Assembly (NCBI RefSeq): GCF_002005145.1
Contig: NZ_CP019698.1
Coordinates: forward strand, 1,612,001-1,676,000
Reading direction: 5' to 3'
DNA from: Desulforamulus ferrireducens
GTDB lineage: Bacteria > Bacillota > Desulfotomaculia > Desulfotomaculales > Desulfotomaculaceae
DNA length: 64,000 bases
In this document: positions 1 to 64,000 of the stretch, in pieces
How the letters are laid out: every line of letters begins with the position of its first letter
Numbering within the stretch: position 1 is the stretch's first letter
The notes under the pieces: model-generated
Told to the model about the DNA's origin: nothing
Seen by the model: only the letters and a program-made list of their open reading frames with translations
Databases searched by the model: none
Made by a program: the position numbers and the translations under genes

Positions 1-111
1 GGAGACATCTATGTTCAGAAGGGTAACTTTACATTTTACTTTCCCGTAGTGACTTCCATAATTTTGAGCATTCTTCTTACCCTGGTGTTGAGTTTTGTAT
101 TTAGACGCTAA
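1..111 (+). CDS. DUF2905 family small membrane protein (C-terminal part)
   Basis: Frame 1 is open from the window edge to TAA at 109-111 and encodes the last 36 residues. They read GDIYVQKGNFTFYFPVVTS, then a hydrophobic helix ending in FRR. The GDIxxxxGNFTFYFPxxTS signature followed by one transmembrane helix is that of DUF2905 proteins, which are about 65-70 residues long, so roughly the first half lies outside the window. In related clostridia this gene often sits between ruvB and queA, and queA follows here, which fits. Function unknown. Confidence 0.8.
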   Translation, partial: GDIYVQKGNFTFYFPVVTSIILSILLTLVLSFVFRR

Positions 112-168
112 GTAAAAAATGGTAATTGCTAGCAGGAAATGGTCAGATATTGTCGAATCAATTTTGAG

Positions 169-197
169 TTGACCTTGCCAGTATGTGGTTATATAAT
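169..197 (+). promoter_or_regulatory. sigma-A type promoter for queA-tgt
   Basis: TTGACC at 169-174 and TATAAT at 192-197 are separated by exactly 17 bp. This is close to the vegetative consensus and lies 56 bp before the queA start. It implies that queA can be transcribed independently of the DUF2905 gene upstream. Confidence 0.75.
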
Positions 198-253
198 AGG
201 AAAGATTTTGCAATACTATCCACAATGTTGAAATATTAAAGGAGAGCCACATT

Positions 254-2400
<2,147 letters not shown>

Positions 2401-2473
2401 TTTTCGCCAATGGCAGGGAATCACTGTTATTGGAAGAATTTCTTAAGTTAGACTAAAGAAAGGAGGATGTGCA

Positions 2474-2758
2474 TTGGATTTTGGTAGTCCGCAAACTGCT
2501 TCTATTATTTATATTGTAGCATTGTTTGCTATTCTGTACTTTTTAATGATCAGACCTCAGCAAAAGAGGCAAAAACAACATGCTGCAATGATCAAAGCGC
2601 TTAATGTCGGAGACAACATCGTCACAGTTGGAGGACTCTTAGGCTCAATCGTGAAAATTAAAGATACTACGGTTGTTATTAGAGTGGCCGACAAGGTACA
2701 CATTGAAATTTTAAAGAATGCCATTGCGCAAGTGACTGAGAAAAAGGAATCTGAGTAA
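2474..2758 (+). CDS. yajC: preprotein translocase subunit YajC
   Basis: Small single-pass membrane protein that associates with SecDF and the SecYEG channel. The 94-residue product has one transmembrane helix at about residues 9-26, then the family motif FLMIRPQQKRQKQH, then a compact domain with GDNIVTVGGLLGSI. It starts at TTG 2474 after an AAAGGAGG site. It lies in the usual queA-tgt-yajC-secD order, here with an HD-domain gene inserted before secD. Confidence 0.95.
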   Translation: MDFGSPQTASIIYIVALFAILYFLMIRPQQKRQKQHAAMIKALNVGDNIVTVGGLLGSIVKIKDTTVVIRVADKVHIEILKNAIAQVTEKKESE

Positions 2759-2762
2759 CAGA

Positions 2763-2790
2763 AGAGTAGGCTGGTCCTACTCTATTTTAA
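2763..2790 (+). terminator. Rho-independent terminator after yajC
   Basis: AGAGTAGG (2763-2770) and CCTACTCT (2776-2783) form a perfect 8-bp stem with a 5-nt loop, followed by ATTTTAA. The T run is short, so termination may be partial. Confidence 0.6.
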
Positions 2791-2826
2791 TAAATTTGAT
2801 AACAAGCACATTAGGAGGTAGATATT

Positions 2827-3489
2827 TTGAGTATAACCCTGGATGATGTTAAGGCCAACCCGGTGGTGGACGCATGTATCAGGAAGGGTAATGAGTACTT
2901 AGGTGTCATGGGTTTTACCGAGCATAGTTATAGACATATTAATTTGGTTTCCAGTATAGCCCGCAATATATTGGAAAAACTAGGGAGAAGCCAGCGGGAA
3001 TGTGAACTGGCAGCCATTGCTGGCTACCTGCATGATATCGGTAATGTGATCAGTCGTAATGACCATGGTATCTCCGGTGCCAATATTGCCTTTAATTTAT
3101 TGCTTAACATGGGTATGTCGCCGGAAGAGGTTTGCATCATATCCTCTGCCATTGCTAACCACGAGGAGCAATATGGCTATCCGGTAAATCCCGTAGCTGC
3201 TGCCTTAATCTTAGCAGATAAATCAGATGTACACCGTTCCCGGGTCAGGAACCAGGATTTTGCTACCTTTGACATACATGATAGGGTTAATTATGCCGCT
3301 TCCCATGCCTTTGTATATGTCAATGATGACCAACGCACCATAACTATGGAATTAAGTATTGATATTGAGATATGTCCGGTAATGGAGTATTTTGAAATAT
3401 TTCTCAACCGGATGATGCTTTGTCGACGGGCAGCAAACTACCTGGGGTGCAATTTTGAATTAGTAATCAATGGTGCAAAATTGCTCTAA
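2827..3489 (+). CDS. HD-domain phosphohydrolase family protein
   Basis: A 220-residue soluble protein with an HD-superfamily metal site: His37 in SYRHINL, the His69-Asp70 pair in GYLHDIGN, His80 in RNDHGISG, a further His in IANHEEQ near residue 112, and Asp in LADKSDVHRSRVR near 150. These positions match metal-dependent phosphohydrolases or nucleotidases; the substrate cannot be told from sequence. It starts at TTG 2827 behind AGGAGGTAG. It lies between yajC and secD, which are usually adjacent, yet secD has its own consensus promoter, so the gene is likely a separate unit. No membrane segment or signal peptide. Confidence 0.85.
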   Translation: MSITLDDVKANPVVDACIRKGNEYLGVMGFTEHSYRHINLVSSIARNILEKLGRSQRECELAAIAGYLHDIGNVISRNDHGISGANIAFNLLLNMGMSPEEVCIISSAIANHEEQYGYPVNPVAAALILADKSDVHRSRVRNQDFATFDIHDRVNYAASHAFVYVNDDQRTITMELSIDIEICPVMEYFEIFLNRMMLCRRAANYLGCNFELVINGAKLL

Positions 3490-3506
3490 AGCAAGAAATA
3501 GGTTAA

Positions 3507-3535
3507 TTGACAGGACATTTTTGCAGGTATATAAT
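3507..3535 (+). promoter_or_regulatory. consensus sigma-A promoter for secD-secF
   Basis: TTGACA (3507-3512) and TATAAT (3530-3535) are both perfect consensus hexamers with a 17-bp spacer, about 43 bp upstream of secD. This is the strongest promoter sequence I found in the window. Confidence 0.85.
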
Positions 3536-3577
3536 TAGTTTTGTTTATTTGTAGTATATTAAAGGGGGAAATTGGAG

Positions 3578-4810
3578 ATGAAATGGGGCAGCGTTCTTAG
3601 ACTGTTTGCAGTAATTGTTGCTGTAGCTGTCATTGCTGTTTTTAGTACACAACCCATCTTTCCTAATGTAAAATGGCTTCCCTTAACCCAAGGAATTAAT
3701 TTGGGTTTAGATTTGCAAGGTGGTGTCCATGTCACCTTGGAAGCTAGGGATACTGAGGCGGGAAAGGTAAATGATGCTACCATGAATCAACTGTTGGAAA
3801 CCATTGAGCGTCGTGTTAACGCCTTTGGTGTTTCCGAACCGGTGATTCAGAGAGAAGGTAAAAACCGCATTATCGTAGAACTGGCGGGCATTCAAGATCC
3901 CGAGAAGGCAGTAAATGAGATCATAAAAACCGCCTACCTGGAATTTAAAACCGAAGACGGTAAAACAATAATTACCGGGGCAGATCTAAAGAATGCTGTT
4001 GAGTCCAAAGACCAATTGTCCGGACAGGTAGAAGTTAATTTGGAATTTAATGAAGCAGGCACCAAAAAATTTGCTGAGGCAACTGCTGCAAATGTGGGCA
4101 AGAGAATCGCCATTATCTTAGATGGACAAGTTCTCCAAAACCCTGTTGTTAATGAACCTATTCCCAACGGAAGGGCGCGAATTACCGGTTATAGTAGCTT
4201 GGAAGAAGCCCATACCATTGCCCTGCTGTTAAATTCAGGGGCCTTACCCCTGCAAACAGAGGTTATTGAGAAGCGTACAGTAGGACCTACCCTGGGTGCA
4301 GATTCCTTAAATAAATCTGTTAAAGCTGGTATTATTGGTATCATTGCCATTTTTGCCTTTATGATACTTTACTACCGTCTACCTGGTCTAATAGCTAACT
4401 TTGCTCTGGCGGTTTATGCCCTGATTGTGTTAGCTATTTTCTCAGGTCTGCATGTGGTGTTAACGTTGCCTGGTATTGCAGCTTTCCTGTTATCCATGGG
4501 TATGGCGGTGGATGCCAACATCATTATTTTTGAACGTATCAAAGAAGAGTTAAAGGATGGAAAAACCCTGCGCTCAGCCATAAATTCAGGTTTTAACCGT
4601 GCCTTTGTGGCGGTATTAGACTCAAACGTTACAACTTTAATTGCCACAGCCGTGTTGTTTTATTTTGGTTCAGGTCCCATCAAGAGTTTTGCTGTGGCAC
4701 TGGCCGTAGGTATTTTAACCAGTATGTTCACTGCTATCACCTTTACTAGGTGGGTGCTGAACACCACTGCTGATACAGGAATTAAAAACAGGAAATTATA
4801 TGGTGCGTAA
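3578..4810 (+). CDS. secD: protein translocase subunit SecD
   Basis: RND-type subunit that, with SecF, uses the proton gradient to help release secreted proteins from the SecYEG channel. The product has an N-terminal helix (about residues 8-25), the conserved LGLDLQGGVHVTLEA motif, an extracytoplasmic P1 region of about 200 residues (shorter than in proteobacteria), and five C-terminal transmembrane helices with GMAVDANIIIFERIKEEL. I chose ATG 3578 (410 residues), whose spacing from the GGGGG site is normal. The in-frame TTG at 3572 is only about 3 nt from that site. Confidence 0.96.
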   Translation: MKWGSVLRLFAVIVAVAVIAVFSTQPIFPNVKWLPLTQGINLGLDLQGGVHVTLEARDTEAGKVNDATMNQLLETIERRVNAFGVSEPVIQREGKNRIIVELAGIQDPEKAVNEIIKTAYLEFKTEDGKTIITGADLKNAVESKDQLSGQVEVNLEFNEAGTKKFAEATAANVGKRIAIILDGQVLQNPVVNEPIPNGRARITGYSSLEEAHTIALLLNSGALPLQTEVIEKRTVGPTLGADSLNKSVKAGIIGIIAIFAFMILYYRLPGLIANFALAVYALIVLAIFSGLHVVLTLPGIAAFLLSMGMAVDANIIIFERIKEELKDGKTLRSAINSGFNRAFVAVLDSNVTTLIATAVLFYFGSGPIKSFAVALAVGILTSMFTAITFTRWVLNTTADTGIKNRKLYGA

Positions 4811-4825
4811 GGGAGGGTTAAGTAG

Positions 4826-5707
4826 ATGTTGTTTCATATAGTAAAAAAACGTAAAATTTTCTACATTATCTCCCTGGCCATCATTATCCTGGGTTTAGGT
4901 TCTTTGTTGACCCGTGGTCTTAACCTGGGAATTGATTTTACAGGTGGTAACATTGTAGAACTGAAATTCAATAAAGCGGTCACGTTGGAAGAGGTACGCA
5001 CCGCCCTGGCTGATTATAAGCTGGAGGACAGTCGCTTACAGAGCGGTGGTGACAATACATTCCTTATTCGTACCAGGGTGTTGTCTCAGGCTGAAAGTCA
5101 GGAGGCAATTGAAGGTATTAGTGAAAAGTTGGGTGGAGCTACCCTGCTCCGTAATGAATTGGTTGGTCCTGTCATTGGTAAGGAACTAACCAAGCAAGCC
5201 ATTTTGGCCTTGGTCATTGCAGCAGTGTTAATGATTTTATATATCACCTGGCGTTTTGAATTCTTACAAGCCATTGCTGCCATTGGTGGTCTGATGCACG
5301 ACGTGATGATTATGGTGGGGATGGCCTCCCTGCTGCAAATTGAAATTGACAGTACCTTTGTGGCGGCGGTTCTGACCATCATTGGTTATTCCATTAACGA
5401 TACCATTGTTATCTTTGACCGGATTCGTGAAAATCTAAGAATAAACCGTAAAGAAGAATTGGGTGAACTGGTTAATAAGTCCCTCTGGCAAACCATGGCC
5501 CGTTCCATTAACACAGTTTTAACAGTTCTGTTTGTTTTACTGGCTCTCTTCTTCTTTGGCGGTAATACCATTAGTAATTTTGTGACTCTACTTATCATTG
5601 GTATTGCCAGCGGCGCCTATTCTTCTATTTTCATTTCCGGTCCAGGCTGGTATGATTTAAGAAGAATACAGAAGGAACGTAAGCGCGCTGCCAAGGCTGC
5701 TGCATAA
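4826..5707 (+). CDS. secF: protein translocase subunit SecF
   Basis: Partner of SecD in the inner-membrane translocase motor. The 293-residue protein has the N-terminal helix, LNLGIDFTGGNIVELKF near residue 30, a short periplasmic domain, and five C-terminal helices with GYSINDTIVIFDRIRENLR. It begins at ATG 4826 after a GGGAGG site, 15 bp downstream of secD, so the pair is co-transcribed. The tail is basic (KERKRAAKAAA). Confidence 0.96.
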   Translation: MLFHIVKKRKIFYIISLAIIILGLGSLLTRGLNLGIDFTGGNIVELKFNKAVTLEEVRTALADYKLEDSRLQSGGDNTFLIRTRVLSQAESQEAIEGISEKLGGATLLRNELVGPVIGKELTKQAILALVIAAVLMILYITWRFEFLQAIAAIGGLMHDVMIMVGMASLLQIEIDSTFVAAVLTIIGYSINDTIVIFDRIRENLRINRKEELGELVNKSLWQTMARSINTVLTVLFVLLALFFFGGNTISNFVTLLIIGIASGAYSSIFISGPGWYDLRRIQKERKRAAKAAA

Positions 5708-5718
5708 AATTAAATATA

Positions 5719-5752
5719 GGCGCGGGGAGAACATCCCTCGCGCTAATTTTTT
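5719..5752 (+). terminator. Rho-independent terminator after secF
   Basis: GGCGCGGGG pairs with CCCTCGCGCT (with G-U pairs) around a short loop, and a run of six or seven T residues follows. It closes the secD-secF unit. Confidence 0.75.
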
Positions 5753-5773
5753 ACCTGAGCAAGGAGGAAAAAT

Positions 5774-6076
5774 ATGCTTAATCAATTAAAAGCTAGCCCA
5801 ACTGGTAAAAGAATTATTGTCACTGTTATCGGACAAGACAGGGTTGGCATAATTGCCAAAGTAGCCACAATTTTAGCGGAGAACCAGGTGAACATCTTAG
5901 ATATCAGCCAAACCATTCTGCAGGAGTTCTTTGCCATGGTTTTGATAGCTGATATGGAAAACAGTACTATTGAATTAGATTTGTTGAAGGAAAAGCTTAA
6001 TCAACTGGGCCAAGAGCTGGGTGTTAAAATTGAAGCCCAGCATGAAGATGTATTTCGGTACATGCACCGTATTTAG
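5774..6076 (+). CDS. ACT-domain regulatory protein (UPF0237 family)
   Basis: A 100-residue protein made of one ACT domain (two tandem beta-alpha-beta units) starting at RIIVTVIGQDRVGIIAKVATILAE. Family members are usually about 90 residues and begin at the first beta strand; this one has about 12 extra residues at the N-terminus. The start at ATG 5774 is supported by an AAGGAGG site. ACT domains usually bind amino acids or other small ligands; no ligand can be named. The next gene starts 9 bp downstream, and this pair is conserved widely in Firmicutes, which suggests a joint role. Confidence 0.9.
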   Translation: MLNQLKASPTGKRIIVTVIGQDRVGIIAKVATILAENQVNILDISQTILQEFFAMVLIADMENSTIELDLLKEKLNQLGQELGVKIEAQHEDVFRYMHRI

Positions 6077-6085
6077 GAGGGCACT

Positions 6086-7444
6086 ATGTACAGTATAAAT
6101 GAGGTTCTGGAAACCATTCGGATGGTTCAGGAAGAAAAACTGGATATTCGTACCATTACCATGGGTATTAGTCTGCGGGATTGTGCTGATGCTGACCACA
6201 CCAAGTCTTGCCAAAAGATTTATGATAAAATCACCAAATATGCTGCTAACTTGGTCAAGACAGGGGAAGAAATCGAAAAGGAATACGGTATTCCCATTAT
6301 TAATAAACGCATATCAGTAACTCCCATGTCTTTAGTGGCTGAAAGCAGTGATGCCCTCAATTATACACCCTTTGCTATGGCCTTGGATAAGGCAGCGAAG
6401 GAAGTGGGGGTCAATTTTATTGGTGGTTTTTCTGCCTTGGTGCACAAGGGGTTTACCAAAGGAGATCGTATTTTGCTAGACTCCATCCCGGAAGCATTAT
6501 CCACCACAGAAAGGGTATGTTCTTCGGTTAACGTAGGTTCCACAAAGGATGGCATTAACATGGATGCCGTCTACCGGATGGGTCAAATTATTAAGGAATG
6601 TGCTGAGCGCACCGCCAGCCAGGATGGCCTGGCCTGTGCCAAATTAGTGGTGTTCTGTAATGTACCCGAGGATAATCCCTTTATGGCCGGGGCTTTTCAT
6701 GGCATTGGTGAACCGGAATGTGTAATTAACGTAGGAGTTAGTGGTCCCGGGGTAGTCAAGAATGCCGTGGAAAAGGTGAAGGGCAGTGATTTTGGCACCC
6801 TGGCCGAAACAGTAAAAAAGACCGCCTTTAAGATAACCCGCATGGGTGAGTTAGTGGGACGGGCTGCCGCTGCCAAATTAGGTGTACCCTTTGGTATTGT
6901 TGACCTATCCTTAGCACCTACCCCCGCTGTGGGAGATAGTGTGGCAGAGGTGCTGGAGGCCATGGGTCTGGAGACTTGCGGTACCCATGGTACCACTGCT
7001 GCCCTGGCCTTATTAAACGATGCTGTGAAGAAGGGCGGAGCCATGGCTTCCTCCTATGTGGGAGGTCTTTCCGGTGCCTTCATTCCCCTCAGCGAAGACG
7101 CTGGGATGATCCGTGCAGCAGAACAGGGTATTTTAACCTTGGAAAAGTTAGAGGCCATGACCTGCGTGTGCTCTGTAGGACTGGACATGATTGCCATACC
7201 AGGTGACACCACAGCCGAGACCATTGCGGCGATTATCGCCGACGAAATGGCCATTGGCATGGTTAACTTTAAAACCACCGCTGTGAGAATTATTCCCGCA
7301 CCGGGTAAAAAGGTTGGCGATAATGTTGTCTTTGGCGGACTGCTTGGCCATGCTCCTATTATTCCAGTCAAAGCAGCTAAAGCAGTGGAATTCGTCTCCC
7401 GGGGCGGACGTATTCCCGCACCGATACAGAGTTTGAAGAACTAG
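6086..7444 (+). CDS. UPF0210 / DUF711 family protein
   Basis: A 452-residue cytoplasmic protein of the UPF0210 family, recognised from its N-terminus ([30 protein letters not shown]) and from the glycine-rich stretches [38 protein letters not shown] and [13 protein letters not shown]. The family is linked by fold to pyruvate formate-lyase-like barrels but lacks an obvious glycyl-radical motif here, and its reaction is unknown to me. It is translationally close to the ACT gene and ends before a strong terminator. Confidence 0.92.
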
Positions 7445-7464
7445 ATCTTGATAGTATTAACGGG

Positions 7465-7503
7465 AATGTCGCATCACTACAGTCATGCGGCATTTCTCTT
7501 TTT
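7465..7503 (+). terminator. terminator of the GTGTCGCA hairpin family
   Basis: AATGTCGCAT (7465-7474) pairs with ATGCGGCATT (7485-7494), with one G-U pair, and TCTCTTTTTT follows. The arms are nearly those of hairpins at 24786, 33947 and 59623. The T run leads straight into a GGCCNNN heptad array. Confidence 0.85.
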
Positions 7504-7504
7504 T

Positions 7505-7564
7505 GGCTGTCAGCTTTTGGCCATTGGCCAATTGCACATCATCACCAAATTATGCAACAGCCCC
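7505..7564 (+). repeat. GGCCNNN heptad array with CATCATCACC-CAGCCCC end motif
   Basis: Four 7-bp units (GGCTGTC, AGCTTTT, GGCCATT, GGCCAAT) directly follow the terminator T run. They are followed by a segment at 7533-7564 containing CATCATCACC and ATGCAACAGCCCC, which is closely matched at 24835-24868. Intergenic, between UPF0210 and rluD. Confidence 0.7.
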
Positions 7565-7567
7565 ATT

Positions 7568-7595
7568 TTGTCTTACTGGCAAATCATGCTATAAT
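7568..7595 (+). promoter_or_regulatory. putative rluD promoter
   Basis: TATAAT at 7590-7595 is preceded by TGC, giving an extended -10 element. A weak -35 (TTGTCT, 7568-7573) lies 16 bp upstream. The rluD start is 35 bp downstream. Confidence 0.6.
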
Positions 7596-7629
7596 TTGGA
7601 TGCAAAACTTAAAGTGGGGAGAATATGAT

Positions 7630-8541
7630 TTGGAAGCTTACACTTTTCAGATAGAACCACAGCAGGCCAAAACTCGCATTGATGTTTTCCTAACCACCAA
7701 CTGCCCTGAGATCAGCCGTTCCTATGTGCAAAAATTAATTGAAGAAGGCTTAGTTACGGTAAATGGTCAACCCACCAAAGCTAACTATAAATTACGGGTT
7801 GCTGATGAGGTAACCATAGAAATTCCGCCGGCCGAAGAACTGATGGTGGAACCGGAAGATATTCCACTGGATATTTACTATGAAGATAAGGATGTTATTG
7901 TAGTAAATAAACCCAGGGGCATGGTGGTACATCCAGCGGAGGGAAACACCTCCGGGACGTTGGTTAATGCCCTGCTGTATCACTGTAAGGACCTTTCAGG
8001 TATTAATGGGGTGTTACGCCCTGGTATTGTTCACCGCTTGGATAAGGACACCTCAGGTCTAATTATGGTGGCTAAAAACGACCAGGCCCACCATGCCCTG
8101 GCCCAACAGCTTAAGGATCGCACGGTTACCAGACGTTATCTGGCCCTGGTTCATCACAGGATAAAAGAAGAACAGGGAACCATTAACGCTCCCATTGGTC
8201 GTGACCCCAGGGATAGACAAAAAATGGCTGTTATAGAACGAAATTCCAAAGCTGCTGTTACCCATTTTCAAGTTATGGAGAGGTTTGCCGATTACACCTT
8301 GATTGAATGTCGCTTGGAAACCGGTCGTACCCACCAAATTAGAGTTCATATGGCTTATATTGGTTACCCCTTGGTGGGTGATCTTAAGTACGGTCCTAAG
8401 AAGCCTCACTTTAATCTTGATGGACAACTCCTTCATGCCAGGGTGCTGGGTTTTCAGCACCCTACCACTGGCCAGTACCTGGAGTTTTCCTCTCCGTTGC
8501 CAGAGGTTTTTCAGCAGGTGTTAGAACAATTAAAGGCGTAA
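7630..8541 (+). CDS. rluD: 23S rRNA pseudouridine synthase, RluD/RluC family
   Basis: Converts specific uridines of large-subunit rRNA to pseudouridine. The 303-residue product has an S4 RNA-binding domain (about residues 15-75, RIDVFLTTNCPEISRSYVQKLIEEG) followed by the catalytic domain with Asp138 in HRLDKDTSGL and the RTHQIRVHMAYIGYPLVGD motif. An earlier in-frame ATG lies at 7552, but it precedes the promoter -10. TTG 7630, behind GTGGGGAG, gives the normal family length. RluD and closely related paralogues cannot be separated with certainty from sequence alone. Confidence 0.92.
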   Translation: MEAYTFQIEPQQAKTRIDVFLTTNCPEISRSYVQKLIEEGLVTVNGQPTKANYKLRVADEVTIEIPPAEELMVEPEDIPLDIYYEDKDVIVVNKPRGMVVHPAEGNTSGTLVNALLYHCKDLSGINGVLRPGIVHRLDKDTSGLIMVAKNDQAHHALAQQLKDRTVTRRYLALVHHRIKEEQGTINAPIGRDPRDRQKMAVIERNSKAAVTHFQVMERFADYTLIECRLETGRTHQIRVHMAYIGYPLVGDLKYGPKKPHFNLDGQLLHARVLGFQHPTTGQYLEFSSPLPEVFQQVLEQLKA

Positions 8542-8559
8542 GCTGTTTCCCAAAATACT

Positions 8560-8615
8560 GGCCGTCAGCCACCTAATCAAGCCGGTGGCAGATGGCCGGT
8601 GGGCAACAGGCTAAC
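8560..8615 (+). repeat. degenerate GGCCNNN heptad array between convergent genes
   Basis: GGCCGTC, AGCCACC, then after a 6-base slip AGCCGGT, GGCAGAT, GGCCGGT, GGGCAAC, AGGCTAA: a 7-bp period with a conserved GCC core. GCCACC and GGTGGC can also form a short hairpin. It fills most of the 93-bp gap between the 3' ends of rluD and ndh. Confidence 0.6.
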
Positions 8616-8634
8616 GAATGTCTCCTATGAAAAG

Positions 8635-9795
8635 TTAACTAAGAAATTTTAATCCTCCCAAAGAGTAACGATACTTAACGGGAATCAGTTCTTTTAGCCA
8701 ACTGGCCGCTGGACCTTTAAACTTAAAGGATTTTACTTCGCCAAAGGCTTTACTTCGGCCAATGGATATAACGGTACCAATATTGTTTGGCCGATATATT
8801 TTTTTCTCCAGTCCCATAATATCGGCATAAATATTATAGGCCGCAATTTCTGCTTGCTGTAGGGCAGATTGAGCGGTAGCTGCCACTGGTTTGTTGTTGC
8901 GAGGGTCGATGGCCAAAGCATTATCCCCCACCAGATAAACATTTGGATTGTCCACATATTGTAAATATTGGTTAACAGGTACCCTGCCCCGGTTGGCAGT
9001 TTTGAATCCCGATTGTTCCAAGATGCGGTTTCCTTTGATACCCCCGGCCCAGATTAGCAGTGAGTAGCGAATTTGTTGACCGGAAGCCAGATAAACAGTG
9101 TCAGGTGTTACCTGGCTGATAAAATCCTCGGTAATTACTTCCACACCCATTTGCTCCAGGGTTTCTCTGCTATAACGACCCATCTCGCTGGATAAACCCG
9201 GCAGCAATTCCTTGGCTCCCTCCACCACGATAATTTTACATTCCTCCGGGGCGATTTGATATTTGCCGCTGATCCTTTGCAGTTGATGGGCCAATTCGCC
9301 GGCAAATTCTACCCCCGTAAGTCCTCCACCACCCACCACAAAGGTTAATGGTTGTTGATGCTTGGCTAAAATATCATTAATGCGCCGCCGTATTTCTATG
9401 GAACTGTACAAACTGCGTAAGCTCAAGCTGTTTTCCCGCAGACCAGGTATGTCGTAGTACTCTGGTTCACTGCCAAGGGCTATTAATAAATAATTATAGG
9501 AAAGTTCACCTTGATCAATCTTAATGGTCCGGTTTGTTATATCAATCTGCTCCACTGTGCCTTTAATAAATTGAACGTGTTTACCCTCCAATACCTTATC
9601 AATGGGAATGGACACATCATCAAAATCGCTTGTACCGGTGGCACTCTCATGTAACAGAGTCATTAGCATATGAAAGTTATGTTTATTGACTAAAATAATG
9701 GAGTGCTCCGGTGAATCACCCAAATAATCACTTAATTTTTGAGTTGCTTTTAAACCGCCATAACCTGCTCCTAAAACCACAACTTTATTGGCCAC
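8635..9795 (-). CDS. type II NADH dehydrogenase-like FAD oxidoreductase
   Basis: Single-subunit, non-proton-pumping NAD(P)H:quinone oxidoreductase family. The 386-residue product has an FAD-binding GAGYGG motif at residues 9-14, an NADH-binding GGGGLTG motif near 154-160 followed by VEFAGEL, and the C-terminal FAD motif YLVGDNALA near residue 290. The reading frame extends far upstream. The start is taken as GTG 9795 because a GGGGGG-type site precedes it and the FAD motif then sits at the usual N-terminal position. Convergent with rluD. The physiological acceptor (menaquinone is usual) is inferred from the family. Confidence 0.9.
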   Translation of the reverse strand: MANKVVVLGAGYGGLKATQKLSDYLGDSPEHSIILVNKHNFHMLMTLLHESATGTSDFDDVSIPIDKVLEGKHVQFIKGTVEQIDITNRTIKIDQGELSYNYLLIALGSEPEYYDIPGLRENSLSLRSLYSSIEIRRRINDILAKHQQPLTFVVGGGGLTGVEFAGELAHQLQRISGKYQIAPEECKIIVVEGAKELLPGLSSEMGRYSRETLEQMGVEVITEDFISQVTPDTVYLASGQQIRYSLLIWAGGIKGNRILEQSGFKTANRGRVPVNQYLQYVDNPNVYLVGDNALAIDPRNNKPVAATAQSALQQAEIAAYNIYADIMGLEKKIYRPNNIGTVISIGRSKAFGEVKSFKFKGPAASWLKELIPVKYRYSLGGLKFLS

Positions 9796-9928
9796 ACAGT
9801 GCCCCCCTTTTGCTTCTTTGCTAGTAGTTTGACCGAAAAAGTTATCGAACATGAAAATTATGTTGGGCAAGGCTCTAAAAAACTGTGGCAGTGGGAAAAA
9901 TGAAGAATAAGAGGGGAGGTAATGGGAA

Positions 9929-10219
9929 ATGGAAGAGGCAAAAGGAAATCTATCCTTACAGGATAGAATTGATTTACTGGCCAGAAATATGGAGAAGATG
10001 AAGCTGGCCGAATATGTTGAGCTGTTGGGTGACACGAAAAGACTGTTATGGGTTAACTTCATTTCCGGCATTGCCCGAGGATTAGGTATTGCCGTTGGTT
10101 TTACCATTTTGGGGGCAGTAATTCTATATTTTATGAAAAAGCTGGTGATGCTTAATCTACCGGTGATAGGAGATTTTATCGCCCAGGTGGTACAAATGGT
10201 GCAGATAAAAATGTACTAA
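9929..10219 (+). CDS. DUF5665 family small membrane protein
   Basis: A 96-residue protein with an amphipathic N-terminus (MEKMKLAEYVELLGDTKRLLWVNF) and hydrophobic segments at about residues 46-66 and 70-90. The EYVEL...RLLWxNFxxGxARGxGxAxGFTxxGA pattern is what I recall for DUF5665 in Firmicutes. The start at ATG 9929 follows a GGGGAGG site. It is divergent from the NADH dehydrogenase gene. Function unknown. Confidence 0.8.
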   Translation: MEEAKGNLSLQDRIDLLARNMEKMKLAEYVELLGDTKRLLWVNFISGIARGLGIAVGFTILGAVILYFMKKLVMLNLPVIGDFIAQVVQMVQIKMY

Positions 10220-10291
10220 GCCATTAATAAGAGAAGAGATAAGAAATGTCCCGGGTACATTAAAACTAAAATCTTCAGACATTGCAGACGG

Positions 10292-10747
10292 CTAACCAAA
10301 CCAACTTAGTACTTCCAAAAAAAGAGCGGCTACGCCGGCAGCCATCAATGGCCCAACCGGTTGACCGTTAAAAAATAAAATGCCAATTACCGAGCCAATA
10401 ATTAAGCCAAAAATAATACCAGGATCAATTTGCATTAATTTAAGGCCCTCACTATTTAAGTGAGTGGCCAGTGCTCCCCCAATAATGGCTAAGATACCCG
10501 GTAAGGATGAAACATTATAAAGCAATTCCCTGGTGGTTATTCTATCTGTAGCTATGGGAACAAGGATAGATAACAACAGAAACAACAAACCTAAATCTAA
10601 ACCATGGGTTTCCAGATAGGGAAAGAGCTGATCTAATTTACTAAACTGCAAAATTAGTAATATGCAGGCACAGTTAGCAATTAGATTAGAACGGGCAGCC
10701 AGTCCTATAAGAAGTAAGATAACCATGGTGATTTCCCCTGAGTGCAT
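10292..10747 (-). CDS. DUF441 family integral membrane protein
   Basis: A 151-residue, strongly hydrophobic protein with four or five transmembrane helices and the family-like segment LFLLLSILVPIATDRI, then SLPGILAIIGGALATHLNSEGLKLM. It resembles B. subtilis YtwI and E. coli YeaL (DUF441), whose function is unknown. ATG 10747 has an AAAGGAG site 8 bases upstream and matches the short N-terminal lead seen in YtwI; ATG 10726 is a possible alternative. Confidence 0.85.
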   Translation of the reverse strand: MHSGEITMVILLLIGLAARSNLIANCACILLILQFSKLDQLFPYLETHGLDLGLLFLLLSILVPIATDRITTRELLYNVSSLPGILAIIGGALATHLNSEGLKLMQIDPGIIFGLIIGSVIGILFFNGQPVGPLMAAGVAALFLEVLSWFG

Positions 10748-10903
10748 AAAAATAGCTCCTTTGCGGTGGACAGCTTTTAGTACAATATATGCCGGACACG
10801 TCAGGGCTAGGACATGAATCAGCCAGCTTGGTCAGCTTTGTCTTGCTCCATTAACAATATATTTGCCTTAGGATAAAACTGCTGTTTGATCACTGAGGAC
10901 TAA

Positions 10904-10944
10904 AGAGGGACTGTCCTTATCTAATTAGACTACGACAGCCCTCT
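10904..10944 (-). terminator. Rho-independent terminator after the ComA-like gene
   Basis: Read on the minus strand, AGAGGGCTGTC pairs with GACAGTCCCTCT across an 18-nt loop. The T run is weak (TTTAG). Lies 9 bp beyond the stop codon of the 10953-11762 gene. Confidence 0.55.
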
Positions 10945-10952
10945 TATTTTGG

Positions 10953-11762
10953 TTATCTCCTTGGTAACACCGTCTTGAGAGTATCAGCCCGCAGGCCCAC
11001 TCGCAAGGCTTCTAAGGCCAAAACTTCATGGGGATTGACATTACCTATGTTGACATTAGGACCAAAGCGGATGATTAGTTCCTGTTGTTGCTCTTTCATG
11101 GGTGCTTCCCAGATTAAAGTACTGGCATCAGCCAAGCTATGAACCAATTCTTCCAAATCAGACATAATGATATTGCCATTTTCGTCATATAGTCCTACGG
11201 CCTTGCCGGATTCACGACCTTCCACAATGACATGGGAGGCACCATAGGACAGATCCCGATTAACTAACTGAACAATTTCCTTTATCTCAAACTCGTCACG
11301 GGGGTCCTTTTTACCCACTTCGGTAAGCACCTTAAAACCCATTTCGGAGGCAGATACTATGGCTTCTGCTCGCTGTTCTTGGCTGAGATCTATGGTACCA
11401 TCGGATACTTCGATGGCGGTAAAGCCAAAATCCCTGGCCATTGCCAAATATTCCCTAAGCTTGTCTTGCAGAATGGCTATTTCTAAAAAGGTACCACCAG
11501 GATAAATATCGATGCCACGGGAGGTAACCAGGTGGATTTTTTCTTCCAGAACATCATTGTAATACAGTGCAGAGGTACCAAAACCCAGTTTTACAAAATC
11601 AATGTAATCTCCTGCCAAATTTAATAAATCTCTAATCTCTCCTAAACCAAGCCCTTTATCAATCAGCATGGTTAGTCCTGAAGTACGTGGTTTCTCCGTG
11701 CGATTTCCCAGGGGAAAGGTCAACAACTCTTGCCATGTTTTTTTTGCCCCGCCTGTGGTCAT
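10953..11762 (-). CDS. comA: phosphosulfolactate synthase (ComA/YitD family)
   Basis: Adds sulfite to phosphoenolpyruvate to give (2R)-phospho-3-sulfolactate, the first step to coenzyme M in methanogens and to sulfolactate in some bacilli. The 269-residue TIM-barrel protein shows the family segments TMLIDKGLG, AGDYIDFVKLGFGTS, YPGGTFLE, FTAIEVSDGTIDLS, VLTEVGKKDPRDE, HVIVEGRESGKAVGLYD and LIWEAPMKEQQQELI. ATG 11762 is chosen because AAAGGAG lies 10 bases upstream; the GTG at 11816 overlaps its own ribosome site. It lies just downstream of an MFS transporter on the same strand. The end product in this organism is not determined by the sequence. Confidence 0.9.
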   Translation of the reverse strand: MTTGGAKKTWQELLTFPLGNRTEKPRTSGLTMLIDKGLGLGEIRDLLNLAGDYIDFVKLGFGTSALYYNDVLEEKIHLVTSRGIDIYPGGTFLEIAILQDKLREYLAMARDFGFTAIEVSDGTIDLSQEQRAEAIVSASEMGFKVLTEVGKKDPRDEFEIKEIVQLVNRDLSYGASHVIVEGRESGKAVGLYDENGNIIMSDLEELVHSLADASTLIWEAPMKEQQQELIIRFGPNVNIGNVNPHEVLALEALRVGLRADTLKTVLPRR

Positions 11763-11885
11763 TAAGCTTACATCTCCTTTCACGGGGGCCGACTTATCCG
11801 GCTCGCCCTCTGCCACCTCCTCAAGCGTCTTCCCCGGTTCAGAGTTGTAATGGTTATTATCCTGAGTTTAATCTATGCGCTTGGC

Positions 11886-11912
11886 AAAACAGTGGTCACT
11901 GATTTTGACCAC
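11886..11912 (-). terminator. possible weak terminator at the end of the MFS gene
   Basis: On the minus strand GTGGTCA (11912-11906) and TGACCAC (11898-11892) form a 7-bp stem that includes the stop codon, followed by TGTTTTG. The T run is short, so transcription could continue into the ComA-like gene. Confidence 0.4.
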
Positions 11913-13323
11913 CGCCATTATTTACCTGTCCACCCTCAATTAACCTATCCTGATCGGGTAGAGGTTTACGGGCAATGGGGGCAGTCTTAGGCCACCAAGC
12001 CAGGCTGTGATAAATAACCGCAGGCTGGGCTACGGGTTTGACAATCCTTTGTTGGGGTTTTTGTTGTTCTTTGTCCTCTTTTTGCTGGGAGGCTTTAATG
12101 GCTTTAACCTTGATAAAGATAAAGGACAGACCCGCCGCAACTCCGGCCAGAGCAGCGGAAGCCCAGAACATAACATCAGGTCCAATGCCTATTAGCCAGC
12201 CAAAGAGAGGAGGACCCGCTGCCACACCTAAAAATCGCACACTACCATAAAGGGAGGTGACCAGACCACGTTCATCCTTATCGGAGGAGCTGGTGATTAA
12301 AGTGTTAAGACAGGGTAACACCAAACCGGTTCCCACGCCGGCCAGGGAAATACCGGCAAAGAAAGCATAAACATTGTTAAAAATAGGCAGTGTTACCAGG
12401 GATGCAGCAATCATAGTGTGGCCTATAACCACCAGCCATTTCATCAAACCAACCTTTTTCTTGATCAGTGCTCCGGTAGCATATGAAGTGCTGCACATAA
12501 AGAGTACCGGTATAGCTAAGGCAGTTCCTTTAATGACTCCGTCTAAACCATATTCTTTCTCTAAAAAGTCAGACAGGTAAAACAAAACGCCAAACAGGAT
12601 TAATAGGGCAGCGGAGCCAGCAAAAAAGCTACTTAGCAACAGGGGCAATTTATTTTTAAATATTTTCTTGATGGAGCCAATGTATTCACTGACACTTTTG
12701 GGTTCTTTTTTGGTCTCCGGTTCTTTAGTTAAAAACCAGATGCCCAAAATAACGATGGTAATAACAATGGGGAAAAAGAAGAAAATGGCCCACCAGGCAA
12801 TTAGTCCCACTAAGGAACCCAGTATAGGGCTGGCTACCTTACCCATGCCATTGGAAGCTTCAATAATGCCAAGGGATTTGGCCCGTTCCTTACCTTTCCA
12901 GAGGTCGCCGCAGAAGGCCATGGCAATAGGGGCGGTACCTGCGGCACCTATGCCCTGAAGAATCCGACCACCTAAAATCCAGGGGAAAGCATTCTCTTTG
13001 AATAAGAGAGCAGCTGCTCCGGCCAGGAGACCACCTAATGCATATAAGAATAATCCAGGTATGATAATTTTTTTGCGACCAAAACGATCGGATAAAAAAC
13101 CGGCAAAGGGAATGACCAAACCGGCAGGCACGGAAAACATGGTGATAATTAAACTAATCTGCATTTGCGAAACCTTTAATGCCTTGGCCATTTCCGGTAG
13201 CACAGGGATTAACATGGAATTGCCAAGTACCATAATTAAAGGAACCCCAGCCAGAGCAGCTAGGGAGAATTTATTTACACCCTTGTTATTATTACCGGCA
13301 GAGGCTGCCTGAGCCAAAACCAT
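11896..13323 (-). CDS. MFS transporter, drug/solute efflux type
   Basis: A roughly 475-residue integral membrane protein with twelve predicted helices. The MFS motif GFLSDRFGRKKIIIPG lies between helices 2 and 3, and GRILQGIGAAGTAPIA is in helix 4, as in the drug:H+ antiporter (Bcr/EmrB-like) group. The C-terminal 60 residues are hydrophilic and rich in Gln and Pro (EDKEQQKPQQ), longer than usual. ATG 13323 is preferred over the GTG directly before it because of spacing from AAAGGA. It precedes the ComA-like gene with a 133-bp gap, so export of a sulfonated product is possible but unproven. Confidence 0.85.
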   Translation of the reverse strand: MVLAQAASAGNNNKGVNKFSLAALAGVPLIMVLGNSMLIPVLPEMAKALKVSQMQISLIITMFSVPAGLVIPFAGFLSDRFGRKKIIIPGLFLYALGGLLAGAAALLFKENAFPWILGGRILQGIGAAGTAPIAMAFCGDLWKGKERAKSLGIIEASNGMGKVASPILGSLVGLIAWWAIFFFFPIVITIVILGIWFLTKEPETKKEPKSVSEYIGSIKKIFKNKLPLLLSSFFAGSAALLILFGVLFYLSDFLEKEYGLDGVIKGTALAIPVLFMCSTSYATGALIKKKVGLMKWLVVIGHTMIAASLVTLPIFNNVYAFFAGISLAGVGTGLVLPCLNTLITSSSDKDERGLVTSLYGSVRFLGVAAGPPLFGWLIGIGPDVMFWASAALAGVAAGLSFIFIKVKAIKASQQKEDKEQQKPQQRIVKPVAQPAVIYHSLAWWPKTAPIARKPLPDQDRLIEGGQVNNGGGQNQ

Positions 13324-13442
13324 CACGTCCTTTGAAAATGTTAGACAACAAGTATTTTGCCACTTGCTCCGTCAAGGTATGCATGTAGTTGGAACAGACA
13401 GCATATGTAAAGATAGGACAAATATGGTGGCGGAGGGGTAAA

Positions 13443-13718
13443 ATGTTTTTTGTTACGGATAAAATAGTTTTTGCTATGGCCATGTTGCGCTGTCTTTCCT
13501 CCTGTATTGAACTTAGTGCAGCCTTGTTAATGCTGCGTTTTGGCAAAGTGGAGACAGCTTTGAAAATAAATGCTGTCTTAGCTATGGTGGGTCCCAGCAT
13601 CATGATCCTTGTGACCAGCCTGGGTCTGGTGGGTTTGGCAGGTAAGGTTTCCTTAAGCAAAATGGCTATTATCTTTTCTGGGGTGGTACTCATTTTTTAC
13701 GGCATCAGCAGACCCTAG
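13443..13718 (+). CDS. DUF2619 (YqhV-like) small membrane protein
   Basis: A 91-residue protein with three hydrophobic segments. It matches the pattern of B. subtilis YqhV: LAMAxLRxLSxxIExxAALLMLxxxxVExALxINxxLAxVGP, then LVGLAGKVSLSKMxxIFSGVxLI. ATG 13443 follows GGAGGGG and gives the expected N-terminus. YqhV is encoded beside sporulation genes in bacilli, but its role is unknown. It is divergent from the MFS gene, and the pyr promoter lies 11 bp beyond its stop. Confidence 0.85.
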   Translation: MFFVTDKIVFAMAMLRCLSSCIELSAALLMLRFGKVETALKINAVLAMVGPSIMILVTSLGLVGLAGKVSLSKMAIIFSGVVLIFYGISRP

Positions 13719-13728
13719 GACAAAATAA

Positions 13729-13757
13729 TTGACAGTACATATCGGGAGTGTTAAACT
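13729..13757 (+). promoter_or_regulatory. pyr operon promoter
   Basis: TTGACA (13729-13734), 17-bp spacer, TAAACT (13752-13757). It lies upstream of the pyrR leader and attenuator, so transcripts would start near 13764. Confidence 0.75.
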
Positions 13758-13783
13758 TAATTACAATAATTAACCTTTAATTT

Positions 13784-13868
13784 GGTCCTGTGAGACCGAT
13801 AAGGAACATAGAGTTTACTTTTTTGTGATAGACTATGTTTGCTTATCTTTAAAGGTAAGCATTTTTAA
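13784..13868 (+). promoter_or_regulatory. PyrR-responsive attenuator 1 (pyrR leader)
   Basis: GGTCCTGTGAGACC (13784-13797) fits the PyrR binding-loop pattern in which PyrR with UMP stabilises an anti-antiterminator. A second hairpin (AACATAG 13805-13811 with CTATGTT 13833-13839) follows, then a terminator stem TGCTTA (13840-13845) with TAAGCA (13856-13861), extended by inner pairs, and TTTTTAA. High UMP should favour termination before pyrR. The mechanism is known from B. subtilis; the assignment here rests on motif and fold. Confidence 0.82.
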
Positions 13869-14453
<585 letters not shown>

Positions 14454-14475
14454 CTTTGCTGCAATACCTTTAATC

Positions 14476-14597
14476 ACGGTCCAGAGAGGCCGGCAAGGTT
14501 ATCCCCGGAGGGGGAGGCAAAATAATGTCCCGACAACTGGGACAAACTATGCCATGCCGGCCTCGACCAGAATTTACTGGTTGAGGCCTATTTATTT
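14476..14597 (+). promoter_or_regulatory. PyrR-responsive attenuator 2 (pyrR-pyrB)
   Basis: ACGGTCCAGAGAGGCCG near 14476-14492 is a PyrR binding loop. GAGGCCGGCA (14486-14495) is exactly complementary to TGCCGGCCTC (14555-14564), forming an antiterminator. The latter overlaps the left arm of a 12-bp terminator, GGCCTCGACCAG (14559-14570) with CTGGTTGAGGCC (14577-14588), followed by TATTTATTT. The two folds exclude each other, as needed for PyrR control. Confidence 0.88.
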
Positions 14598-14615
14598 GTA
14601 ACAGGGGGTTGGATC

Positions 14616-15554
14616 ATGTATTGGCAAAGGAAGGACCTATTAGGACTGAAAGACCTCACGGTGGAAGAAATTAATTTGATTCTGGATACCGCAGTGCCGA
14701 TGAAAGAAATTATTGGCAGGAAAATTAAGAAGACTCCCACCCTGCGGGGACGCAGCGTGGTCACCTTATTTTACGAAAACAGTACCAGAACCAGATCCTC
14801 CTTTGATTTGGCTGCTAAATATCTCAGTGCCGATACCATTGGCTTAGCTGCTGCCAGCAGTTCAGTGGCCAAGGGAGAGAGCTTAAGGGATACCGGTCTA
14901 ACCCTCAACGCCATGGGGGTGGATGTGGTGGTGCTGCGTCACCCTGCCAGCGGTGCGGCAGAATATTTGGCCAGGTATGTACCGGCGGCGGTTATCAATG
15001 CCGGGGATGGTACCCACGAACATCCTACCCAAGCTTTGCTTGATTTGTTTACCATCAGGGAGAAAAAGGGCAGTATTACCGGTTTAAAGGTATGTATTGT
15101 AGGAGATATCATGCACAGCCGGGTGGCCCGCTCCAATATCTGGGGGCTGACAAAGTTAGGAGCAGAGGTACGGGTGGTAGGGCCAGCCACCTTAATGCCA
15201 CCGGATATTGAACAGATGGGGGCAAAAGTATATACAGATCTAGCCCAGGCACTGGAGGGTGTGGATGTGGTCAATGTCCTGCGCATCCAACTGGAAAGAC
15301 AGCAACAGGGACTATTTCCCTCCCTGAGGGAATACAGCAGATTGTATGGTATCAACCAGGCGAGATTGGAACTTACTAAGCCTGATGCTTTGATCTTGCA
15401 CCCGGGACCCATGAATCGGGGAGTGGAAATTGATCCCCAGGTGGCCTATGGCAGTCGGTCGGTTATTAATGAACAGGTAACCAACGGCGTCGCTGTAAGA
15501 ATGGCACTTTTATATCTACTCACAGGTGGTGAATATAATGCAATACCTCATTAA
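14616..15554 (+). CDS. pyrB: aspartate carbamoyltransferase catalytic chain PyrB
   Basis: Condenses carbamoyl phosphate and aspartate to carbamoyl aspartate, the committed pyrimidine step. The 312-residue length fits a class B/C catalytic chain. The carbamoyl-phosphate site STRTRSSF is at residues 56-63 and HPTQALLD at 136-143; [12 protein letters not shown] near 270 is the aspartate-loop region. No pyrI is present, so the enzyme is expected to lack the allosteric regulatory subunit. It overlaps pyrC by 17 bp. Confidence 0.97.
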
Positions 15555-16827
15555 AAATGGTCTTGTGGTGGACCCGGTCAATGAGACCATGTCGGAATTG
15601 GATATCCTGGTCAAAGACGGTGTCATTGCAGAAATGGCACAGAACATCCAGGCTGAGGAAGCAATAATCATAGATGCCAAGGATTGCTATGTATGTCCGG
15701 GTTTACTGGATATGCATGTGCACCTAAGGGAACCGGGCTATGAATATAAAGAGGATATCGAAAGTGGCACCAGGGCTGCGGCTATGGGCGGATTTACCGC
15801 TGTGGCTTGTATGCCCAACACCAACCCGGTGGCAGACACTGCCGCGGTAATTAACCATATTATAGAAAGGTCCGCCAGGTTAGGGGCGGTACGGGTATAT
15901 CCCATCGGGGCTTTAACCAAAGGCTCTTTGGGGAAAGAACTTACAGAAATGGCTGATTTAAAAGCTGCCGGGGCGGTGGCTTTGTCCGATGATGGTCAGC
16001 CGGTGATGGATGCCGGTATGATGTACCGGGTCATGCAGTATGCCGGTATGCTGGGGCTTACCGTGGTTTCCCACTGCGAGGATTTGAGCTTGGCGGCAGG
16101 AGGGTCCATGAATGAAGGGGCTGTGGCCACCATGCTGGGACTCAAGGGTATTCCCAATGTGGCCGAAGAGGTCATGGTGGCCAGGGATATTCTGCTGGCT
16201 GAGAGCACCGGTTGTGCTTTACACCTGGCCCATATCAGTACAGCAGGCAGTGTGAGACTGGTCCGTCAGGCCAAGGCCAGGGGAGTAAGGGTAACAGCCG
16301 AAGCCACACCCCATCACTTTAGCCTGACCGAGGAAGCTGTGCTGGGTTATAATACCAATGCCAAGGTCAACCCGCCCTTGCGGCGACAAGAGGATGTGGC
16401 AGCTGTGCAGGAAGGGCTGCGGGATGGCACCATTGATGTTATAGCCACTGATCATGCGCCCCATGCCTATCATGAAAAGGACGTTGAGTTCCCCTATGCA
16501 CCCAACGGTCTTATTGGTTTGGAAACTGCGGTGGGGCTGGTATTCAGTCAACTTGTGCAGCCAGGTATACTGACGGTGCCCAAGGCCATTGCCAAGTTAT
16601 GCAGTAACCCCAGAAAGATATTAAACCTGCCAGGAGGGCAGCTGATACCGGGTGGGGTAGCGGATATTACCATTATTGATCCGGAGCTTAGTGAAGTGGT
16701 AGACCCGGCTAAATTACAAAGTAAAAGTAAAAACACCCCCTTTGTTCGCTGGAAATTAACGGGTCTGCCTACCCTAACCATGGTAGCAGGCCAGCCGGTG
16801 ATGCAAGCAAGAAGGCTCCTGAAATAA
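15538..16827 (+). CDS. pyrC: dihydroorotase PyrC (type I)
   Basis: Cyclises carbamoyl aspartate to dihydroorotate. The 429-residue amidohydrolase has the metal-binding His60-x-His62 in [12 protein letters not shown], a metal His in [22 protein letters not shown], and the catalytic Asp in [13 protein letters not shown] 15538 (site GGTGGTGA) is preferred to the GTG at 15526. Translation is coupled to pyrB by overlap. Confidence 0.96.
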
Positions 16828-16856
16828 AAAATACTAGATAATCATACGTATTAGTG

Positions 16857-16862
16857 TATAAT
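16857..16862 (+). promoter_or_regulatory. possible internal -10 element before carA
   Basis: TATAAT occurs in the AT-rich 76-bp gap between pyrC and carA, but no convincing -35 lies 16-18 bp upstream. A weak internal promoter is possible. Confidence 0.25.
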
Positions 16863-16903
16863 TATACATTAGATTGAACTAAATTTACGGAGGTGTCTTC
16901 TAC

Positions 16904-17983
16904 ATGCATGCATATTTAGCACTGGAAGATGGAACCATTTTCACCGGTAAGGCCTTTGGTGCCACCGGAGAAACATGGGGAGAAGTGGTTTTTAATACCG
17001 GTATGACAGGTTATCAAGAGGTTTTAACAGACCCCTCCTATTGCGGACAAATTGTGGTAATGACCTACCCATTGATTGGTAATTACGGCATTAACCGAGA
17101 GGATTTTGAAGCAAAAAACTCCTTTGTACGGGGTTTTGTGGTCAAGGAAGAATGCGACCGCCCCAGCAACTGGCGATCTAGCAATAAAATACACGAATTT
17201 CTTGCCCGGGAAGGTGTTATTGGCATCTCGGGCGTCGACACACGAGCTCTCACCAGAATTCTGCGAAATCACGGTACCATGCGGGGCATTATCAGCACCG
17301 AGGCTTTAGGGCCCAAGGAACTGGTGGCCAAAGCCCAACAGTGTCCGCACATTTCCGGTCAAAAGTTAGTGCCCACTGTGGCCACTAAGGAAATTTACAC
17401 CGTACCTGGCAGTGGACCCCGGGTGGTACTCCTGGATTTTGGTGCCAAAGCCAATATTGTACGCTGTCTAAGTGAAAGGGGTTGTGAAGTGGTGGTAGTA
17501 CCACCCGATACCTCCATAGAGGATATTAAAGCCCTGAGCCCCCAAGGCATTATGCTGTCAAACGGGCCTGGTGACCCCCAGGATGTGCCCTATGCTGTGG
17601 CAACAGTGCGGCACTTACTCAACCAATATCCCATGTTCGGTATCTGTTTAGGACACCAAATTCTCGGTTTAGCGGTGGGCGGCCAGACCTATAAATTAAA
17701 ATTTGGCCATCGCGGTGCCAACCATCCGGTGAAGGATCTCCAGAGTGGGAGGGTTTATATTACTTCCCAAAACCATGGTTTCACGGTGGACCGGGAGTCT
17801 TTACCTGCGGATATGGAAGTATCTCATATTAATCTTAATGACAACACCGTGGAGGGGTTGCGTCATAAGACACTGCCGCTCTTTTCCGTGCAGTATCACC
17901 CCGAAGCAGCCCCGGGTCCCATGGATTCGGCATATCTATTTGATCACTTCTTAGAGAATATTAAACAACACACAGCGCAGTAA
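16904..17983 (+). CDS. carA: carbamoyl-phosphate synthase small (glutaminase) subunit
   Basis: Hydrolyses glutamine and channels ammonia to CarB for carbamoyl phosphate synthesis. The 359-residue protein has an N-terminal CPSase small domain ([33 protein letters not shown]) and a class I glutamine amidotransferase domain from about residue 172. Its nucleophile is Cys248 in FGICLGHQ, with the catalytic His-Glu in VQYHPEA near residue 337. It is 10 bp upstream of carB. Since no second carAB is in view, it may also serve arginine synthesis. Confidence 0.96.
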
Positions 17984-17993
17984 GGAGGTTTCC

Positions 17994-20900
17994 ATGCCTA
18001 AAAAGCCGGGAATTAAAAAAGTACTGGTCATTGGTTCAGGACCCATTGTTATTGGTCAGGCGGCGGAATTTGATTATGCTGGCACGCAAGCCTGTCGAGC
18101 CCTGAGGGAAGAGGGACTGGAGGTGGTTTTGGTAAATTCCAATCCAGCTACCATCATGACCGACGCCAACATGGCTGATCGGGTATATATCGAACCCTTA
18201 ACACCTCAGTTTGTCACCAGGGTCATTCGGCAGGAAAAACCGGATGGTCTGCTGCCCACCCTGGGCGGACAGGTTGGATTGAATATTGCTTTACAATTGG
18301 CCGAACAAGGCATACTGGATGAGGAAGGGGTAACCTTGCTGGGGACTCCTTTGGATGCTATCCGTAAGGCCGAAGACAGGGAAATGTTTAAACTTATGAT
18401 GCAGCAAATCGGAGAACCGGTGCCGGAGAGTATCATAGTTTGTACAGTACAGGAGGCAGTGGATTTTGCCAATGAAATCGGTTATCCGGTAATTGTGCGA
18501 CCGGCTTATACCATGGGGGGTACCGGTGGCGGTATTGCCCATAATGTTGAAGAACTTCGCTCGGTGGCCATCCGGGGACTTAAACATAGTCTCATCGGGC
18601 AAATCCTGGTGGAACAGAGTGTGGCAGGCTGGAAGGAAATTGAATACGAGGTGATACGGGACAGCGCTGATAATTGTATCACCGTTTGCAACATGGAAAA
18701 TGTCGATCCGGTGGGTATTCATACCGGTGACAGTATAGTGGTAGCTCCTTCCCAAACCTTGAGTGACCAGGAATATCAAATGTTACGCAGTGCCTCCCTG
18801 AAAATAATCCGCGCCCTGGGTATTGAAGGGGGCTGTAATGTACAGTTTGCCTTACATCCCCATAGTTTTCAATATATTGTCATCGAGGTTAACCCCCGGG
18901 TATCCCGTTCCTCCGCCCTGGCCTCCAAGGCCACCGGTTATCCCATTGCCAAGGTGGCGGCCAAGATTGCCATTGGACTAACCTTAGACGAAATACGCAA
19001 CTCAGTGACGGGTAAAACCTATGCCTGCTTTGAACCAACCTTAGATTACCTGGTGGTGAAAATGCCCCGCTGGCCCTTTGATAAATTTGTTACGGCAGAT
19101 CGCACCCTGGGAACCCAAATGAAAGCCACCGGTGAAGTTATGTCCATTGATCGCACCTTTGAGGCTGCCCTCCTAAAGGGTATCCGTTCCCTGGAGGTGG
19201 GTATTTTCGGCCTACAACTGCCGGAACTAACCAAGCTTAACCAGGAGGAATTAAAACAACTGCTTGTGCAACCCACGGATCAAAGACTTTTTGCCATAGC
19301 GGAATATTTGAGACTGGGTGGTGAGGTCGAGGAAGTTCACCAATTAACAAAAATTGATCCTTTCTTCCTGGATAAAATTAAGCTAGTGGTGGATGTGGAA
19401 AAACAACTGGCAAATGTAGGCGACATTTCGCCGGAACTGCTGCTAAGAGCTAAACAAATGGGGTTAGCTGATTGCTATATCGCGAAGTTAAGGGGGATGA
19501 CCGAGGCCCAACTAAGAAAAATCAGGCAGTCTATGGGTATTGAACCAGTCTATAAGATGGTTGATACCTGTGCCGCTGAATTTGAAGCTTTAACCCCCTA
19601 CTACTATTCCAGTTATGAACAGGAAAACGAGCCTGTTTACTCCGACCGACCCAAGGTGGTGGTGTTGGGTTCCGGCCCCATTCGCATCGGTCAGGGCATT
19701 GAATTTGACTACTGCTCGGTACATTCGGTCTGGGCTTTGCGGCAGGAGGGTATCGAAGCCATTACAATTAATAATAATCCGGAGACCGTCAGCACTGATT
19801 TTGATACCGCTGACCGGCTTTATTTCGAGCCACTGGTGGTGGAGGATGTCCTCAATATCTTGGAGAAGGAACAACCTAGAGGAGTAATGGTGCAATTTGG
19901 TGGCCAAACAGCCATTAACCTGGCTAAGCCGCTGGAGCAAGCCGGTTTTAAGATTATTGGTACCTCGGTGGAGGCCATTGATGTGGCCGAGGATAGGGAA
20001 CGCTTTGACCAGCTTCTCACTGAGTTACAAATTCCCAAGCCACCGGGGCGTACCGCCTTTTCGGTGGCAGAAGCAGCGGCCATTGCCGCAGAAGTAGGCT
20101 TTCCCGTGCTGGTGCGTCCTTCCTATGTTCTGGGTGGACGAGCCATGGAGATTGTCTACTCCCAGGAGGAACTGCTTTCCTATATGGAACGAGCCGTGCA
20201 GATAACCCCCGAGCACCCGGTACTGGTGGATCGCTATCTGATGGGTAGGGAATTTGAAGTTGATGCCATTTGTGATGGCAGCGAGGTATTAATTCCTGGC
20301 ATCATGGAACATGTGGAGCGAGCGGGTGTCCATTCCGGGGACAGCATTGCGGTCTATCCCGCCCAAAGTCTGACGAAGGCGCAAACAGAACAAATAGTGG
20401 AGTATACCAAAAAACTGGCTTTAGCTCTGGCAGTTAAGGGTTTGGTTAACATCCAATATGTCTTGCATGAAGGACAGGTTTATGTCATCGAGGTAAATCC
20501 TCGTTCCAGCCGCACAGTACCCTATTTAAGTAAGGTTACCGGCATACCGATGGTAAATCTGGCTACCAAATGCGCCCTTGGTTATACCTTGGCTCAGTTG
20601 GGTTACCAAGGCGGCTTACAGCCCTCCAGCGGTTTGGTGGCTGTCAAAGCTCCGGTGTTTTCCTTTGGTAAACTCTTGGATGTGGATGTTTCCCTGGGGC
20701 CAGAAATGAAGTCCACCGGTGAAGTGTTAGGGGTGGATAGGGATCTCTCGGTGGCCCTGTACAAAGCCCTGTTGGCTGCCGGTACGGAATTTCCTAAGCA
20801 AGGTACCATTTTAGCCACCATTGCCGATCGGGATAAGGAGGAAGCCTTGCCTTTAATAAAAGGATTGCTGGAATTGGGGTATCAGGTTTGTGCCACTAAG

Positions 20901-21197
20901 GGTACCGCAGAGTTCCTCCGCACCAAGGGCATCCAGGTACCGGCGGTTAATAAAGTAGGTGAGGGTGGCGAAACCATTGTGGATCTCATTAAAGCCAATG
21001 GCATTAATCTGGTGATTAACACCATTAGTCGGGGTAAAGAACCGGCCAGGGATGGCTTTAAAATACGCCGGGCGGCGGTGGAGCATGGTATTCCTTGCCT
21101 AACCTCCATGGATACCGCCTGGGCAATGCTGGAAGTACTCCATGGTATCCAGGAAGGGGAGATACCGGATTTAATTCCGCTCCAGAACTATGCCTAA
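17994..21197 (+). CDS. carB: carbamoyl-phosphate synthase large subunit
   Basis: ATP-dependent large subunit of 1067 residues, the normal length. Two homologous halves are visible: an N-terminal carboxyphosphate domain ([60 protein letters not shown]) and a carbamate-phosphorylating half from about residue 550 ([53 protein letters not shown]). An MGS-like allosteric domain forms the last ~140 residues, usually the site of UMP inhibition. It starts 10 bp after carA behind an AAGGAGG site. Confidence 0.97.
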
Positions 21198-21280
21198 TGG
21201 CTACTCTTGCCAACCATGGCTGTAAAAGGGTAAACTTAAAGCAGCATGGAGAATTTTATGGTAATTGTGAGGGGATATGT

Positions 21281-22069
21281 ATGTCTAAAGTGCTGGATGC
21301 CAAGGTACTGGCAGTCTACCAGGTGGCACCGGAAACCTATTATATGGAATTAGAAGCCCCAGAAATTGCCCGGCTGGCGGTGCCGGGCCAATTTGTGCAT
21401 GTGCGTTGCAGTGATGCCCAGGATCCGTTATTACGTCGTCCCTTATCCATTCATATGGTCAGCCGTCCCAAGGGTGTCTTAGCCCTGTTGTTTAGAGTGA
21501 TTGGCCAGGGAACAGAGTTATTAGCTAAGCGGCAGCCAGGGGATACAGTCAATCTGCTGGGACCTCTGGGTAAGGGCTTTACCTTGCCGCTGCCTGGTTC
21601 GCGGGTGGCGGTGGTGGCCGGCGGCATTGGCGCGGCACCCCTGGTTTTTTTGGTGCAAGAACTGGCCAATATGAAATGCCAGATTACTGTCTACCTGGGT
21701 GCCAAGGATAAAAAGAGTATCCTTTGTGACGGACAGTTTACCCAGATGGACGCTGAGGTGGTGATAGCCACAGATGATGGTTCTATGGGCTTTAAAGGCA
21801 ATGTAATCGACCTGATGGAACGTCACATGGATTGGCGCAAAACAGCCATGACTTATGTCTGTGGACCCAAACCCATGATGCAGAGAGTAGCTGCACTGCT
21901 GGCAGCAGCGGATGTGCCCGGCGAGGTATCCTTAGAAGAACATATGGGTTGCGGTGTCGGTGCCTGTCTTTCCTGCGCCGTAAAAATAGCGCACCACGGG
22001 CAAATTACCAACAAACGGGCCTGTGCCGATGGGCCGGTCTTTCCTTCCTGGCAGGTGGTCTGGGATTGA
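21281..22069 (+). CDS. pyrK: dihydroorotate dehydrogenase electron transfer subunit PyrK
   Basis: FAD and [2Fe-2S] subunit that passes electrons from PyrD to NAD+. The 262-residue protein has an FAD-binding RRPLSIH motif near residue 53, an NAD-binding [14 protein letters not shown] stretch near 112, and a C-terminal cysteine cluster [15 protein letters not shown] plus RACADGP that supplies four iron-sulfur ligands. ATG 21281 follows GAGGGGA at good spacing. Its TGA overlaps the pyrD TTG start. Confidence 0.95.
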
Positions 22070-22980
22070 AGCCTAACTTACAAGTAGAGATTGGCACGAT
22101 GCTGATGGCCAATCCGGTGACCACAGCTTCGGGTACCTTTGGCTTTGGTCCGGAGTATACTCCCTACCTGGATATTGAAAGGCTTGGTGCCATTACCGTT
22201 AAGGGCACCACCCTGGAACCAAGGGAGGGTAACCCTACCCCCAGATTAGTGGAAACACCCTCAGGCATATTAAATTCCATTGGTTTGCAAAATCCCGGTG
22301 TGGATTACTTAATAGAGCACTATGCACCCTATTTTAGGCAGCTTAAGACCAACGTGATCGTTAATATAGCCGGCAATACCGTGGAGGAATATGCTAATTT
22401 GGCGGCTAAACTGAACTCGGTGCCTGGTATTGCAGCCTTGGAAGTTAACATCTCCTGTCCCAATGTGAAAAAGGGTGGTCTGGCCTTTGGCAGCGACCCT
22501 GTCTCCGCTGCCGAGGTGACCAAAGCCGTTAGGCAGGCTACCACTCTGCCGGTAATTATCAAATTGTCGCCCAATGTCACGGATATTGCAGCCATTGCCA
22601 GTGCCGTGGAAGAGGCCGGTGCGGATGCCCTGTCGGTGATCAATACTTTACTGGGTATGGCCATCGACATCAGGAAGAGAAAACCTGTTTTGGGCAATAT
22701 CATGGGCGGTTTATCCGGTCCCGCAGTTAAGCCAGTGGCGGTGCGTGCTGTCTGGCAGGTTTATCAAAGGGTGAAGATACCCATTATTGGTATGGGTGGT
22801 ATTATGAATGCTGCTGATGCTCTGGAATTTATTTTGGCCGGTGCCACTGCGGTGGCAGTGGGAACCGCCAGTTTCATTAACCCCCGAGCTGCCATTGAGG
22901 TATTGGAGGGTATAGAACGGTACTTAGTGGAAAATAACATTGATGACATTAAGGAATTGGTGGGAGCAGCCCATGGATAG
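22066..22980 (+). CDS. pyrD: dihydroorotate dehydrogenase B (NAD+), catalytic subunit
   Basis: Oxidises dihydroorotate to orotate using FMN. The 304-residue protein is of class 1B: the catalytic base is Cys131 in [11 protein letters not shown], and PyrK is encoded next to it. It also has [28 protein letters not shown] and [19 protein letters not shown]. The start is TTG 22066, which overlaps the pyrK stop as TTGA; this gives the standard length and tight coupling. The reading frame is open further upstream inside pyrK, but that portion is not pyrD-like. Confidence 0.95.
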
Positions 22981-22991
22981 GTGGAGATACA

Positions 22992-23729
22992 ATGGAAAAT
23001 AAAATACAAAGGGCCAGGGAAAAACTAATCGTAGCTTTGGATGTGGCTTCCACCGAGGAAGCGGTGGCCTTAACACGCCAATTGGCGCCCTATGCCGGTG
23101 TGTTTAAAGTGGGGATGCAGTTATTTTATAGTGCTGGACCGGAGGTGGTCCGCCACATTAAAGAACAGGGAGTTAAGGTCTTTCTAGACCTCAAGCTGCA
23201 CGATATTCCTAATACCGTGGCGCAAGCTGCCAAAGCCCTGGCCGGTCTGGGAGCGGATATCATCAATGTCCACGCCGCAGGCGGTACAGCCATGCTGCAG
23301 GCTGCAGCCCAGGCAGTGAGGGAACGGGCAGCCACGCTAGGTCTCCCTGCACCCCTGGTCATTGCCGTGACGGTGCTAACCAGTATAGATCAAAGAACCT
23401 TTAATCAAGAAATGGGCCTCACCGGAGAAATTGAAGACAGGGTCAAGGCTTGGGCTTTACTTACCAGGGATGCCGGTTTAGACGGCGTGGTGGCCTCGCC
23501 CCGGGAAACCTCTGTGATTCGGCAGGTATGCGGAGAGGAATTTGCCATTATTACACCCGGTATTAGACCTGCCTGGTCGGTCTCCGGCGATCAGAAAAGG
23601 ATCATGACGCCTGCCCAGGCCATCAGTGCAGGGTCCACTTATTTAGTGGTGGGGCGCCCCATTACAGGCACAGACAATCCTGCTGTGGCCGCCCAAAAAA
23701 TACTCCAGGAAATGGCAGAGGTACTCTAA
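22992..23729 (+). CDS. pyrF: orotidine 5'-phosphate decarboxylase PyrF
   Basis: Final step to UMP. The 245-residue TIM barrel has the substrate motif LIVALDV at residues 12-18 and the catalytic DLKLHDIPNTV (Asp66, Lys68, Asp71). TPGIRP near residue 190 and VVGRPIT near the C-terminus are the phosphate-binding loops. It starts at ATG 22992, 11 bp after pyrD, and its stop overlaps the lspA start in TAATG. Confidence 0.96.
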   Translation: MENKIQRAREKLIVALDVASTEEAVALTRQLAPYAGVFKVGMQLFYSAGPEVVRHIKEQGVKVFLDLKLHDIPNTVAQAAKALAGLGADIINVHAAGGTAMLQAAAQAVRERAATLGLPAPLVIAVTVLTSIDQRTFNQEMGLTGEIEDRVKAWALLTRDAGLDGVVASPRETSVIRQVCGEEFAIITPGIRPAWSVSGDQKRIMTPAQAISAGSTYLVVGRPITGTDNPAVAAQKILQEMAEVL

Positions 23730-24187
23730 TGTTACGTTTCTTGTTGGTTCTGATCTTAACTGTGGCCATAGATTTATACTCTAAATTTATTGTTATGAAC
23801 AAAATGGTGTTGGGACAGTCCATCCCCCTCTGGACCAATGTTTTTCATCTCACCTATATCCACAACCCCGGTGCGGCCTTTGGTATGCTGGCAGGGAAAA
23901 CCTGGTTTTTTGTGACGATTACCACCCTGGTACTGCTGGGTTTGTTACTCAGTTACCGCTGGATTGCTAAAGCCGGACTTCTCTATCAAGTAGCATTGGG
24001 TTTAGTGGCTGGGGGTGCCTTGGGCAATCTAAGGGATAGGATTGTTTACTCCAAAGTCATTGACTTTTTGGATTTTCGCATTTGGCCCATCTTTAATTTA
24101 GCAGATACTGCCATCTGCATAGGCGTGGGTCTTATCCTGCTAGATGCCCTGAGGGATTTAAAAAAGGGGAAGGGAGATATGGCATGA
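23729..24187 (+). CDS. lspA: lipoprotein signal peptidase LspA
   Basis: Membrane aspartic protease that removes the signal peptide of prolipoproteins after diacylglyceryl modification. The 152-residue product has four hydrophobic segments, the NPGAAFGML motif near residues 46-54, and the catalytic Asp103 (GNLRDRI) and Asp126 (FNLADT). It overlaps pyrF by 1 bp and pyrE by 4 bp, so it is fully embedded in the pyrimidine operon. Functionally it is unrelated to pyrimidines, so its expression should follow UMP control unless an internal promoter exists. Confidence 0.95.
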   Translation: MLRFLLVLILTVAIDLYSKFIVMNKMVLGQSIPLWTNVFHLTYIHNPGAAFGMLAGKTWFFVTITTLVLLGLLLSYRWIAKAGLLYQVALGLVAGGALGNLRDRIVYSKVIDFLDFRIWPIFNLADTAICIGVGLILLDALRDLKKGKGDMA

Positions 24188-24759
24188 CAAAGGAAGAAAT
24201 CATTCAAATTTTTGAACAGACCGGCGCTATGCTCAGCGGCCATTTTCGTTTAACCTCCGGCAAGCACAGCAATCGCTATTTCCAATGTGCCCAGGTGCTG
24301 CAGTATCCCCAGTATACCGAGAAGCTCTGCGGGGAACTGGCCAGCCGTTTTGCCGGCCTTGGGGTACAAACTGTGATTGGACCAGCCATGGGAGGTATAT
24401 TGGTTTCCTACGAGGTAGGTAGAGCCCTGGGTGTACGTAGCTTGTTTACCGAAAGGGAAAATGGCCGCATGGCCCTGCGCAGGAACTTTACCATTGCCCC
24501 GGGAGAAAAGGTGTTGGTGGTGGAAGATGTGATCACCACCGGTGGCTCGGTGGCCGAAGTAATTAACGTAGTACGCAGCCTGGGTGGCGAAGTGGTAGGG
24601 GTTGGCGTGCTGGTGGATCGCAGCAACGGTCAAGCAGATTTAGGAGTGCGTACCGAAGCACTGCTACAGGTATCGGTGGAAACCTACGAACCGGATCATT
24701 GTCCCCTCTGCTCCCAGGGTTTACCAGCCGTAAAACCGGGTAGCCGTGCGGTTGAGTAG
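24184..24759 (+). CDS. pyrE: orotate phosphoribosyltransferase PyrE
   Basis: Joins orotate and PRPP to OMP. The 191-residue protein shows the PRPP-binding VLVVEDVITTGGSVAEVI near residues 103-120, GPAMGGILVSYEVGRALG near 63-80, and TERENGRMALRR. ATG 24184 overlaps the lspA stop (ATGA). The C-terminus has a CPLC pair (HCPLCSQGLPAVKPGS), as in many Firmicute and Thermus-type PyrE proteins. Last gene of the operon, followed by a strong terminator. Confidence 0.95.
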   Translation: MTKEEIIQIFEQTGAMLSGHFRLTSGKHSNRYFQCAQVLQYPQYTEKLCGELASRFAGLGVQTVIGPAMGGILVSYEVGRALGVRSLFTERENGRMALRRNFTIAPGEKVLVVEDVITTGGSVAEVINVVRSLGGEVVGVGVLVDRSNGQADLGVRTEALLQVSVETYEPDHCPLCSQGLPAVKPGSRAVE

Positions 24760-24785
24760 TGAGACAACATAAAAAAGCTACATGG

Positions 24786-24822
24786 GTGTCGCATAACTAG
24801 GGTAATGCGGCACTTCTTTTTT
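24786..24822 (+). terminator. pyr operon terminator of the GTGTCGCA hairpin family
   Basis: GTGTCGCAT (24786-24794) pairs with ATGCGGCAC (24805-24813), then TTCTTTTTT. It is a second copy of the hairpin at 7465, again leading into GGCCNNN units. Confidence 0.88.
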
Positions 24823-24823
24823 G

Positions 24824-24868
24824 GGCCGATGGACAATATGCATCATCACCTTATTGCGCCACAGCCCT
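24824..24868 (+). repeat. short heptad run plus CATCATCACC-CAGCCC end motif
   Basis: GGCCGAT, GGACAAT and ATGCATC are in 7-bp phase right after the terminator T run. The stretch to 24868 (CATCATCACC, TTATTGCGCCACAGCCC) matches 7533-7564 closely. Confidence 0.65.
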
Positions 24869-24892
24869 ACTATTCCTTAGGAGGCGAATAGT

Positions 24893-25489
24893 TTGAAGAA
24901 AGCATTAACCTTTTTACTTACGGCGCTTTTTGTTATGTCTTTGAGTGCGTTGGTTTATGCTAATGAAGAAAAGTCCGCCGAACAGGTAGTAGCATGGGAA
25001 AATATTGATGCAATAAAGTCTGCGGAACAAAGTGTTTATGACTTTTTCACGGCAGTTGAGAAAAAAGATTATGACACTTTGCAGAGAGTTTCCATAGACA
25101 AATGGATGAGCGAAGATGTGCGAAGAAGAACCATCGAATTGCAACATGAACATGGAATGATTCCCGAAAAGGTAACAATAATAGCCAGTGAGAAGCAAGG
25201 TAGTGACAGGGTTAAGGTTAAAGTAAAATATGTTATGGCTGGTGAAGAACGCATAATAACCTATCCAGTAGTGTTGGTTAACAACCTTTGGATCGTAAAT
25301 GTTGGTGAAGCCGAGGTCCCATCGGTAGTTGTCGTGGAGACAGGAATAATTAGGGTGCCTGATAATTCCAAGACGGGGGTAACTGATACCACCCTTTACC
25401 CGGATGCTTTAGATCTCAGTGTGCGTTATATCTTACCTTGCTTGATGCTAAATGCTGTTAAAGTAATCGAGGAGCAGATGTCATTGTAG
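24893..25489 (+). CDS. secreted hypothetical protein, possibly NTF2-like
   Basis: A 198-residue protein with a clear signal peptide (MKK, hydrophobic core, likely cleavage after ALVYA near residue 23). The segment AEQSVYDFFTAVEKKDYDTLQRVS resembles the first helix of NTF2/DUF4878-like domains, but I cannot confirm the family. TTG 24893 follows GGAGGCG. It has its own terminator and no clear functional partner. No cysteine lies at the cleavage site, so it is secreted rather than lipid-anchored. Confidence 0.75.
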   Translation: MKKALTFLLTALFVMSLSALVYANEEKSAEQVVAWENIDAIKSAEQSVYDFFTAVEKKDYDTLQRVSIDKWMSEDVRRRTIELQHEHGMIPEKVTIIASEKQGSDRVKVKVKYVMAGEERIITYPVVLVNNLWIVNVGEAEVPSVVVVETGIIRVPDNSKTGVTDTTLYPDALDLSVRYILPCLMLNAVKVIEEQMSL

Positions 25490-25502
25490 TCTCCCTTAGC
25501 GT

Positions 25503-25542
25503 AAAACTCCCTGTTATGGTGCAAAATAAGAGGGAGTTTTTC
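25503..25542 (+). terminator. Rho-independent terminator
   Basis: AAAACTCCCT (25503-25512) pairs perfectly with AGGGAGTTTT (25531-25540), ending in a T run. Follows the secreted hypothetical gene. Confidence 0.8.
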
Positions 25543-25561
25543 CTTTGGTGGGGGTGAAAAG

Positions 25562-27028
25562 ATGACTGTTCCAAAGAAAGTGATTTACATAATCATAGAT
25601 TCCATTCACCCCAGAGCCTTGGCACAATGTTTGGAGCAAGGCAAACTGCCAGCCTTTGCCTTTTTAATAGAGAATGGTCATTTTTATCCTGACTGTGTTT
25701 CCTGTTTTCCCACCACCACGCCAGTTTGTACCGCCTCCCTAACCACCGGGGCAACCCCGGACTTACATGGTATACCCGGTATGGTTTGGTATCATCGGGG
25801 GGAAAGAAGGATTGTTGACTACGGTGCTAATTGGTACTCTATGATCAAAAAAGGCCTAGTTCAGGTAATTCAAGACCACTTGTTTTATATGAATCACAAG
25901 CATTTAGGCTGGCAGGTCAGGACCATTTACGAAGATTTAGAGTCTAAGGGCTATTATACTGCCGCCGCCAATCCCTTTATCTACAGGGGGAACCAGGAAC
26001 ATTTGGTTAAAATGCCGTTACTAATGCAACTGGTGTCCCTTTTTCAGTTGGAATCTACCAAAATATATGGACCTAAAGGACTTTCCCTGGGTAAATTCTA
26101 CCAGCCGCCTGGAGAATTAAGACAAAGTGCTACCGATATCCGCTATTGGCATCATTTCGGGGTCAATGACCGATTCTCTGCCCGTAGTGCCCGCTGGTTT
26201 CTGCAACAACAGAGAAAACCAGACCTATTAACAGTTTATTTTCCTGATACAGACCAAAGATCCCATAAGAATGATGCAGATTGTTGTAAACCCTGCCTAA
26301 CCAGAGTGGATCAGCATCTACAGGAAATATTAAATACCTTCTCCTCTTGGCAGCAGGCTTTGGCAGAATACATTTTTGTGCTGGTGGGAGACCATGGACA
26401 TTCAACAATTCGGGGGAGAAAAAGCTTAATACGCCTTGATAAATTACTAAGTATCTATGCCCAGGCCAAGATTGGCGAAAACCCTGTGGAGGAAAAGGAT
26501 ATAGCCATTTGTGCCAACGGACGAATGGCCTATATTTATATCCTGAGATACCGTCCGGGTATGCGCAGATATATAGCAGATATTTTAATTAAGGAACCAA
26601 ATATTGATCAAGTTATGTGGCAGGATCAAGGCTGGTATCACGTGGTAACAACCAGGGGTAAGCTATCCTTTCGTAAAGGGGGAAAGCTACTGGATCATTA
26701 CAGTAATGCCTGGGAAATTCAAGGAGAAAAGGAAGCCTTAGATCTCAGGTTTGAGGGGGATGTAATATATTATGCTTCTTACCCCAACGCCTTGGAACGC
26801 ATAGCCCAATGTCTGGATAATCCCAACACCGGGGAACTGGTGGTTACGGCGCAACCTGGGTACCTGTTGGCCGGGGCCGGTGCGCCCCTTTGGCCGGGAA
26901 AGGGCAGTCATGGCTCACTGTACTGGGAAGATTCCTTGGTACCACTAATTATTAGCGGGACTTCCGGCAAATTGCTGAAGCCCCGCATTAGCGATGTGGT
27001 GCCATTTATTAAATCAATTATGTCGTAG
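25562..27028 (+). CDS. alkaline phosphatase superfamily / type I phosphodiesterase-like hydrolase
   Basis: A 488-residue protein with the two-metal hydrolase layout of nucleotide pyrophosphatase/phosphodiesterase proteins: a first metal Asp in IIIDSIHPRAL (residue 13), a nucleophile region FPTTTPVCTASLTTGATPDLHGIPGMVWY (residues ~50-78), a metal site PDTDQRSHKND (near 228), and GDHGHS (near 279) with a late His in GKGSHGSLYWED. No signal peptide is seen, so a cytoplasmic location is likely. The substrate is unknown. ATG 25562 follows GGGGGTG. Its 3' end overlaps the convergent rqcH by 11 bp. Confidence 0.85.
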   Translation: MTVPKKVIYIIIDSIHPRALAQCLEQGKLPAFAFLIENGHFYPDCVSCFPTTTPVCTASLTTGATPDLHGIPGMVWYHRGERRIVDYGANWYSMIKKGLVQVIQDHLFYMNHKHLGWQVRTIYEDLESKGYYTAAANPFIYRGNQEHLVKMPLLMQLVSLFQLESTKIYGPKGLSLGKFYQPPGELRQSATDIRYWHHFGVNDRFSARSARWFLQQQRKPDLLTVYFPDTDQRSHKNDADCCKPCLTRVDQHLQEILNTFSSWQQALAEYIFVLVGDHGHSTIRGRKSLIRLDKLLSIYAQAKIGENPVEEKDIAICANGRMAYIYILRYRPGMRRYIADILIKEPNIDQVMWQDQGWYHVVTTRGKLSFRKGGKLLDHYSNAWEIQGEKEALDLRFEGDVIYYASYPNALERIAQCLDNPNTGELVVTAQPGYLLAGAGAPLWPGKGSHGSLYWEDSLVPLIISGTSGKLLKPRISDVVPFIKSIMS

Positions 27029-28802
27029 TATTATCCATCAGCTGCTCTACCAACTCCTCACTGGGGACTACCATCAAGGTTTGTTGATGATCATAGATCA
27101 CCATACCTGGTTTTGCCCCCCGGGGCTTCCTGACGTGGCGCCTTTGAGTATAGTCCACTGGCACCTTACCTGCATGCCGAGCCTTACTAAACCAAGCAGC
27201 CAGACTGGCAGCCTCCAAGAGGGTCTGTTCGGGTATGTCCTGGTTTTGGCCTCTGCGGATAATCACGTGGGAACCGGGAATATCCTTGGTATGCAGCCAG
27301 ATATCATCATCGGCAGCCAATCTAAGGGTTAGGTAGTCATTTTGTTTATTATTTTTACCAACCAGAATAGACAAGCCATTGGAAGAAATGAAGGACAGGG
27401 GCTGTGGCCGTACCTGTTCTTTTTTTGCTTTACCTTTGCCTTGTTGGCTGCGGGGTTTTAGATAGGCCTGTTCCTCCAGTTCGCTGCGTATTTCGGCCAG
27501 AGCTTCCATATCCTGAGCCTGGAGAACAGCAGTTTCCACGGCCTCCAAGTAACCAAGCTCCGCTTCGGCCTGGGCCAAATGATTAATGACTGCCTCCCTG
27601 GTATTCTTGGCTTTCAGATATTTTTTAAAAAAGGCCTGGGCATTTTGCGAGGGAGTAAGGTTAGCATCCATGGGGATGGTTATCTTTTCGCCTGTGGGGT
27701 GGTAAAAATTCTCCACCACTGCCTCAGGACCCTGCTCAATTCGATAAAGGTTGGCTGTCAATAATTCACCGTAAATCCGGTATTTCTCAGCTTTTTCAGC
27801 ACTGGCCAAGGATTGTCGATGTAAATCGCACTTCTTTTTTAAACGGCTGATTTCTTTACGGACAATTTGCAGCAGCGAATGTTGTTCGTTTTCTAACAAA
27901 CGTACCTGGGTGATTTTCCGGTAGTACTGATCGAGAATCTCGCTAATACCGGCGGTTTCCCTACGGTTGGCCCGTAGGTGGGAGAGATTGACAGCGGCAA
28001 AATCCACAGGCAAACCTCGGCGATCTAAGAGCAAGGTAGGCTCAAAGTTACCTTCCTTGAGCATGGCACAAATCCACTGGAGTTGTTCCCACAGCTTGGT
28101 CATTTCATAATCACCGCAGTGCTCCACGGCGTAATCTATGGGCAAACCAGCCCTTACCACCAGTTCTCGACAGATTTGGGGACCCAAGCCGGCAATTTTT
28201 TGTAACAGGGCATTGGCCACCGAAGAGTCCCAGTTGCTGGCCAAAAGTAAGGATTTAAAGTCTTCTTCAGATAGCTCTCTGGGATCTACTTTACCCTGGC
28301 TGGGCGGTGGCAGGTAAGGCCGATTAGGTAACACCTCACGGTAACGGGATACCGCATGAGAGTATCGGTGAATGCCATCCACGATGGTGTTATTGGCAGG
28401 GTCTACCAGCAGAATATTACTGTGTTTACCCATGATTTCACACAAAAGCAGTTTTTCCGCCGGGCGGCCCAGCTCATCCCGGGAATCAATGGCAATTTTT
28501 AAGATGCGTTCCAACCCCACTTGCTCTAGGGCACGAACCCGTCCACCCTCCAGATGTTTTCTTAGCACCATACAGAAAATGGGGGGATTAAGGGGATTGA
28601 CAAAGGCTTGGCTGGTTAGATGAATGCGAGCATCCTGGGCATGGGCTGAGAGCAACAGACGTTGCTTGCCTCTCTCTCGGGTATGAATGACCATAATAAT
28701 TTCATGGGCACTGGGCTGCTGGATTTTTTCCAGCCGGCCCCCTATTAACAAATCTGCCAGCTCTTGAGCAACGGCAGCCATCACTAAACTATCAAAAGCC
28801 AT
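27018..28802 (-). CDS. rqcH: ribosome quality control protein RqcH (NFACT family)
   Basis: Binds stalled 50S-peptidyl-tRNA complexes and directs alanine tailing of incomplete proteins. The 594-residue protein starts MAFDSLVMAAVAQELADLL, has the NFACT-N domain (HTRERGKQRLLLSAHAQDARIHLT), a central coiled coil (about residues 290-440, LLENEQHSLLQIVRKEISRLKKK), and the C-terminal NFACT-R domain with DDIWLHTKDIPGSHVIIR. Older annotation calls such proteins fibronectin-binding protein. Divergent from the Ca2+-ATPase gene. Confidence 0.94.
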   Translation of the reverse strand: MAFDSLVMAAVAQELADLLIGGRLEKIQQPSAHEIIMVIHTRERGKQRLLLSAHAQDARIHLTSQAFVNPLNPPIFCMVLRKHLEGGRVRALEQVGLERILKIAIDSRDELGRPAEKLLLCEIMGKHSNILLVDPANNTIVDGIHRYSHAVSRYREVLPNRPYLPPPSQGKVDPRELSEEDFKSLLLASNWDSSVANALLQKIAGLGPQICRELVVRAGLPIDYAVEHCGDYEMTKLWEQLQWICAMLKEGNFEPTLLLDRRGLPVDFAAVNLSHLRANRRETAGISEILDQYYRKITQVRLLENEQHSLLQIVRKEISRLKKKCDLHRQSLASAEKAEKYRIYGELLTANLYRIEQGPEAVVENFYHPTGEKITIPMDANLTPSQNAQAFFKKYLKAKNTREAVINHLAQAEAELGYLEAVETAVLQAQDMEALAEIRSELEEQAYLKPRSQQGKGKAKKEQVRPQPLSFISSNGLSILVGKNNKQNDYLTLRLAADDDIWLHTKDIPGSHVIIRRGQNQDIPEQTLLEAASLAAWFSKARHAGKVPVDYTQRRHVRKPRGAKPGMVIYDHQQTLMVVPSEELVEQLMDNTTT

Positions 28803-28958
28803 AGATATCTTCTCCTCTCACTTCTCTTATTGTAGCGAACCCAAGGGATGGTGTCACCAGCTTTTCTACTCATATCCAAAATATGGGTCTTTTTTTCGGA
28901 CAGGCTGAATAGATTAAAGAAATATAAAGGGACAAACCTGTTTTGGAGGTGTGACACA

Positions 28959-31709
28959 ATGACCACGCGGTGGTTTGCTATGAAAAGGCAACAGGTATTA
29001 GAGAAGTTGGCTACCTGCAGTGAAAAGGGATTGGACGAGCAAGAGGCTAGGGCAAGATTAGAACAATTTGGTCCCAACAAGTTAATGGATGCGCGGAAAA
29101 CTCCGCCCTGGCAAATGTTTCTCAACCAGTTTAAGGATTTTATGGTTCTAGTGCTAATTGCAGCTACCATAGTGTCGGGCTTCTTAGGAGAGTGGGCTGA
29201 TGCCATTACCATCATGATTATAGTGGTTATCAATGCTATATTGGGTTTTGTCCAGGAGTTTCGGGCTGAAAAATCCATGGAAGCTCTGAAAGCAATGACA
29301 GCACCGGAAGCCAGGGTGATCAGGGAGGGCTTGGAAAGAAAGATACCTGCGGCAGAATTAGTTCCCGGCGATATAGTATTAATAGATACCGGAGATAAAA
29401 TACCTGCGGACTTGCGCTTATTGTCCGTGGCCAATTTAGAGGTGGAAGAATCCGCTCTCACCGGTGAATCACACGCCGTGAAAAAACGGGTGGAGAGTAT
29501 GGCTGGGCAGGAGGAAGTAGCCCTGGGAGATACCCGCAATATGGCCTATATGGGTACTGTGGTGGTCCGGGGCAGAGGCACCGGTGTGGTGGTAAATACA
29601 GGTATGCATACCGAGATGGGTCATATTACCAGAATGATTCAGGAAGCGGAAGAAGATGTGACCCCACTGCAAAGACGCTTAGAGCAATTGGGTAAGGTAT
29701 TGGTTGTTTTCTGCCTACTGGTATGTGCTTTGGTGGTGGTACTTGGTGTACTGCGTGGTGAACCAATCTATAACATGTTTCTGGCGGGGGTTAGCTTGGC
29801 TGTGGCTGCTATTCCCGAAGGATTACCGGCCATTGTCACCATTGCTTTAGCTATCGGGGTACAGCGTATGATTAAACGTAACGCCATCATACGGCGTTTG
29901 CCGGCGGTAGAAACCCTGGGTTGTGCCACAGTTATTTGCAGTGATAAAACAGGAACCCTGACAGAAAACCAGATGACTGTTCGTCAAGTCTGGGTGGGGG
30001 GCTATCCGGTAAAGGTAACCGGTGAAGGCTACGATCCAAAAGGAGAATTTCATTTTCTGGGTAGGAAGGGTCCAGAGTTTAATCTTTTCCTCAAGTGTGC
30101 GGCCCTTTGTAACAATGCTCAATTAACTAAAGGTGACCTATCCGTATCCGGCTTGTTACGTAACATAAAGGCAGGTAAACTGAAACGAGTTTGGGGTGTG
30201 TCCGGTGATCCCACCGAGGGTGCCTTAATGGTTATGGCCGCTAAGGGAAAACTCTGGCGTAAGGAGATTGAAAAGGAAGAAAAGCGGCTCACAGAACTTC
30301 CCTTTGATAGTATTCGCAAGAGAATGTCAGTGATATATCAGGATAAATCCGGTAAGTTAACAGCCTATGTGAAGGGCGCGCCGGATGTCATGCTGGATTT
30401 ATGTACCCATATTTATAAGGATGGTCGCATTATACCTTTCACTGCCAGTATGAAAGCTGAAACTTTGAAGCAAAACTCTGAAATGGCCAGGCAGGCCTTA
30501 AGAGTATTAGCCTTAGCCTATCGTCCACTGGAGGGCTACATCAAGGAAGAAGACTTTACCGAGGAGAGGATTGAGCAGGGGCTGGTCTTCCTAGGATTAG
30601 CCGGTATGATTGATCCGCCACGTTCCTCAGCTATCCAAGCTATTCAGGCCTGCCGACGGGCTGGTATCCGAACAGTGATGATCACAGGGGATCATCAATT
30701 GACTGCACAGGCAGTGGGTAAAGAACTGGGAATATTGTCCAGAGGGGCCAAGGTATTGTCTGGCACTGAATTGGATCGTCTATCCGATGAAGAGTTACAG
30801 CAGGAAGCAGAAAATGTGGCTATCTATGCCAGAGTCAGTCCCAAACATAAGCTGCGCATCGTGCGGGCTCTGAAACGTAACGGGCATGTGGTGGCCATGA
30901 CCGGGGATGGGGTTAACGATGCACCGGCGGTGAAGGAAGCCGATATTGGCATAGCCATGGGTAAATCAGGCACGGACGTTACTAAGGAAGCCTCCGCCAT
31001 GGTTTTAGCAGATGATAACTTTACCACCATCGTCTCAGCCGTTGAAGAGGGTCGGGCTATCTATGACAATATAAGAAAGTTTATTCGTTATCTGTTATCT
31101 TGTAATGTCGGTGAAGTACTGACCATGTTTTTAGCGGTTTTAATGGGCATGCCGTTACCCCTGCTACCTATTCAGATTCTCTGGATGAATCTGGTTACCG
31201 ATGGTTTACCGGCCATGGCCCTGGGTGTGGATCCGGCAGAGCGGGATATTATGTATCGTCGTCCCAGGGATCCCCAGGAAAGTGTGTTTTCCCACGGTTT
31301 AGGCTGGCGCATTATCAGTACCGGAATACTATTTGCTTTGGGTACTCTACTGGCCTTTGCCATTGGGTTAATGATGGGGCAGGTGGATTTGGCCAGAACC
31401 ATGGCCTTTAATACGCTGGTGTTTTATCAGTTAACCTTTGTTTTTGCCTGCCGCTCGGAAAGACATTCCATTTTAGAAGTGGGCTTTTTCGGCAACCCGC
31501 AATTGATATTGGCAGTAACCATATCTGCTGCCCTACAGCTAGCCGTTAACTACATTGATTTCCTGCAGCCCATCTTTAAAACCGTGCCGCTGGAACTGAA
31601 GCACTGGGTAGTGGTGCTGACCATTGCCATCGTTCCGCAGTTACTAAGTATTGTAGTGAAATCTATTAAGGATCGGGCTAAGGAGAGGATTATGTATATT
31701 AGGGCGTAA
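28959..31709 (+). CDS. calcium-translocating P-type ATPase (PMR1/SERCA-like)
   Basis: P2A-type ATPase exporting Ca2+ (possibly Mn2+). The 916-residue protein has an N-terminal cation ATPase domain, actuator motif TGES (residues 168-171), PEGLP in helix 4 (Glu287), phosphorylation site Asp329 in SDKTGTLT, nucleotide-domain KGAPD, hinge [11 protein letters not shown], and helix 5-6 residues in LSCNVGEV and [11 protein letters not shown], the latter carrying the Asn and Asp expected at the Ca2+ site. ATG 28959 follows GGAGG; the upstream ATG at 28848 lies in the shared 5' region with rqcH. The end is convergent with the repeat-rich region. Confidence 0.92.
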
Positions 31710-31822
31710 GGGGGCTGCTGCGCAACTGGCCCTCGGCCATCAGCCATCGGCCTTCGGACCTTAACCTTTGGCCATTGGCTTTATAGAATGGCCTTAGGCC
31801 CTAAGCCATAGGCCATAGGCCT
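31710..31822 (+). repeat. GGCCNNN heptad array, locus A left
   Basis: From 31728: GGCCCTC, GGCCATC, AGCCATC, GGCCTTC, GGACCTT, AACCTTT, GGCCATT, GGCTTTA, then after a one-base slip GGCCTTA, GGCCCTA, AGCCATA, GGCCATA, GGCCTTT. The RGCC core is kept and the three following bases vary. At 31710-31724, GGGGCTGCTGCGCAA is the reverse complement of the CAGCCCC end motif seen at 7564 and 24868. Period 7 rules out a coding reading. Confidence 0.8.
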
Positions 31823-31950
31823 TTTAAGAGCCTCCCTATTGTGTAGGTGGTGGCGTAACCGCCAGGGGGATTGGGCAAAAAACTGCCAAACTCTCCCTGA
31901 CGTACGTGCCACGCCCCCTCAGGAGAGCACTGCTAAAGGGGTACTATGTT
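31823..31950 (+). repeat. core segment shared with 59367-59534 (opposite strand)
   Basis: After the heptads the sequence runs from GGCCTTTTAAGAGCCTC through TAGGTGGTGGCG to CTAAAGGGG near 31940. The reverse complement of 59367-59534 runs GGCCTTTTTGAGAACCTC, GAGGTGTCGGCG, CTTTAGGGG in the same order. By eye the two are alignable with gaps over about 120-150 bp. No ORF of note is present. Confidence 0.5.
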
Positions 31951-31960
31951 AAATGAAACT

Positions 31961-31992
31961 AAGCACCACTACAACTTCTGGTGGTGCTTTTG
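31961..31992 (+). terminator. Rho-independent terminator downstream of the Ca2+-ATPase
   Basis: AAGCACCAC (31961-31969) and GTGGTGCTT (31981-31989) form a perfect 9-bp stem with an 11-nt loop, followed by TTTTG. It lies about 250 bp after the ATPase stop, beyond the repeats. Confidence 0.7.
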
Positions 31993-32000
31993 TCATGCCT

Positions 32001-32016
32001 GGACGACCGATGGCCA
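32001..32016 (+). repeat. heptad fragment left of the group II intron
   Basis: GACCGAT GGCCA (32005-32016) is in phase with the heptads that resume at 33905 once the intron is removed. Confidence 0.7.
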
Positions 32017-32089
32017 ATCGAGTAGGAGGGAGCGATTAACTCCCGTCCTCTCACACCACCGTACGTACCGTTCGGTATACGGCGGTTCA
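32017..32089 (-). ncRNA. group II intron ribozyme domains V and VI
   Basis: Minus-strand GAACCGCCGTATACC and GGTACGTACGGTGGTG (32088-32054) form the domain V hairpin, with bulge and tetraloop-like tip. ACGGGAGTTAATCGCTCCC then forms domain VI with a candidate branch-point A in the TTAATC region. The maturase stop codon overlaps the first base pairs of domain V. Confidence 0.8.
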
Positions 32090-33499
32090 TGTTGTGGAAC
32101 GAAGTTCGTTGTATCTTTCAACTAAACTTTTAAGCCCTTGTTCTTGCCAAAAGGCGAGACCGAGGGCTTTGTTTACTTGTGGCGTGTTTGATAATCTCCA
32201 GTATCCCTTACGTGACGCACTTATCAGCATTGCCCATTCTGGCGGTATCCCCAGCGCTACTAATTTCTTTCTTTTGGTCTTTGGTTTCTTCCATTGTTTT
32301 AAGTAGCACATTCGTAGTCGCCGTCTTAGCCATTCATCAAGGGATTGAAATACGCTTCTCGTATCAGCTAACCTGTAGTAGCCAATCCACCCGACTATAT
32401 AGGTGTTGATTGCCTTGATTCTTTTGTTCATTGACTGGCTTTTGCTTCGGTTGGTTAGCTCCCGTATTTTGTCCATGAATCGCTTTTTCGTCTTTGGGGC
32501 TATTCTGATTTTGGGTTCTTTGTCCCACGTAAATGAAAATCCTAGAAATTTCCTCTTCCACGGCCTGTCTACTGCACTCTTTTGCATATTGACTTTAAGT
32601 TTTAGTCTCTCTTCTACAAACTTTTTGACACTCGCCATGACTCTTTCCCCGGCTCTTCGGCTCTTTACGTAAATGTTGCAGTCATCTGCATATCTGACGA
32701 ATCTGTGCCCTCTCCTGCAGAGTTCTAAATCCAGTTCATTCAGCATGATGTTGGCTAAGAGTGGACTTAACGGTCCTCCTTGAGGGGTTCCTTCTCCGGT
32801 TGCTATGCAGCATCCGTTTACCATTACCCCGGCTTGGAGGTATCTCCGAATGAGCAGTAACACCCTTTTGTCTTGGATTCTTCTGGCCACCTTTGACATA
32901 AGTATGTCGTGGTTGACCTTGTCGAAGAATTTCTCCAAGTCCATGTCCACTACCCACCTGTATCCTTCCTTGATGTATTCTCTTGCCAGTTCTACTGCCG
33001 AATGTGCTCTTTTGTGGGGGCGAAAGCCGAAGCTAAATGGGACAAAGGTTGGTTCAAAGATGTCGTTCATTTTCTGTAGAAGGGCCTGTTGGATTAGGCG
33101 GTCTATTACCGTTGGTATTCCCAACAACCTTGTTCCTCCGTCTGGTTTCGGGATTTCGACTCGACGTACTGGTTTTGGTTGGTAGGTTCCTTTTAGGAGT
33201 TGTTCTCTAATTACGGGCCACTGGTCTTTGAGGAATGGACGAAGGGATTCTATCGTCATTCCATCTATTCCAGCTGCTCCTTTGTTAGTCTCCACCCGGT
33301 ATAGCGCATATAGCATATTGTCCCTTGCTACCACCCGTTCCATCAGGTTGTTACAACTTTCTTCGCGGGTCGTTTCTTTGGTTCGTGCCGGTGATAAACT
33401 CGGCCCTCCTCCAGTCCCCTGCGTATTCACCGCTTCCTCCTGAAGGTAGTTCCCTTTTGGGATTTTCTGCTGTCTTTGCTTACCTCTCGAACTCCCCAT
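32087..33499 (-). CDS. ltrA: group II intron reverse transcriptase/maturase
   Basis: Splicing and retrohoming protein of the host intron. The 470-residue product has RT blocks with NKGAAGIDGMT (~residue 71), RRVEIPKPDGGTRLLGIPTV, GFRPHKRAHSAV, the catalytic FVRYADDCNIYV (YADD), TPQGGPLSPLLANIMLNELD, and the maturase domain X (RKFLGFSFT to WRLSNTPQVNKALG). No C-terminal HNH endonuclease follows. All catalytic residues look intact, so the element may be active. The start ATG 33499 is preceded by GAGGGAAG. Confidence 0.95.
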   Translation of the reverse strand: MGSSRGKQRQQKIPKGNYLQEEAVNTQGTGGGPSLSPARTKETTREESCNNLMERVVARDNMLYALYRVETNKGAAGIDGMTIESLRPFLKDQWPVIREQLLKGTYQPKPVRRVEIPKPDGGTRLLGIPTVIDRLIQQALLQKMNDIFEPTFVPFSFGFRPHKRAHSAVELAREYIKEGYRWVVDMDLEKFFDKVNHDILMSKVARRIQDKRVLLLIRRYLQAGVMVNGCCIATGEGTPQGGPLSPLLANIMLNELDLELCRRGHRFVRYADDCNIYVKSRRAGERVMASVKKFVEERLKLKVNMQKSAVDRPWKRKFLGFSFTWDKEPKIRIAPKTKKRFMDKIRELTNRSKSQSMNKRIKAINTYIVGWIGYYRLADTRSVFQSLDEWLRRRLRMCYLKQWKKPKTKRKKLVALGIPPEWAMLISASRKGYWRLSNTPQVNKALGLAFWQEQGLKSLVERYNELRSTT

Positions 33500-33904
33500 G
33501 AACTTCCCTCACAATCATGTTCAGCCCTTCCCTGCTCAGACGTCTCTTTGCAGGTACTATGGCCTCTGCTGACTCCTGCCGGTTCAGTCATACATCTCTG
33601 CATGGGTTACCAATTTAATTGGCGTTTCCGGCAGGCCTCCCCGGGTAAGAACGTTATCTTTCCCTCCATCTACCCGCTCCATTTACTCTCGACAGCCTTT
33701 GGTAGCATGGACTTTATCTTGCTTTGCAGATTCATCCAACTGTCGCTAGCCTCACCTGGAGTTCGTGGTCCTCGGGCCAGAGGTTTGCCGCCGACTTCCT
33801 TCAGATTCTACCTCGCGATAGACACCCTTGTCTTAAGCTATAGCTACTGCTACCTTCGCCATTCGGGACTTTCACCCTATAGATAACGCCCATGCCAGGC
33901 GCAC

Positions 33905-33940
33905 AAAGCCAAAGGCCAAAGGCCAAAGGCCAATGGCCAT
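33905..33940 (+). repeat. GGCCNNN heptad array, locus A right of the intron
   Basis: Units with variable triplets AAA, AAA, AAA, AAT, ATC follow the intron 5' edge in perfect 7-bp steps, ending at GGCCATC just before the A run of the chemoreceptor terminator. Confidence 0.8.
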
Positions 33941-33941
33941 C

Positions 33942-33984
33942 AAAAAGGGAAGCGCCGCCTAATCTTATTTATGCGACACTTCCC
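33942..33984 (-). terminator. chemoreceptor terminator of the GTGTCGCA hairpin family
   Basis: On the minus strand GGGAAGTGTCGC (33984-33973) pairs with GCGGCGCTTCCC (33958-33947), with G-U pairs, followed by TTTTT and then GGCC heptads. Same layout as 7465, 24786 and 59623. Confidence 0.85.
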
Positions 33985-34013
33985 CTTATATCCTTTGGAC
34001 CTATGGCAAATAC

Positions 34014-35810
34014 CTATATCTTAAACCTGGCTGAGGTATTATTAAGCTCCTCGGCCATTTGGGCCAGGGCTTCACTGGAGGCGGACAGCTCTTCCATCAT
34101 GGCAGCCTGCTCCTGGGCAGTACCGGCCACTGTTTGTACCCCGGCAGAAATCTGCTGACTTGAAGCAGCTACGTCCTGAATTTGGGTAGTTACTTCCTGA
34201 ATGGCAGCTAATATCTGTTGGAAAGAAATGGCTACCTCTTGAACCACTTGGGTACCCTTATCTACCTCTTGCACACCCTCGGACATGGTGGTTACTGCCC
34301 TGGCTGTTTCTTCCTGAATGGTGAAGATTAAATCCTTAATCCTCTTAGCTGCTGTACCACTTTGTTCTGCCAGTTTGCGCACTTCCTCTGCTACCACGGC
34401 AAAACCACGACCCTGCTCACCGGCCCGCGCCGCCTCAATGGCAGCATTAAGAGCCAGTAGATTGGTTTGTTCGGCAATTTGGGTGATCATTTCCACAATC
34501 TGACTAATTTGACCTGAGGCCTGATTTAATTCATTAATAACCTGAGACACCCGCTCAGTGGAATCTTTAATTGTTGCCATTTGTCCTTCCACTTGTTCCA
34601 AACCTTGGCGACCGGCTTCTGCTGCATGACTGGCGGACTGGGAGGAAGCAGAAACCTGATTGGTGTTTTCTGACACCCGTTCCACCGTTGCGGCCAGTTC
34701 CATTAAGGTGCTGGATGCTTCAGTGGCTGCAGTAGAAGATTGCTGGGAGGTGGAAGTAAGTTCTTCACTGGCTGCAGATACCGATTCTGCCTTTTCTTTA
34801 ATATGTAATACCAAGTCCTTGAGGGAAATGGTCATTTGATTAAAGGCCATGGCCAGGGTTCCCACTTCATCACGGTTATGGATAACAACCTCCTCTGAGG
34901 TCAAATCACCGGCGGCAATTTTGGCGACGGCCTGCTCTAACTTACTAATGGGCTTGGCGATGAGGTTTGAAACATAAATAGCCACAGCCAGTCCAGCTGC
35001 TAAGCCTATTAAAATAATAACAGATATGATAGTAATTAGTTGATTAACTTGTCTTTGTATAGTAACCTGCTCAGACTTTACCAGTTCATTGACATATTCA
35101 ATGAGTTTACGTCCAGTATCGATGGTACCGTTGACTGTTCCTTTATCCGCCAGTGTTTGTTGTTGTATTTGTTTAAGAATCATTATTTCCTGCTGCTCTG
35201 CATTAACAGAGGGATCGAAATTGGCTAAGCGACGTAGATTAATCATATTGTTGGCATAATACTTGTAACTAGCGTAACTTTGAGCAAATTCATCATAGAT
35301 TTTTTTACCCTGTTCGGTTTGTAAAATGGTCCTTATCTTATCCATAACATCATTGGCTTCGTCAATTTCTGCGGTGTGTTTGTCTAAATAAGAATTGTCA
35401 CCAGTGATTAAATAATTGCGTAGATTTAGTGCGGATTTTTCGATGAGGATAAGGGAGTTGTTGGTTTGGTTTATTACTGCTAACCTCTGATCAACTAAAT
35501 TGTCATAGTTGTCCCGAATTTGGTTCATTTCATAATAGGAGAATATACCAATGAATAGAAGTAAGCCTATTAAGATACCAAAACCGGTCATTAATTTTCT
35601 TTTTATGGGATATTTGTTCATGGAGATGCTGTTATTAAAAAACTTGCATTCTCGGCAAAAGGGGATTTTCTGAGCCACTGTCCCCTGGACTTCTCCTCGA
35701 CAAAGAGTTTGGGGAACTTTCCAACAATTGGTCCCCTGTTGAGTGGTATAGGCTGGACAATTTTTTTGTCTTTCTTCAGGACAATTTAGATATTCCCAAC
35801 AGTTGTTCAT
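34014..35810 (-). CDS. methyl-accepting chemotaxis protein with Cys-rich N-terminal domain
   Basis: A 598-residue receptor. Residues 1-60 form a cytoplasmic Cys-rich module (Cys4, 10, 18, 29, 37, 52, 55) with CWEYLNC and CWKV, the 'two-CW' pattern. TM1 is about 75-93, a helical sensor of about 165 residues follows, TM2 is about 258-280, then HAMP ([19 protein letters not shown]) and the signalling domain with tip [23 protein letters not shown]. Because the N-terminus precedes TM1, the cysteines face the cytoplasm and could bind a metal or Fe-S centre; this is inference. AGGGAGG precedes ATG 35810. No che genes are nearby. Confidence 0.92.
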
Positions 35811-36058
35811 GATTACCTCCCTGTGAAAGAATTAGCCAAAATGCTACAAAATTCTGCACCTTTCATTCATTTTAGCAAACCTGTTTATACCAGTCTAGAA
35901 CAATTTATCACAAGTGTAGACAAAATTCTACTATAAGAATAAATATACAATGTACAAGTTTTAGATCTAAAGGAAATTTATACCGCAAGTAGAAATCTAT
36001 CCAGGGCAGGATATACTACTAACAGAAAAATGGATTAAACTTCAAGGGGGTTACCCGA
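35811..36058. promoter_or_regulatory. divergent intergenic region, chemoreceptor / dapF
   Basis: AT-rich 248 bp between divergent genes. On the minus strand TTGTGA-18 bp-TATAAA is a possible promoter for the chemoreceptor. For dapF only weak matches were found (for example TAGACA 35917-35922 with TAAATA 35940-35945). No riboswitch or terminator fold was recognised. Confidence 0.35.
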
Positions 36059-36904
36059 TTGCTGTTCACTAAGGTACATGGCTTGGGAAACGATTTTATC
36101 TTAGTAAATGCTTGTCTGGGAGAAAGATTTCCAGATGATTATGCCACACTGGCCAAGGAAATGTGCCATCGGCATTTTGGAATTGGAGCCGATGGTTTGG
36201 TGTTGCTGCTGGATTCAGGTGTAGCCGATGTGAGGATGAGGATCATTAATTCCGATGGTAGCGAGGCGGAAATGTGCGGCAATGCCATTCGTTGTGTGGC
36301 CAAATATCTATATGAACACAATATTGTCAGGAAAGAAGAAATAAAGATTGAAACCTTGGCCGGTGTTATCGTGCCACAGGTAATACAAAAGAATGGTGTT
36401 GTGGAAGCCATTAAAGTAGACATGGGTGAACCTAGACTGGAGCGAGAACAGATACCCATGCTAGGCGCAGCCGGCCGGGTGATCAATGAACCGCTGGAGC
36501 TTGACGGGCAAAGGTTCTATATTACGGCAGTGTCCATGGGTAATCCCCACTGCGTCATTTTTGTGGAAGATTTGAATGCCGTACCCCTACAACTTATAGG
36601 CCCCCGTATGGAACAGCATCCGGCCTTTCCGAAAAAAACCAATGTGGAGTTTGTGCAGGTTATAAATCCGCAGGAAGTTCGTATGCTTGTTTGGGAGAGG
36701 GGAGCCGGGCCTACCATGGCCTGTGGTACCGGAGCCTGCGCTGTGGCAGTGGCCGGGGTATTGAACGGCTTAACGGAGAAGAAGGTGACCGTGCACCTGC
36801 CAGGGGGCTCATTAGAGATAGAGTGGGCAGAGGATGGCAAGCTATATATGACCGGGCCTGCCGTGGAAGTATTTCACGGTGAATATACAGTATACAAATC
36901 TTAA
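36059..36904 (+). CDS. dapF: diaminopimelate epimerase DapF
   Basis: Interconverts LL- and meso-diaminopimelate for lysine and peptidoglycan. The 281-residue product has both catalytic cysteines: Cys73 in MCGNAIRC and the second in [11 protein letters not shown] near residue 222. [11 protein letters not shown] at the N-terminus and [10 protein letters not shown] near 42 are also typical. It starts at TTG 36059 behind AAGGGGG. dapL follows 65 bp downstream, so the two last DAP steps are linked. Confidence 0.96.
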
Positions 36905-36969
36905 GATGGTTGAAATATTACTATTTTAGTTGTTATACTTTGCACGAGTCCGCAAGAGGAGGGGTATTT

Positions 36970-38148
36970 ATGCATTTTGCAGAGGCCAATCGTATAAAAA
37001 ATCTACCGCCGTACCTGTTTGCACGCATTGAACAGGTAATCGCCCAGAAGAAGGAAGAGGGTGTGGATGTCATCAGTTTGGGTATTGGTGACCCAGATAT
37101 GCCGACACCCGAACATATTATCAAGGAAGCACAAAAACAGGTGGCTGTACCAGAAAACCACCAGTATCCTTCCTCCGTAGGTATGCTCTCCTACCGTCAG
37201 GCAGTGGCAGACTTTTATGCAAAGCGGTTTGGTGTTACCTTGGATGCCAAGACAGAAGTGGTTTCTCTGATTGGTTCTAAGGAAGGAATTGCTCATATAT
37301 CATGGTGTTATCTCAATCCAGGGGATCTTGTTCTGGTGCCGGATCCGGGTTATCCGGTGTACAGTGGGGGCGCTATTTTAGCAGGAGCGGAACCCTATTA
37401 TATGCCCCTGACTGCTGCTAACAAATTTCTGCCGGATTTAGCAGCCATACCGGAGGACGTGGCAAAAAAGGCCAAAATGATGTTTATCAATTACCCCAAC
37501 AATCCCACCGGAGCAGTGGCTGATGAGAAATTTTATCAAGATGTCATAGAATTTGCCAAGAAGTATGAAATTCTAGTTTGTCATGATAACGCTTATTCTG
37601 AAGTGGCCTTCGATGGCTATCGGCCGCTTTCCTTCCTGCAAATTCCCGGTGCCAAGGAAGTGGGTATAGAATTTAGTTCCGTTTCCAAAGCCTATAACAT
37701 GACAGGCTGGCGCATTGGTTGGGCAGCCGGCCATCCGGAAGTTATTGAGGCTTTAGGACGGTTTAAAACCAACATAGATTCCGGCCAGTTCCAGGCTGTG
37801 CAATATGCCGCCAGCGTTGGTTTAACCGGTCCCCAGGATATTGTTGCCGCTAACAATGAAATATACAGGGAGCGGCGGGACCTTGTGGTGGATGGTCTCA
37901 ACGCCATGGGTTGGCAATTGGAGAAACCCAAGGCTACCTTCTATATTTGGGCACCGGTACCCAAAGGTTTTACCTCTGCTTCCTTTGCGGAATATGTTAT
38001 CGAAAAAGCCGGCGTAGTAATTACCCCGGGTAATGGCTATGGTGAGCAGGGTGAGGGATATTTTCGCATTTCCATCACCATTCCTAAGGAGCGCATAGCG
38101 GAAGCCTTAGAACGGATGAAAAAATATATCGGTAAAGTGGAGTTTTAG
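36970..38148 (+). CDS. dapL: LL-diaminopimelate aminotransferase DapL
   Basis: Converts tetrahydrodipicolinate directly to LL-DAP, bypassing the succinylase and acetylase branches. The 392-residue PLP fold-type I enzyme begins [21 protein letters not shown], shows [22 protein letters not shown] near 174-182, and the PLP lysine Lys240 in [19 protein letters not shown] 36970 follows AGAGGAGGGG; the reading frame is open 60 bp upstream but without family match. Direct adjacency to dapF supports DapL over other aminotransferases. Confidence 0.9.
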
Positions 38149-38220
38149 GGCCTTTGGACCAGGGGCCGTTAACCATTGACTAATCAAGAAAAGTCATGGG
38201 CTAATGGCCAATGGTTGTTT
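38149..38220 (+). repeat. degenerate GGCCNNN heptad array after dapL
   Basis: GGCCTTT, GGACCAG, (one extra G), GGCCGTT, AACCATT, GACTAAT, CAAGAAA, AGTCATG, GGCTAAT, GGCCAAT, GGTTGTT. The 7-bp phase holds over about 70 bp although several cores are decayed. It begins directly after the stop codon. Confidence 0.65.
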
Positions 38221-38252
38221 TATACCTTTCAGGCTTACGCCTGCATCCTAAA

Positions 38253-38277
38253 GGACTTGGCGCAAGCCAAGTTTTTC
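38253..38277 (+). terminator. tetraloop terminator before the aminotransferase gene
   Basis: ACTTGGC (38255-38261), loop GCAA, GCCAAGT (38266-38272), then TTTTTCT. Perfect stem with a GNRA loop. It ends the dapF-dapL unit. Confidence 0.85.
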
Positions 38278-38318
38278 TAAATAAATCTATTAAATCTTTA
38301 ACAACAGGAGAGAAGAAC

Positions 38319-39512
38319 ATGAAATTAGCAGACCGGGCTACCGGCATCAGCCCTTCCCCAACTCTTGCCATCGATGCCAAAGCCAAACAAATGAAAGCTT
38401 CTGGTATTAAGGTAATTAGCTTTGGCGTAGGTGAACCGGATTTTGACACGCCGGATCATATTAAAGAGGCTGCTATTGTTGCCATTAAAGAAGGTGATAC
38501 TCGGTATACACCTGCCGGAGGAACCTTAAAGCTAAAACAAGCAATTGTTGATAAACTCCGTCGGGAAAATGGACTGGAATACCAGACCAATCAAATTGTG
38601 GTCTCGGTGGGAGCAAAGCATTCCTTATATAACGCCTTCCAAGTATTGTGTCAACCTGGGGATGAAGTGATTTTACCGGCACCCTACTGGGTAAGCTATC
38701 TGGAACAAATAAAACTGGCCGGTGCCGAGGCTGTGATAGTACAAACCCGCCAAGAAAATGGCTTCAAACTTACTGCTGATGAATTAAAAGCAGCCATCAC
38801 CCCTAAATCCCGTGTATTCTTATTAAATAGTCCTAGTAATCCCACCGGCGGGGTTTATAGCAGAGAAGAATTAGCAGCTCTGGGTGAGGTGCTGCTACAG
38901 CACAATATCGCCATTATTTCCGACGAAATTTATGAAAAACTTCTTTACGATGGTCTAGAGCATGTTAGTATCGCTTCCATCAGTCCGGAGCTAAAGGAAA
39001 ATACTGTGGTGATCAATGGTGTATCCAAGGCCTATGCCATGACCGGCTGGCGCATTGGCTATGCCGCCGCTCCGGCTCACGTAGCCAAAGCTATGGCGGA
39101 TTTACAATCTCATTCCACTTCCAACCCCACTTCAATTGCTCAGGCTGCCAGTGTTGTGGCCCTGAACGGCACGCAGGAACCGGTCAAGAGCATGGTGGTG
39201 GAATTTGAGAAGCGCCGTAATTATATGCTGGAACGGCTTAACGCAATTCCTGGGATTACCTGCCCCAAACCCGGTGGCGCATTTTACCTTTATCCTAATG
39301 TAACAGCCTATTTTGGTAAGAGCTATCAAGGTAAGTCTGTCAATAATGCCACCGATTTGGCTAATTTGCTGTTGGAAGTTGCCGAAGTTGCTGTGGTGCC
39401 TGGGATTGCCTTTGGTGGAGATGATTTTATCCGCCTTTCCTATGCCACCTCCATGGAAAATATTAAAGAGGGTCTGGATCGGATCGAGAAACTTCTTGGT
39501 GAGCTTAAATAG
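38319..39512 (+). CDS. pyridoxal-phosphate aminotransferase, aspartate aminotransferase Ib type
   Basis: Transfers amino groups, most likely aspartate/2-oxoglutarate, by resemblance to the bacterial class Ib enzymes. The 397-residue protein has TPAGGTLKLKQAI, NSPSNPTGGVY near 170-180, SDEIYEKLLYDG, and the PLP lysine Lys237 in NGVSKAYAMTGWRIGY, plus a C-terminal Arg in FIRLSYATS for the substrate carboxylate. ATG 38319 has ACAGGAG upstream; the open frame begins at 38211 but crosses the terminator. Exact substrate range is uncertain. Confidence 0.88.
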   Translation: MKLADRATGISPSPTLAIDAKAKQMKASGIKVISFGVGEPDFDTPDHIKEAAIVAIKEGDTRYTPAGGTLKLKQAIVDKLRRENGLEYQTNQIVVSVGAKHSLYNAFQVLCQPGDEVILPAPYWVSYLEQIKLAGAEAVIVQTRQENGFKLTADELKAAITPKSRVFLLNSPSNPTGGVYSREELAALGEVLLQHNIAIISDEIYEKLLYDGLEHVSIASISPELKENTVVINGVSKAYAMTGWRIGYAAAPAHVAKAMADLQSHSTSNPTSIAQAASVVALNGTQEPVKSMVVEFEKRRNYMLERLNAIPGITCPKPGGAFYLYPNVTAYFGKSYQGKSVNNATDLANLLLEVAEVAVVPGIAFGGDDFIRLSYATSMENIKEGLDRIEKLLGELK

Positions 39513-39533
39513 AAACTGGAGTAAATTAAAAAT

Positions 39534-39578
39534 GACCTGGGCAAATTATATTTAAACCTTGCCCGGGTCTTATTTTTT
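39534..39578 (+). terminator. Rho-independent terminator after the aminotransferase gene
   Basis: GACCTGGGCAA (39534-39544) pairs with TTGCCCGGGTC (39559-39569), one mismatch-like G-U, then TTATTTTTT. Confidence 0.85.
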
Positions 39579-39611
39579 GCCCGAGGAGATTGTGAAACGG
39601 GGGAATCAACT

Positions 39612-40325
39612 TTGATTACTGAGCAACAGACCCAGGATTTTAAACAACGCCTGCTGGAAATGCGAGCCGATACATTAAATTTTATCCAAACCCTGAACAA
39701 CGATGACAGAGGAGGAGGTCTGGGCCTTTCCCTGGACGAATCCATTGAGGAACTTGCCAGCTACGATAACCACCCGGCAGATGTTGGTACAGAGGTTTTT
39801 GAACGCAGTAAAGATCTGGCCTTAAAAGGGGATGCCATGTTGACAGTGCGGGCCATTGACGATGCCTTGACCAAGCTGGCCAACGGGCAATATGGCCTCT
39901 GCGAGGTGTGTGGTAAAGAAATCCCCTTAGAAAGACTGGAGGCGGTACCCTACACCACCCAGTGTGTGGATTGTAAAGCAAAGGATGAAAATCTACCCCA
40001 ATCCTATGAGCGTACGGCAGAAGAAGATGTGCTGGAAAAGCCCTTTGCCCGTTCTTGGCAGGATGATGCAGACTATAACGGCTTTGATGGGGAGGATGCC
40101 TGGGAAACCGTGGCCCGTTGGAATGAACACGCCGACCGGTCTCAGGCTGGTTCCTATTACGGTGATGAGGAAATGATTAATGAAGAACATTTGGACACCT
40201 TTACCGACCCGGACAGTGTACCCTATGAAATTGGAGCAGACGGAATCATCTACGAATCCTTCCGAGGATTGGATGATGAAGGTTTGTCTTATGATAGAAT
40301 AGATATAGACAAAACTAACAAATAG
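39612..40325 (+). CDS. TraR/DksA zinc-finger protein, YteA family
   Basis: A 237-residue protein with an N-terminal coiled region (EQQTQDFKQRLLEMRADTLNFIQTL), a DksA-like core, and a C4 zinc finger CEVCGKEIPLERLEAVPYTTQC-x2-C near residues 97-122. The tail is acidic, with repeated Asp/Glu and Tyr. This matches the YteA proteins of spore formers rather than true DksA, which would be about 150 residues. Role likely in sporulation-related regulation, but unproven. Start TTG 39612 follows a GGGGGA site. Confidence 0.85.
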   Translation: MITEQQTQDFKQRLLEMRADTLNFIQTLNNDDRGGGLGLSLDESIEELASYDNHPADVGTEVFERSKDLALKGDAMLTVRAIDDALTKLANGQYGLCEVCGKEIPLERLEAVPYTTQCVDCKAKDENLPQSYERTAEEDVLEKPFARSWQDDADYNGFDGEDAWETVARWNEHADRSQAGSYYGDEEMINEEHLDTFTDPDSVPYEIGADGIIYESFRGLDDEGLSYDRIDIDKTNK

Positions 40326-40371
40326 ATTTTAGCAGTTTCCAAAATTTTAACTAAAAACCTTCTAATATCGA

Positions 40372-40428
40372 GCCAGTTCGGGCATAACTATGAAATATAC
40401 CAAGTTATGCTGCGGAGTGGCCCTTTTG
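40372..40428 (+). terminator. probable terminator before yicC
   Basis: GCATAACT (40382-40389) and AGTTATGC (40403-40410) form a perfect inner stem. GCCA (40372-40375) and TGGC (40418-40421) extend it with an internal loop; CCTTTTGCTTT follows. Confidence 0.5.
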
Positions 40429-40525
40429 CTTTAATTATCTAGTTTTTTGGCCAAATTTAAAGGATTTTCAATTTTAAGGTAGAAACCTATGTAGAAAATA
40501 TATTAAAAAACTAGGTGGTGACATT

Positions 40526-41407
40526 TTGATCAAAAGCATGACCGGTTACGGCCGGGGGGAAGCCTGTGCTGAAGGACGCAGGTTTACCGTGGAGCTAAAA
40601 TCAGTAAATAATCGTTACTGCGAAGTAATATTACGGCAACCCAGGTCACTTAGCCAATTTGAAGATAAAATAAAAAGACTGATCCAAAATAAGGTTACCC
40701 GTGGTCGCCTGGATGGGTACATTACTATCGAAGAAACGGCTGAGGTTACCCCGACGGTTAAAGTTGACAAAGCATTGGCCCTGACTTATTATAAGTCAAT
40801 GGAGGAATTGATGGCAGATTTGGCCATTTCTGATAAAATCTCCATTAAAGACATCATTGCTCTGCCTAATGTGATTACCTTAGAACAAACCGAAGAGGAT
40901 ATAGAAGCTTGGTACCCGGCTATTCAACAAGCCACTGAGCAAGCTTTAGATGATCTCATAGCCATGCGGGAAAACGAAGGACAGCGCCTGAAAGCAGATA
41001 TCCTGCAAAGGGCAGAGGTCATTCGGGGCTTGATGTTGGGACAAGTATCCGAGCGGGCACCCTTGGTGGTTCAAGAATACCGGGAAAAACTTACCCAGCG
41101 GTTGGCAGAATGGTTGGAAAATGGTGCGATAGACGAAAATCGTTTGGCTGCAGAGGTAGCTATCTTTGCTGACCGGGCAGATATTTCGGAAGAGCTGGTT
41201 CGCTTAAACAGTCACCTGGCACAGTTAGAGCAAATCCTCGCCGAAGGTGGGGCGGTTGGCCGCAAATTGGATTTTTTAGTCCAGGAAATGAACAGGGAAG
41301 TTAATACCATAGGTTCCAAAGCAAATGATCTGATTATTACCAATGCTGTGGTTAATGCTAAAAGTGAATTGGAAAAAATAAGAGAACAAGTACAAAATAT
41401 TGAATAA
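40526..41407 (+). CDS. yicC: YicC family endoribonuclease
   Basis: A 293-residue protein with the signature MIKSMTGYGRGEA, FTVELKSVNNRYCEV at the N-terminus and the C-terminal DUF1732 part (EEL-x2-LNSHLAQLEQIL, GRKLDFLVQEMNREVNTIGSKA). YicC proteins have been described as RNA-cleaving enzymes acting with PNPase on small RNAs. TTG 40526 is used, behind AGGTGGTG. It is the head of a yicC-remA-gmk-rpoZ-coaBC-priA run typical of Firmicutes. Confidence 0.93.
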   Translation: MIKSMTGYGRGEACAEGRRFTVELKSVNNRYCEVILRQPRSLSQFEDKIKRLIQNKVTRGRLDGYITIEETAEVTPTVKVDKALALTYYKSMEELMADLAISDKISIKDIIALPNVITLEQTEEDIEAWYPAIQQATEQALDDLIAMRENEGQRLKADILQRAEVIRGLMLGQVSERAPLVVQEYREKLTQRLAEWLENGAIDENRLAAEVAIFADRADISEELVRLNSHLAQLEQILAEGGAVGRKLDFLVQEMNREVNTIGSKANDLIITNAVVNAKSELEKIREQVQNIE

Positions 41408-41427
41408 TATTATAGGGGGAACTGAGC

Positions 41428-41700
41428 ATGGAAATTAAGCTTATCAACATTGGCTTTGGCAATATAGTATCGGCCAACCGTATTATTGCCATTGTTAGTC
41501 CCGAATCTGCACCCATTAAACGCATTATTACCGAGGCCAGGGACAGGGGTATGTTAATTGATGCCACCTATGGGCGGCGTACCAGAGCGGTTATTATTAC
41601 TGACAGTGATCATGTTATTTTATCTGCCGTACAACCGGAAACAGTTGCCAACCGCCTGGTAAGTAAAGAAGCAGCACAAGCGGACGAACCTACAGACTAG
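41428..41700 (+). CDS. remA: extracellular matrix regulator RemA (DUF370)
   Basis: A 90-residue DNA-binding regulator first known for activating biofilm matrix genes in B. subtilis. The family core is intact: [29 protein letters not shown] and [23 protein letters not shown]. It lies 20 bp after yicC and 10 bp before gmk, the standard location. In clostridia its targets are not known. Confidence 0.94.
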
Positions 41701-41710
41701 GTGATATAAG

Positions 41711-42313
41711 ATGCATAAACAAGGCTTACTTATTGTCATATCTGGTCCTTCGGGAGCCGGCAAAGGAACTATTTGCCAGGAACTCATTAAAAAGAACCAG
41801 AACATTTGCCTATCTGTCTCATGTACAACCAGACAGCCTAGGACCGGGGAGCAACACGGGGTAAATTACTACTTTGTATCAAAGCTTGAATTTGAAGAAA
41901 TGATAAAAAATAACAAGCTTCTTGAGTATGCAAAGGTATATGACAATTACTATGGAACCCCCATAGGCTATGTAGAAGAAAAACTAAATACAGGCAAAGA
42001 TGTAATACTAGAAATAGATATTCAAGGAGCCTTGCAAATTAAGGAAAAATACCCCCAAGGGGTATTGATTTTTGTGGTGCCGCCGACGTTATCTACACTT
42101 AGACAAAGGCTTGCCGATCGGAAGACCGATTCACAAGAAACTATCAATAAGCGTCTAAACTGTGTTTGTCAAGAGATGACAAACATAGCAAAGTATGACT
42201 ATTTGGTGGTTAATGATGAGGTGGAAAAGGCACTCAGTCAAGTGGAAGCTATCTTAATAGCGGAAAAATGTCGACCCTCTCGTTTTGATATTAATAAATT
42301 CCTAGAAAGTTAG
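41711..42313 (+). CDS. gmk: guanylate kinase
   Basis: Phosphorylates GMP to GDP. The 200-residue protein has the P-loop [10 protein letters not shown] (residues 10-19), the GMP-binding [20 protein letters not shown] (near 37-56), [10 protein letters not shown] and [12 protein letters not shown]. Its base composition is slightly more AT-rich than its neighbours, but the protein is complete. Confidence 0.96.
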
Positions 42314-42326
42314 GGGGTATATATTG

Positions 42327-42536
42327 ATGATGAACCGGCCTTCGCTGGATGAATTAATGACGAAGGTAGATAGTCGGTACTCTTTGGTGGTGGCAGCGGC
42401 CAAAAGGGCTCGTATGCTCACAGAGGAAGAAATAAAGAATAACCAGCCGTTAAAGGTTAAACCGGTAACCCTTGCCTTGGAGGAAATAGCCAATGGCTCT
42501 GTAACCTATCGTCGTACTCGTTCAGGTCCTAAATAA
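42327..42536 (+). CDS. rpoZ: RNA polymerase omega subunit
   Basis: A 69-residue protein with [25 protein letters not shown] and [13 protein letters not shown], the omega pattern. Translation could begin at TTG 42324, ATG 42327 or ATG 42330; ATG 42327 has the best spacing from TAGGGGG. It supports RNA polymerase assembly and, in some bacteria, ppGpp response. Position between gmk and coaBC is the usual one. Confidence 0.93.
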
Positions 42537-42549
42537 CGGAGGTGCTTTT

Positions 42550-43758
42550 TTGATACTGGCAGGAAAGAGAATTACCGTCGGGGTTACCGGCGGTATTGCT
42601 GCCTATAAGGCTGCGGATTTGGTTAGTACCTTAGTGAAAGCGGGTGCCGAAGTTCATGTGGCCATGACTTCCTCGGCTCAACAATTTATTACCCCGCTAA
42701 CCTTTGAGGTTTTGACTGGCAACCCGGTGGCAACCAATCTTTTTGAAAAATCTCCCGAAGGGGCTGTCTTGCATATTGATCTAGCCCAAAGGGCAGACCT
42801 AATGGTGATTGTGCCGGCCACGGCTAATATTATTGGTAAGGCCGCTAATGGTATCGCCGATGATCTGGTATCAACACTCATAGTAGCAGCCAGTTGTCCG
42901 GTGCTGTTTTGCCCGGCTATGAATGTAGTAATGTATCACAACCCCTTGGTGCAAAGTAATATCAATAAATTAAAGGATTTAGGCTATGCCTTTGTGGAGC
43001 CGGAGGAAGGGCGTTTAGCCTGTGGCACCAGTGGTAAGGGTCGCCTGGCAGATACCGGCATGATTATGAATAGCATACAAAAATTAGTAACCCCCCAGGA
43101 TCTGGCGGGGTTAAAGGTGCTTGTTACGGCAGGCCCTACCAGGGAGCCTTTGGATCCAGTGCGTTATTTATCAAATCGCAGTTCCGGTAAAATGGGCTAT
43201 GCTCTGGCTAAAGTAGCATCCCTTAGAGGGGCTACGGTTACCCTGGTTAGTGGCCCCACTGCCTTAACACCACCCCCAGGGGTAGAAACCATATCCGTAA
43301 CCACTGCTGAGCAAATGTTTCAAGAGGTTATCCAGCAGTCTGCCAAGGCTCAACTTATCATCAAAGCTGCTGCCGTTGCCGATTATCGTCCCCTGGTCAC
43401 CAATGAACAGAAGATTAAAAAGCAGGGGCAGGGACTTAGTTTAGAGCTTACTCAAAACCCTGATATCCTGGCCCAGTTGGGTCAAAGGAAGGGCAGACAG
43501 CAATTGTTGGTGGGCTTTGCTGCAGAAACCAATGATCTGGAGCAAAATGCCTTAAGTAAGTTAAAACGTAAAAACTTAGACTTATTAGTAGCCAACGATG
43601 TTACTCAACCCGGTGCTGGTTTTGACCATGACACCAACATTGTTCGGATCTTTGACCAAAGTGGTGAGGTTAAAGCCTTGCCCCGGTTGTCTAAAGAACA
43701 GGTTGCCTGGGAAATTTTGAATTTGGCCAGAGAACTATTCCAGGCAAGGGGAATTTAA
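42550..43758 (+). CDS. coaBC: bifunctional phosphopantothenoylcysteine decarboxylase/synthetase CoaBC
   Basis: Two steps of coenzyme A synthesis in one 402-residue protein. The flavin-dependent CoaC half (residues 1-185) shows GVTGGIAAYKAADL, PATANIIGKAANGIADDL, CPAMNVVMYHNP and the catalytic-loop Cys in ACGTSGKGRLAD. The CTP-dependent CoaB half shows VTAGPTREPLDPVRYLSN, NRSSGKMGYALA, KAAAVADYRP and VGFAAET. Start TTG 42550 follows GGAGGTG. It precedes priA by 2 bp. Confidence 0.95.
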   Translation: MILAGKRITVGVTGGIAAYKAADLVSTLVKAGAEVHVAMTSSAQQFITPLTFEVLTGNPVATNLFEKSPEGAVLHIDLAQRADLMVIVPATANIIGKAANGIADDLVSTLIVAASCPVLFCPAMNVVMYHNPLVQSNINKLKDLGYAFVEPEEGRLACGTSGKGRLADTGMIMNSIQKLVTPQDLAGLKVLVTAGPTREPLDPVRYLSNRSSGKMGYALAKVASLRGATVTLVSGPTALTPPPGVETISVTTAEQMFQEVIQQSAKAQLIIKAAAVADYRPLVTNEQKIKKQGQGLSLELTQNPDILAQLGQRKGRQQLLVGFAAETNDLEQNALSKLKRKNLDLLVANDVTQPGAGFDHDTNIVRIFDQSGEVKALPRLSKEQVAWEILNLARELFQARGI

Positions 43759-43760
43759 AC

Positions 43761-45941
43761 ATGCTTTATGCCGAAGTTGCCGTCAATGTACCGGTACGTT
43801 TAAATCAAACCTTTCATTACCGGGTACCAGAAGCCTTAGCACAGCAAGTGCAAAAATATTCTCGGGTGGAGGTACCCTTTGCCAATAGAGTGGTCCAGGG
43901 GTTTATTGTTGGTTTTAGTGCACCCCCGGCTACGGCTAAAATAAAGGATATTAAAAGGGTTGTTGAAAAAGAAACCTTCTTAAATGATGAGTTATTGACC
44001 ACAGCCCGTTGGCTGGTTGAAAGATATTTATGCAGTTTGGGTGATGCTTTGCAGTGTATTGCCGGCCCTCCCGGTGTTAAAAGAAAATCACCGGAAACTG
44101 TTTTAATAGCCCAGGTGGACCAGGTTACCCTGAAGGGTTTAAGCAAAGCTCCTAAACAAAAGGAAGCCCTAGAACTGGCCATGCTTAACCCAGGACTTAC
44201 CAAAAACCAGCTGTCCCAATTGGCCGGGGTATCCTTGTCTGTGGTGAATGCTCTATTGGCCAAGGGTTACCTGAAGGAGGTACCAGTCCACGGAGTAACC
44301 AATGACGCGCCGGTGGATTGGCCAAAACTTACCTTAGAACAAGTGAGTGCAGTCCAGCAGGTTAAGGAAGCACTCAACACTAAGCAGCCTTCGGCTTGGC
44401 TGCTCTATGGGGTTACCGGCAGTGGTAAGACTGAAGTCTACTTAAGAACCATTAAGGAGGTTCTGCGGCAGCAGCGACAGGCCATAGTTTTGGTGCCGGA
44501 AATTTCCTTAACACCCCAAATGGTAGAGAGATTTCGCTCCCGTTTTGGTGACAAAGTAGCCCTGCTACATAGTGGCCTTTCCCAGGGGGAAAGATATGCG
44601 GAAAAAGAACGCATTAAGTCAGGAGAAGCAGCGGTGGTATTGGGTGCCCGTTCTGCTATTTTTGCTCCTACACCCGATTTAGGCTTGATTATCATTGACG
44701 AAGAACATGAAACCTCCTACAAGCAGGAGGAAACACCCAAATATCATGCCCGGGAGGTAGCTTTACAACGGGCTGCCCAGTGCAAGGCCGCTGTCATCCT
44801 GGGTAGTGCCACCCCGGCTCTGGAGAGTTTTTGTCGAGCCAGACCTGGGGGCCCCTATAAATTACTCACTCTCACAAAACGTATAGAGGATCGGGCCCTG
44901 CCCAGCATACAAATTGTGGATTTGCGTCAGGAACTTAGTTTAGGTAATCGCAGTATTTTTAGTCTTACTTTACAGCGGGCGTTGGCCCGACGGTTGGCCA
45001 ATCAGGAAAAGTGTATTCTATTTCTTAATCGGCGGGGGTTAGCCAGTATTGTGGTGTGCCGTCAATGTGGTCAGGTGATGAAGTGTCCCAGATGTGATAT
45101 TTCTTTAACCTTACACAGTGACGGTTGGCTCAAGTGTCACTACTGCAGCCACCAAACACGCTCACCGGCCAGTTGCCCCCACTGTTCCAGTCGCATTATC
45201 AGGAGCTTTGGTATTGGTACCCAGCGGGTAGAAGAGGAAATGAAAAGGTTATTTCCCAGCTGCCAAGTTTTACGCATGGATGCAGATACCACAACCCGTA
45301 AGGGGTCCCATGAAGAATTACTGGATGCCTTTATTCATGGAGAAGCCCAGGTGCTTATTGGTACCCAAATGATTGCCAAAGGGCTTGATATACCGCAGGT
45401 AACTTTGGTGGGAGTAATTAGTGCGGACATTACCTTGCATATGCCGGATTTTCGAGCCGCAGAGAGAACCTTCCAATTATTAACCCAGGTGGCCGGCCGA
45501 GCGGGGAGGGGAAAGACGCCGGGCGAGGTAATTATCCAAACCTATGATCCCGCACACTTTAGCATAAAAGCAGCTCAAAAGCATGATTACCTCAAGTTTT
45601 ACCAGCAGGAAATGATTACCCGTCAGGCCTTACAATATCCGCCCTTTAGTCACCTGATTAGGGTATTATTCAGTGGTATTAATGAAGCCGATGTTATGGC
45701 AGCCGCCCAGTGGTGGCAAGACCAATTAGCCGCCGCCAAGCAGGCAGCCGGTTTTTCACAGGTAGAAATCCTGGGTCCAGCCCCTGCTGGTATCCCCAAA
45801 ATAAAAGATCGTTACCGTTGGCAGTTAATTATCAAAGGTACCATGAGTAAAGAAATTAGAAACATAGCCGCTAAGGTGCTTGAACAGGCCGGACTAAGGT
45901 TTAAGCAGGTAGCGGTGAGTATAGATGTGGACCCTATATAG
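43761..45941 (+). CDS. priA: primosomal protein N' / replication restart helicase PriA
   Basis: 3'-5' helicase that restarts stalled replication forks. The 726-residue product has the N-terminal 3'BD domain (VNVPVRLNQTFHYRVPE), Walker A GVTGSGKTEVYL (near residue 214), Walker B IIIDEEHETSYKQEETPKYH, an eight-cysteine double zinc site (CRQCGQVMKCPRCDISL, CHYCSHQTRSPASCPHC), and helicase motifs GTQMIAKGLDIPQVTLVG and QVAGRAGRG. It is the last gene of the run; a 219-bp gap follows. Confidence 0.96.
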   Translation: MLYAEVAVNVPVRLNQTFHYRVPEALAQQVQKYSRVEVPFANRVVQGFIVGFSAPPATAKIKDIKRVVEKETFLNDELLTTARWLVERYLCSLGDALQCIAGPPGVKRKSPETVLIAQVDQVTLKGLSKAPKQKEALELAMLNPGLTKNQLSQLAGVSLSVVNALLAKGYLKEVPVHGVTNDAPVDWPKLTLEQVSAVQQVKEALNTKQPSAWLLYGVTGSGKTEVYLRTIKEVLRQQRQAIVLVPEISLTPQMVERFRSRFGDKVALLHSGLSQGERYAEKERIKSGEAAVVLGARSAIFAPTPDLGLIIIDEEHETSYKQEETPKYHAREVALQRAAQCKAAVILGSATPALESFCRARPGGPYKLLTLTKRIEDRALPSIQIVDLRQELSLGNRSIFSLTLQRALARRLANQEKCILFLNRRGLASIVVCRQCGQVMKCPRCDISLTLHSDGWLKCHYCSHQTRSPASCPHCSSRIIRSFGIGTQRVEEEMKRLFPSCQVLRMDADTTTRKGSHEELLDAFIHGEAQVLIGTQMIAKGLDIPQVTLVGVISADITLHMPDFRAAERTFQLLTQVAGRAGRGKTPGEVIIQTYDPAHFSIKAAQKHDYLKFYQQEMITRQALQYPPFSHLIRVLFSGINEADVMAAAQWWQDQLAAAKQAAGFSQVEILGPAPAGIPKIKDRYRWQLIIKGTMSKEIRNIAAKVLEQAGLRFKQVAVSIDVDPI

Positions 45942-46160
45942 CCTTTGCTGGGGTCGTAGTTTTTTGCATAATTCTTCATAAATTCCATTTCTACTAGTTA
46001 AGATTAAGGATAAAATGATATATTAAACTATATTATGGCATTCTAAAATAAACTTTGTTTTATTAAAATGAATGCTGCGGCTGACTGTTATCATGTATTA
46101 GCCGACAACGAGCCTGGAGAATATCTTTCTAAAGAAATGAAAACTGGAGGTCTACACTAA
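45942..46160. other. AT-rich intergenic region before def
   Basis: 219 bp, strongly AT-rich. It probably contains the promoter of the def-to-rpe run (several TATATT-like -10 candidates near 46018-46035) but no clear -35 match. No terminator hairpin with T run after priA was found apart from TTTTTT at 45961-45966. Confidence 0.35.
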
Positions 46161-46616
46161 ATGGCAGTTTACAAAATCGTGGAAATTGGTGATGAAGTAT
46201 TACGGGAGAAGGCAAAGCCTGTTAAGGAGATTACCCCCAATATCATTAAATTGTTAGATAACATGGCTGATACCATGTATGCCGCCAACGGGGTGGGTTT
46301 AGCAGCACCGCAGATTGGAGTATCTAAAAGAGTAATCGTTATTGATGTCGGCGAAGGCCTCATTGAACTAATCAACCCTGAGATCCTTGAAGCAGCGGGA
46401 AATGTTGTGGATACAGAGGGATGTCTGTCGGTACCTGGTATGATCGGTGAGGTGGCCAGAGCGGATAGATTGGTGGTAAAGGGTTTAAACCGCCAGGGCG
46501 AAACAGTGACTTACAAGGCTAAAGGATGGTTAGCACGGGCCTTTCAACACGAAATTGATCATTTAGAAGGCATTGTCTTTGTGGATCGGGCCACTAACCT
46601 GAGAAAAGCAGAATAA
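46161..46616 (+). CDS. def: peptide deformylase
   Basis: Removes the formyl group from nascent N-formylmethionine. The 151-residue protein has all three metal-site motifs: [10 protein letters not shown] near residues 41-50, EGCLSVPG near 90 (metal Cys) and QHEIDHLEG near 133 (two metal His and the catalytic Glu). ATG 46161 follows GGAGGTC. Grouped with fmt in the usual order. Confidence 0.97.
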
Positions 46617-46661
46617 CACCCTACCTAGACTTTCGTAGGTTCAGGATAGAGGAGATTGATC

Positions 46662-47618
46662 ATGCGTATTGTTTTTATGGGTACTCCGGATTTTGCCGCA
46701 GCTTCCCTGCAAGCTTTAATTGATCACAGACAACAAGTTTTGGCTGTGGTTACGCAACCGGATCGTCCCAAAGGGAGAGGCAAGCAAGTACAGGCGCCTC
46801 CGGTAAAACAGCTGGCATTACAACATAATATTCCTGTTCTCCAGCCGTCTAACATCAGAACAGAGGAATTTTACCATACCTTACAAGAGTTACAGCCGGA
46901 ATGTATTGTGGTAGTGGCCTATGGTAAGATATTACCCCCGGCCATACTACATTTACCACCGAAGGGTTGTATCAATGTACATGCGTCACTATTACCTCAG
47001 TACCGTGGGTCGGCGCCCATTCATTGGGCTGTGATCAATGGTGAGAGGACAACCGGCGTAACAACCATGTTTATGGATGAGGGTATGGATACCGGGGATA
47101 TGATCCTGAAAAAGCAGCTCACCATTGACCACCATGATAACGTAGGTGTGGTACATGATCGCTTAGCGAAGATGGGTGCCGAACTATTGGTGGAGACCTT
47201 AGAGCTGCTGGAACATAATAAGGCCCCTCGGCAACCCCAGGATCATAGTCAGGCTACCTATGCTCCCATGCTCAAAAAGGAGCATGAGTTAATAGATTGG
47301 CATAAGTCAGCCCCAGCCATCCACAATCATGTCAGAGGTATGAATCCCTGGCCGGGCACCTATACTCTCTGGCAGGGGAAGGTGCTGAAGATATGGCGTA
47401 CAGATATTCCACAAACCCGGGAAATAAATTCACTGCCAGGCACAGTTTTAGAAGAGTCCTCCGCTGGCATACTAGTACAAACGGGACAGGGGCAAATATT
47501 AATTCAAGAGCTACAACTCCAGGGCGGTAAGAGAATGGAGGTTGGGGAATTTCTCAAAGGTAAAAAATTAACCCCTGGGACAATCCTGGGCAGTCAAGAA
47601 GGAGATGAGGCCCCGTGA
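46662..47618 (+). CDS. fmt: methionyl-tRNA formyltransferase
   Basis: Adds the formyl group to initiator Met-tRNA. The 318-residue protein starts MRIVFMGTPDFAA and has the formyl-folate site with the INVHASLLPQYRGSAPIHWAVINGE motif near residue 108 and GMDTGDMIL near 143, plus a C-terminal OB-like domain. ATG 46662 is preferred to TTG 46656. Its TGA overlaps the following GTG start. Confidence 0.96.
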   Translation: MRIVFMGTPDFAAASLQALIDHRQQVLAVVTQPDRPKGRGKQVQAPPVKQLALQHNIPVLQPSNIRTEEFYHTLQELQPECIVVVAYGKILPPAILHLPPKGCINVHASLLPQYRGSAPIHWAVINGERTTGVTTMFMDEGMDTGDMILKKQLTIDHHDNVGVVHDRLAKMGAELLVETLELLEHNKAPRQPQDHSQATYAPMLKKEHELIDWHKSAPAIHNHVRGMNPWPGTYTLWQGKVLKIWRTDIPQTREINSLPGTVLEESSAGILVQTGQGQILIQELQLQGGKRMEVGEFLKGKKLTPGTILGSQEGDEAP

Positions 47619-48424
47619 TTAGCCCCAATGAGGCTCATATGCCCCACGTTCGTAAAAGATTATTTGTAGGTCTCTTGGCTGCCAGTTTATTTGTTGTGGG
47701 ACTATTGGCTTTTACCATCTGGTATCTGCTTTATCATCCCACTACTTTGTTGCATCAGGTAATTTTAGTCAGTACTGTGGTATTGATTATTGTAGGAGTT
47801 GTGATAGTTGCCTTTGGTGTAGGTGGCATTGTATTAACCATCTGGTTGGCACAAACCATTAAGCCCTTACAGCCATTAATACGTGTGGCCATGACTACCC
47901 TTTTTCCCTTTGCCATAGGTTTGGGGAAAGTTTTTCATATCGATGGCGATAAAATTAAAAACTCCTTTATTAGTGTCAATAATGAGCTGGTTCGCACCAA
48001 CCCTTTGCAATTACGTCCGGAACAAGTGCTGCTGTTAGCACCCCATTGTATTCAGGAAAATACTTGTCCCTACAAGGTAACCAATGATACCAATAATTGT
48101 CGGCGTTGTGGCAAATGTAAGGTGTCAGATCTATTAGCCCTGCGGGATCGGTATGGTATCCGGGTGGGAGTGGCCACTGGCGGTACCTTGGCCCGCAAAT
48201 TGGTGAAGGAATATCGCCCCAGGGCTATTGTGGCCATAGCCTGCGAAAGGGATTTAGCCAGCGGTATTCAGGATTGCAGTCCCATTCCGGTATTGGGTGT
48301 GTTAAATGATCGTCCCTTCGGACCTTGTTTTAATACCTCGGTATATACACCGGGAGTAACTGATGCCATTGAATTTTTTATAGGTAACCAGAACCATGGG
48401 AAAGGGGAAGAAAAGAAACATTGA
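47615..48424 (+). CDS. DUF116 domain membrane protein
   Basis: A 269-residue protein with two transmembrane helices (about residues 17-39 and 46-75), then a cytoplasmic Cys-rich DUF116 domain: HCIQENTCPYK, CRRCGKCK, ACERDLASGIQDCSP, GPCFNT. The cysteine spacing suggests a metal or Fe-S site, but the function is unknown. GTG 47615 overlaps the fmt stop, and its own TGA overlaps the rsmB TTG. This place between fmt and rsmB is common for DUF116 in clostridia. Confidence 0.88.
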   Translation: MISPNEAHMPHVRKRLFVGLLAASLFVVGLLAFTIWYLLYHPTTLLHQVILVSTVVLIIVGVVIVAFGVGGIVLTIWLAQTIKPLQPLIRVAMTTLFPFAIGLGKVFHIDGDKIKNSFISVNNELVRTNPLQLRPEQVLLLAPHCIQENTCPYKVTNDTNNCRRCGKCKVSDLLALRDRYGIRVGVATGGTLARKLVKEYRPRAIVAIACERDLASGIQDCSPIPVLGVLNDRPFGPCFNTSVYTPGVTDAIEFFIGNQNHGKGEEKKH

Positions 48425-49782
48425 GCAATATATCGGCCAGAGAACTGGCATTACTGGTTGGTAAGATGGTTGAGGAAGAAGGTGCCTATGCCAACCTTGC
48501 CTTGAATAAGGTTTTAGAACAATATCAGCCCGGTAAATTGGATCGGGCTTTTGCCACGGAACTGGTCTATGGGGTATTACGTAAATTAAATACTCTGGAT
48601 TGGGTGCTGGCTCACTTTCTAAAACAGCCCCTTGCCTCGCAAACTGTTTGGGTTCGCAATATTTTGCGCATGGGCACTTACCAAATTATGTTTATGCCCC
48701 GGGTACCGGATTCCGCAGCCTGCAATGAATCTGTTAATTTGGCCAAAAAATATGGCCATGCCGGAGCTGCCAAATTTGTCAATGGAGTGCTGCGTAATGT
48801 GGCAAGAGAACAAGCAAATTTAGATTATCCGGATCCTCAGGAGGACCCGGTGGACTATATTGCCCTTAAATATTCCCATCCCACCTGGTTGGTGGAAAGA
48901 TGGTTAAAGGAATTTGGTTTTGAGGAAACAGTTGCCCTTTGTCAAGCCAATAATCGACCAGCCCCGAACACGGTACGAACCAATACTTTAAAAATTACCA
49001 GAGAAGCATTAATAAAAAGGCTCCAGGAAGAGGCTGTGGAGGCCAGGGAAACCAAATATGTTCCCGAAGGTTTAAATTTGAATAACTTTTTATCCTATCG
49101 TTCCCTGAGCTCCTTTCAGGAAGGACTTTATCAAGTACAGGATGAAAGTTCCATGCTGGTTGCTCACGTGTTAAACCCGGCCACCGGTTCTCGGGTATTG
49201 GATGTGGCTTCGGCACCCGGTGGTAAAACTACCCACGTTGCTCAATTGATGAGAGATACGGGGGAAATTATTGCCTGTGATTTGTATGCCCATAAATTAG
49301 ATTTAATTATGGATAATTGTCGCCGTCTGGGTATCACCTCTATTCGTGCTGAAGTGGCTGATGCCCGTGAGCTATACAAGACTTATCAGGGGTGGGCAGA
49401 TTATGTACTGGTGGATGCCCCCTGTTCCGGTCTAGGGGTGTTAAGACGTCGCCCGGATGCCCGCTGGCGTAAAGATCCCAGCCAACTGCCAGGTATTGTC
49501 AGATTGCAAAAGGAAATCTTGCAATCGGCAGCTAAATGTCTGCGACCGGGAGGGGTACTGGTCTACAGCACTTGTACCATTACACCGGAAGAGAATCTTG
49601 GTGTGGTGCAGGATTTTCTGGCAGAACACCCGGAATTCAGCCTGGGTGACCTGAGGCAGTTGTTACCCCCTGGTTTAGACCAAGAAGCAACTGCGGAAAA
49701 GGGTTATCTCCAGCTTTTACCCCATGTACACGGTATGGATGGGTTTTTCATTGCCCGGCTGAGAAAAAAAGGATTTGATTAA
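48421..49782 (+). CDS. rsmB: 16S rRNA (cytosine-967-C5)-methyltransferase RsmB
   Basis: Methylates C967 of 16S rRNA. The 453-residue protein has an N-terminal NusB-like domain (ARELALLVGKMVEEEGAYANLALNKVLEQY, residues 5-130) and an S-adenosylmethionine-dependent domain with VLDVASAPGGKTTHVAQLM, VLVDAPCSGLGVLRRRPD (catalytic-site Cys) and VYSTCTITPEEN (nucleophilic Cys). TTG 48421 overlaps the DUF116 stop codon. Confidence 0.95.
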   Translation: MSNISARELALLVGKMVEEEGAYANLALNKVLEQYQPGKLDRAFATELVYGVLRKLNTLDWVLAHFLKQPLASQTVWVRNILRMGTYQIMFMPRVPDSAACNESVNLAKKYGHAGAAKFVNGVLRNVAREQANLDYPDPQEDPVDYIALKYSHPTWLVERWLKEFGFEETVALCQANNRPAPNTVRTNTLKITREALIKRLQEEAVEARETKYVPEGLNLNNFLSYRSLSSFQEGLYQVQDESSMLVAHVLNPATGSRVLDVASAPGGKTTHVAQLMRDTGEIIACDLYAHKLDLIMDNCRRLGITSIRAEVADARELYKTYQGWADYVLVDAPCSGLGVLRRRPDARWRKDPSQLPGIVRLQKEILQSAAKCLRPGGVLVYSTCTITPEENLGVVQDFLAEHPEFSLGDLRQLLPPGLDQEATAEKGYLQLLPHVHGMDGFFIARLRKKGFD

Positions 49783-49784
49783 AA

Positions 49785-50849
49785 ATGCGTAGAAATAGCA
49801 ACCATAAAGTCAATCTGAGGGACTTAAACTTAGTTGAATTAAAACAATTAATGGTGCAGTTAGACGAAAAACCCTTTCGGGCTGAACAAATTGCCGGTTG
49901 GGTTTTTGCCAAGGGTGCTATTTCCTTTGATCAAATGACTAATTTATCCAAAGCCTTAAGGAACCGTTTGGCTGAAGTTGCCACCATTAGTAAGCCCAAT
50001 ATTTTAACTAAACAACAGTCCAAGCGGGGAGATACCATAAAGTATCTCTTTGGCCTTGTAGATGGTCACGGTGTGGAAAGTGTTTTAATGAAGCATTCTT
50101 ACGGCAACTCAGCCTGTGTATCCACCCAGGTGGGTTGCCGCATGGGTTGCAAGTTTTGCGCCTCCACCATGGAAGGATTAGTAAGAAACCTAACTGCTGC
50201 TGAAATCTATGATCAAGTTTTGGGTATCCAACAGGACACTGGGGAAAGGGTAAGTCATATTGTCATTATGGGAGCGGGCGAACCCCTGGACAATTATGAT
50301 AATGTTATCAGATTTCTGGAAAATATTAACGCCCCCTATGGTCTTAACATAAGTTATCGCCATATTACCCTATCTACCTGTGGCATAGTTCCTAAAATTA
50401 AGGAATTAGCCCAGATAAAATTGCCCCTTACCCTGGCTATCTCCTTACATGCACCAAATAATGAGTTGCGAAATGAATTGGTGCCCATTAACCGCCGTTA
50501 TCCTTTAGAGGAATTAATACCTGCCTGCCGGGAATATACCGAGGTTACCGGACGGCGGATTACCTTTGAGTATGCTTTGCTGGCCGGAGTAAATGATGGG
50601 GAGGAACAAGCCAAAGAGTTGATCTCCCTTCTTAAGGGAATGATGAGCCATATTAATTTGATTCCCGTCAATCCTGTGGAAGGACGGGGGTTCCAGAGAA
50701 CACCCCCGGAAAAAGTTGAACAGTTTCGTAGTATCTTAGATAGGGCCGGCTTAAATGTCACTATACGTCGTGAATTAGGGACAGAAATAGACGCCGCCTG
50801 CGGGCAGCTCAGGCGGAGGTATGAACAGGTCCAGCAGGCCAAAGATTAA
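49785..50849 (+). CDS. rlmN: dual-specificity 23S rRNA/tRNA adenine-C2 methyltransferase RlmN
   Basis: Radical-SAM enzyme making 2-methyladenosine in 23S rRNA and tRNA. The 354-residue protein has the cluster motif CRMGCKFC (Cys-x3-Cys-x2-Cys, near residue 118), GAGEPLDNYDNV, LSTCGIVPKI, the ISLHAPNNELR stretch, and a late Cys in AACGQLR that fits the methyl-carrying cysteine. It starts 2 bp after rsmB, so it is likely translated from the same message. Confidence 0.96.
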   Translation: MRRNSNHKVNLRDLNLVELKQLMVQLDEKPFRAEQIAGWVFAKGAISFDQMTNLSKALRNRLAEVATISKPNILTKQQSKRGDTIKYLFGLVDGHGVESVLMKHSYGNSACVSTQVGCRMGCKFCASTMEGLVRNLTAAEIYDQVLGIQQDTGERVSHIVIMGAGEPLDNYDNVIRFLENINAPYGLNISYRHITLSTCGIVPKIKELAQIKLPLTLAISLHAPNNELRNELVPINRRYPLEELIPACREYTEVTGRRITFEYALLAGVNDGEEQAKELISLLKGMMSHINLIPVNPVEGRGFQRTPPEKVEQFRSILDRAGLNVTIRRELGTEIDAACGQLRRRYEQVQQAKD

Positions 50850-50850
50850 G

Positions 50851-50871
50851 GGCCAATTGCCGTCTGTCAAG
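50851..50871 (+). repeat. three-unit heptad remnant after rlmN
   Basis: GGCCAAT, TGCCGTC, TGTCAAG directly after the rlmN stop. In phase with the GGCCNNN pattern but too short to be certain. Confidence 0.35.
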
Positions 50872-50884
50872 ATGAGGTGATTTC

Positions 50885-51655
50885 ATGGGACTATTCTCCG
50901 GTCTGGAAAAGAGTTTAGAAAAATACATAGAGGGTTTTTTTAAACACAAATTCAGTTCTCAGGTCCGTGTGCAGCCCCATGACATTGCTAAGAAACTGGC
51001 CCGCACCATGCGTGACAAGAGGCGAGTCAGTGTGACTAATACTTATGTTCCAAACCGCTACAGGGTAGTTCTCAGCCAGGAGGATTTTGCCGACCTCCAG
51101 GCCGTGACCGGGCCTTTAGCAGAGGAATTGGCCGACCATCTGATCAAAAAGGCTGCCGAGAAAGAATTCACACTGGTTTCCCGCCCGCGGATAGAATTTA
51201 TCCAGCAGGAAAACCTGCAGCCGGGTGATTTTATTGTTGAGAGCAGTTACGAAATGCCGGAACCGGATGCACAACAGAATTACGAAGTGCCCTATGAACA
51301 GGAAATAACCAAGGGTTTTCAACCCATTAGTGATACCGCGCCACTGCCTAATTTGCAACAAAGATTTTCTGCCAGTTTATTGGTGGAAGAGGGGGCAGAT
51401 GCCGGAAGAGAAATCTTTTTAAGTGATATTCGTTGCAGCCTGGGTCGCAGGGATACCTGTGACATAGTTATCAATGATACAAGCGTCTCCCGCAGACATG
51501 CGCAAATAGAAAGGATCGGTGGCAGATACTGGTTAACCGATCTAAACAGCACCAACGGCACCTTTGTCAACGGGTTACCCATTGAGAAGATTGAACTTAC
51601 TTCGGGAGATGTCATTACCGTAGGCAATACAGTTTTGATTTTTAAGGAGTTTTAG
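50885..51655 (+). CDS. FHA domain protein with DUF3662 N-terminus (FhaA-like)
   Basis: A 256-residue cytoplasmic protein. The N-terminal ~115 residues (GLFSGLEKSLEKYIEGFFKHKFSSQVRVQPHDIAKKLARTM) match DUF3662 of actinobacterial FhaA. A linker rich in Glu, Pro and Gln follows, and residues ~168-256 form an FHA domain (CSLGRRDTCDIVINDTSVSRRHAQIERIG, LTDLNSTNGTFVNG) with the Arg, Ser and Asn expected for phosphothreonine binding. With the downstream PASTA kinase it is likely a phosphorylation-dependent adaptor in cell-wall control. Confidence 0.9.
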   Translation: MGLFSGLEKSLEKYIEGFFKHKFSSQVRVQPHDIAKKLARTMRDKRRVSVTNTYVPNRYRVVLSQEDFADLQAVTGPLAEELADHLIKKAAEKEFTLVSRPRIEFIQQENLQPGDFIVESSYEMPEPDAQQNYEVPYEQEITKGFQPISDTAPLPNLQQRFSASLLVEEGADAGREIFLSDIRCSLGRRDTCDIVINDTSVSRRHAQIERIGGRYWLTDLNSTNGTFVNGLPIEKIELTSGDVITVGNTVLIFKEF

Positions 51656-51656
51656 T

Positions 51657-52151
51657 GTGCTGGCACTTGGATTGACTATCTTAAGGGGCTTATTCCTCAT
51701 ACTGCTTTACATCTTCCTGTTTCGCTTAACCATCAGTATGTTGGAACAGATAAAGCAGGTAAGTGAAAGGGAAGAGTCACCGCAAACTAATTTACTCAAA
51801 TCAACTCCCATTTCCACCGGTGGTGACGGTGCCATCTTACAGGTTGTCTCTTCGGGTGAAGAGGGTATTGTCCCTGGTACATTATATCCCTTAGGGGATG
51901 TTACCAATATTGGCCGGGGGCGTGGTAACCATATTCATTTGTCAGGCCATTATGCTTCGCAAGAGCATGCCCGTATTACTTATAGACAGGGGCAATACTG
52001 GCTGGAGGATTTGGGGAGTTTAAATCATACATTTCTCAATGAGGTGCCTGTTACCAAGGATATTGTCCTGGCCAACGGGGATAGAATTCGTATAGGAGAA
52101 GTAATTTTTCGCTTTGTGAGGTGGGCGTATGAAATGGAGTCAGAAAACTGA
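51657..52151 (+). CDS. membrane-anchored FHA domain protein (FhaB/FipA-like)
   Basis: A 164-residue protein with one N-terminal transmembrane helix (about residues 3-24) and a C-terminal FHA domain (TNIGRGRGNHIHLSGHYASQEHARITYRQG, LEDLGSLNHTFLNEVPV). The Arg-x-Ser-x2-H pattern of the FHA site is close to standard, though the usual NGT turn is LNHT here. GTG 51657 starts 1 bp after fhaA and the 3' end overlaps the phosphatase gene by 23 bp. Confidence 0.88.
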   Translation: MLALGLTILRGLFLILLYIFLFRLTISMLEQIKQVSEREESPQTNLLKSTPISTGGDGAILQVVSSGEEGIVPGTLYPLGDVTNIGRGRGNHIHLSGHYASQEHARITYRQGQYWLEDLGSLNHTFLNEVPVTKDIVLANGDRIRIGEVIFRFVRWAYEMESEN

Positions 52152-52845
52152 TGTCGGAAAGGTTCGTTCCGGCAATGAGGATAGTATGTGCGCCTGCCCG
52201 GACATTGGTTTGTTCGCTGTGGCGGACGGTATGGGTGGTCATAAAGCCGGTGAAATTGCCAGTAGTACCGCCCTCACATATTTAGAAGAAAACTTGAGAG
52301 ATGCTCTAAAGACCAGCCCGGATGTGGGGGTTACCCTGCAGCGTATCATGCAAGAGGCTAATTACCGGATTTATCGCCTGTCTTCTGAGTATGCAGAGTA
52401 TAAAGGGATGGGAACCACGGTAACGGCGGGACTTATCATTGATAAGGATCTTTACCTGGTACACATTGGTGATTCCAGAGCTTACCTGCTACGGGGAGAC
52501 ACCATTACCCAACTTACTGATGATCATTCACTGGTGGCAGAAATGCTTCGCTATGGGGGCATTACTGAAGAACAGGCCGCCAACCACCCCCAAAAGAATG
52601 TTTTAACCCGTGCCATGGGCACTGCTCCCACTATAAAATTTGATTTTTATCAGATCAAGCTGCAGGCCCGGGATAAAATTCTCTTTTGTACCGATGGCTT
52701 AATTAATCACCTTAAGCCGGAGGAAATTAAGTTGGTTGTTCAGTCTCAGCCAGTGTTAGACAATTGTCTGGAGGAACTCCTGAAAATCGCCCTGGAACGG
52801 GGTGGCTTGGATAATATCGCCATGGTTTTGGTGGAGATTGAGTGA
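52129..52845 (+). CDS. stp: PP2C-family Ser/Thr protein phosphatase (Stp/PrpC-like)
   Basis: Mn2+/Mg2+-dependent phosphatase expected to reverse PASTA-kinase phosphorylation. The 238-residue protein has the metal-binding motifs VRSGNEDSM (near residue 15), FAVADGMGGHKAGEIAS (near 31-47), GMGTTVTAG, IGDSRAYLLRG, LTDDHS, and CTDGLINHL and GLDNIAMVLV at the end. This complete set indicates an active enzyme. No membrane segment. Confidence 0.95.
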   Translation: MKWSQKTDVGKVRSGNEDSMCACPDIGLFAVADGMGGHKAGEIASSTALTYLEENLRDALKTSPDVGVTLQRIMQEANYRIYRLSSEYAEYKGMGTTVTAGLIIDKDLYLVHIGDSRAYLLRGDTITQLTDDHSLVAEMLRYGGITEEQAANHPQKNVLTRAMGTAPTIKFDFYQIKLQARDKILFCTDGLINHLKPEEIKLVVQSQPVLDNCLEELLKIALERGGLDNIAMVLVEIE

Positions 52846-52858
52846 GTTACGGAGGATG

Positions 52859-54190
52859 ATGTTTTTGCTGGTAAACCTGCGTAAAGAGGAACGCAGCCTG
52901 TTGTACTATATTACCGCCTTTTTGGCGGTGGGTGTACTGGTTCTTTATCTTGGACAACCGGAATTTAATACTGCTTACGAATTGGCCTTAAGCAGTGGCT
53001 ACAAATTGCCCTTCTGGTGGTTTGTGGTGCTCCTCAGTATTGGTACCATGACTGCTTTTTGGCTTGTCAGTGTTTACTGGCGGGTGGCCGGCTTTAAATG
53101 TGATCCCTACTTAATGCCCATTACGGCTTCCCTGACTGCCCTTGGATTAATCTTTCTTTTTCGGCTGCGTCCCCAGTACGCTGAAAGACAATTTGCCTGG
53201 TTATTGCTTGGTCTGTTAGCCCTGGTTATGGTTACCACCCTGCTTCGTAAAATGGATTGGCTGGCGGATTATAAATATATTTATGTGGCAGCCGGTGTTA
53301 TTCTGCTGGTGTTACCCATCTTTTTTGGACGTGAACAATACGGTGCCCGTAGTTGGTTGGATTTAGGTATATTGCAAATACAGCCCTCGGAGTTTGTTAA
53401 ACTACTGCTGGTAACCTTTTTGGCTAGTTTTTTAGCCGAAAATCGCAGAGTGCTGTCCACCGGGAATGATCAAATACTAGGCATTAGTATTCCTGGTATT
53501 CGTGAATATGGTCCCCTGGTGGTCATGTGGGGTATTTCTTTATTAATACTGGTCTTTCAAAAGGATTTAGGTACAGCCCTCATATATTTTTGCACCTTTT
53601 TAGCTATGGTTTATGCCGCCACAGCTCGCATGTTTTATGTGTTTGTGGGAATGTTGCTGTTCTTTTTCGGTGGTACCGTGGCTTACCATATTTTTTCTCA
53701 CGTGCAAGCCAGGGTTGACATCTGGTTAAACCCCTGGGCCTATATCAGTGATAAAGGGTATCAGATTGTCCAATCGTTATTTGCCATTGGCTCTGGTGGA
53801 CTCTTTGGCAGTGGTCTGGGTCAAGGCTTACCTGGTTTAATACCTGCAGTGCACACTGATTTTATTTTTTCCGCCATTGTGGAAGAGTTAGGTTTGCTGG
53901 GTGGTTGTGCAGTTTTGGTTCTCTATATGTGTTTTATCTTCAGGGGACTAATGATTGCCCTGTCCTGCCGCGATGATTTTAGTGCACTGCTGGCCACGGG
54001 ATTTACGGCCTTAATGGGCTTACAAACCTTTATTATTATTGCCGGAGTTATTAAACTACTGCCCATGACAGGAGTAACATTACCCTTTATTAGTTATGGT
54101 GGCAGCTCATTGGTGGCAAATTTTGTCTTGTTAGGGCTGTTACTTAACATTTCCCACGAGGTAAATGGCGGAAATGAAACAGAATATTAA
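52859..54190 (+). CDS. rodA: SEDS-family peptidoglycan glycosyltransferase (RodA/FtsW-like)
   Basis: Lipid II polymerase of the SEDS family, about 443 residues with ten transmembrane helices. It has the conserved extracellular-loop region YGARSWLDLGILQIQPSEFVKLLLVTFLA, QKDLGTALIYFCTFLAMVYAA, HTDFIFSAIVEELGLLGG, and LPFISYGGSSLVANFVLLGLLL. Start is one of ATG 52856, ATG 52859 or TTG 52865; spacing from GGAGG leaves this open. It overlaps pbpA by 26 bp. Whether it serves elongation, division or sporulation cannot be told from the protein; adjacency to a class B PBP and PASTA kinase resembles the actinobacterial rodA. Confidence 0.93.
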   Translation: MFLLVNLRKEERSLLYYITAFLAVGVLVLYLGQPEFNTAYELALSSGYKLPFWWFVVLLSIGTMTAFWLVSVYWRVAGFKCDPYLMPITASLTALGLIFLFRLRPQYAERQFAWLLLGLLALVMVTTLLRKMDWLADYKYIYVAAGVILLVLPIFFGREQYGARSWLDLGILQIQPSEFVKLLLVTFLASFLAENRRVLSTGNDQILGISIPGIREYGPLVVMWGISLLILVFQKDLGTALIYFCTFLAMVYAATARMFYVFVGMLLFFFGGTVAYHIFSHVQARVDIWLNPWAYISDKGYQIVQSLFAIGSGGLFGSGLGQGLPGLIPAVHTDFIFSAIVEELGLLGGCAVLVLYMCFIFRGLMIALSCRDDFSALLATGFTALMGLQTFIIIAGVIKLLPMTGVTLPFISYGGSSLVANFVLLGLLLNISHEVNGGNETEY

Positions 54191-55595
54191 AAAGCTGGGT
54201 TATTTTCTCTTTGCAATTTTTATTGTCCTGATTTTTTACTTAACCTATTTAACCTTTCAAAAGGGTGAGGAGCTGGCTACACACCCGCAAAACCGTCGTC
54301 TGGCGGCCAAAGAGGCAGGGATAATACGGGGTACCATTTATGACCGGCAGGGTGTTAAATTGGCGGAAACCCGTTGGTCAGGACAAGCTGGCCAGCGTGT
54401 TTATTATACCGTGGGGGAAGTATCACCCTTTGCCCAAATAATTGGTTATGTATCTGAAAGATATGGTTCATCCGGCCTGGAGGCTGCTTATAGTAAAGAA
54501 TTATTAGGTCTCACCGAGGCTGATGCTGTGAAGAACCTGCTTGATAAAATTCTCAGTCGCACGCCCCGAGGTAATGATCTGGTACTCACTTTGGATGCTA
54601 CTTTGCAGAGCAAAGCCCTTGCTTTGCTGGGTAACCGACGGGGAGCGGTGGTGGCTCTGGACCCCCGCACCGGTGCCATCTTAGCTATGGTCAGCGCACC
54701 AGCCTTTAATAGCAATGCTATTAAGGACGATAAGGTCTGGCAGCAATTAAATCAAGATACGGACAATGCACCTTTACTAAACCGGGCTACCCAGGGGGCC
54801 TATCCTCCTGGTTCGGTGCTCAAGCTGGTGACCGGCACAGCAATTCTGGCCAACCAAGCTGAAGCGCCCAATAACATTAATTGCCCCGGCTATGTCATCA
54901 TAGACGGCAACAAAATAACCGATAACCAGGTGCACGGTCAAGTGGATTTTATCAAGGCACTGGCTGTGTCCTGTAACACTTATTTTGCCCAAGAGGGGGT
55001 AAAGCTAGGTTGGCCTAACCTACTTCGTACCTTTGAACAATTCGGACTTAATCAAAAGGCTGACTTAGAAATTCCGGTGCGAGCCGGCACCTTTGCCGAG
55101 AAAGAACGCCGCAACAAAAGTCAACTGGCAGAAACTTCCTTTGGTCAGGGGGATACTCTCCTGAGCCCTCTGCAGATGGCTTTGGCCTGTGCGGCTATTG
55201 CCAATGAAGGTATCATCATGAAACCCTACTTGGTCAAAGAGCTGCGCAACCCCGAGGGAGAGGTAATTAGGGTAACGGAGAGCACTCCCTGGCTAACAGC
55301 CACCACGCCGGAAATCGCGCAACTCATTACCCAGGGGATGGTGGCGGCCGTAGAGTGGGGTACCGGAACAGCAGCCGCCATAAAAGGGATTAAGGTAGCA
55401 GGTAAAACGGGGACTGCTGAGACCAAAAATGAGCAGGATCAGAGCAGTGCGCCCCATGCCTGGTTTGTAGGTTTTGCTCCGGCTGACAACCCCCAAGTGG
55501 TGGTAGCCGTTATTGTTGAGAAAGGCGGTTCAGGCAGCAGAGTAGCCGCCCCCATAGCTAGAGAAGTTATGGCCGCTGCCCTGTATGGCCAGTAA
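54165..55595 (+). CDS. pbpA: class B penicillin-binding protein, transpeptidase (PbpA-like)
   Basis: Peptidoglycan transpeptidase paired with the SEDS protein. The 476-residue product has an N-terminal membrane anchor (about residues 12-30), a short non-catalytic region beginning AKEAGIIRGTIYDRQG, and the transpeptidase domain with Ser-x2-Lys in PPGSVLKLVTG (near 222), Ser-x-Asn in AVSCNTYFAQEG (near 269) and KTGTAE (near 415). It lacks the long dimerisation domain of elongation PBP2, as in mycobacterial PbpA. ATG 54174 is an alternative start. Confidence 0.93.
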   Translation: MAEMKQNIKKLGYFLFAIFIVLIFYLTYLTFQKGEELATHPQNRRLAAKEAGIIRGTIYDRQGVKLAETRWSGQAGQRVYYTVGEVSPFAQIIGYVSERYGSSGLEAAYSKELLGLTEADAVKNLLDKILSRTPRGNDLVLTLDATLQSKALALLGNRRGAVVALDPRTGAILAMVSAPAFNSNAIKDDKVWQQLNQDTDNAPLLNRATQGAYPPGSVLKLVTGTAILANQAEAPNNINCPGYVIIDGNKITDNQVHGQVDFIKALAVSCNTYFAQEGVKLGWPNLLRTFEQFGLNQKADLEIPVRAGTFAEKERRNKSQLAETSFGQGDTLLSPLQMALACAAIANEGIIMKPYLVKELRNPEGEVIRVTESTPWLTATTPEIAQLITQGMVAAVEWGTGTAAAIKGIKVAGKTGTAETKNEQDQSSAPHAWFVGFAPADNPQVVVAVIVEKGGSGSRVAAPIAREVMAAALYGQ

Positions 55596-55632
55596 AAGCA
55601 GGGCTCAGTCGTAGTAAGGAGTGAGACGGAAA

Positions 55633-57504
55633 ATGATAGGCAAACTTCTGGGTAACCGTTATGAAGTGTTAGAGCAATTGGGCGGCGGCGGAATGGCGCT
55701 GGTTTGGAAGGGTAGAGATACCTTTTTAAACAGGCTTGTCACCATTAAGGTTTTGCGGCCTGAGTATGCCAGCGATGAAGATTTTGTGCGCCGTTTTCGG
55801 CGGGAAGCCCAGGCTGTGGCCAGCCTGTCCCACCCTAACATTGTTAGTATCTATGATGTTGGACAGGAAAATGACAGCTATTATTTAGTCATGGAGTATG
55901 TGGACGGCGAAACCCTCAAGTCACTCATTCGCCGTGAGGCACCTTTGCCAACCGCCAAGGCCATTCAACTGGGTCGCCAAATTGCCGAGGCTTTGGAACA
56001 TGCCCATGAGAATAACATTATTCACCGTGATGTTAAGCCTCATAATATCTTGATTACTAAGACTGGCCGGGCTAAACTAACAGATTTTGGCATTGCCCAG
56101 GCCAGTGCCTCCACGATCACCCATACCGACACCATTGTTGGTTCAGTCCATTACATATCGCCGGAGCAGGCCAAGGGTGAGCCGGCCGGGCCCAAATCGG
56201 ATATTTATGCCCTGGGTGTGGTTCTTTATGAGATGTTGACAGGCCAGGTACCCTACCAGGCGGATGGCGCCATTGGTGTGGCCCTTAAACATATTCAGGA
56301 ACAACCTCTCTCCCTGCGGGAAATTAACCCTGGGATACCGGAGGACTTGGAGAAGGTAGTATTGCGGGCCATGGACAAATTGCCGGACAGACGGCATAAA
56401 AGTGCCAAAGCCCTGGGCGAGGATCTCATCTCCATTAGTGAAGAAACCAGGAATATGCTTCCTTATTTGCCGGAGGATGAGGAATATACCCGAGTATTGC
56501 CCAACCCCAGTCTAACGTTGAGGGAAGAACAACGGACTACGGAGGGATCGGATAAGGGCAAAGGCAAACGAATGAAACCTGCCGCTTGGGGGATGCTGGC
56601 AGTATTGCTGGTGTTTCTGGTAGGTGGATTGGTGTTTGCTCTTAACAGTTATTTGAATGTGGAGGAGATAACAGTACCCCCGGTGGTAGGTATGCACATT
56701 GATGAAGCTCGCCGGGTGTTGGAAGACAGGGGCTTGGTGGTCAGTGTATCCAGGCAACCCCATGACACAGTGAAAAAGGATCACGTTATATCTCAAGATT
56801 TGAATGCCAACAGTGTGGTTAAAAAGGGCCGAACCATAGTCCTGGTGGTCAGTACAGGTCAGGAATTGGTAGAAGTGCCGGATGTGGTTGGCTTAACCTT
56901 AGAAGAAGCCAAGTATACTTTATTTAACCAAAAATTTAAGGTGGAAGCCCTGGACGAGGATCGTGTTTATAGTGATCTGGAGGAAGGCAAGGTAGCTGAG
57001 CAAGAACCCAAGGGTAAAACTGAGGCACCTCGGGGCAGTACCATTAAGTTACATATTAGTAAAGGACCCAAACCCGAAATAAAACAGGTGCCCAATCTAA
57101 TCGGTATGACTCAGGAAGCAGCCCGTGCTGAACTGGCAGCATTGGGTCTGGTATTGGATGAAGCCATAGGTCAAATGGAAAGCACTGAATATTTAAGTGG
57201 GCAGATTGTTCACCAGGAACCATCTGCCAACCAGGAATTGGAGGAGGGGGGCAAGGTTAAGATAACCATCAGCAGTGGACCGGGCCCAGCTCCGAGAGAT
57301 GTGACAATACGTGTTAAGGTTCCTGATGACGGTGAGAATCATGATGTTAAAATTAAGACTGAGGATGTGCGAGGTTCGGAGTATCCCTATATAAATTCTC
57401 ATCGGTCAGGAGACAATGTAGTGAAAGATATCAGGGTTTATGGCAAAGGAAGAGTTAAGGTTTACATTGATGGTAACCAAGTGCTTGATAGAGCTATTGA
57501 TTGA
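55633..57504 (+). CDS. prkC: PASTA-domain Ser/Thr protein kinase (PrkC/PknB-like)
   Basis: Transmembrane kinase sensing peptidoglycan fragments or lipid II. The 623-residue protein has a kinase domain (GGGGMALVWKG near 17-27, Lys39, HRDVKPHNIL near 133, DFGIAQ, SPEQAKGEP), a cytoplasmic linker, one transmembrane helix at about 318-338, three PASTA repeats (VPPVVGMHIDEARRVLE, VPDVVGLTLEEAKYTL, VPNLIGMTQEAARAEL), and a C-terminal beta-rich tail of about 75 residues. ATG 55633 is chosen over GTG 55621, which overlaps the AAGGAG site. The tail after the third PASTA is an addition I cannot assign. Confidence 0.95.
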   Translation: MIGKLLGNRYEVLEQLGGGGMALVWKGRDTFLNRLVTIKVLRPEYASDEDFVRRFRREAQAVASLSHPNIVSIYDVGQENDSYYLVMEYVDGETLKSLIRREAPLPTAKAIQLGRQIAEALEHAHENNIIHRDVKPHNILITKTGRAKLTDFGIAQASASTITHTDTIVGSVHYISPEQAKGEPAGPKSDIYALGVVLYEMLTGQVPYQADGAIGVALKHIQEQPLSLREINPGIPEDLEKVVLRAMDKLPDRRHKSAKALGEDLISISEETRNMLPYLPEDEEYTRVLPNPSLTLREEQRTTEGSDKGKGKRMKPAAWGMLAVLLVFLVGGLVFALNSYLNVEEITVPPVVGMHIDEARRVLEDRGLVVSVSRQPHDTVKKDHVISQDLNANSVVKKGRTIVLVVSTGQELVEVPDVVGLTLEEAKYTLFNQKFKVEALDEDRVYSDLEEGKVAEQEPKGKTEAPRGSTIKLHISKGPKPEIKQVPNLIGMTQEAARAELAALGLVLDEAIGQMESTEYLSGQIVHQEPSANQELEEGGKVKITISSGPGPAPRDVTIRVKVPDDGENHDVKIKTEDVRGSEYPYINSHRSGDNVVKDIRVYGKGRVKVYIDGNQVLDRAID

Positions 57505-57525
57505 CCCACCAAGGAGAGAAACTAA

Positions 57526-58404
57526 TTGTTAGAGGGAGTACTATTTAAGGCCTACGGTGGATTTTACTATGTAAAAATAGGAGAAGAAGTCTGGGAGTGT
57601 TCCCTGCGGGGGAAGTTTCGCCTGGGCAAGGGTAATCCAGCTCTGGTGGGTGACCGGGTAAGGGTTACCCCGGTACGGGACAGAATTGGCCGCATTGATG
57701 AAGTTTTGCCGCGGAAAACAGAGCTGTTCCGTCCCCCCGTGGCTAACATCGATCAAGCGGTGATCGTTTTTGCTGTAAAAAATCCGGAACCTAACCTGGC
57801 TTTGTTAGATAGGTTTTTGGTTTTAGCAGAAAGTGCTAATGTTTCTCCGGTGGTTTGTTTAAATAAAGCGGATTTACTTACCGGTCACCGGGAACATGAA
57901 TGGCTCAAACTGTATCGCCGGATAGGTTATCCCACCGTCATTACCAGTAGTAAAACAAGTCAAGGCATTGAAGAACTGCGTGAGTTACTCACAGGTAAAA
58001 CTTCGGTTTTAGCCGGCCCCTCCGGGGTTGGCAAATCCAGTCTGCTCAATGCCGTGCAACCAGGTTTGGAACTGAAAACAGGGGATATTAGTCATAAGCT
58101 CAAAAGAGGCAAACACACCACTCGCCATGTTGAATTATTACCCCTTAGACAGGGCGGTTTTGTGATGGATAGTCCTGGTTTTTCCAGCTTGGATTTACCC
58201 CAAATGGAACGCGTTGAGTTAAGTTACACCTTCCCAGAATTTGCAGTCTTCAGTGCAGAATGTAAATTCAGCGGCTGTTTGCACCAGCATGAACCTAAGT
58301 GTGCGGTAAAACAGGCAGTTGAGCAAGGTCTTATCCAGCAGGAACGCTATCAACATTACCTGGCCTTTTTGCAGGAAGTTATCGAGCAGGAGAGGAGATA
58401 CTAA
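57526..58404 (+). CDS. rsgA: ribosome small-subunit GTPase RsgA
   Basis: Late 30S maturation GTPase. The 292-residue protein has an N-terminal OB fold, a circularly permuted G domain in which NKAD (near 112) precedes the P-loop GPSGVGKSSLLNAV (near 166) and DSPGFSSLDL (near 215), and a C-terminal zinc finger CKFSGCLHQHEPKCAV. It starts at TTG 57526 behind AAGGAGAG. The prkC-rsgA-rpe order is the usual Firmicute one. Confidence 0.95.
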   Translation: MLEGVLFKAYGGFYYVKIGEEVWECSLRGKFRLGKGNPALVGDRVRVTPVRDRIGRIDEVLPRKTELFRPPVANIDQAVIVFAVKNPEPNLALLDRFLVLAESANVSPVVCLNKADLLTGHREHEWLKLYRRIGYPTVITSSKTSQGIEELRELLTGKTSVLAGPSGVGKSSLLNAVQPGLELKTGDISHKLKRGKHTTRHVELLPLRQGGFVMDSPGFSSLDLPQMERVELSYTFPEFAVFSAECKFSGCLHQHEPKCAVKQAVEQGLIQQERYQHYLAFLQEVIEQERRY

Positions 58405-58406
58405 TC

Positions 58407-59069
58407 ATGGTCAAAATAGCTCCTTCCATTTTGTCGGCTGATTTTGCTAATTTAGCTCAGTCTGTACAAGTGGTGGAAAAAGCTGGTGCAGAGTACCTTC
58501 ATATTGATGTCATGGACGGTCATTTTGTACCAAACATAACCATCGGTCCCTTAATAGTAGAGGCCTTACGTCCCCATAGTAAGATGTTCTTTGATGTGCA
58601 CTTGATGATCGAACAACCGGATCGTTATATTGCGGATTTTATCAAAGCGGGGGCAGATTTGGTTTGCGTGCATGGGGAAACTTGTCATCACCTGCACAGA
58701 GTAGTTTCACTGATCAAAGAAAAGGGAGCCAAAGCAGGGGTGGCCCTTAATCCCCATACGCCTATACAGCTAATTGAATATATTTTACCTATGCTGGACC
58801 TGGTACTGTTAATGACGGTAAACCCTGGTTTCGGCGGACAAAAATTTATTCCTGAAGTTTTGCCGAAAATTGAAGCTGTTTCTCGGATGATCAAGGAAAG
58901 GGGCCTAACCACAGAACTCCAGGTGGACGGAGGTATTAACACCCAAACCGCTTCCCTGGTGGCCAAAGCCGGTGCCAATGTCTTAGTGGCAGGGAGTGCC
59001 ATTTTTGGTAGTGATGATCCGGCTCAGGCAGTGCAGGAGATTAGAAAGGCGGCAGAGTTAAGCCAGTAG
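58407..59069 (+). CDS. rpe: ribulose-phosphate 3-epimerase
   Basis: Interconverts ribulose 5-phosphate and xylulose 5-phosphate. The 220-residue TIM barrel has IAPSILSADFANL at the N-terminus, metal and catalytic residues in HIDVMDGHFVPNITIG and FDVHLMI, MTVNPGFGGQKFIPEVLPKI, and VDGGIN plus LVAGSAIFG for phosphate binding. It is 2 bp after rsgA and the last gene of the long def-to-rpe run. Confidence 0.96.
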   Translation: MVKIAPSILSADFANLAQSVQVVEKAGAEYLHIDVMDGHFVPNITIGPLIVEALRPHSKMFFDVHLMIEQPDRYIADFIKAGADLVCVHGETCHHLHRVVSLIKEKGAKAGVALNPHTPIQLIEYILPMLDLVLLMTVNPGFGGQKFIPEVLPKIEAVSRMIKERGLTTELQVDGGINTQTASLVAKAGANVLVAGSAIFGSDDPAQAVQEIRKAAELSQ

Positions 59070-59178
59070 TGGGTTGACACAAATTGTCGCGGCTAAAAAA
59101 CAAGAGCCATGGCAATATTTAAACATTATAGTTTGTGGAAATCCTGTCTTAGATTATATTTAAAGGGGGTGCACAAGC

Positions 59179-59292
59179 ATGGCTGTTTGGAAATGTCAAA
59201 AATGTGGTGCTACCAAGGAAGGACGCTGCCGTCCTCAAAAGTGTGCCTGTGGTGGGACCAAAGAAGATTTTGTCAAGGAAGAAGCTAAGTAG
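59179..59292 (+). CDS. RCKP-type rubredoxin-like small protein
   Basis: A 37-residue protein, MAVWKCQKCGATKEG at the start, then RCRPQKCACGGTKEDF, read from ATG 59179 with a GGGGG site upstream. The two cysteine pairs (Cys6-x2-Cys9 and Cys22-x-Cys24, plus Cys17) and the RCxPxKC motif match very small rubredoxin-like zinc or iron proteins seen beside electron-transfer genes. Here it stands alone between rpe and a repeat region. It is too short for most gene callers. A longer antisense frame over 59149-59514 lacks any family signal and is not preferred. Confidence 0.7.
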   Translation: MAVWKCQKCGATKEGRCRPQKCACGGTKEDFVKEEAK

Positions 59293-59309
59293 TATATGAT
59301 AAACAAACT

Positions 59310-59366
59310 GGCCGTCGGCCTTCGGTTTTTTGGTCTTAGGCCATAGGCCGTAAGCCATTGGCTTAG
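59310..59366 (+). repeat. GGCCNNN heptad array, locus B left
   Basis: GGCCGTC, GGCCTTC, GG(T6) interruption, GGTCTTA, GGCCATA, GGCCGTA, AGCCATT, GGCTTAG. The T run after GGCCTTCGG might let this act as a terminator for the small gene upstream. Confidence 0.75.
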
Positions 59367-59534
59367 TTGGATTTAACCTGGTACTCGAACACATTCCCCT
59401 AAAGAGTGGATTATAAGAGTCTCTCGCCGAGGGGTCAGGGGCTGCGTGTCGCAAAGCGAATGGGGGAGTTATGCAGGGGGGTATGCCCACGCCCTCCGTT
59501 GGCTCCGCCGACACCTCAGTGAGGTTCTCAAAAA
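59367..59534 (-). repeat. core segment shared with 31823-31950
   Basis: Read on the minus strand this 168-bp segment begins GGCCTTTTTGAGAACCTC and continues GAGGTGTCGGCGGAGCC and AACTCCCCC to CTTTAGGGGAATGTGTT, in the same order as locus A on the plus strand. It has no supported gene. It is bracketed on both sides by heptads. Confidence 0.5.
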
Positions 59535-59615
59535 GGCCAAAGGCTAAAGGCCAAAAGCCTATGGCTTAAGGCCTACGGCCAATCTTTTAAAGCCGACGGC
59601 CGAGGGCTGACGGCC
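59535..59615 (+). repeat. GGCCNNN heptad array, locus B right
   Basis: GGCCAAA, GGCTAAA, GGCCAAA, AGCCTAT, GGCTTAA, GGCCTAC, GGCCAAT, a short break (CTTTTAA), then AGCCGAC, GGCCGAG, GGCTGAC, GGCC. Every unit keeps G-C in positions 2-3, while the last three bases vary. Confidence 0.8.
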
Positions 59616-59655
59616 AAAAAAGAGTGTCGCATAACCGTAGTTTTGCGACACTTCC
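59616..59655 (-). terminator. terminator of the GTGTCGCA hairpin family
   Basis: AGTGTCGCA (59623-59631) and TGCGACACT (59644-59652) form a perfect 9-bp stem. On the minus strand it is followed by CTTTTTT and then GGCC heptads. It serves the minus-strand gene ending at 59702. Confidence 0.85.
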
Positions 59656-59701
59656 TTGTTCCTGCTATCATAGTATATGGCTGAAGCGTTACTAAAGTCG
59701 C

Positions 59702-59935
59702 TTAATTGGCAGTGCTCTCATTTACCATCTCGGCGGCTAATCTAAGTGTTGCCACGGTATTTGTGAGCAAAATCTCATAGAGCATAACAGGTAGTACATC
59801 TTGCATGGTAGCCCCCAATTGGCCTGCCTGCACCTGTTTATTGACAATATCACCGGCCCGGTTGAGGCTATGGTTCACTAATGTCATAATTTCTTCCTGA
59901 TGCTCCTGGACAAACTTATCTACATCAATTTTCAT
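59702..59935 (-). CDS. small hypothetical protein
   Basis: A 77-residue, largely helical and mildly acidic protein (MKIDVDKFVQEHQEEIMTLVNHSLNRAGDIVNKQ) with no transmembrane helix, cysteine cluster or recognised domain. Support comes from the terminator placed 50 bp beyond its stop and from ordinary composition; the ribosome site (AAAGGG) is weak. I do not recognise the family. Confidence 0.6.
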   Translation of the reverse strand: MKIDVDKFVQEHQEEIMTLVNHSLNRAGDIVNKQVQAGQLGATMQDVLPVMLYEILLTNTVATLRLAAEMVNESTAN

Positions 59936-60042
59936 TAGTTAATCAGCCCTTTCGACATTGTTAGAAACATTATAACTCTTGTGCAAAGTTATGCCAACCA
60001 TAACATTTTTTGCTTGTTTTTTATAATTATCCTCATCGCATA

Positions 60043-60070
60043 TTGACCAGTTTGTGATATAATATACAAT
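60043..60070 (+). promoter_or_regulatory. probable adk promoter
   Basis: TGATATAAT (60055-60063) is an extended -10. Alternatively TTGACC (60043-60048), 16 bp, TACAAT (60065-60070). Either would start transcription 35-45 bp before adk. Confidence 0.6.
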
Positions 60071-60079
60071 ATTAATTAA

Positions 60080-60754
<675 letters not shown>

Positions 60755-60763
60755 ATCTCTATC

Positions 60764-60795
60764 AACTCTCGTCCTAACCGACGGGAGTTTTTTTC
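60764..60795 (+). terminator. Rho-independent terminator after adk
   Basis: AACTCTCGTC (60764-60773) pairs with GACGGGAGTT (60780-60789) with one G-U pair, followed by TTTTT. Confidence 0.85.
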
Positions 60796-61164
60796 TTCCC
60801 AAATTTATGAAAGTTTATTGTCATTAGACAGTTGCACTAACCTGGTCTTTTATGCTGCAGAAGATAAATGGACAGGGGAAAGAGGAAAAAACCCTGTGGC
60901 CGCATTATCACGGCTGCAGGGTTATGTTAGTTTTATACAGTGACAAATATAATATGTCAGCTAGTTAAACACTTTGCCACAAACAAAAAATACAAAATTA
61001 TTTAACAACTAAGGAGGAATTTATTTTTAATCGTTGATTATTCATTTCGTAGAAATTTTTAATCAATTGTGATTATAAAATCAGCCAGGAGGTGGTCAAA
61101 GGACTGACAGTTGAGCTGGGTGGAACAGCTTTTGTAAACGCTATTTAATTTAAGGAGGACGGTT
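60796..61164 (+). other. long leader/intergenic region before the liv genes
   Basis: 369 bp. It contains a strong stem-loop at 60890-60923 (AACCCTG with CAGGGTT, inner CCG/CGG) without a T run, a TATAAT at 60948-60953 with only a weak -35, and two AGGAGG-like sites (near 61011 and 61087) not followed by convincing genes. No T-box specifier or GGGTGG-type motif was seen. It may be a regulated leader, but I cannot assign a mechanism. Confidence 0.4.
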
Positions 61165-62345
61165 ATGAAAAAGTTTCGTTTGTATGCCCTATTCACAGCA
61201 CTGATAATGCTGACTGCCTTGCTGGCCGGTTGTGGCGGTGGCGGTACTGAGCAAAAGGCCGCTGATGCCAATGAAATCATCATTGGCGGTAACTTAGAAC
61301 TGAGTGGTGCGGTAGCTACCTTTGGTACCGCTATGAAGAATGGTGCAGAGTTATATTTTGAAGAAGTAAATGCCGCCGGTGGAGTTCTGAATAAACAAAT
61401 TAAATTTGTTGTCATGGATAACAAATCTGATGCAACTGAAGCAGCCAACGTTGCTACCCGTTTAATCACCCAGGACAAAGCAGTGGCTATTATTGGTGCA
61501 GCCACCTCTGGTAACACCATGGGCTATATGCAAGTGGCTACCGACAACAAGGTGCCTATTATCACCCCTTCCGGCACCGCCATTGACGTAACAGTTGATC
61601 CTAACACCAAAAAGGTTCGCGACTATGTCTTCCGTACTTGCTTCATCGATCCTTTCCAAGGTATCGTGATGGCTAACTTTGCTATCAACGATCTGCAAGC
61701 TAAAACCGCGGTTCTTTATGTTGACAACCAGTCTCCTTATGCCAAGGGTTTAGCTCAGTTCTTTGAAGAGAACTTTATTAAACTAGGTGGTAAAATCCTC
61801 GCTAAAGAGGCCTTTGTTCCTGAAGATCAAGATTTTAAGGCTACCTTAACCAAGATTAAAGGTTTAAATCCCGATGTTATCTATGTACCAGCTTACTATG
61901 AGGCCGTTGGTAAAATTGTGAAGCAAGGCCGTGAAATTGGCATCACCGTTCCTTTCCTGGGCGGCGATGGTTGGGATTCCCCCAAACTGCCTGAAATTGC
62001 CGGTGCCGAAGCCTTAAATAATACCTTCTTTACCAACCATTATTCCTCACAACAGGATGATCCTGTGATTAAGTCCTTTGTGGAAAAATATCAAGCCAAA
62101 TACGGTCAGGTTCCTGATACCTTTGCCGCCCTTGGTTATGACACTGCCATTTTATTGGTAGAAGCTATTAAAAACTCCGGTGAGGCACTCCTGAAAAGAT
62201 TAAAGACGCCCTGGCCAATACCAAGGATGTGCAAGCTGTTACCGGTAAGCTCTCCTTTGACCAAGACCATAACCCCATTAAGGGTGCTGTTATCTTAGAA
62301 ATGAAAGATGGCAAGCAAGTTTACAAAACCTATGTAAATCCCTAA
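61165..62345 (+). pseudogene. livJ: branched-chain amino-acid ABC transporter substrate-binding lipoprotein, frameshifted
   Basis: LivJ-type periplasmic-binding-fold receptor. The N-terminus is a lipoprotein signal peptide with lipobox LLAGC (Cys23), followed by IIIGGNLELSGAVATFG, VIIGAATSGNTM-like sequence and LGGDGWDSPKL. The first frame stops at 62298 with an atypical tail after residue ~343. The expected C-terminus (KIKDALANTKDVQAVTGKL, ending KTYVNP) is intact in another frame, from about 62190 to TAA 62345. A single-base loss near 62181-62195 explains this. Restored length is 393 residues. It could be a true mutation or a sequencing error. Confidence 0.85.
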
Positions 62346-62363
62346 TTAACAAATAGACAAAAA

Positions 62364-62385
62364 GTGAGGGGGTTTTCCCCCTCAC
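62364..62385 (+). terminator. intra-operon hairpin between livJ and livH
   Basis: GTGAGGGGG, TTTT loop, CCCCCTCAC is a perfect 9-bp GC-rich stem, followed only by ACTATTT. Likely partial termination or mRNA protection that keeps the binding protein in excess over the permease. Confidence 0.65.
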
Positions 62386-62413
62386 ACTATTTACAGTGAT
62401 TGGAGTGGACTCC

Positions 62414-63295
62414 TTGGAAGTATTCATACAACAATTAATTAACGGTATCTCACTGGGGAGTATCTATGCACTCATAGCCCTTGGTTACACCATGGTATAT
62501 GGAATTGTTAAACTAATTAACTTTGCCCATGGTGACATTTATATGGTAGGCGCCTACCTGGGTTTCTTTGCCATAGCAATTCTGGGCTGGCCTTTCCTAC
62601 CTTCGCTGTTGCTGGCTATGGTGGTTTGCTCCATGTTAGGTATGATAATTGAAAAATTAGCCTACAAACCCCTGCGCAATTCACCAAGAATTACGGCCTT
62701 GATTACTGCCATTGGTGTGTCCTTGTTCTTGGAATACAGCATGATGTTAATAGTAAAGCCGGAAGTTCGTTCTTTCCCGCCGGTGCTGACAGATGTGCAG
62801 TATAAGCTTTTTGGCAGTGTTGTGGTCAGTAGTCGGCAGTTAATTATTCTGGTGGTCACCCTGGCTCTCATGATGTTATTGCAATATATTGTGCACAAAA
62901 CCATGATCGGTAAAGCTATGCGGGCAGTTTCCCATGATAAACAGGCTGCCCAACTAATGGGTATTAACGTTGACAACACCATCTCTTTCACCTTTGCCAT
63001 TGGCTCAGCCCTGGCTGCTGCGGCTGGCGTGTTGGTGGGTATCTACTATAATGCCATTAACCCCCTTATGGGCATTATGCCCGGCTTAAAAGCCTTCGTG
63101 GCTGCTGTGTTAGGTGGCATTGGCATTATTCCCGGGGCCATGACCGGTGGCTTTTTGTTGGGGATTGTGGAAGCCATGGTTAGCGGTTATGGTAAATCCC
63201 TCTACCGTGATCCGGTGGCCTTCGTTATTCTCATCATCATTTTAATCGTTAAGCCGGCCGGATTGTTTGGTAAGAATGTCCGGGAGAAAGTGTAG
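62414..63295 (+). CDS. livH: branched-chain amino-acid ABC transporter permease LivH
   Basis: Integral membrane permease of the LivH family. The 293-residue protein begins MEVFIQQLINGISLGSIYALIALGYTMVYGIVKLINFAHGD and has about eight helices with YKPLRNSPRITALITAIG and GGIGIIPGAMTGGFLLGI near the ABC contact. TTG 62414 with GGAGTGG upstream gives the usual start; GTG 62396 is possible but lies before that site. It abuts livM. Confidence 0.93.
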   Translation: MEVFIQQLINGISLGSIYALIALGYTMVYGIVKLINFAHGDIYMVGAYLGFFAIAILGWPFLPSLLLAMVVCSMLGMIIEKLAYKPLRNSPRITALITAIGVSLFLEYSMMLIVKPEVRSFPPVLTDVQYKLFGSVVVSSRQLIILVVTLALMMLLQYIVHKTMIGKAMRAVSHDKQAAQLMGINVDNTISFTFAIGSALAAAAGVLVGIYYNAINPLMGIMPGLKAFVAAVLGGIGIIPGAMTGGFLLGIVEAMVSGYGKSLYRDPVAFVILIIILIVKPAGLFGKNVREKV

Positions 63296-63304
63296 GTGAA
63301 GTCA

Positions 63305-64000
63305 ATGTATCAGCGTAAGCTAGGCAAACAAATTGCCATTTTACTGGTACTGATTGTTTTTTGGTGCAGTATTCAAATGATGATCAGTACGGGTATGCTT
63401 AACCCTTACTACGAATTAAACCTAATATTGATGTGTATCAACATAATATTGGCTGTTAGCCTTAACCTCATTAACGGCTTTAACGGTCAATTTTCCATTG
63501 GACACGCTGGCTTTATGGCTGTAGGGGCCTATGGTGCGGCCATAATTACTCTGAAAGCTCAGTTACCCTTCCCGGTGGCACTGTTATTTGGGGCTTTGCT
63601 GGCTGGAGTATTTGGTATCCTGGTGGGATTACCTACCCTGCGCCTGCGTGGTGACTATCTGGCCATTGCCACCCTGGGCTTTGGTGAAATTATTCGTGGT
63701 CTGATAGTCAATATTGACTATATCGGCGGTGCCTATGGCCTTTCAGGTATTCCTAAATTAGCCAATTGGACCTGGGTTTTCTGGCTAACAGTATTAACAG
63801 TTGTGGTGATTGCTAACTTTGTCAACTCAACCCACGGCAGAGCCACCATTTCCATCAGGGAAAATGAAATAGCCGCCGAGGCCATGGGTATTAACACCAC
63901 CAAGTATAAAGTCATGGCCTTTACCATTGGTTCTCTTTTTGCCGGTCTGGCCGGTGGTTTACATGCGCACTATTTTTATACCATCCAGCCAGGTACTTTT
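63305..64000 (+). CDS. livM: branched-chain amino-acid ABC transporter permease LivM (partial)
   Basis: Open from ATG 63305 to the window edge, 232 codons with no stop. It shows NLINGFNGQFSIGHAGFMAVGAYGAA, LPTLRLRGDYLAIATLGFGEIIR and the GGAYGLSGIP motif typical of LivM permeases, with several membrane helices. Site AGGTGAAG precedes the start. livG and livF ATPase genes are expected beyond the window. Confidence 0.93.
   Translation, partial: MYQRKLGKQIAILLVLIVFWCSIQMMISTGMLNPYYELNLILMCINIILAVSLNLINGFNGQFSIGHAGFMAVGAYGAAIITLKAQLPFPVALLFGALLAGVFGILVGLPTLRLRGDYLAIATLGFGEIIRGLIVNIDYIGGAYGLSGIPKLANWTWVFWLTVLTVVVIANFVNSTHGRATISIRENEIAAEAMGINTTKYKVMAFTIGSLFAGLAGGLHAHYFYTIQPGTF

What the first reader, a model, noticed from the sequence alone, without database searches (positions are those of the whole stretch)
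31710..31822. Dispersed family of degenerate 7-bp GGCCNNN arrays in intergenic DNA
Arrays with a strict 7-bp pitch, conserved RGCC/GGCY core and three freely varying bases occur at 7505, 8560, 24824, 31728, 32005/33905, 38149, 59310 and 59535 (and a remnant at 50851), always outside genes. The varying triplet argues against recent slippage copying and for selection on the GGCC spacing, or for long decay of an old satellite. Adjacent units are self-complementary (GGCC-NNN-GGCC), so they can fold, and each GGCC is also a common methylation target. I know of heptanucleotide repeats in cyanobacteria but not of this family.
Basis: seen in the sequence. Interest (0 to 1): 0.75.

Follow-up and report, generated by a model that had tools for sequence, protein, structure and literature searches.

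The report
Seven-base repeat hairpins between genes
Scattered runs of a loosely repeated seven-base word between genes are real; they are mostly the two arms of long hairpin-shaped repeats, many spread as part of a roughly 350-base repeated element, and similar seven-base arrays turn up patchily in other bacteria for reasons nobody has explained.

Summary
The 7-bp arrays are real and far above chance: RGCYNTH x3 gives 741 matches in the 3.24 Mb genome against 1 for the reversed pattern, almost all between genes. The description needs correcting. The unit is RGCY-N-T-H, not GGCC plus three free bases: only base five is free, base six is nearly always T, base seven is almost never G and is constant within blocks. 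GGCC itself is not maintained.

Close neighbouring arrays of opposite type always occur as converging pairs (34 against 0), able to form one long hairpin. In this species many are the arms of a roughly 350-bp composite repeat whose core (61 copies; none in 59 relatives) matches the two flanks of the genome's only DUF559 gene. Site 31710 is the left half of one copy, split from its right arm by a group II intron.

Such arrays, with other words, occur patchily across Bacillota. Their positional pattern, pairing and location equal those published for Xanthomonas GGGANTN repeats: a new family of a known but unexplained kind. Whole-unit slippage plus spread with the composite repeat is the best explanation. 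GGCC methylation or spacing selection is not supported. Host function, and why seven, remain open.

The parts
7462..7564 (-). Coreless mini copy: terminator-like hairpin end, a few heptads (L units 7505-7536), left-end motif (GGGGCTGTTGCATAATTTGGTGATGATGTGCAATTGGCC on minus strand); lies just 3' of the gene ending at 7444
   Evidence: no array at the orthologous site in congener G001
8560..8606 (.). Weak degenerate heptads, not detected by the element model
   Evidence: (2 mismatches)
24776..24867 (-). Coreless mini copy with one or two heptads between the terminator-like hairpin and the left-end motif
   Evidence: absent from G001
31710..31727 (+). Left-end motif of the composite repeat (GGGGGCTGCTGCGCAACT)
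31728..31821 (+). L array (RGCC-NTC, NTT and NTA blocks): the stretch named in the finding
31828..31924 (+). Hairpin-chain core of the composite repeat
   Evidence: E 3e-20; genome-wide model R2
32000..33901 (-). Group II intron interrupting the copy (reverse transcriptase ORF 32087-33499; D1-D4 matches 33524-33822); outer boundaries approximate, read from sequence
33905..33940 (+). R array of the same copy, beyond the intron
33947..33985 (+). Right-end terminator-like hairpin of the same copy
38149..38215 (.). Very degenerate facing pair of heptad remnants
   Evidence: absent from G001
59301..59660 (+). Composite copy with intact facing arrays: L 59310-59363, core inverted 59420-59525, R 59535-59615, right-end hairpin 59620-59660; predicted to fold as one long hairpin

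Best explanation
The arrays are degenerate heptad repeats (unit RGCYNTH) that mostly occur as facing pairs, L array - loop - R array, able to fold into one long hairpin in RNA or single-stranded DNA. They gain and lose whole 7-bp units, most likely by replication slippage (inferred). In this species many pairs flank a hairpin-chain core and form a roughly 350-bp composite repeat, with a left-end motif (GGGGCTGTTGCGCAATTA..GATGATGTGCAAC) and a right-end terminator-like hairpin. That repeat, and coreless mini versions, spread to dozens of intergenic sites. The core equals the two flanks of a DUF559 gene joined together, so it looks like a gene-less derivative of that element (inferred); what moved the composite is unknown. 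The arrays are probably tolerated, largely selfish repeat DNA that adds a strong hairpin near transcript ends, not a GGCC recognition system. They are of the same kind as the Xanthomonas GGGANTN heptamers.
For: Unit and positional code. Facing order 34 to 0. Folding of a whole window copy z -7.6 with arms paired and of a coreless pair in G001 z -5.2. Dispersed composite anatomy; 61 core copies here, none in 59 relatives. Whole-unit differences between copies with 99% identical cores. Presence/absence against syntenic G001. DUF559 gene, single in the genome, flanked by half-cores. Only period 7 is enriched among tandem arrays in the sampled genomes. Same positions 1-4 and 6 conserved, convergent pairs and intergenic location in Xanthomonas (PMC4692102).
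Against: No transposase, target-site duplication or precise ends were established. Slippage alone does not explain why base 5 is free while base 6 is fixed, nor why only period 7. Mini and solo arrays show that the composite is not the only vehicle.
Confidence: 0.6

Rival explanations
1. Functional RNA stems: the facing arrays are kept because they form double-stranded RNA that RNase III or transcript-end processing uses, as heptad arrays appear to do in the rRNA operons of the same genome.
For: Facing order 34 to 0; strong folding; heptads of another word (TCGA-NNN) pair at 26-27 of 32 positions inside 16S and 23S and around 23S; RGCYNTH arrays in rRNA spacers of G222; enrichment in convergent intergenic regions, 17 of 40 array-bearing regions against 18% of intergenic bases.
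Against: Arms of the same copy are no more complementary than arms of different copies (p=0.73); the seventh base is not coordinated between arms (8 of 21, 7.5 expected); strong turnover between congeners.
Confidence: 0.2
2. GGCC recognition: the spacing of GGCC is selected for a methyltransferase or a GGCC-binding protein.
For: GGCC is the commonest core here (128 of 222 left-arm units).
Against: 42% of left-arm units lack GGCC; R and Y vary independently; other genomes use AGCT or AGCC in the same architecture. No methyltransferase was searched for.
Confidence: 0.03
3. Old satellite in neutral decay: an ancient perfect heptamer tandem array, now eroding at random.
For: Units differ and some sites are remnants (8560, 38149, 50851).
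Against: Decay should hit all positions, but base 5 is free while base 6 is 89% T and base 7 avoids G; arrays differ by whole units between recent copies.
Confidence: 0.1
4. A dedicated, word-independent mechanism (unknown enzyme) writes or maintains heptads with a fixed positional code.
For: Same code (four conserved, N, T, variable) in Bacillota and Xanthomonas (PMC4692102); period 7 only; patchy distribution.
Against: No candidate gene: Y1 transposase shows no association. Other heptad words in these genomes (AGTTCRT, TCGA-NNN) do not follow the N-T pattern.
Confidence: 0.07

Closest known systems
GGGAATC / (GGGANTN)n heptameric repeats of Xanthomonas (PMC4692102)
   Same: 7-bp unit; positions 1-4 and 6 conserved with T at 6; dispersed; about 90% intergenic; 70-75 close convergent pairs per genome; few between divergent genes; strong turnover between related species
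   Different: Word is RGCY, which has no G-tract and cannot form a G-quadruplex; carried in part by a composite repeat; different phylum
Cyanobacterial short tandemly repeated heptanucleotides (STRR; Calothrix, Nostoc) and the Nostoc tRNA-Leu intron P6b heptads TDNGATT / NNTGAGT (PMC4476775)
   Same: Degenerate heptads building both sides of a stem; length changes by seven bases
   Different: Different words and a different arrangement of fixed and free positions; different phylum
TAACTGA direct repeats of Beggiatoaceae (PMC4679880)
   Same: Intergenic heptamer arrays with patchy cross-phylum distribution
   Different: Nearly invariant word, just upstream of start codons, not in facing pairs
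MITEs and other palindromic intergenic repeats
   Same: Short, multicopy, hairpin-forming, no gene, full and reduced forms
   Different: Arms are heptad arrays; no transposase or target-site duplication identified; core resembles the flanks of a DUF559 gene

Membership tests
Xanthomonas-type degenerate heptamer repeats | 7-bp unit with positions 1-4 and 6 conserved, 5 and 7 variable | tested here: met
   against PMC4692102
Xanthomonas-type degenerate heptamer repeats | Dispersed, predominantly intergenic | tested here: met
Xanthomonas-type degenerate heptamer repeats | Close convergent pairs | tested here: met
   34 L-then-R, 0 R-then-L
Xanthomonas-type degenerate heptamer repeats | G-rich word GGGA able to form a G-quadruplex | tested here: not met
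   Core is RGCY; so it works alike but is not a member of the GGGA family
Cyanobacterial STRR | The known cyanobacterial heptamer words | tested here: not met
   RGCYNTH differs from TDNGATT and NNTGAGT (PMC4476775); cyanobacterial genomes not searched
MITE | Many near-identical short copies without a gene | tested here: met
   61 core copies; mini copies
MITE | Terminal inverted repeats | tested here: inconclusive
   Left end GGGGCTGTTGCGCAATTA and inverted right end GGGAAGTGTCGCATTACTA are only loosely alike
MITE | Target-site duplication and a cognate transposase in the genome | not tested
   Ends not defined precisely; left-end pattern search gave no obvious partner element
DUF559-flanking palindromic element (core only) | Half-cores on both sides of a DUF559 gene | tested here: met
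   L053 5118-6000, PF04480 E 2e-29, single copy
REP/RAYT system | Y1 (REP-associated) transposase associated with the repeats | tested here: not met
   Present in nearly all genomes with and without arrays
GGCC methylation or binding arrays | GGCC kept intact in each unit | tested here: not met
   128 of 222 left-arm units are GGCC; R and Y independent

The most novel reading that the evidence does not exclude
Heptad arrays with different four-base words but the same positional code (four conserved, N, T, variable), in facing pairs and with period seven only, in Bacillota and in Xanthomonas, are produced or maintained by one unknown, word-independent mechanism, which also builds stems in rRNA.
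Probability: 0.15. Interest if true: 0.85.

Novelty: new variant of a known kind. Interest (0 to 1): 0.58.

Why it matters
Over-representation of heptamers among bacterial tandem repeats was noted in 2007 and is still unexplained (as reviewed in PMC4692102). Here is a large, well-defined family in another phylum with the same positional code as the Xanthomonas repeats but with a word that cannot form a G-quadruplex, so G-quadruplex formation cannot be the general cause. Recent copies that differ by whole units, and syntenic congeners with and without arrays, make the mechanism and the question 'why seven' testable. That rRNA stems in the same genome are also built of heptads links such repeats to RNA structure.

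Tried and rejected
GGCC-NNN-GGCC mini-hairpins: R and Y uncoupled between neighbouring units. Co-evolving arms: same-copy arm complementarity equals cross-copy, p=0.73; seventh-base coordination between arms 8 of 21 against 7.5 expected, although one orthologous pair (L026 and L111) had suggested it. RAYT/Y1 transposase as cause: no association. Rfam: nothing known at the element in the window. RNAalifold found almost no structure in the core alignment, the first hairpin aligning poorly; a hand-set chain of hairpins pairs in 80.8% of cells against 45-55% when slid and 79.1% in column shuffles, so covariation support is modest. Core model in 398 phylum genomes: only four weak hits outside this genome, of which L189 looks core-like by eye. 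The simple terminator scan did not call the right-end hairpins, so 'terminator-like' rests on the hairpin and T-run read in the sequence. Literature searches found no report of RGCYNTH arrays.

Full report
OBSERVATION. The window holds strict 7-bp arrays at 7505, 31728, 31790, 33907, 59339, 59535 and 59591. The GGCC-based pattern is about 8-fold above shuffles in the window and occurs 39 times in the genome against 0 for the reversed control. Sites 8560, 38149 and 50851 are weak. An evenly spaced sample of forty 20-kb stretches plus the window (864 kb) served for unbiased statistics.

THE UNIT. Judging each unit only by its two neighbours (271 units), the positions read R (94%), G (87%), C (86%), Y (94%), N (free), T (89%), H (not G in 270 of 271). 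Base five is independent between neighbours (0.29 same, 0.31 expected); base seven is constant in blocks (0.88 against 0.38). Smaller samples of G001, G200 and G222 show the same pattern with other favourite letters. So the unit is RGCYNTH; three in phase occur 741 times in the genome against 1 control. GGCC is only the commonest core, and R and Y vary independently.

ARCHITECTURE. L arrays (RGCYNTH) and R arrays (their reverse complement) lying within 300 bp are ordered L then R in 34 cases and R then L in none (13 to 0 outside the window's own genome). In this genome many pairs are the arms of a dispersed repeat of about 350 bp: left end, L array (usually NTC then NTA then NTT blocks), core, linker, R array, terminator-like hairpin. 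In some copies the core is inverted relative to the ends, including 59301-59660 in the window. Coreless mini copies exist (7462-7564, 24776-24867). The 31710-33989 copy is split by a group II intron on the minus strand. The 59305-59660 copy is predicted to fold as one long hairpin, z -7.6; the isolated left arm at 31725 stands out less, z -2.6.

THE CORE. A model of the core finds 61 copies here and none in 59 relatives, eight of them congeners. Beside uvrA, halves of the core flank the genome's only DUF559 gene. The plain core is therefore that unit without its gene; the direction of derivation is inferred. A related hairpin chain without heptad arms occurs in an Oscillospiraceae MAG.

DYNAMICS. 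Two copies with 99% identical cores have 7 and 12 left-arm units and arms only about 80% identical. The window is syntenic with congener G001. At the orthologous sites of 7445, 8542, 24760 and 38149 G001 has no array; at 31710 and 59290 it has short R arrays without a core. G001 has its own facing arrays with neither core nor element ends, so facing heptad arrays look like the older component and the composite the newer (inference).

DISTRIBUTION. RGCYNTH x4 occurs in 21 of 120 relatives and 15 of 398 phylum genomes, often in tens to hundreds of matches (G000 468, G222 199, G009 192, G001 158, G200 140), while most genomes have none and controls are near zero. In the loci looked at, period 7 is the enriched tandem period, and other heptad words occur too. 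Except for G000, whose sample was evenly spaced, many of those loci had been chosen because they hold arrays, so the period comparison is cleanest in G000 (20 arrays at period 7; 0 to 4 at periods 5-13 otherwise).

RNA LINK. In this genome the 16S and 23S genes carry internal insertions, and 23S is flanked, by arms made of heptads of another word (TCGA-NNN) that pair at 26-27 of 32 positions. A large helix 6 in 16S rRNA is known in Desulfotomaculum (PMC3339622). In G222, RGCYNTH arrays lie in rRNA spacers. This supports stem formation by heptads in general but does not show a function for the intergenic ones, whose arms show no copy-specific co-variation.

COMPARISON. PMC4692102 describes (GGGANTN)n in Xanthomonas: positions 1-4 and 6 conserved, 70-75 convergent pairs per genome, about 90% intergenic, divergent regions under-represented, strong length and sequence variation between related species. 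The present arrays match these features except the G-tract word. They are the same kind, but a different family. The earlier proposal for heptamers, polymerase slippage tied to the footprint of the active site, is cited there.

MECHANISM AND CONFIDENCE. Shown: unit, order, intergenic location, composite anatomy, unit gain or loss, presence/absence between congeners, folding potential. Inferred: slippage as the cause of unit change, DUF559 origin of the core, mobility of the composite, hairpin formation in transcripts. Unknown: why seven, why base five is free, what moves the composite, and any host function.

Noticed in passing
L017 7790-12845, L020 14754-18393, L048 11183-16100: A second heptad family, TCGA-NNN in blocks of five (32 bp), builds complementary arms inside 16S (helix 6 region), inside 23S and around 23S in rRNA operons of this genome.
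   Followed up: partly
L126 7486-17988 (another Bacillota genome, G222): RGCYNTH arrays sit in the spacers of rRNA operons, just after 16S and 23S ends.
   Followed up: partly
L053 5118-6000: Only DUF559 gene of the genome, next to uvrA, flanked by halves of the repeat core; a possible gene-bearing form of the core.
   Followed up: partly
window 32000-33901: Group II intron (minus strand) inserted in the composite repeat copy next to its right array.
   Followed up: partly
window 59301-59660; L021 5229-5639; L024 6360-6735: Copies whose core is inverted relative to the ends; L002, L004 and L008 share a near-identical core, so an inverted form seems to have spread as a unit.
   Followed up: partly
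window 31905-31990; L064; L035: A shared insert (GGAGAGCACTGC..AAGCACCACTACAACTTCTGGTGGTGCTT) at the 3' side of the core in at least three copies.
   Followed up: no
L131-L142 (G200, G155, G392, G339): Other heptad words in tandem (AGTTCRT, GAATTRT, AGCTACM, AGTTTTT), again with period seven.
   Followed up: no
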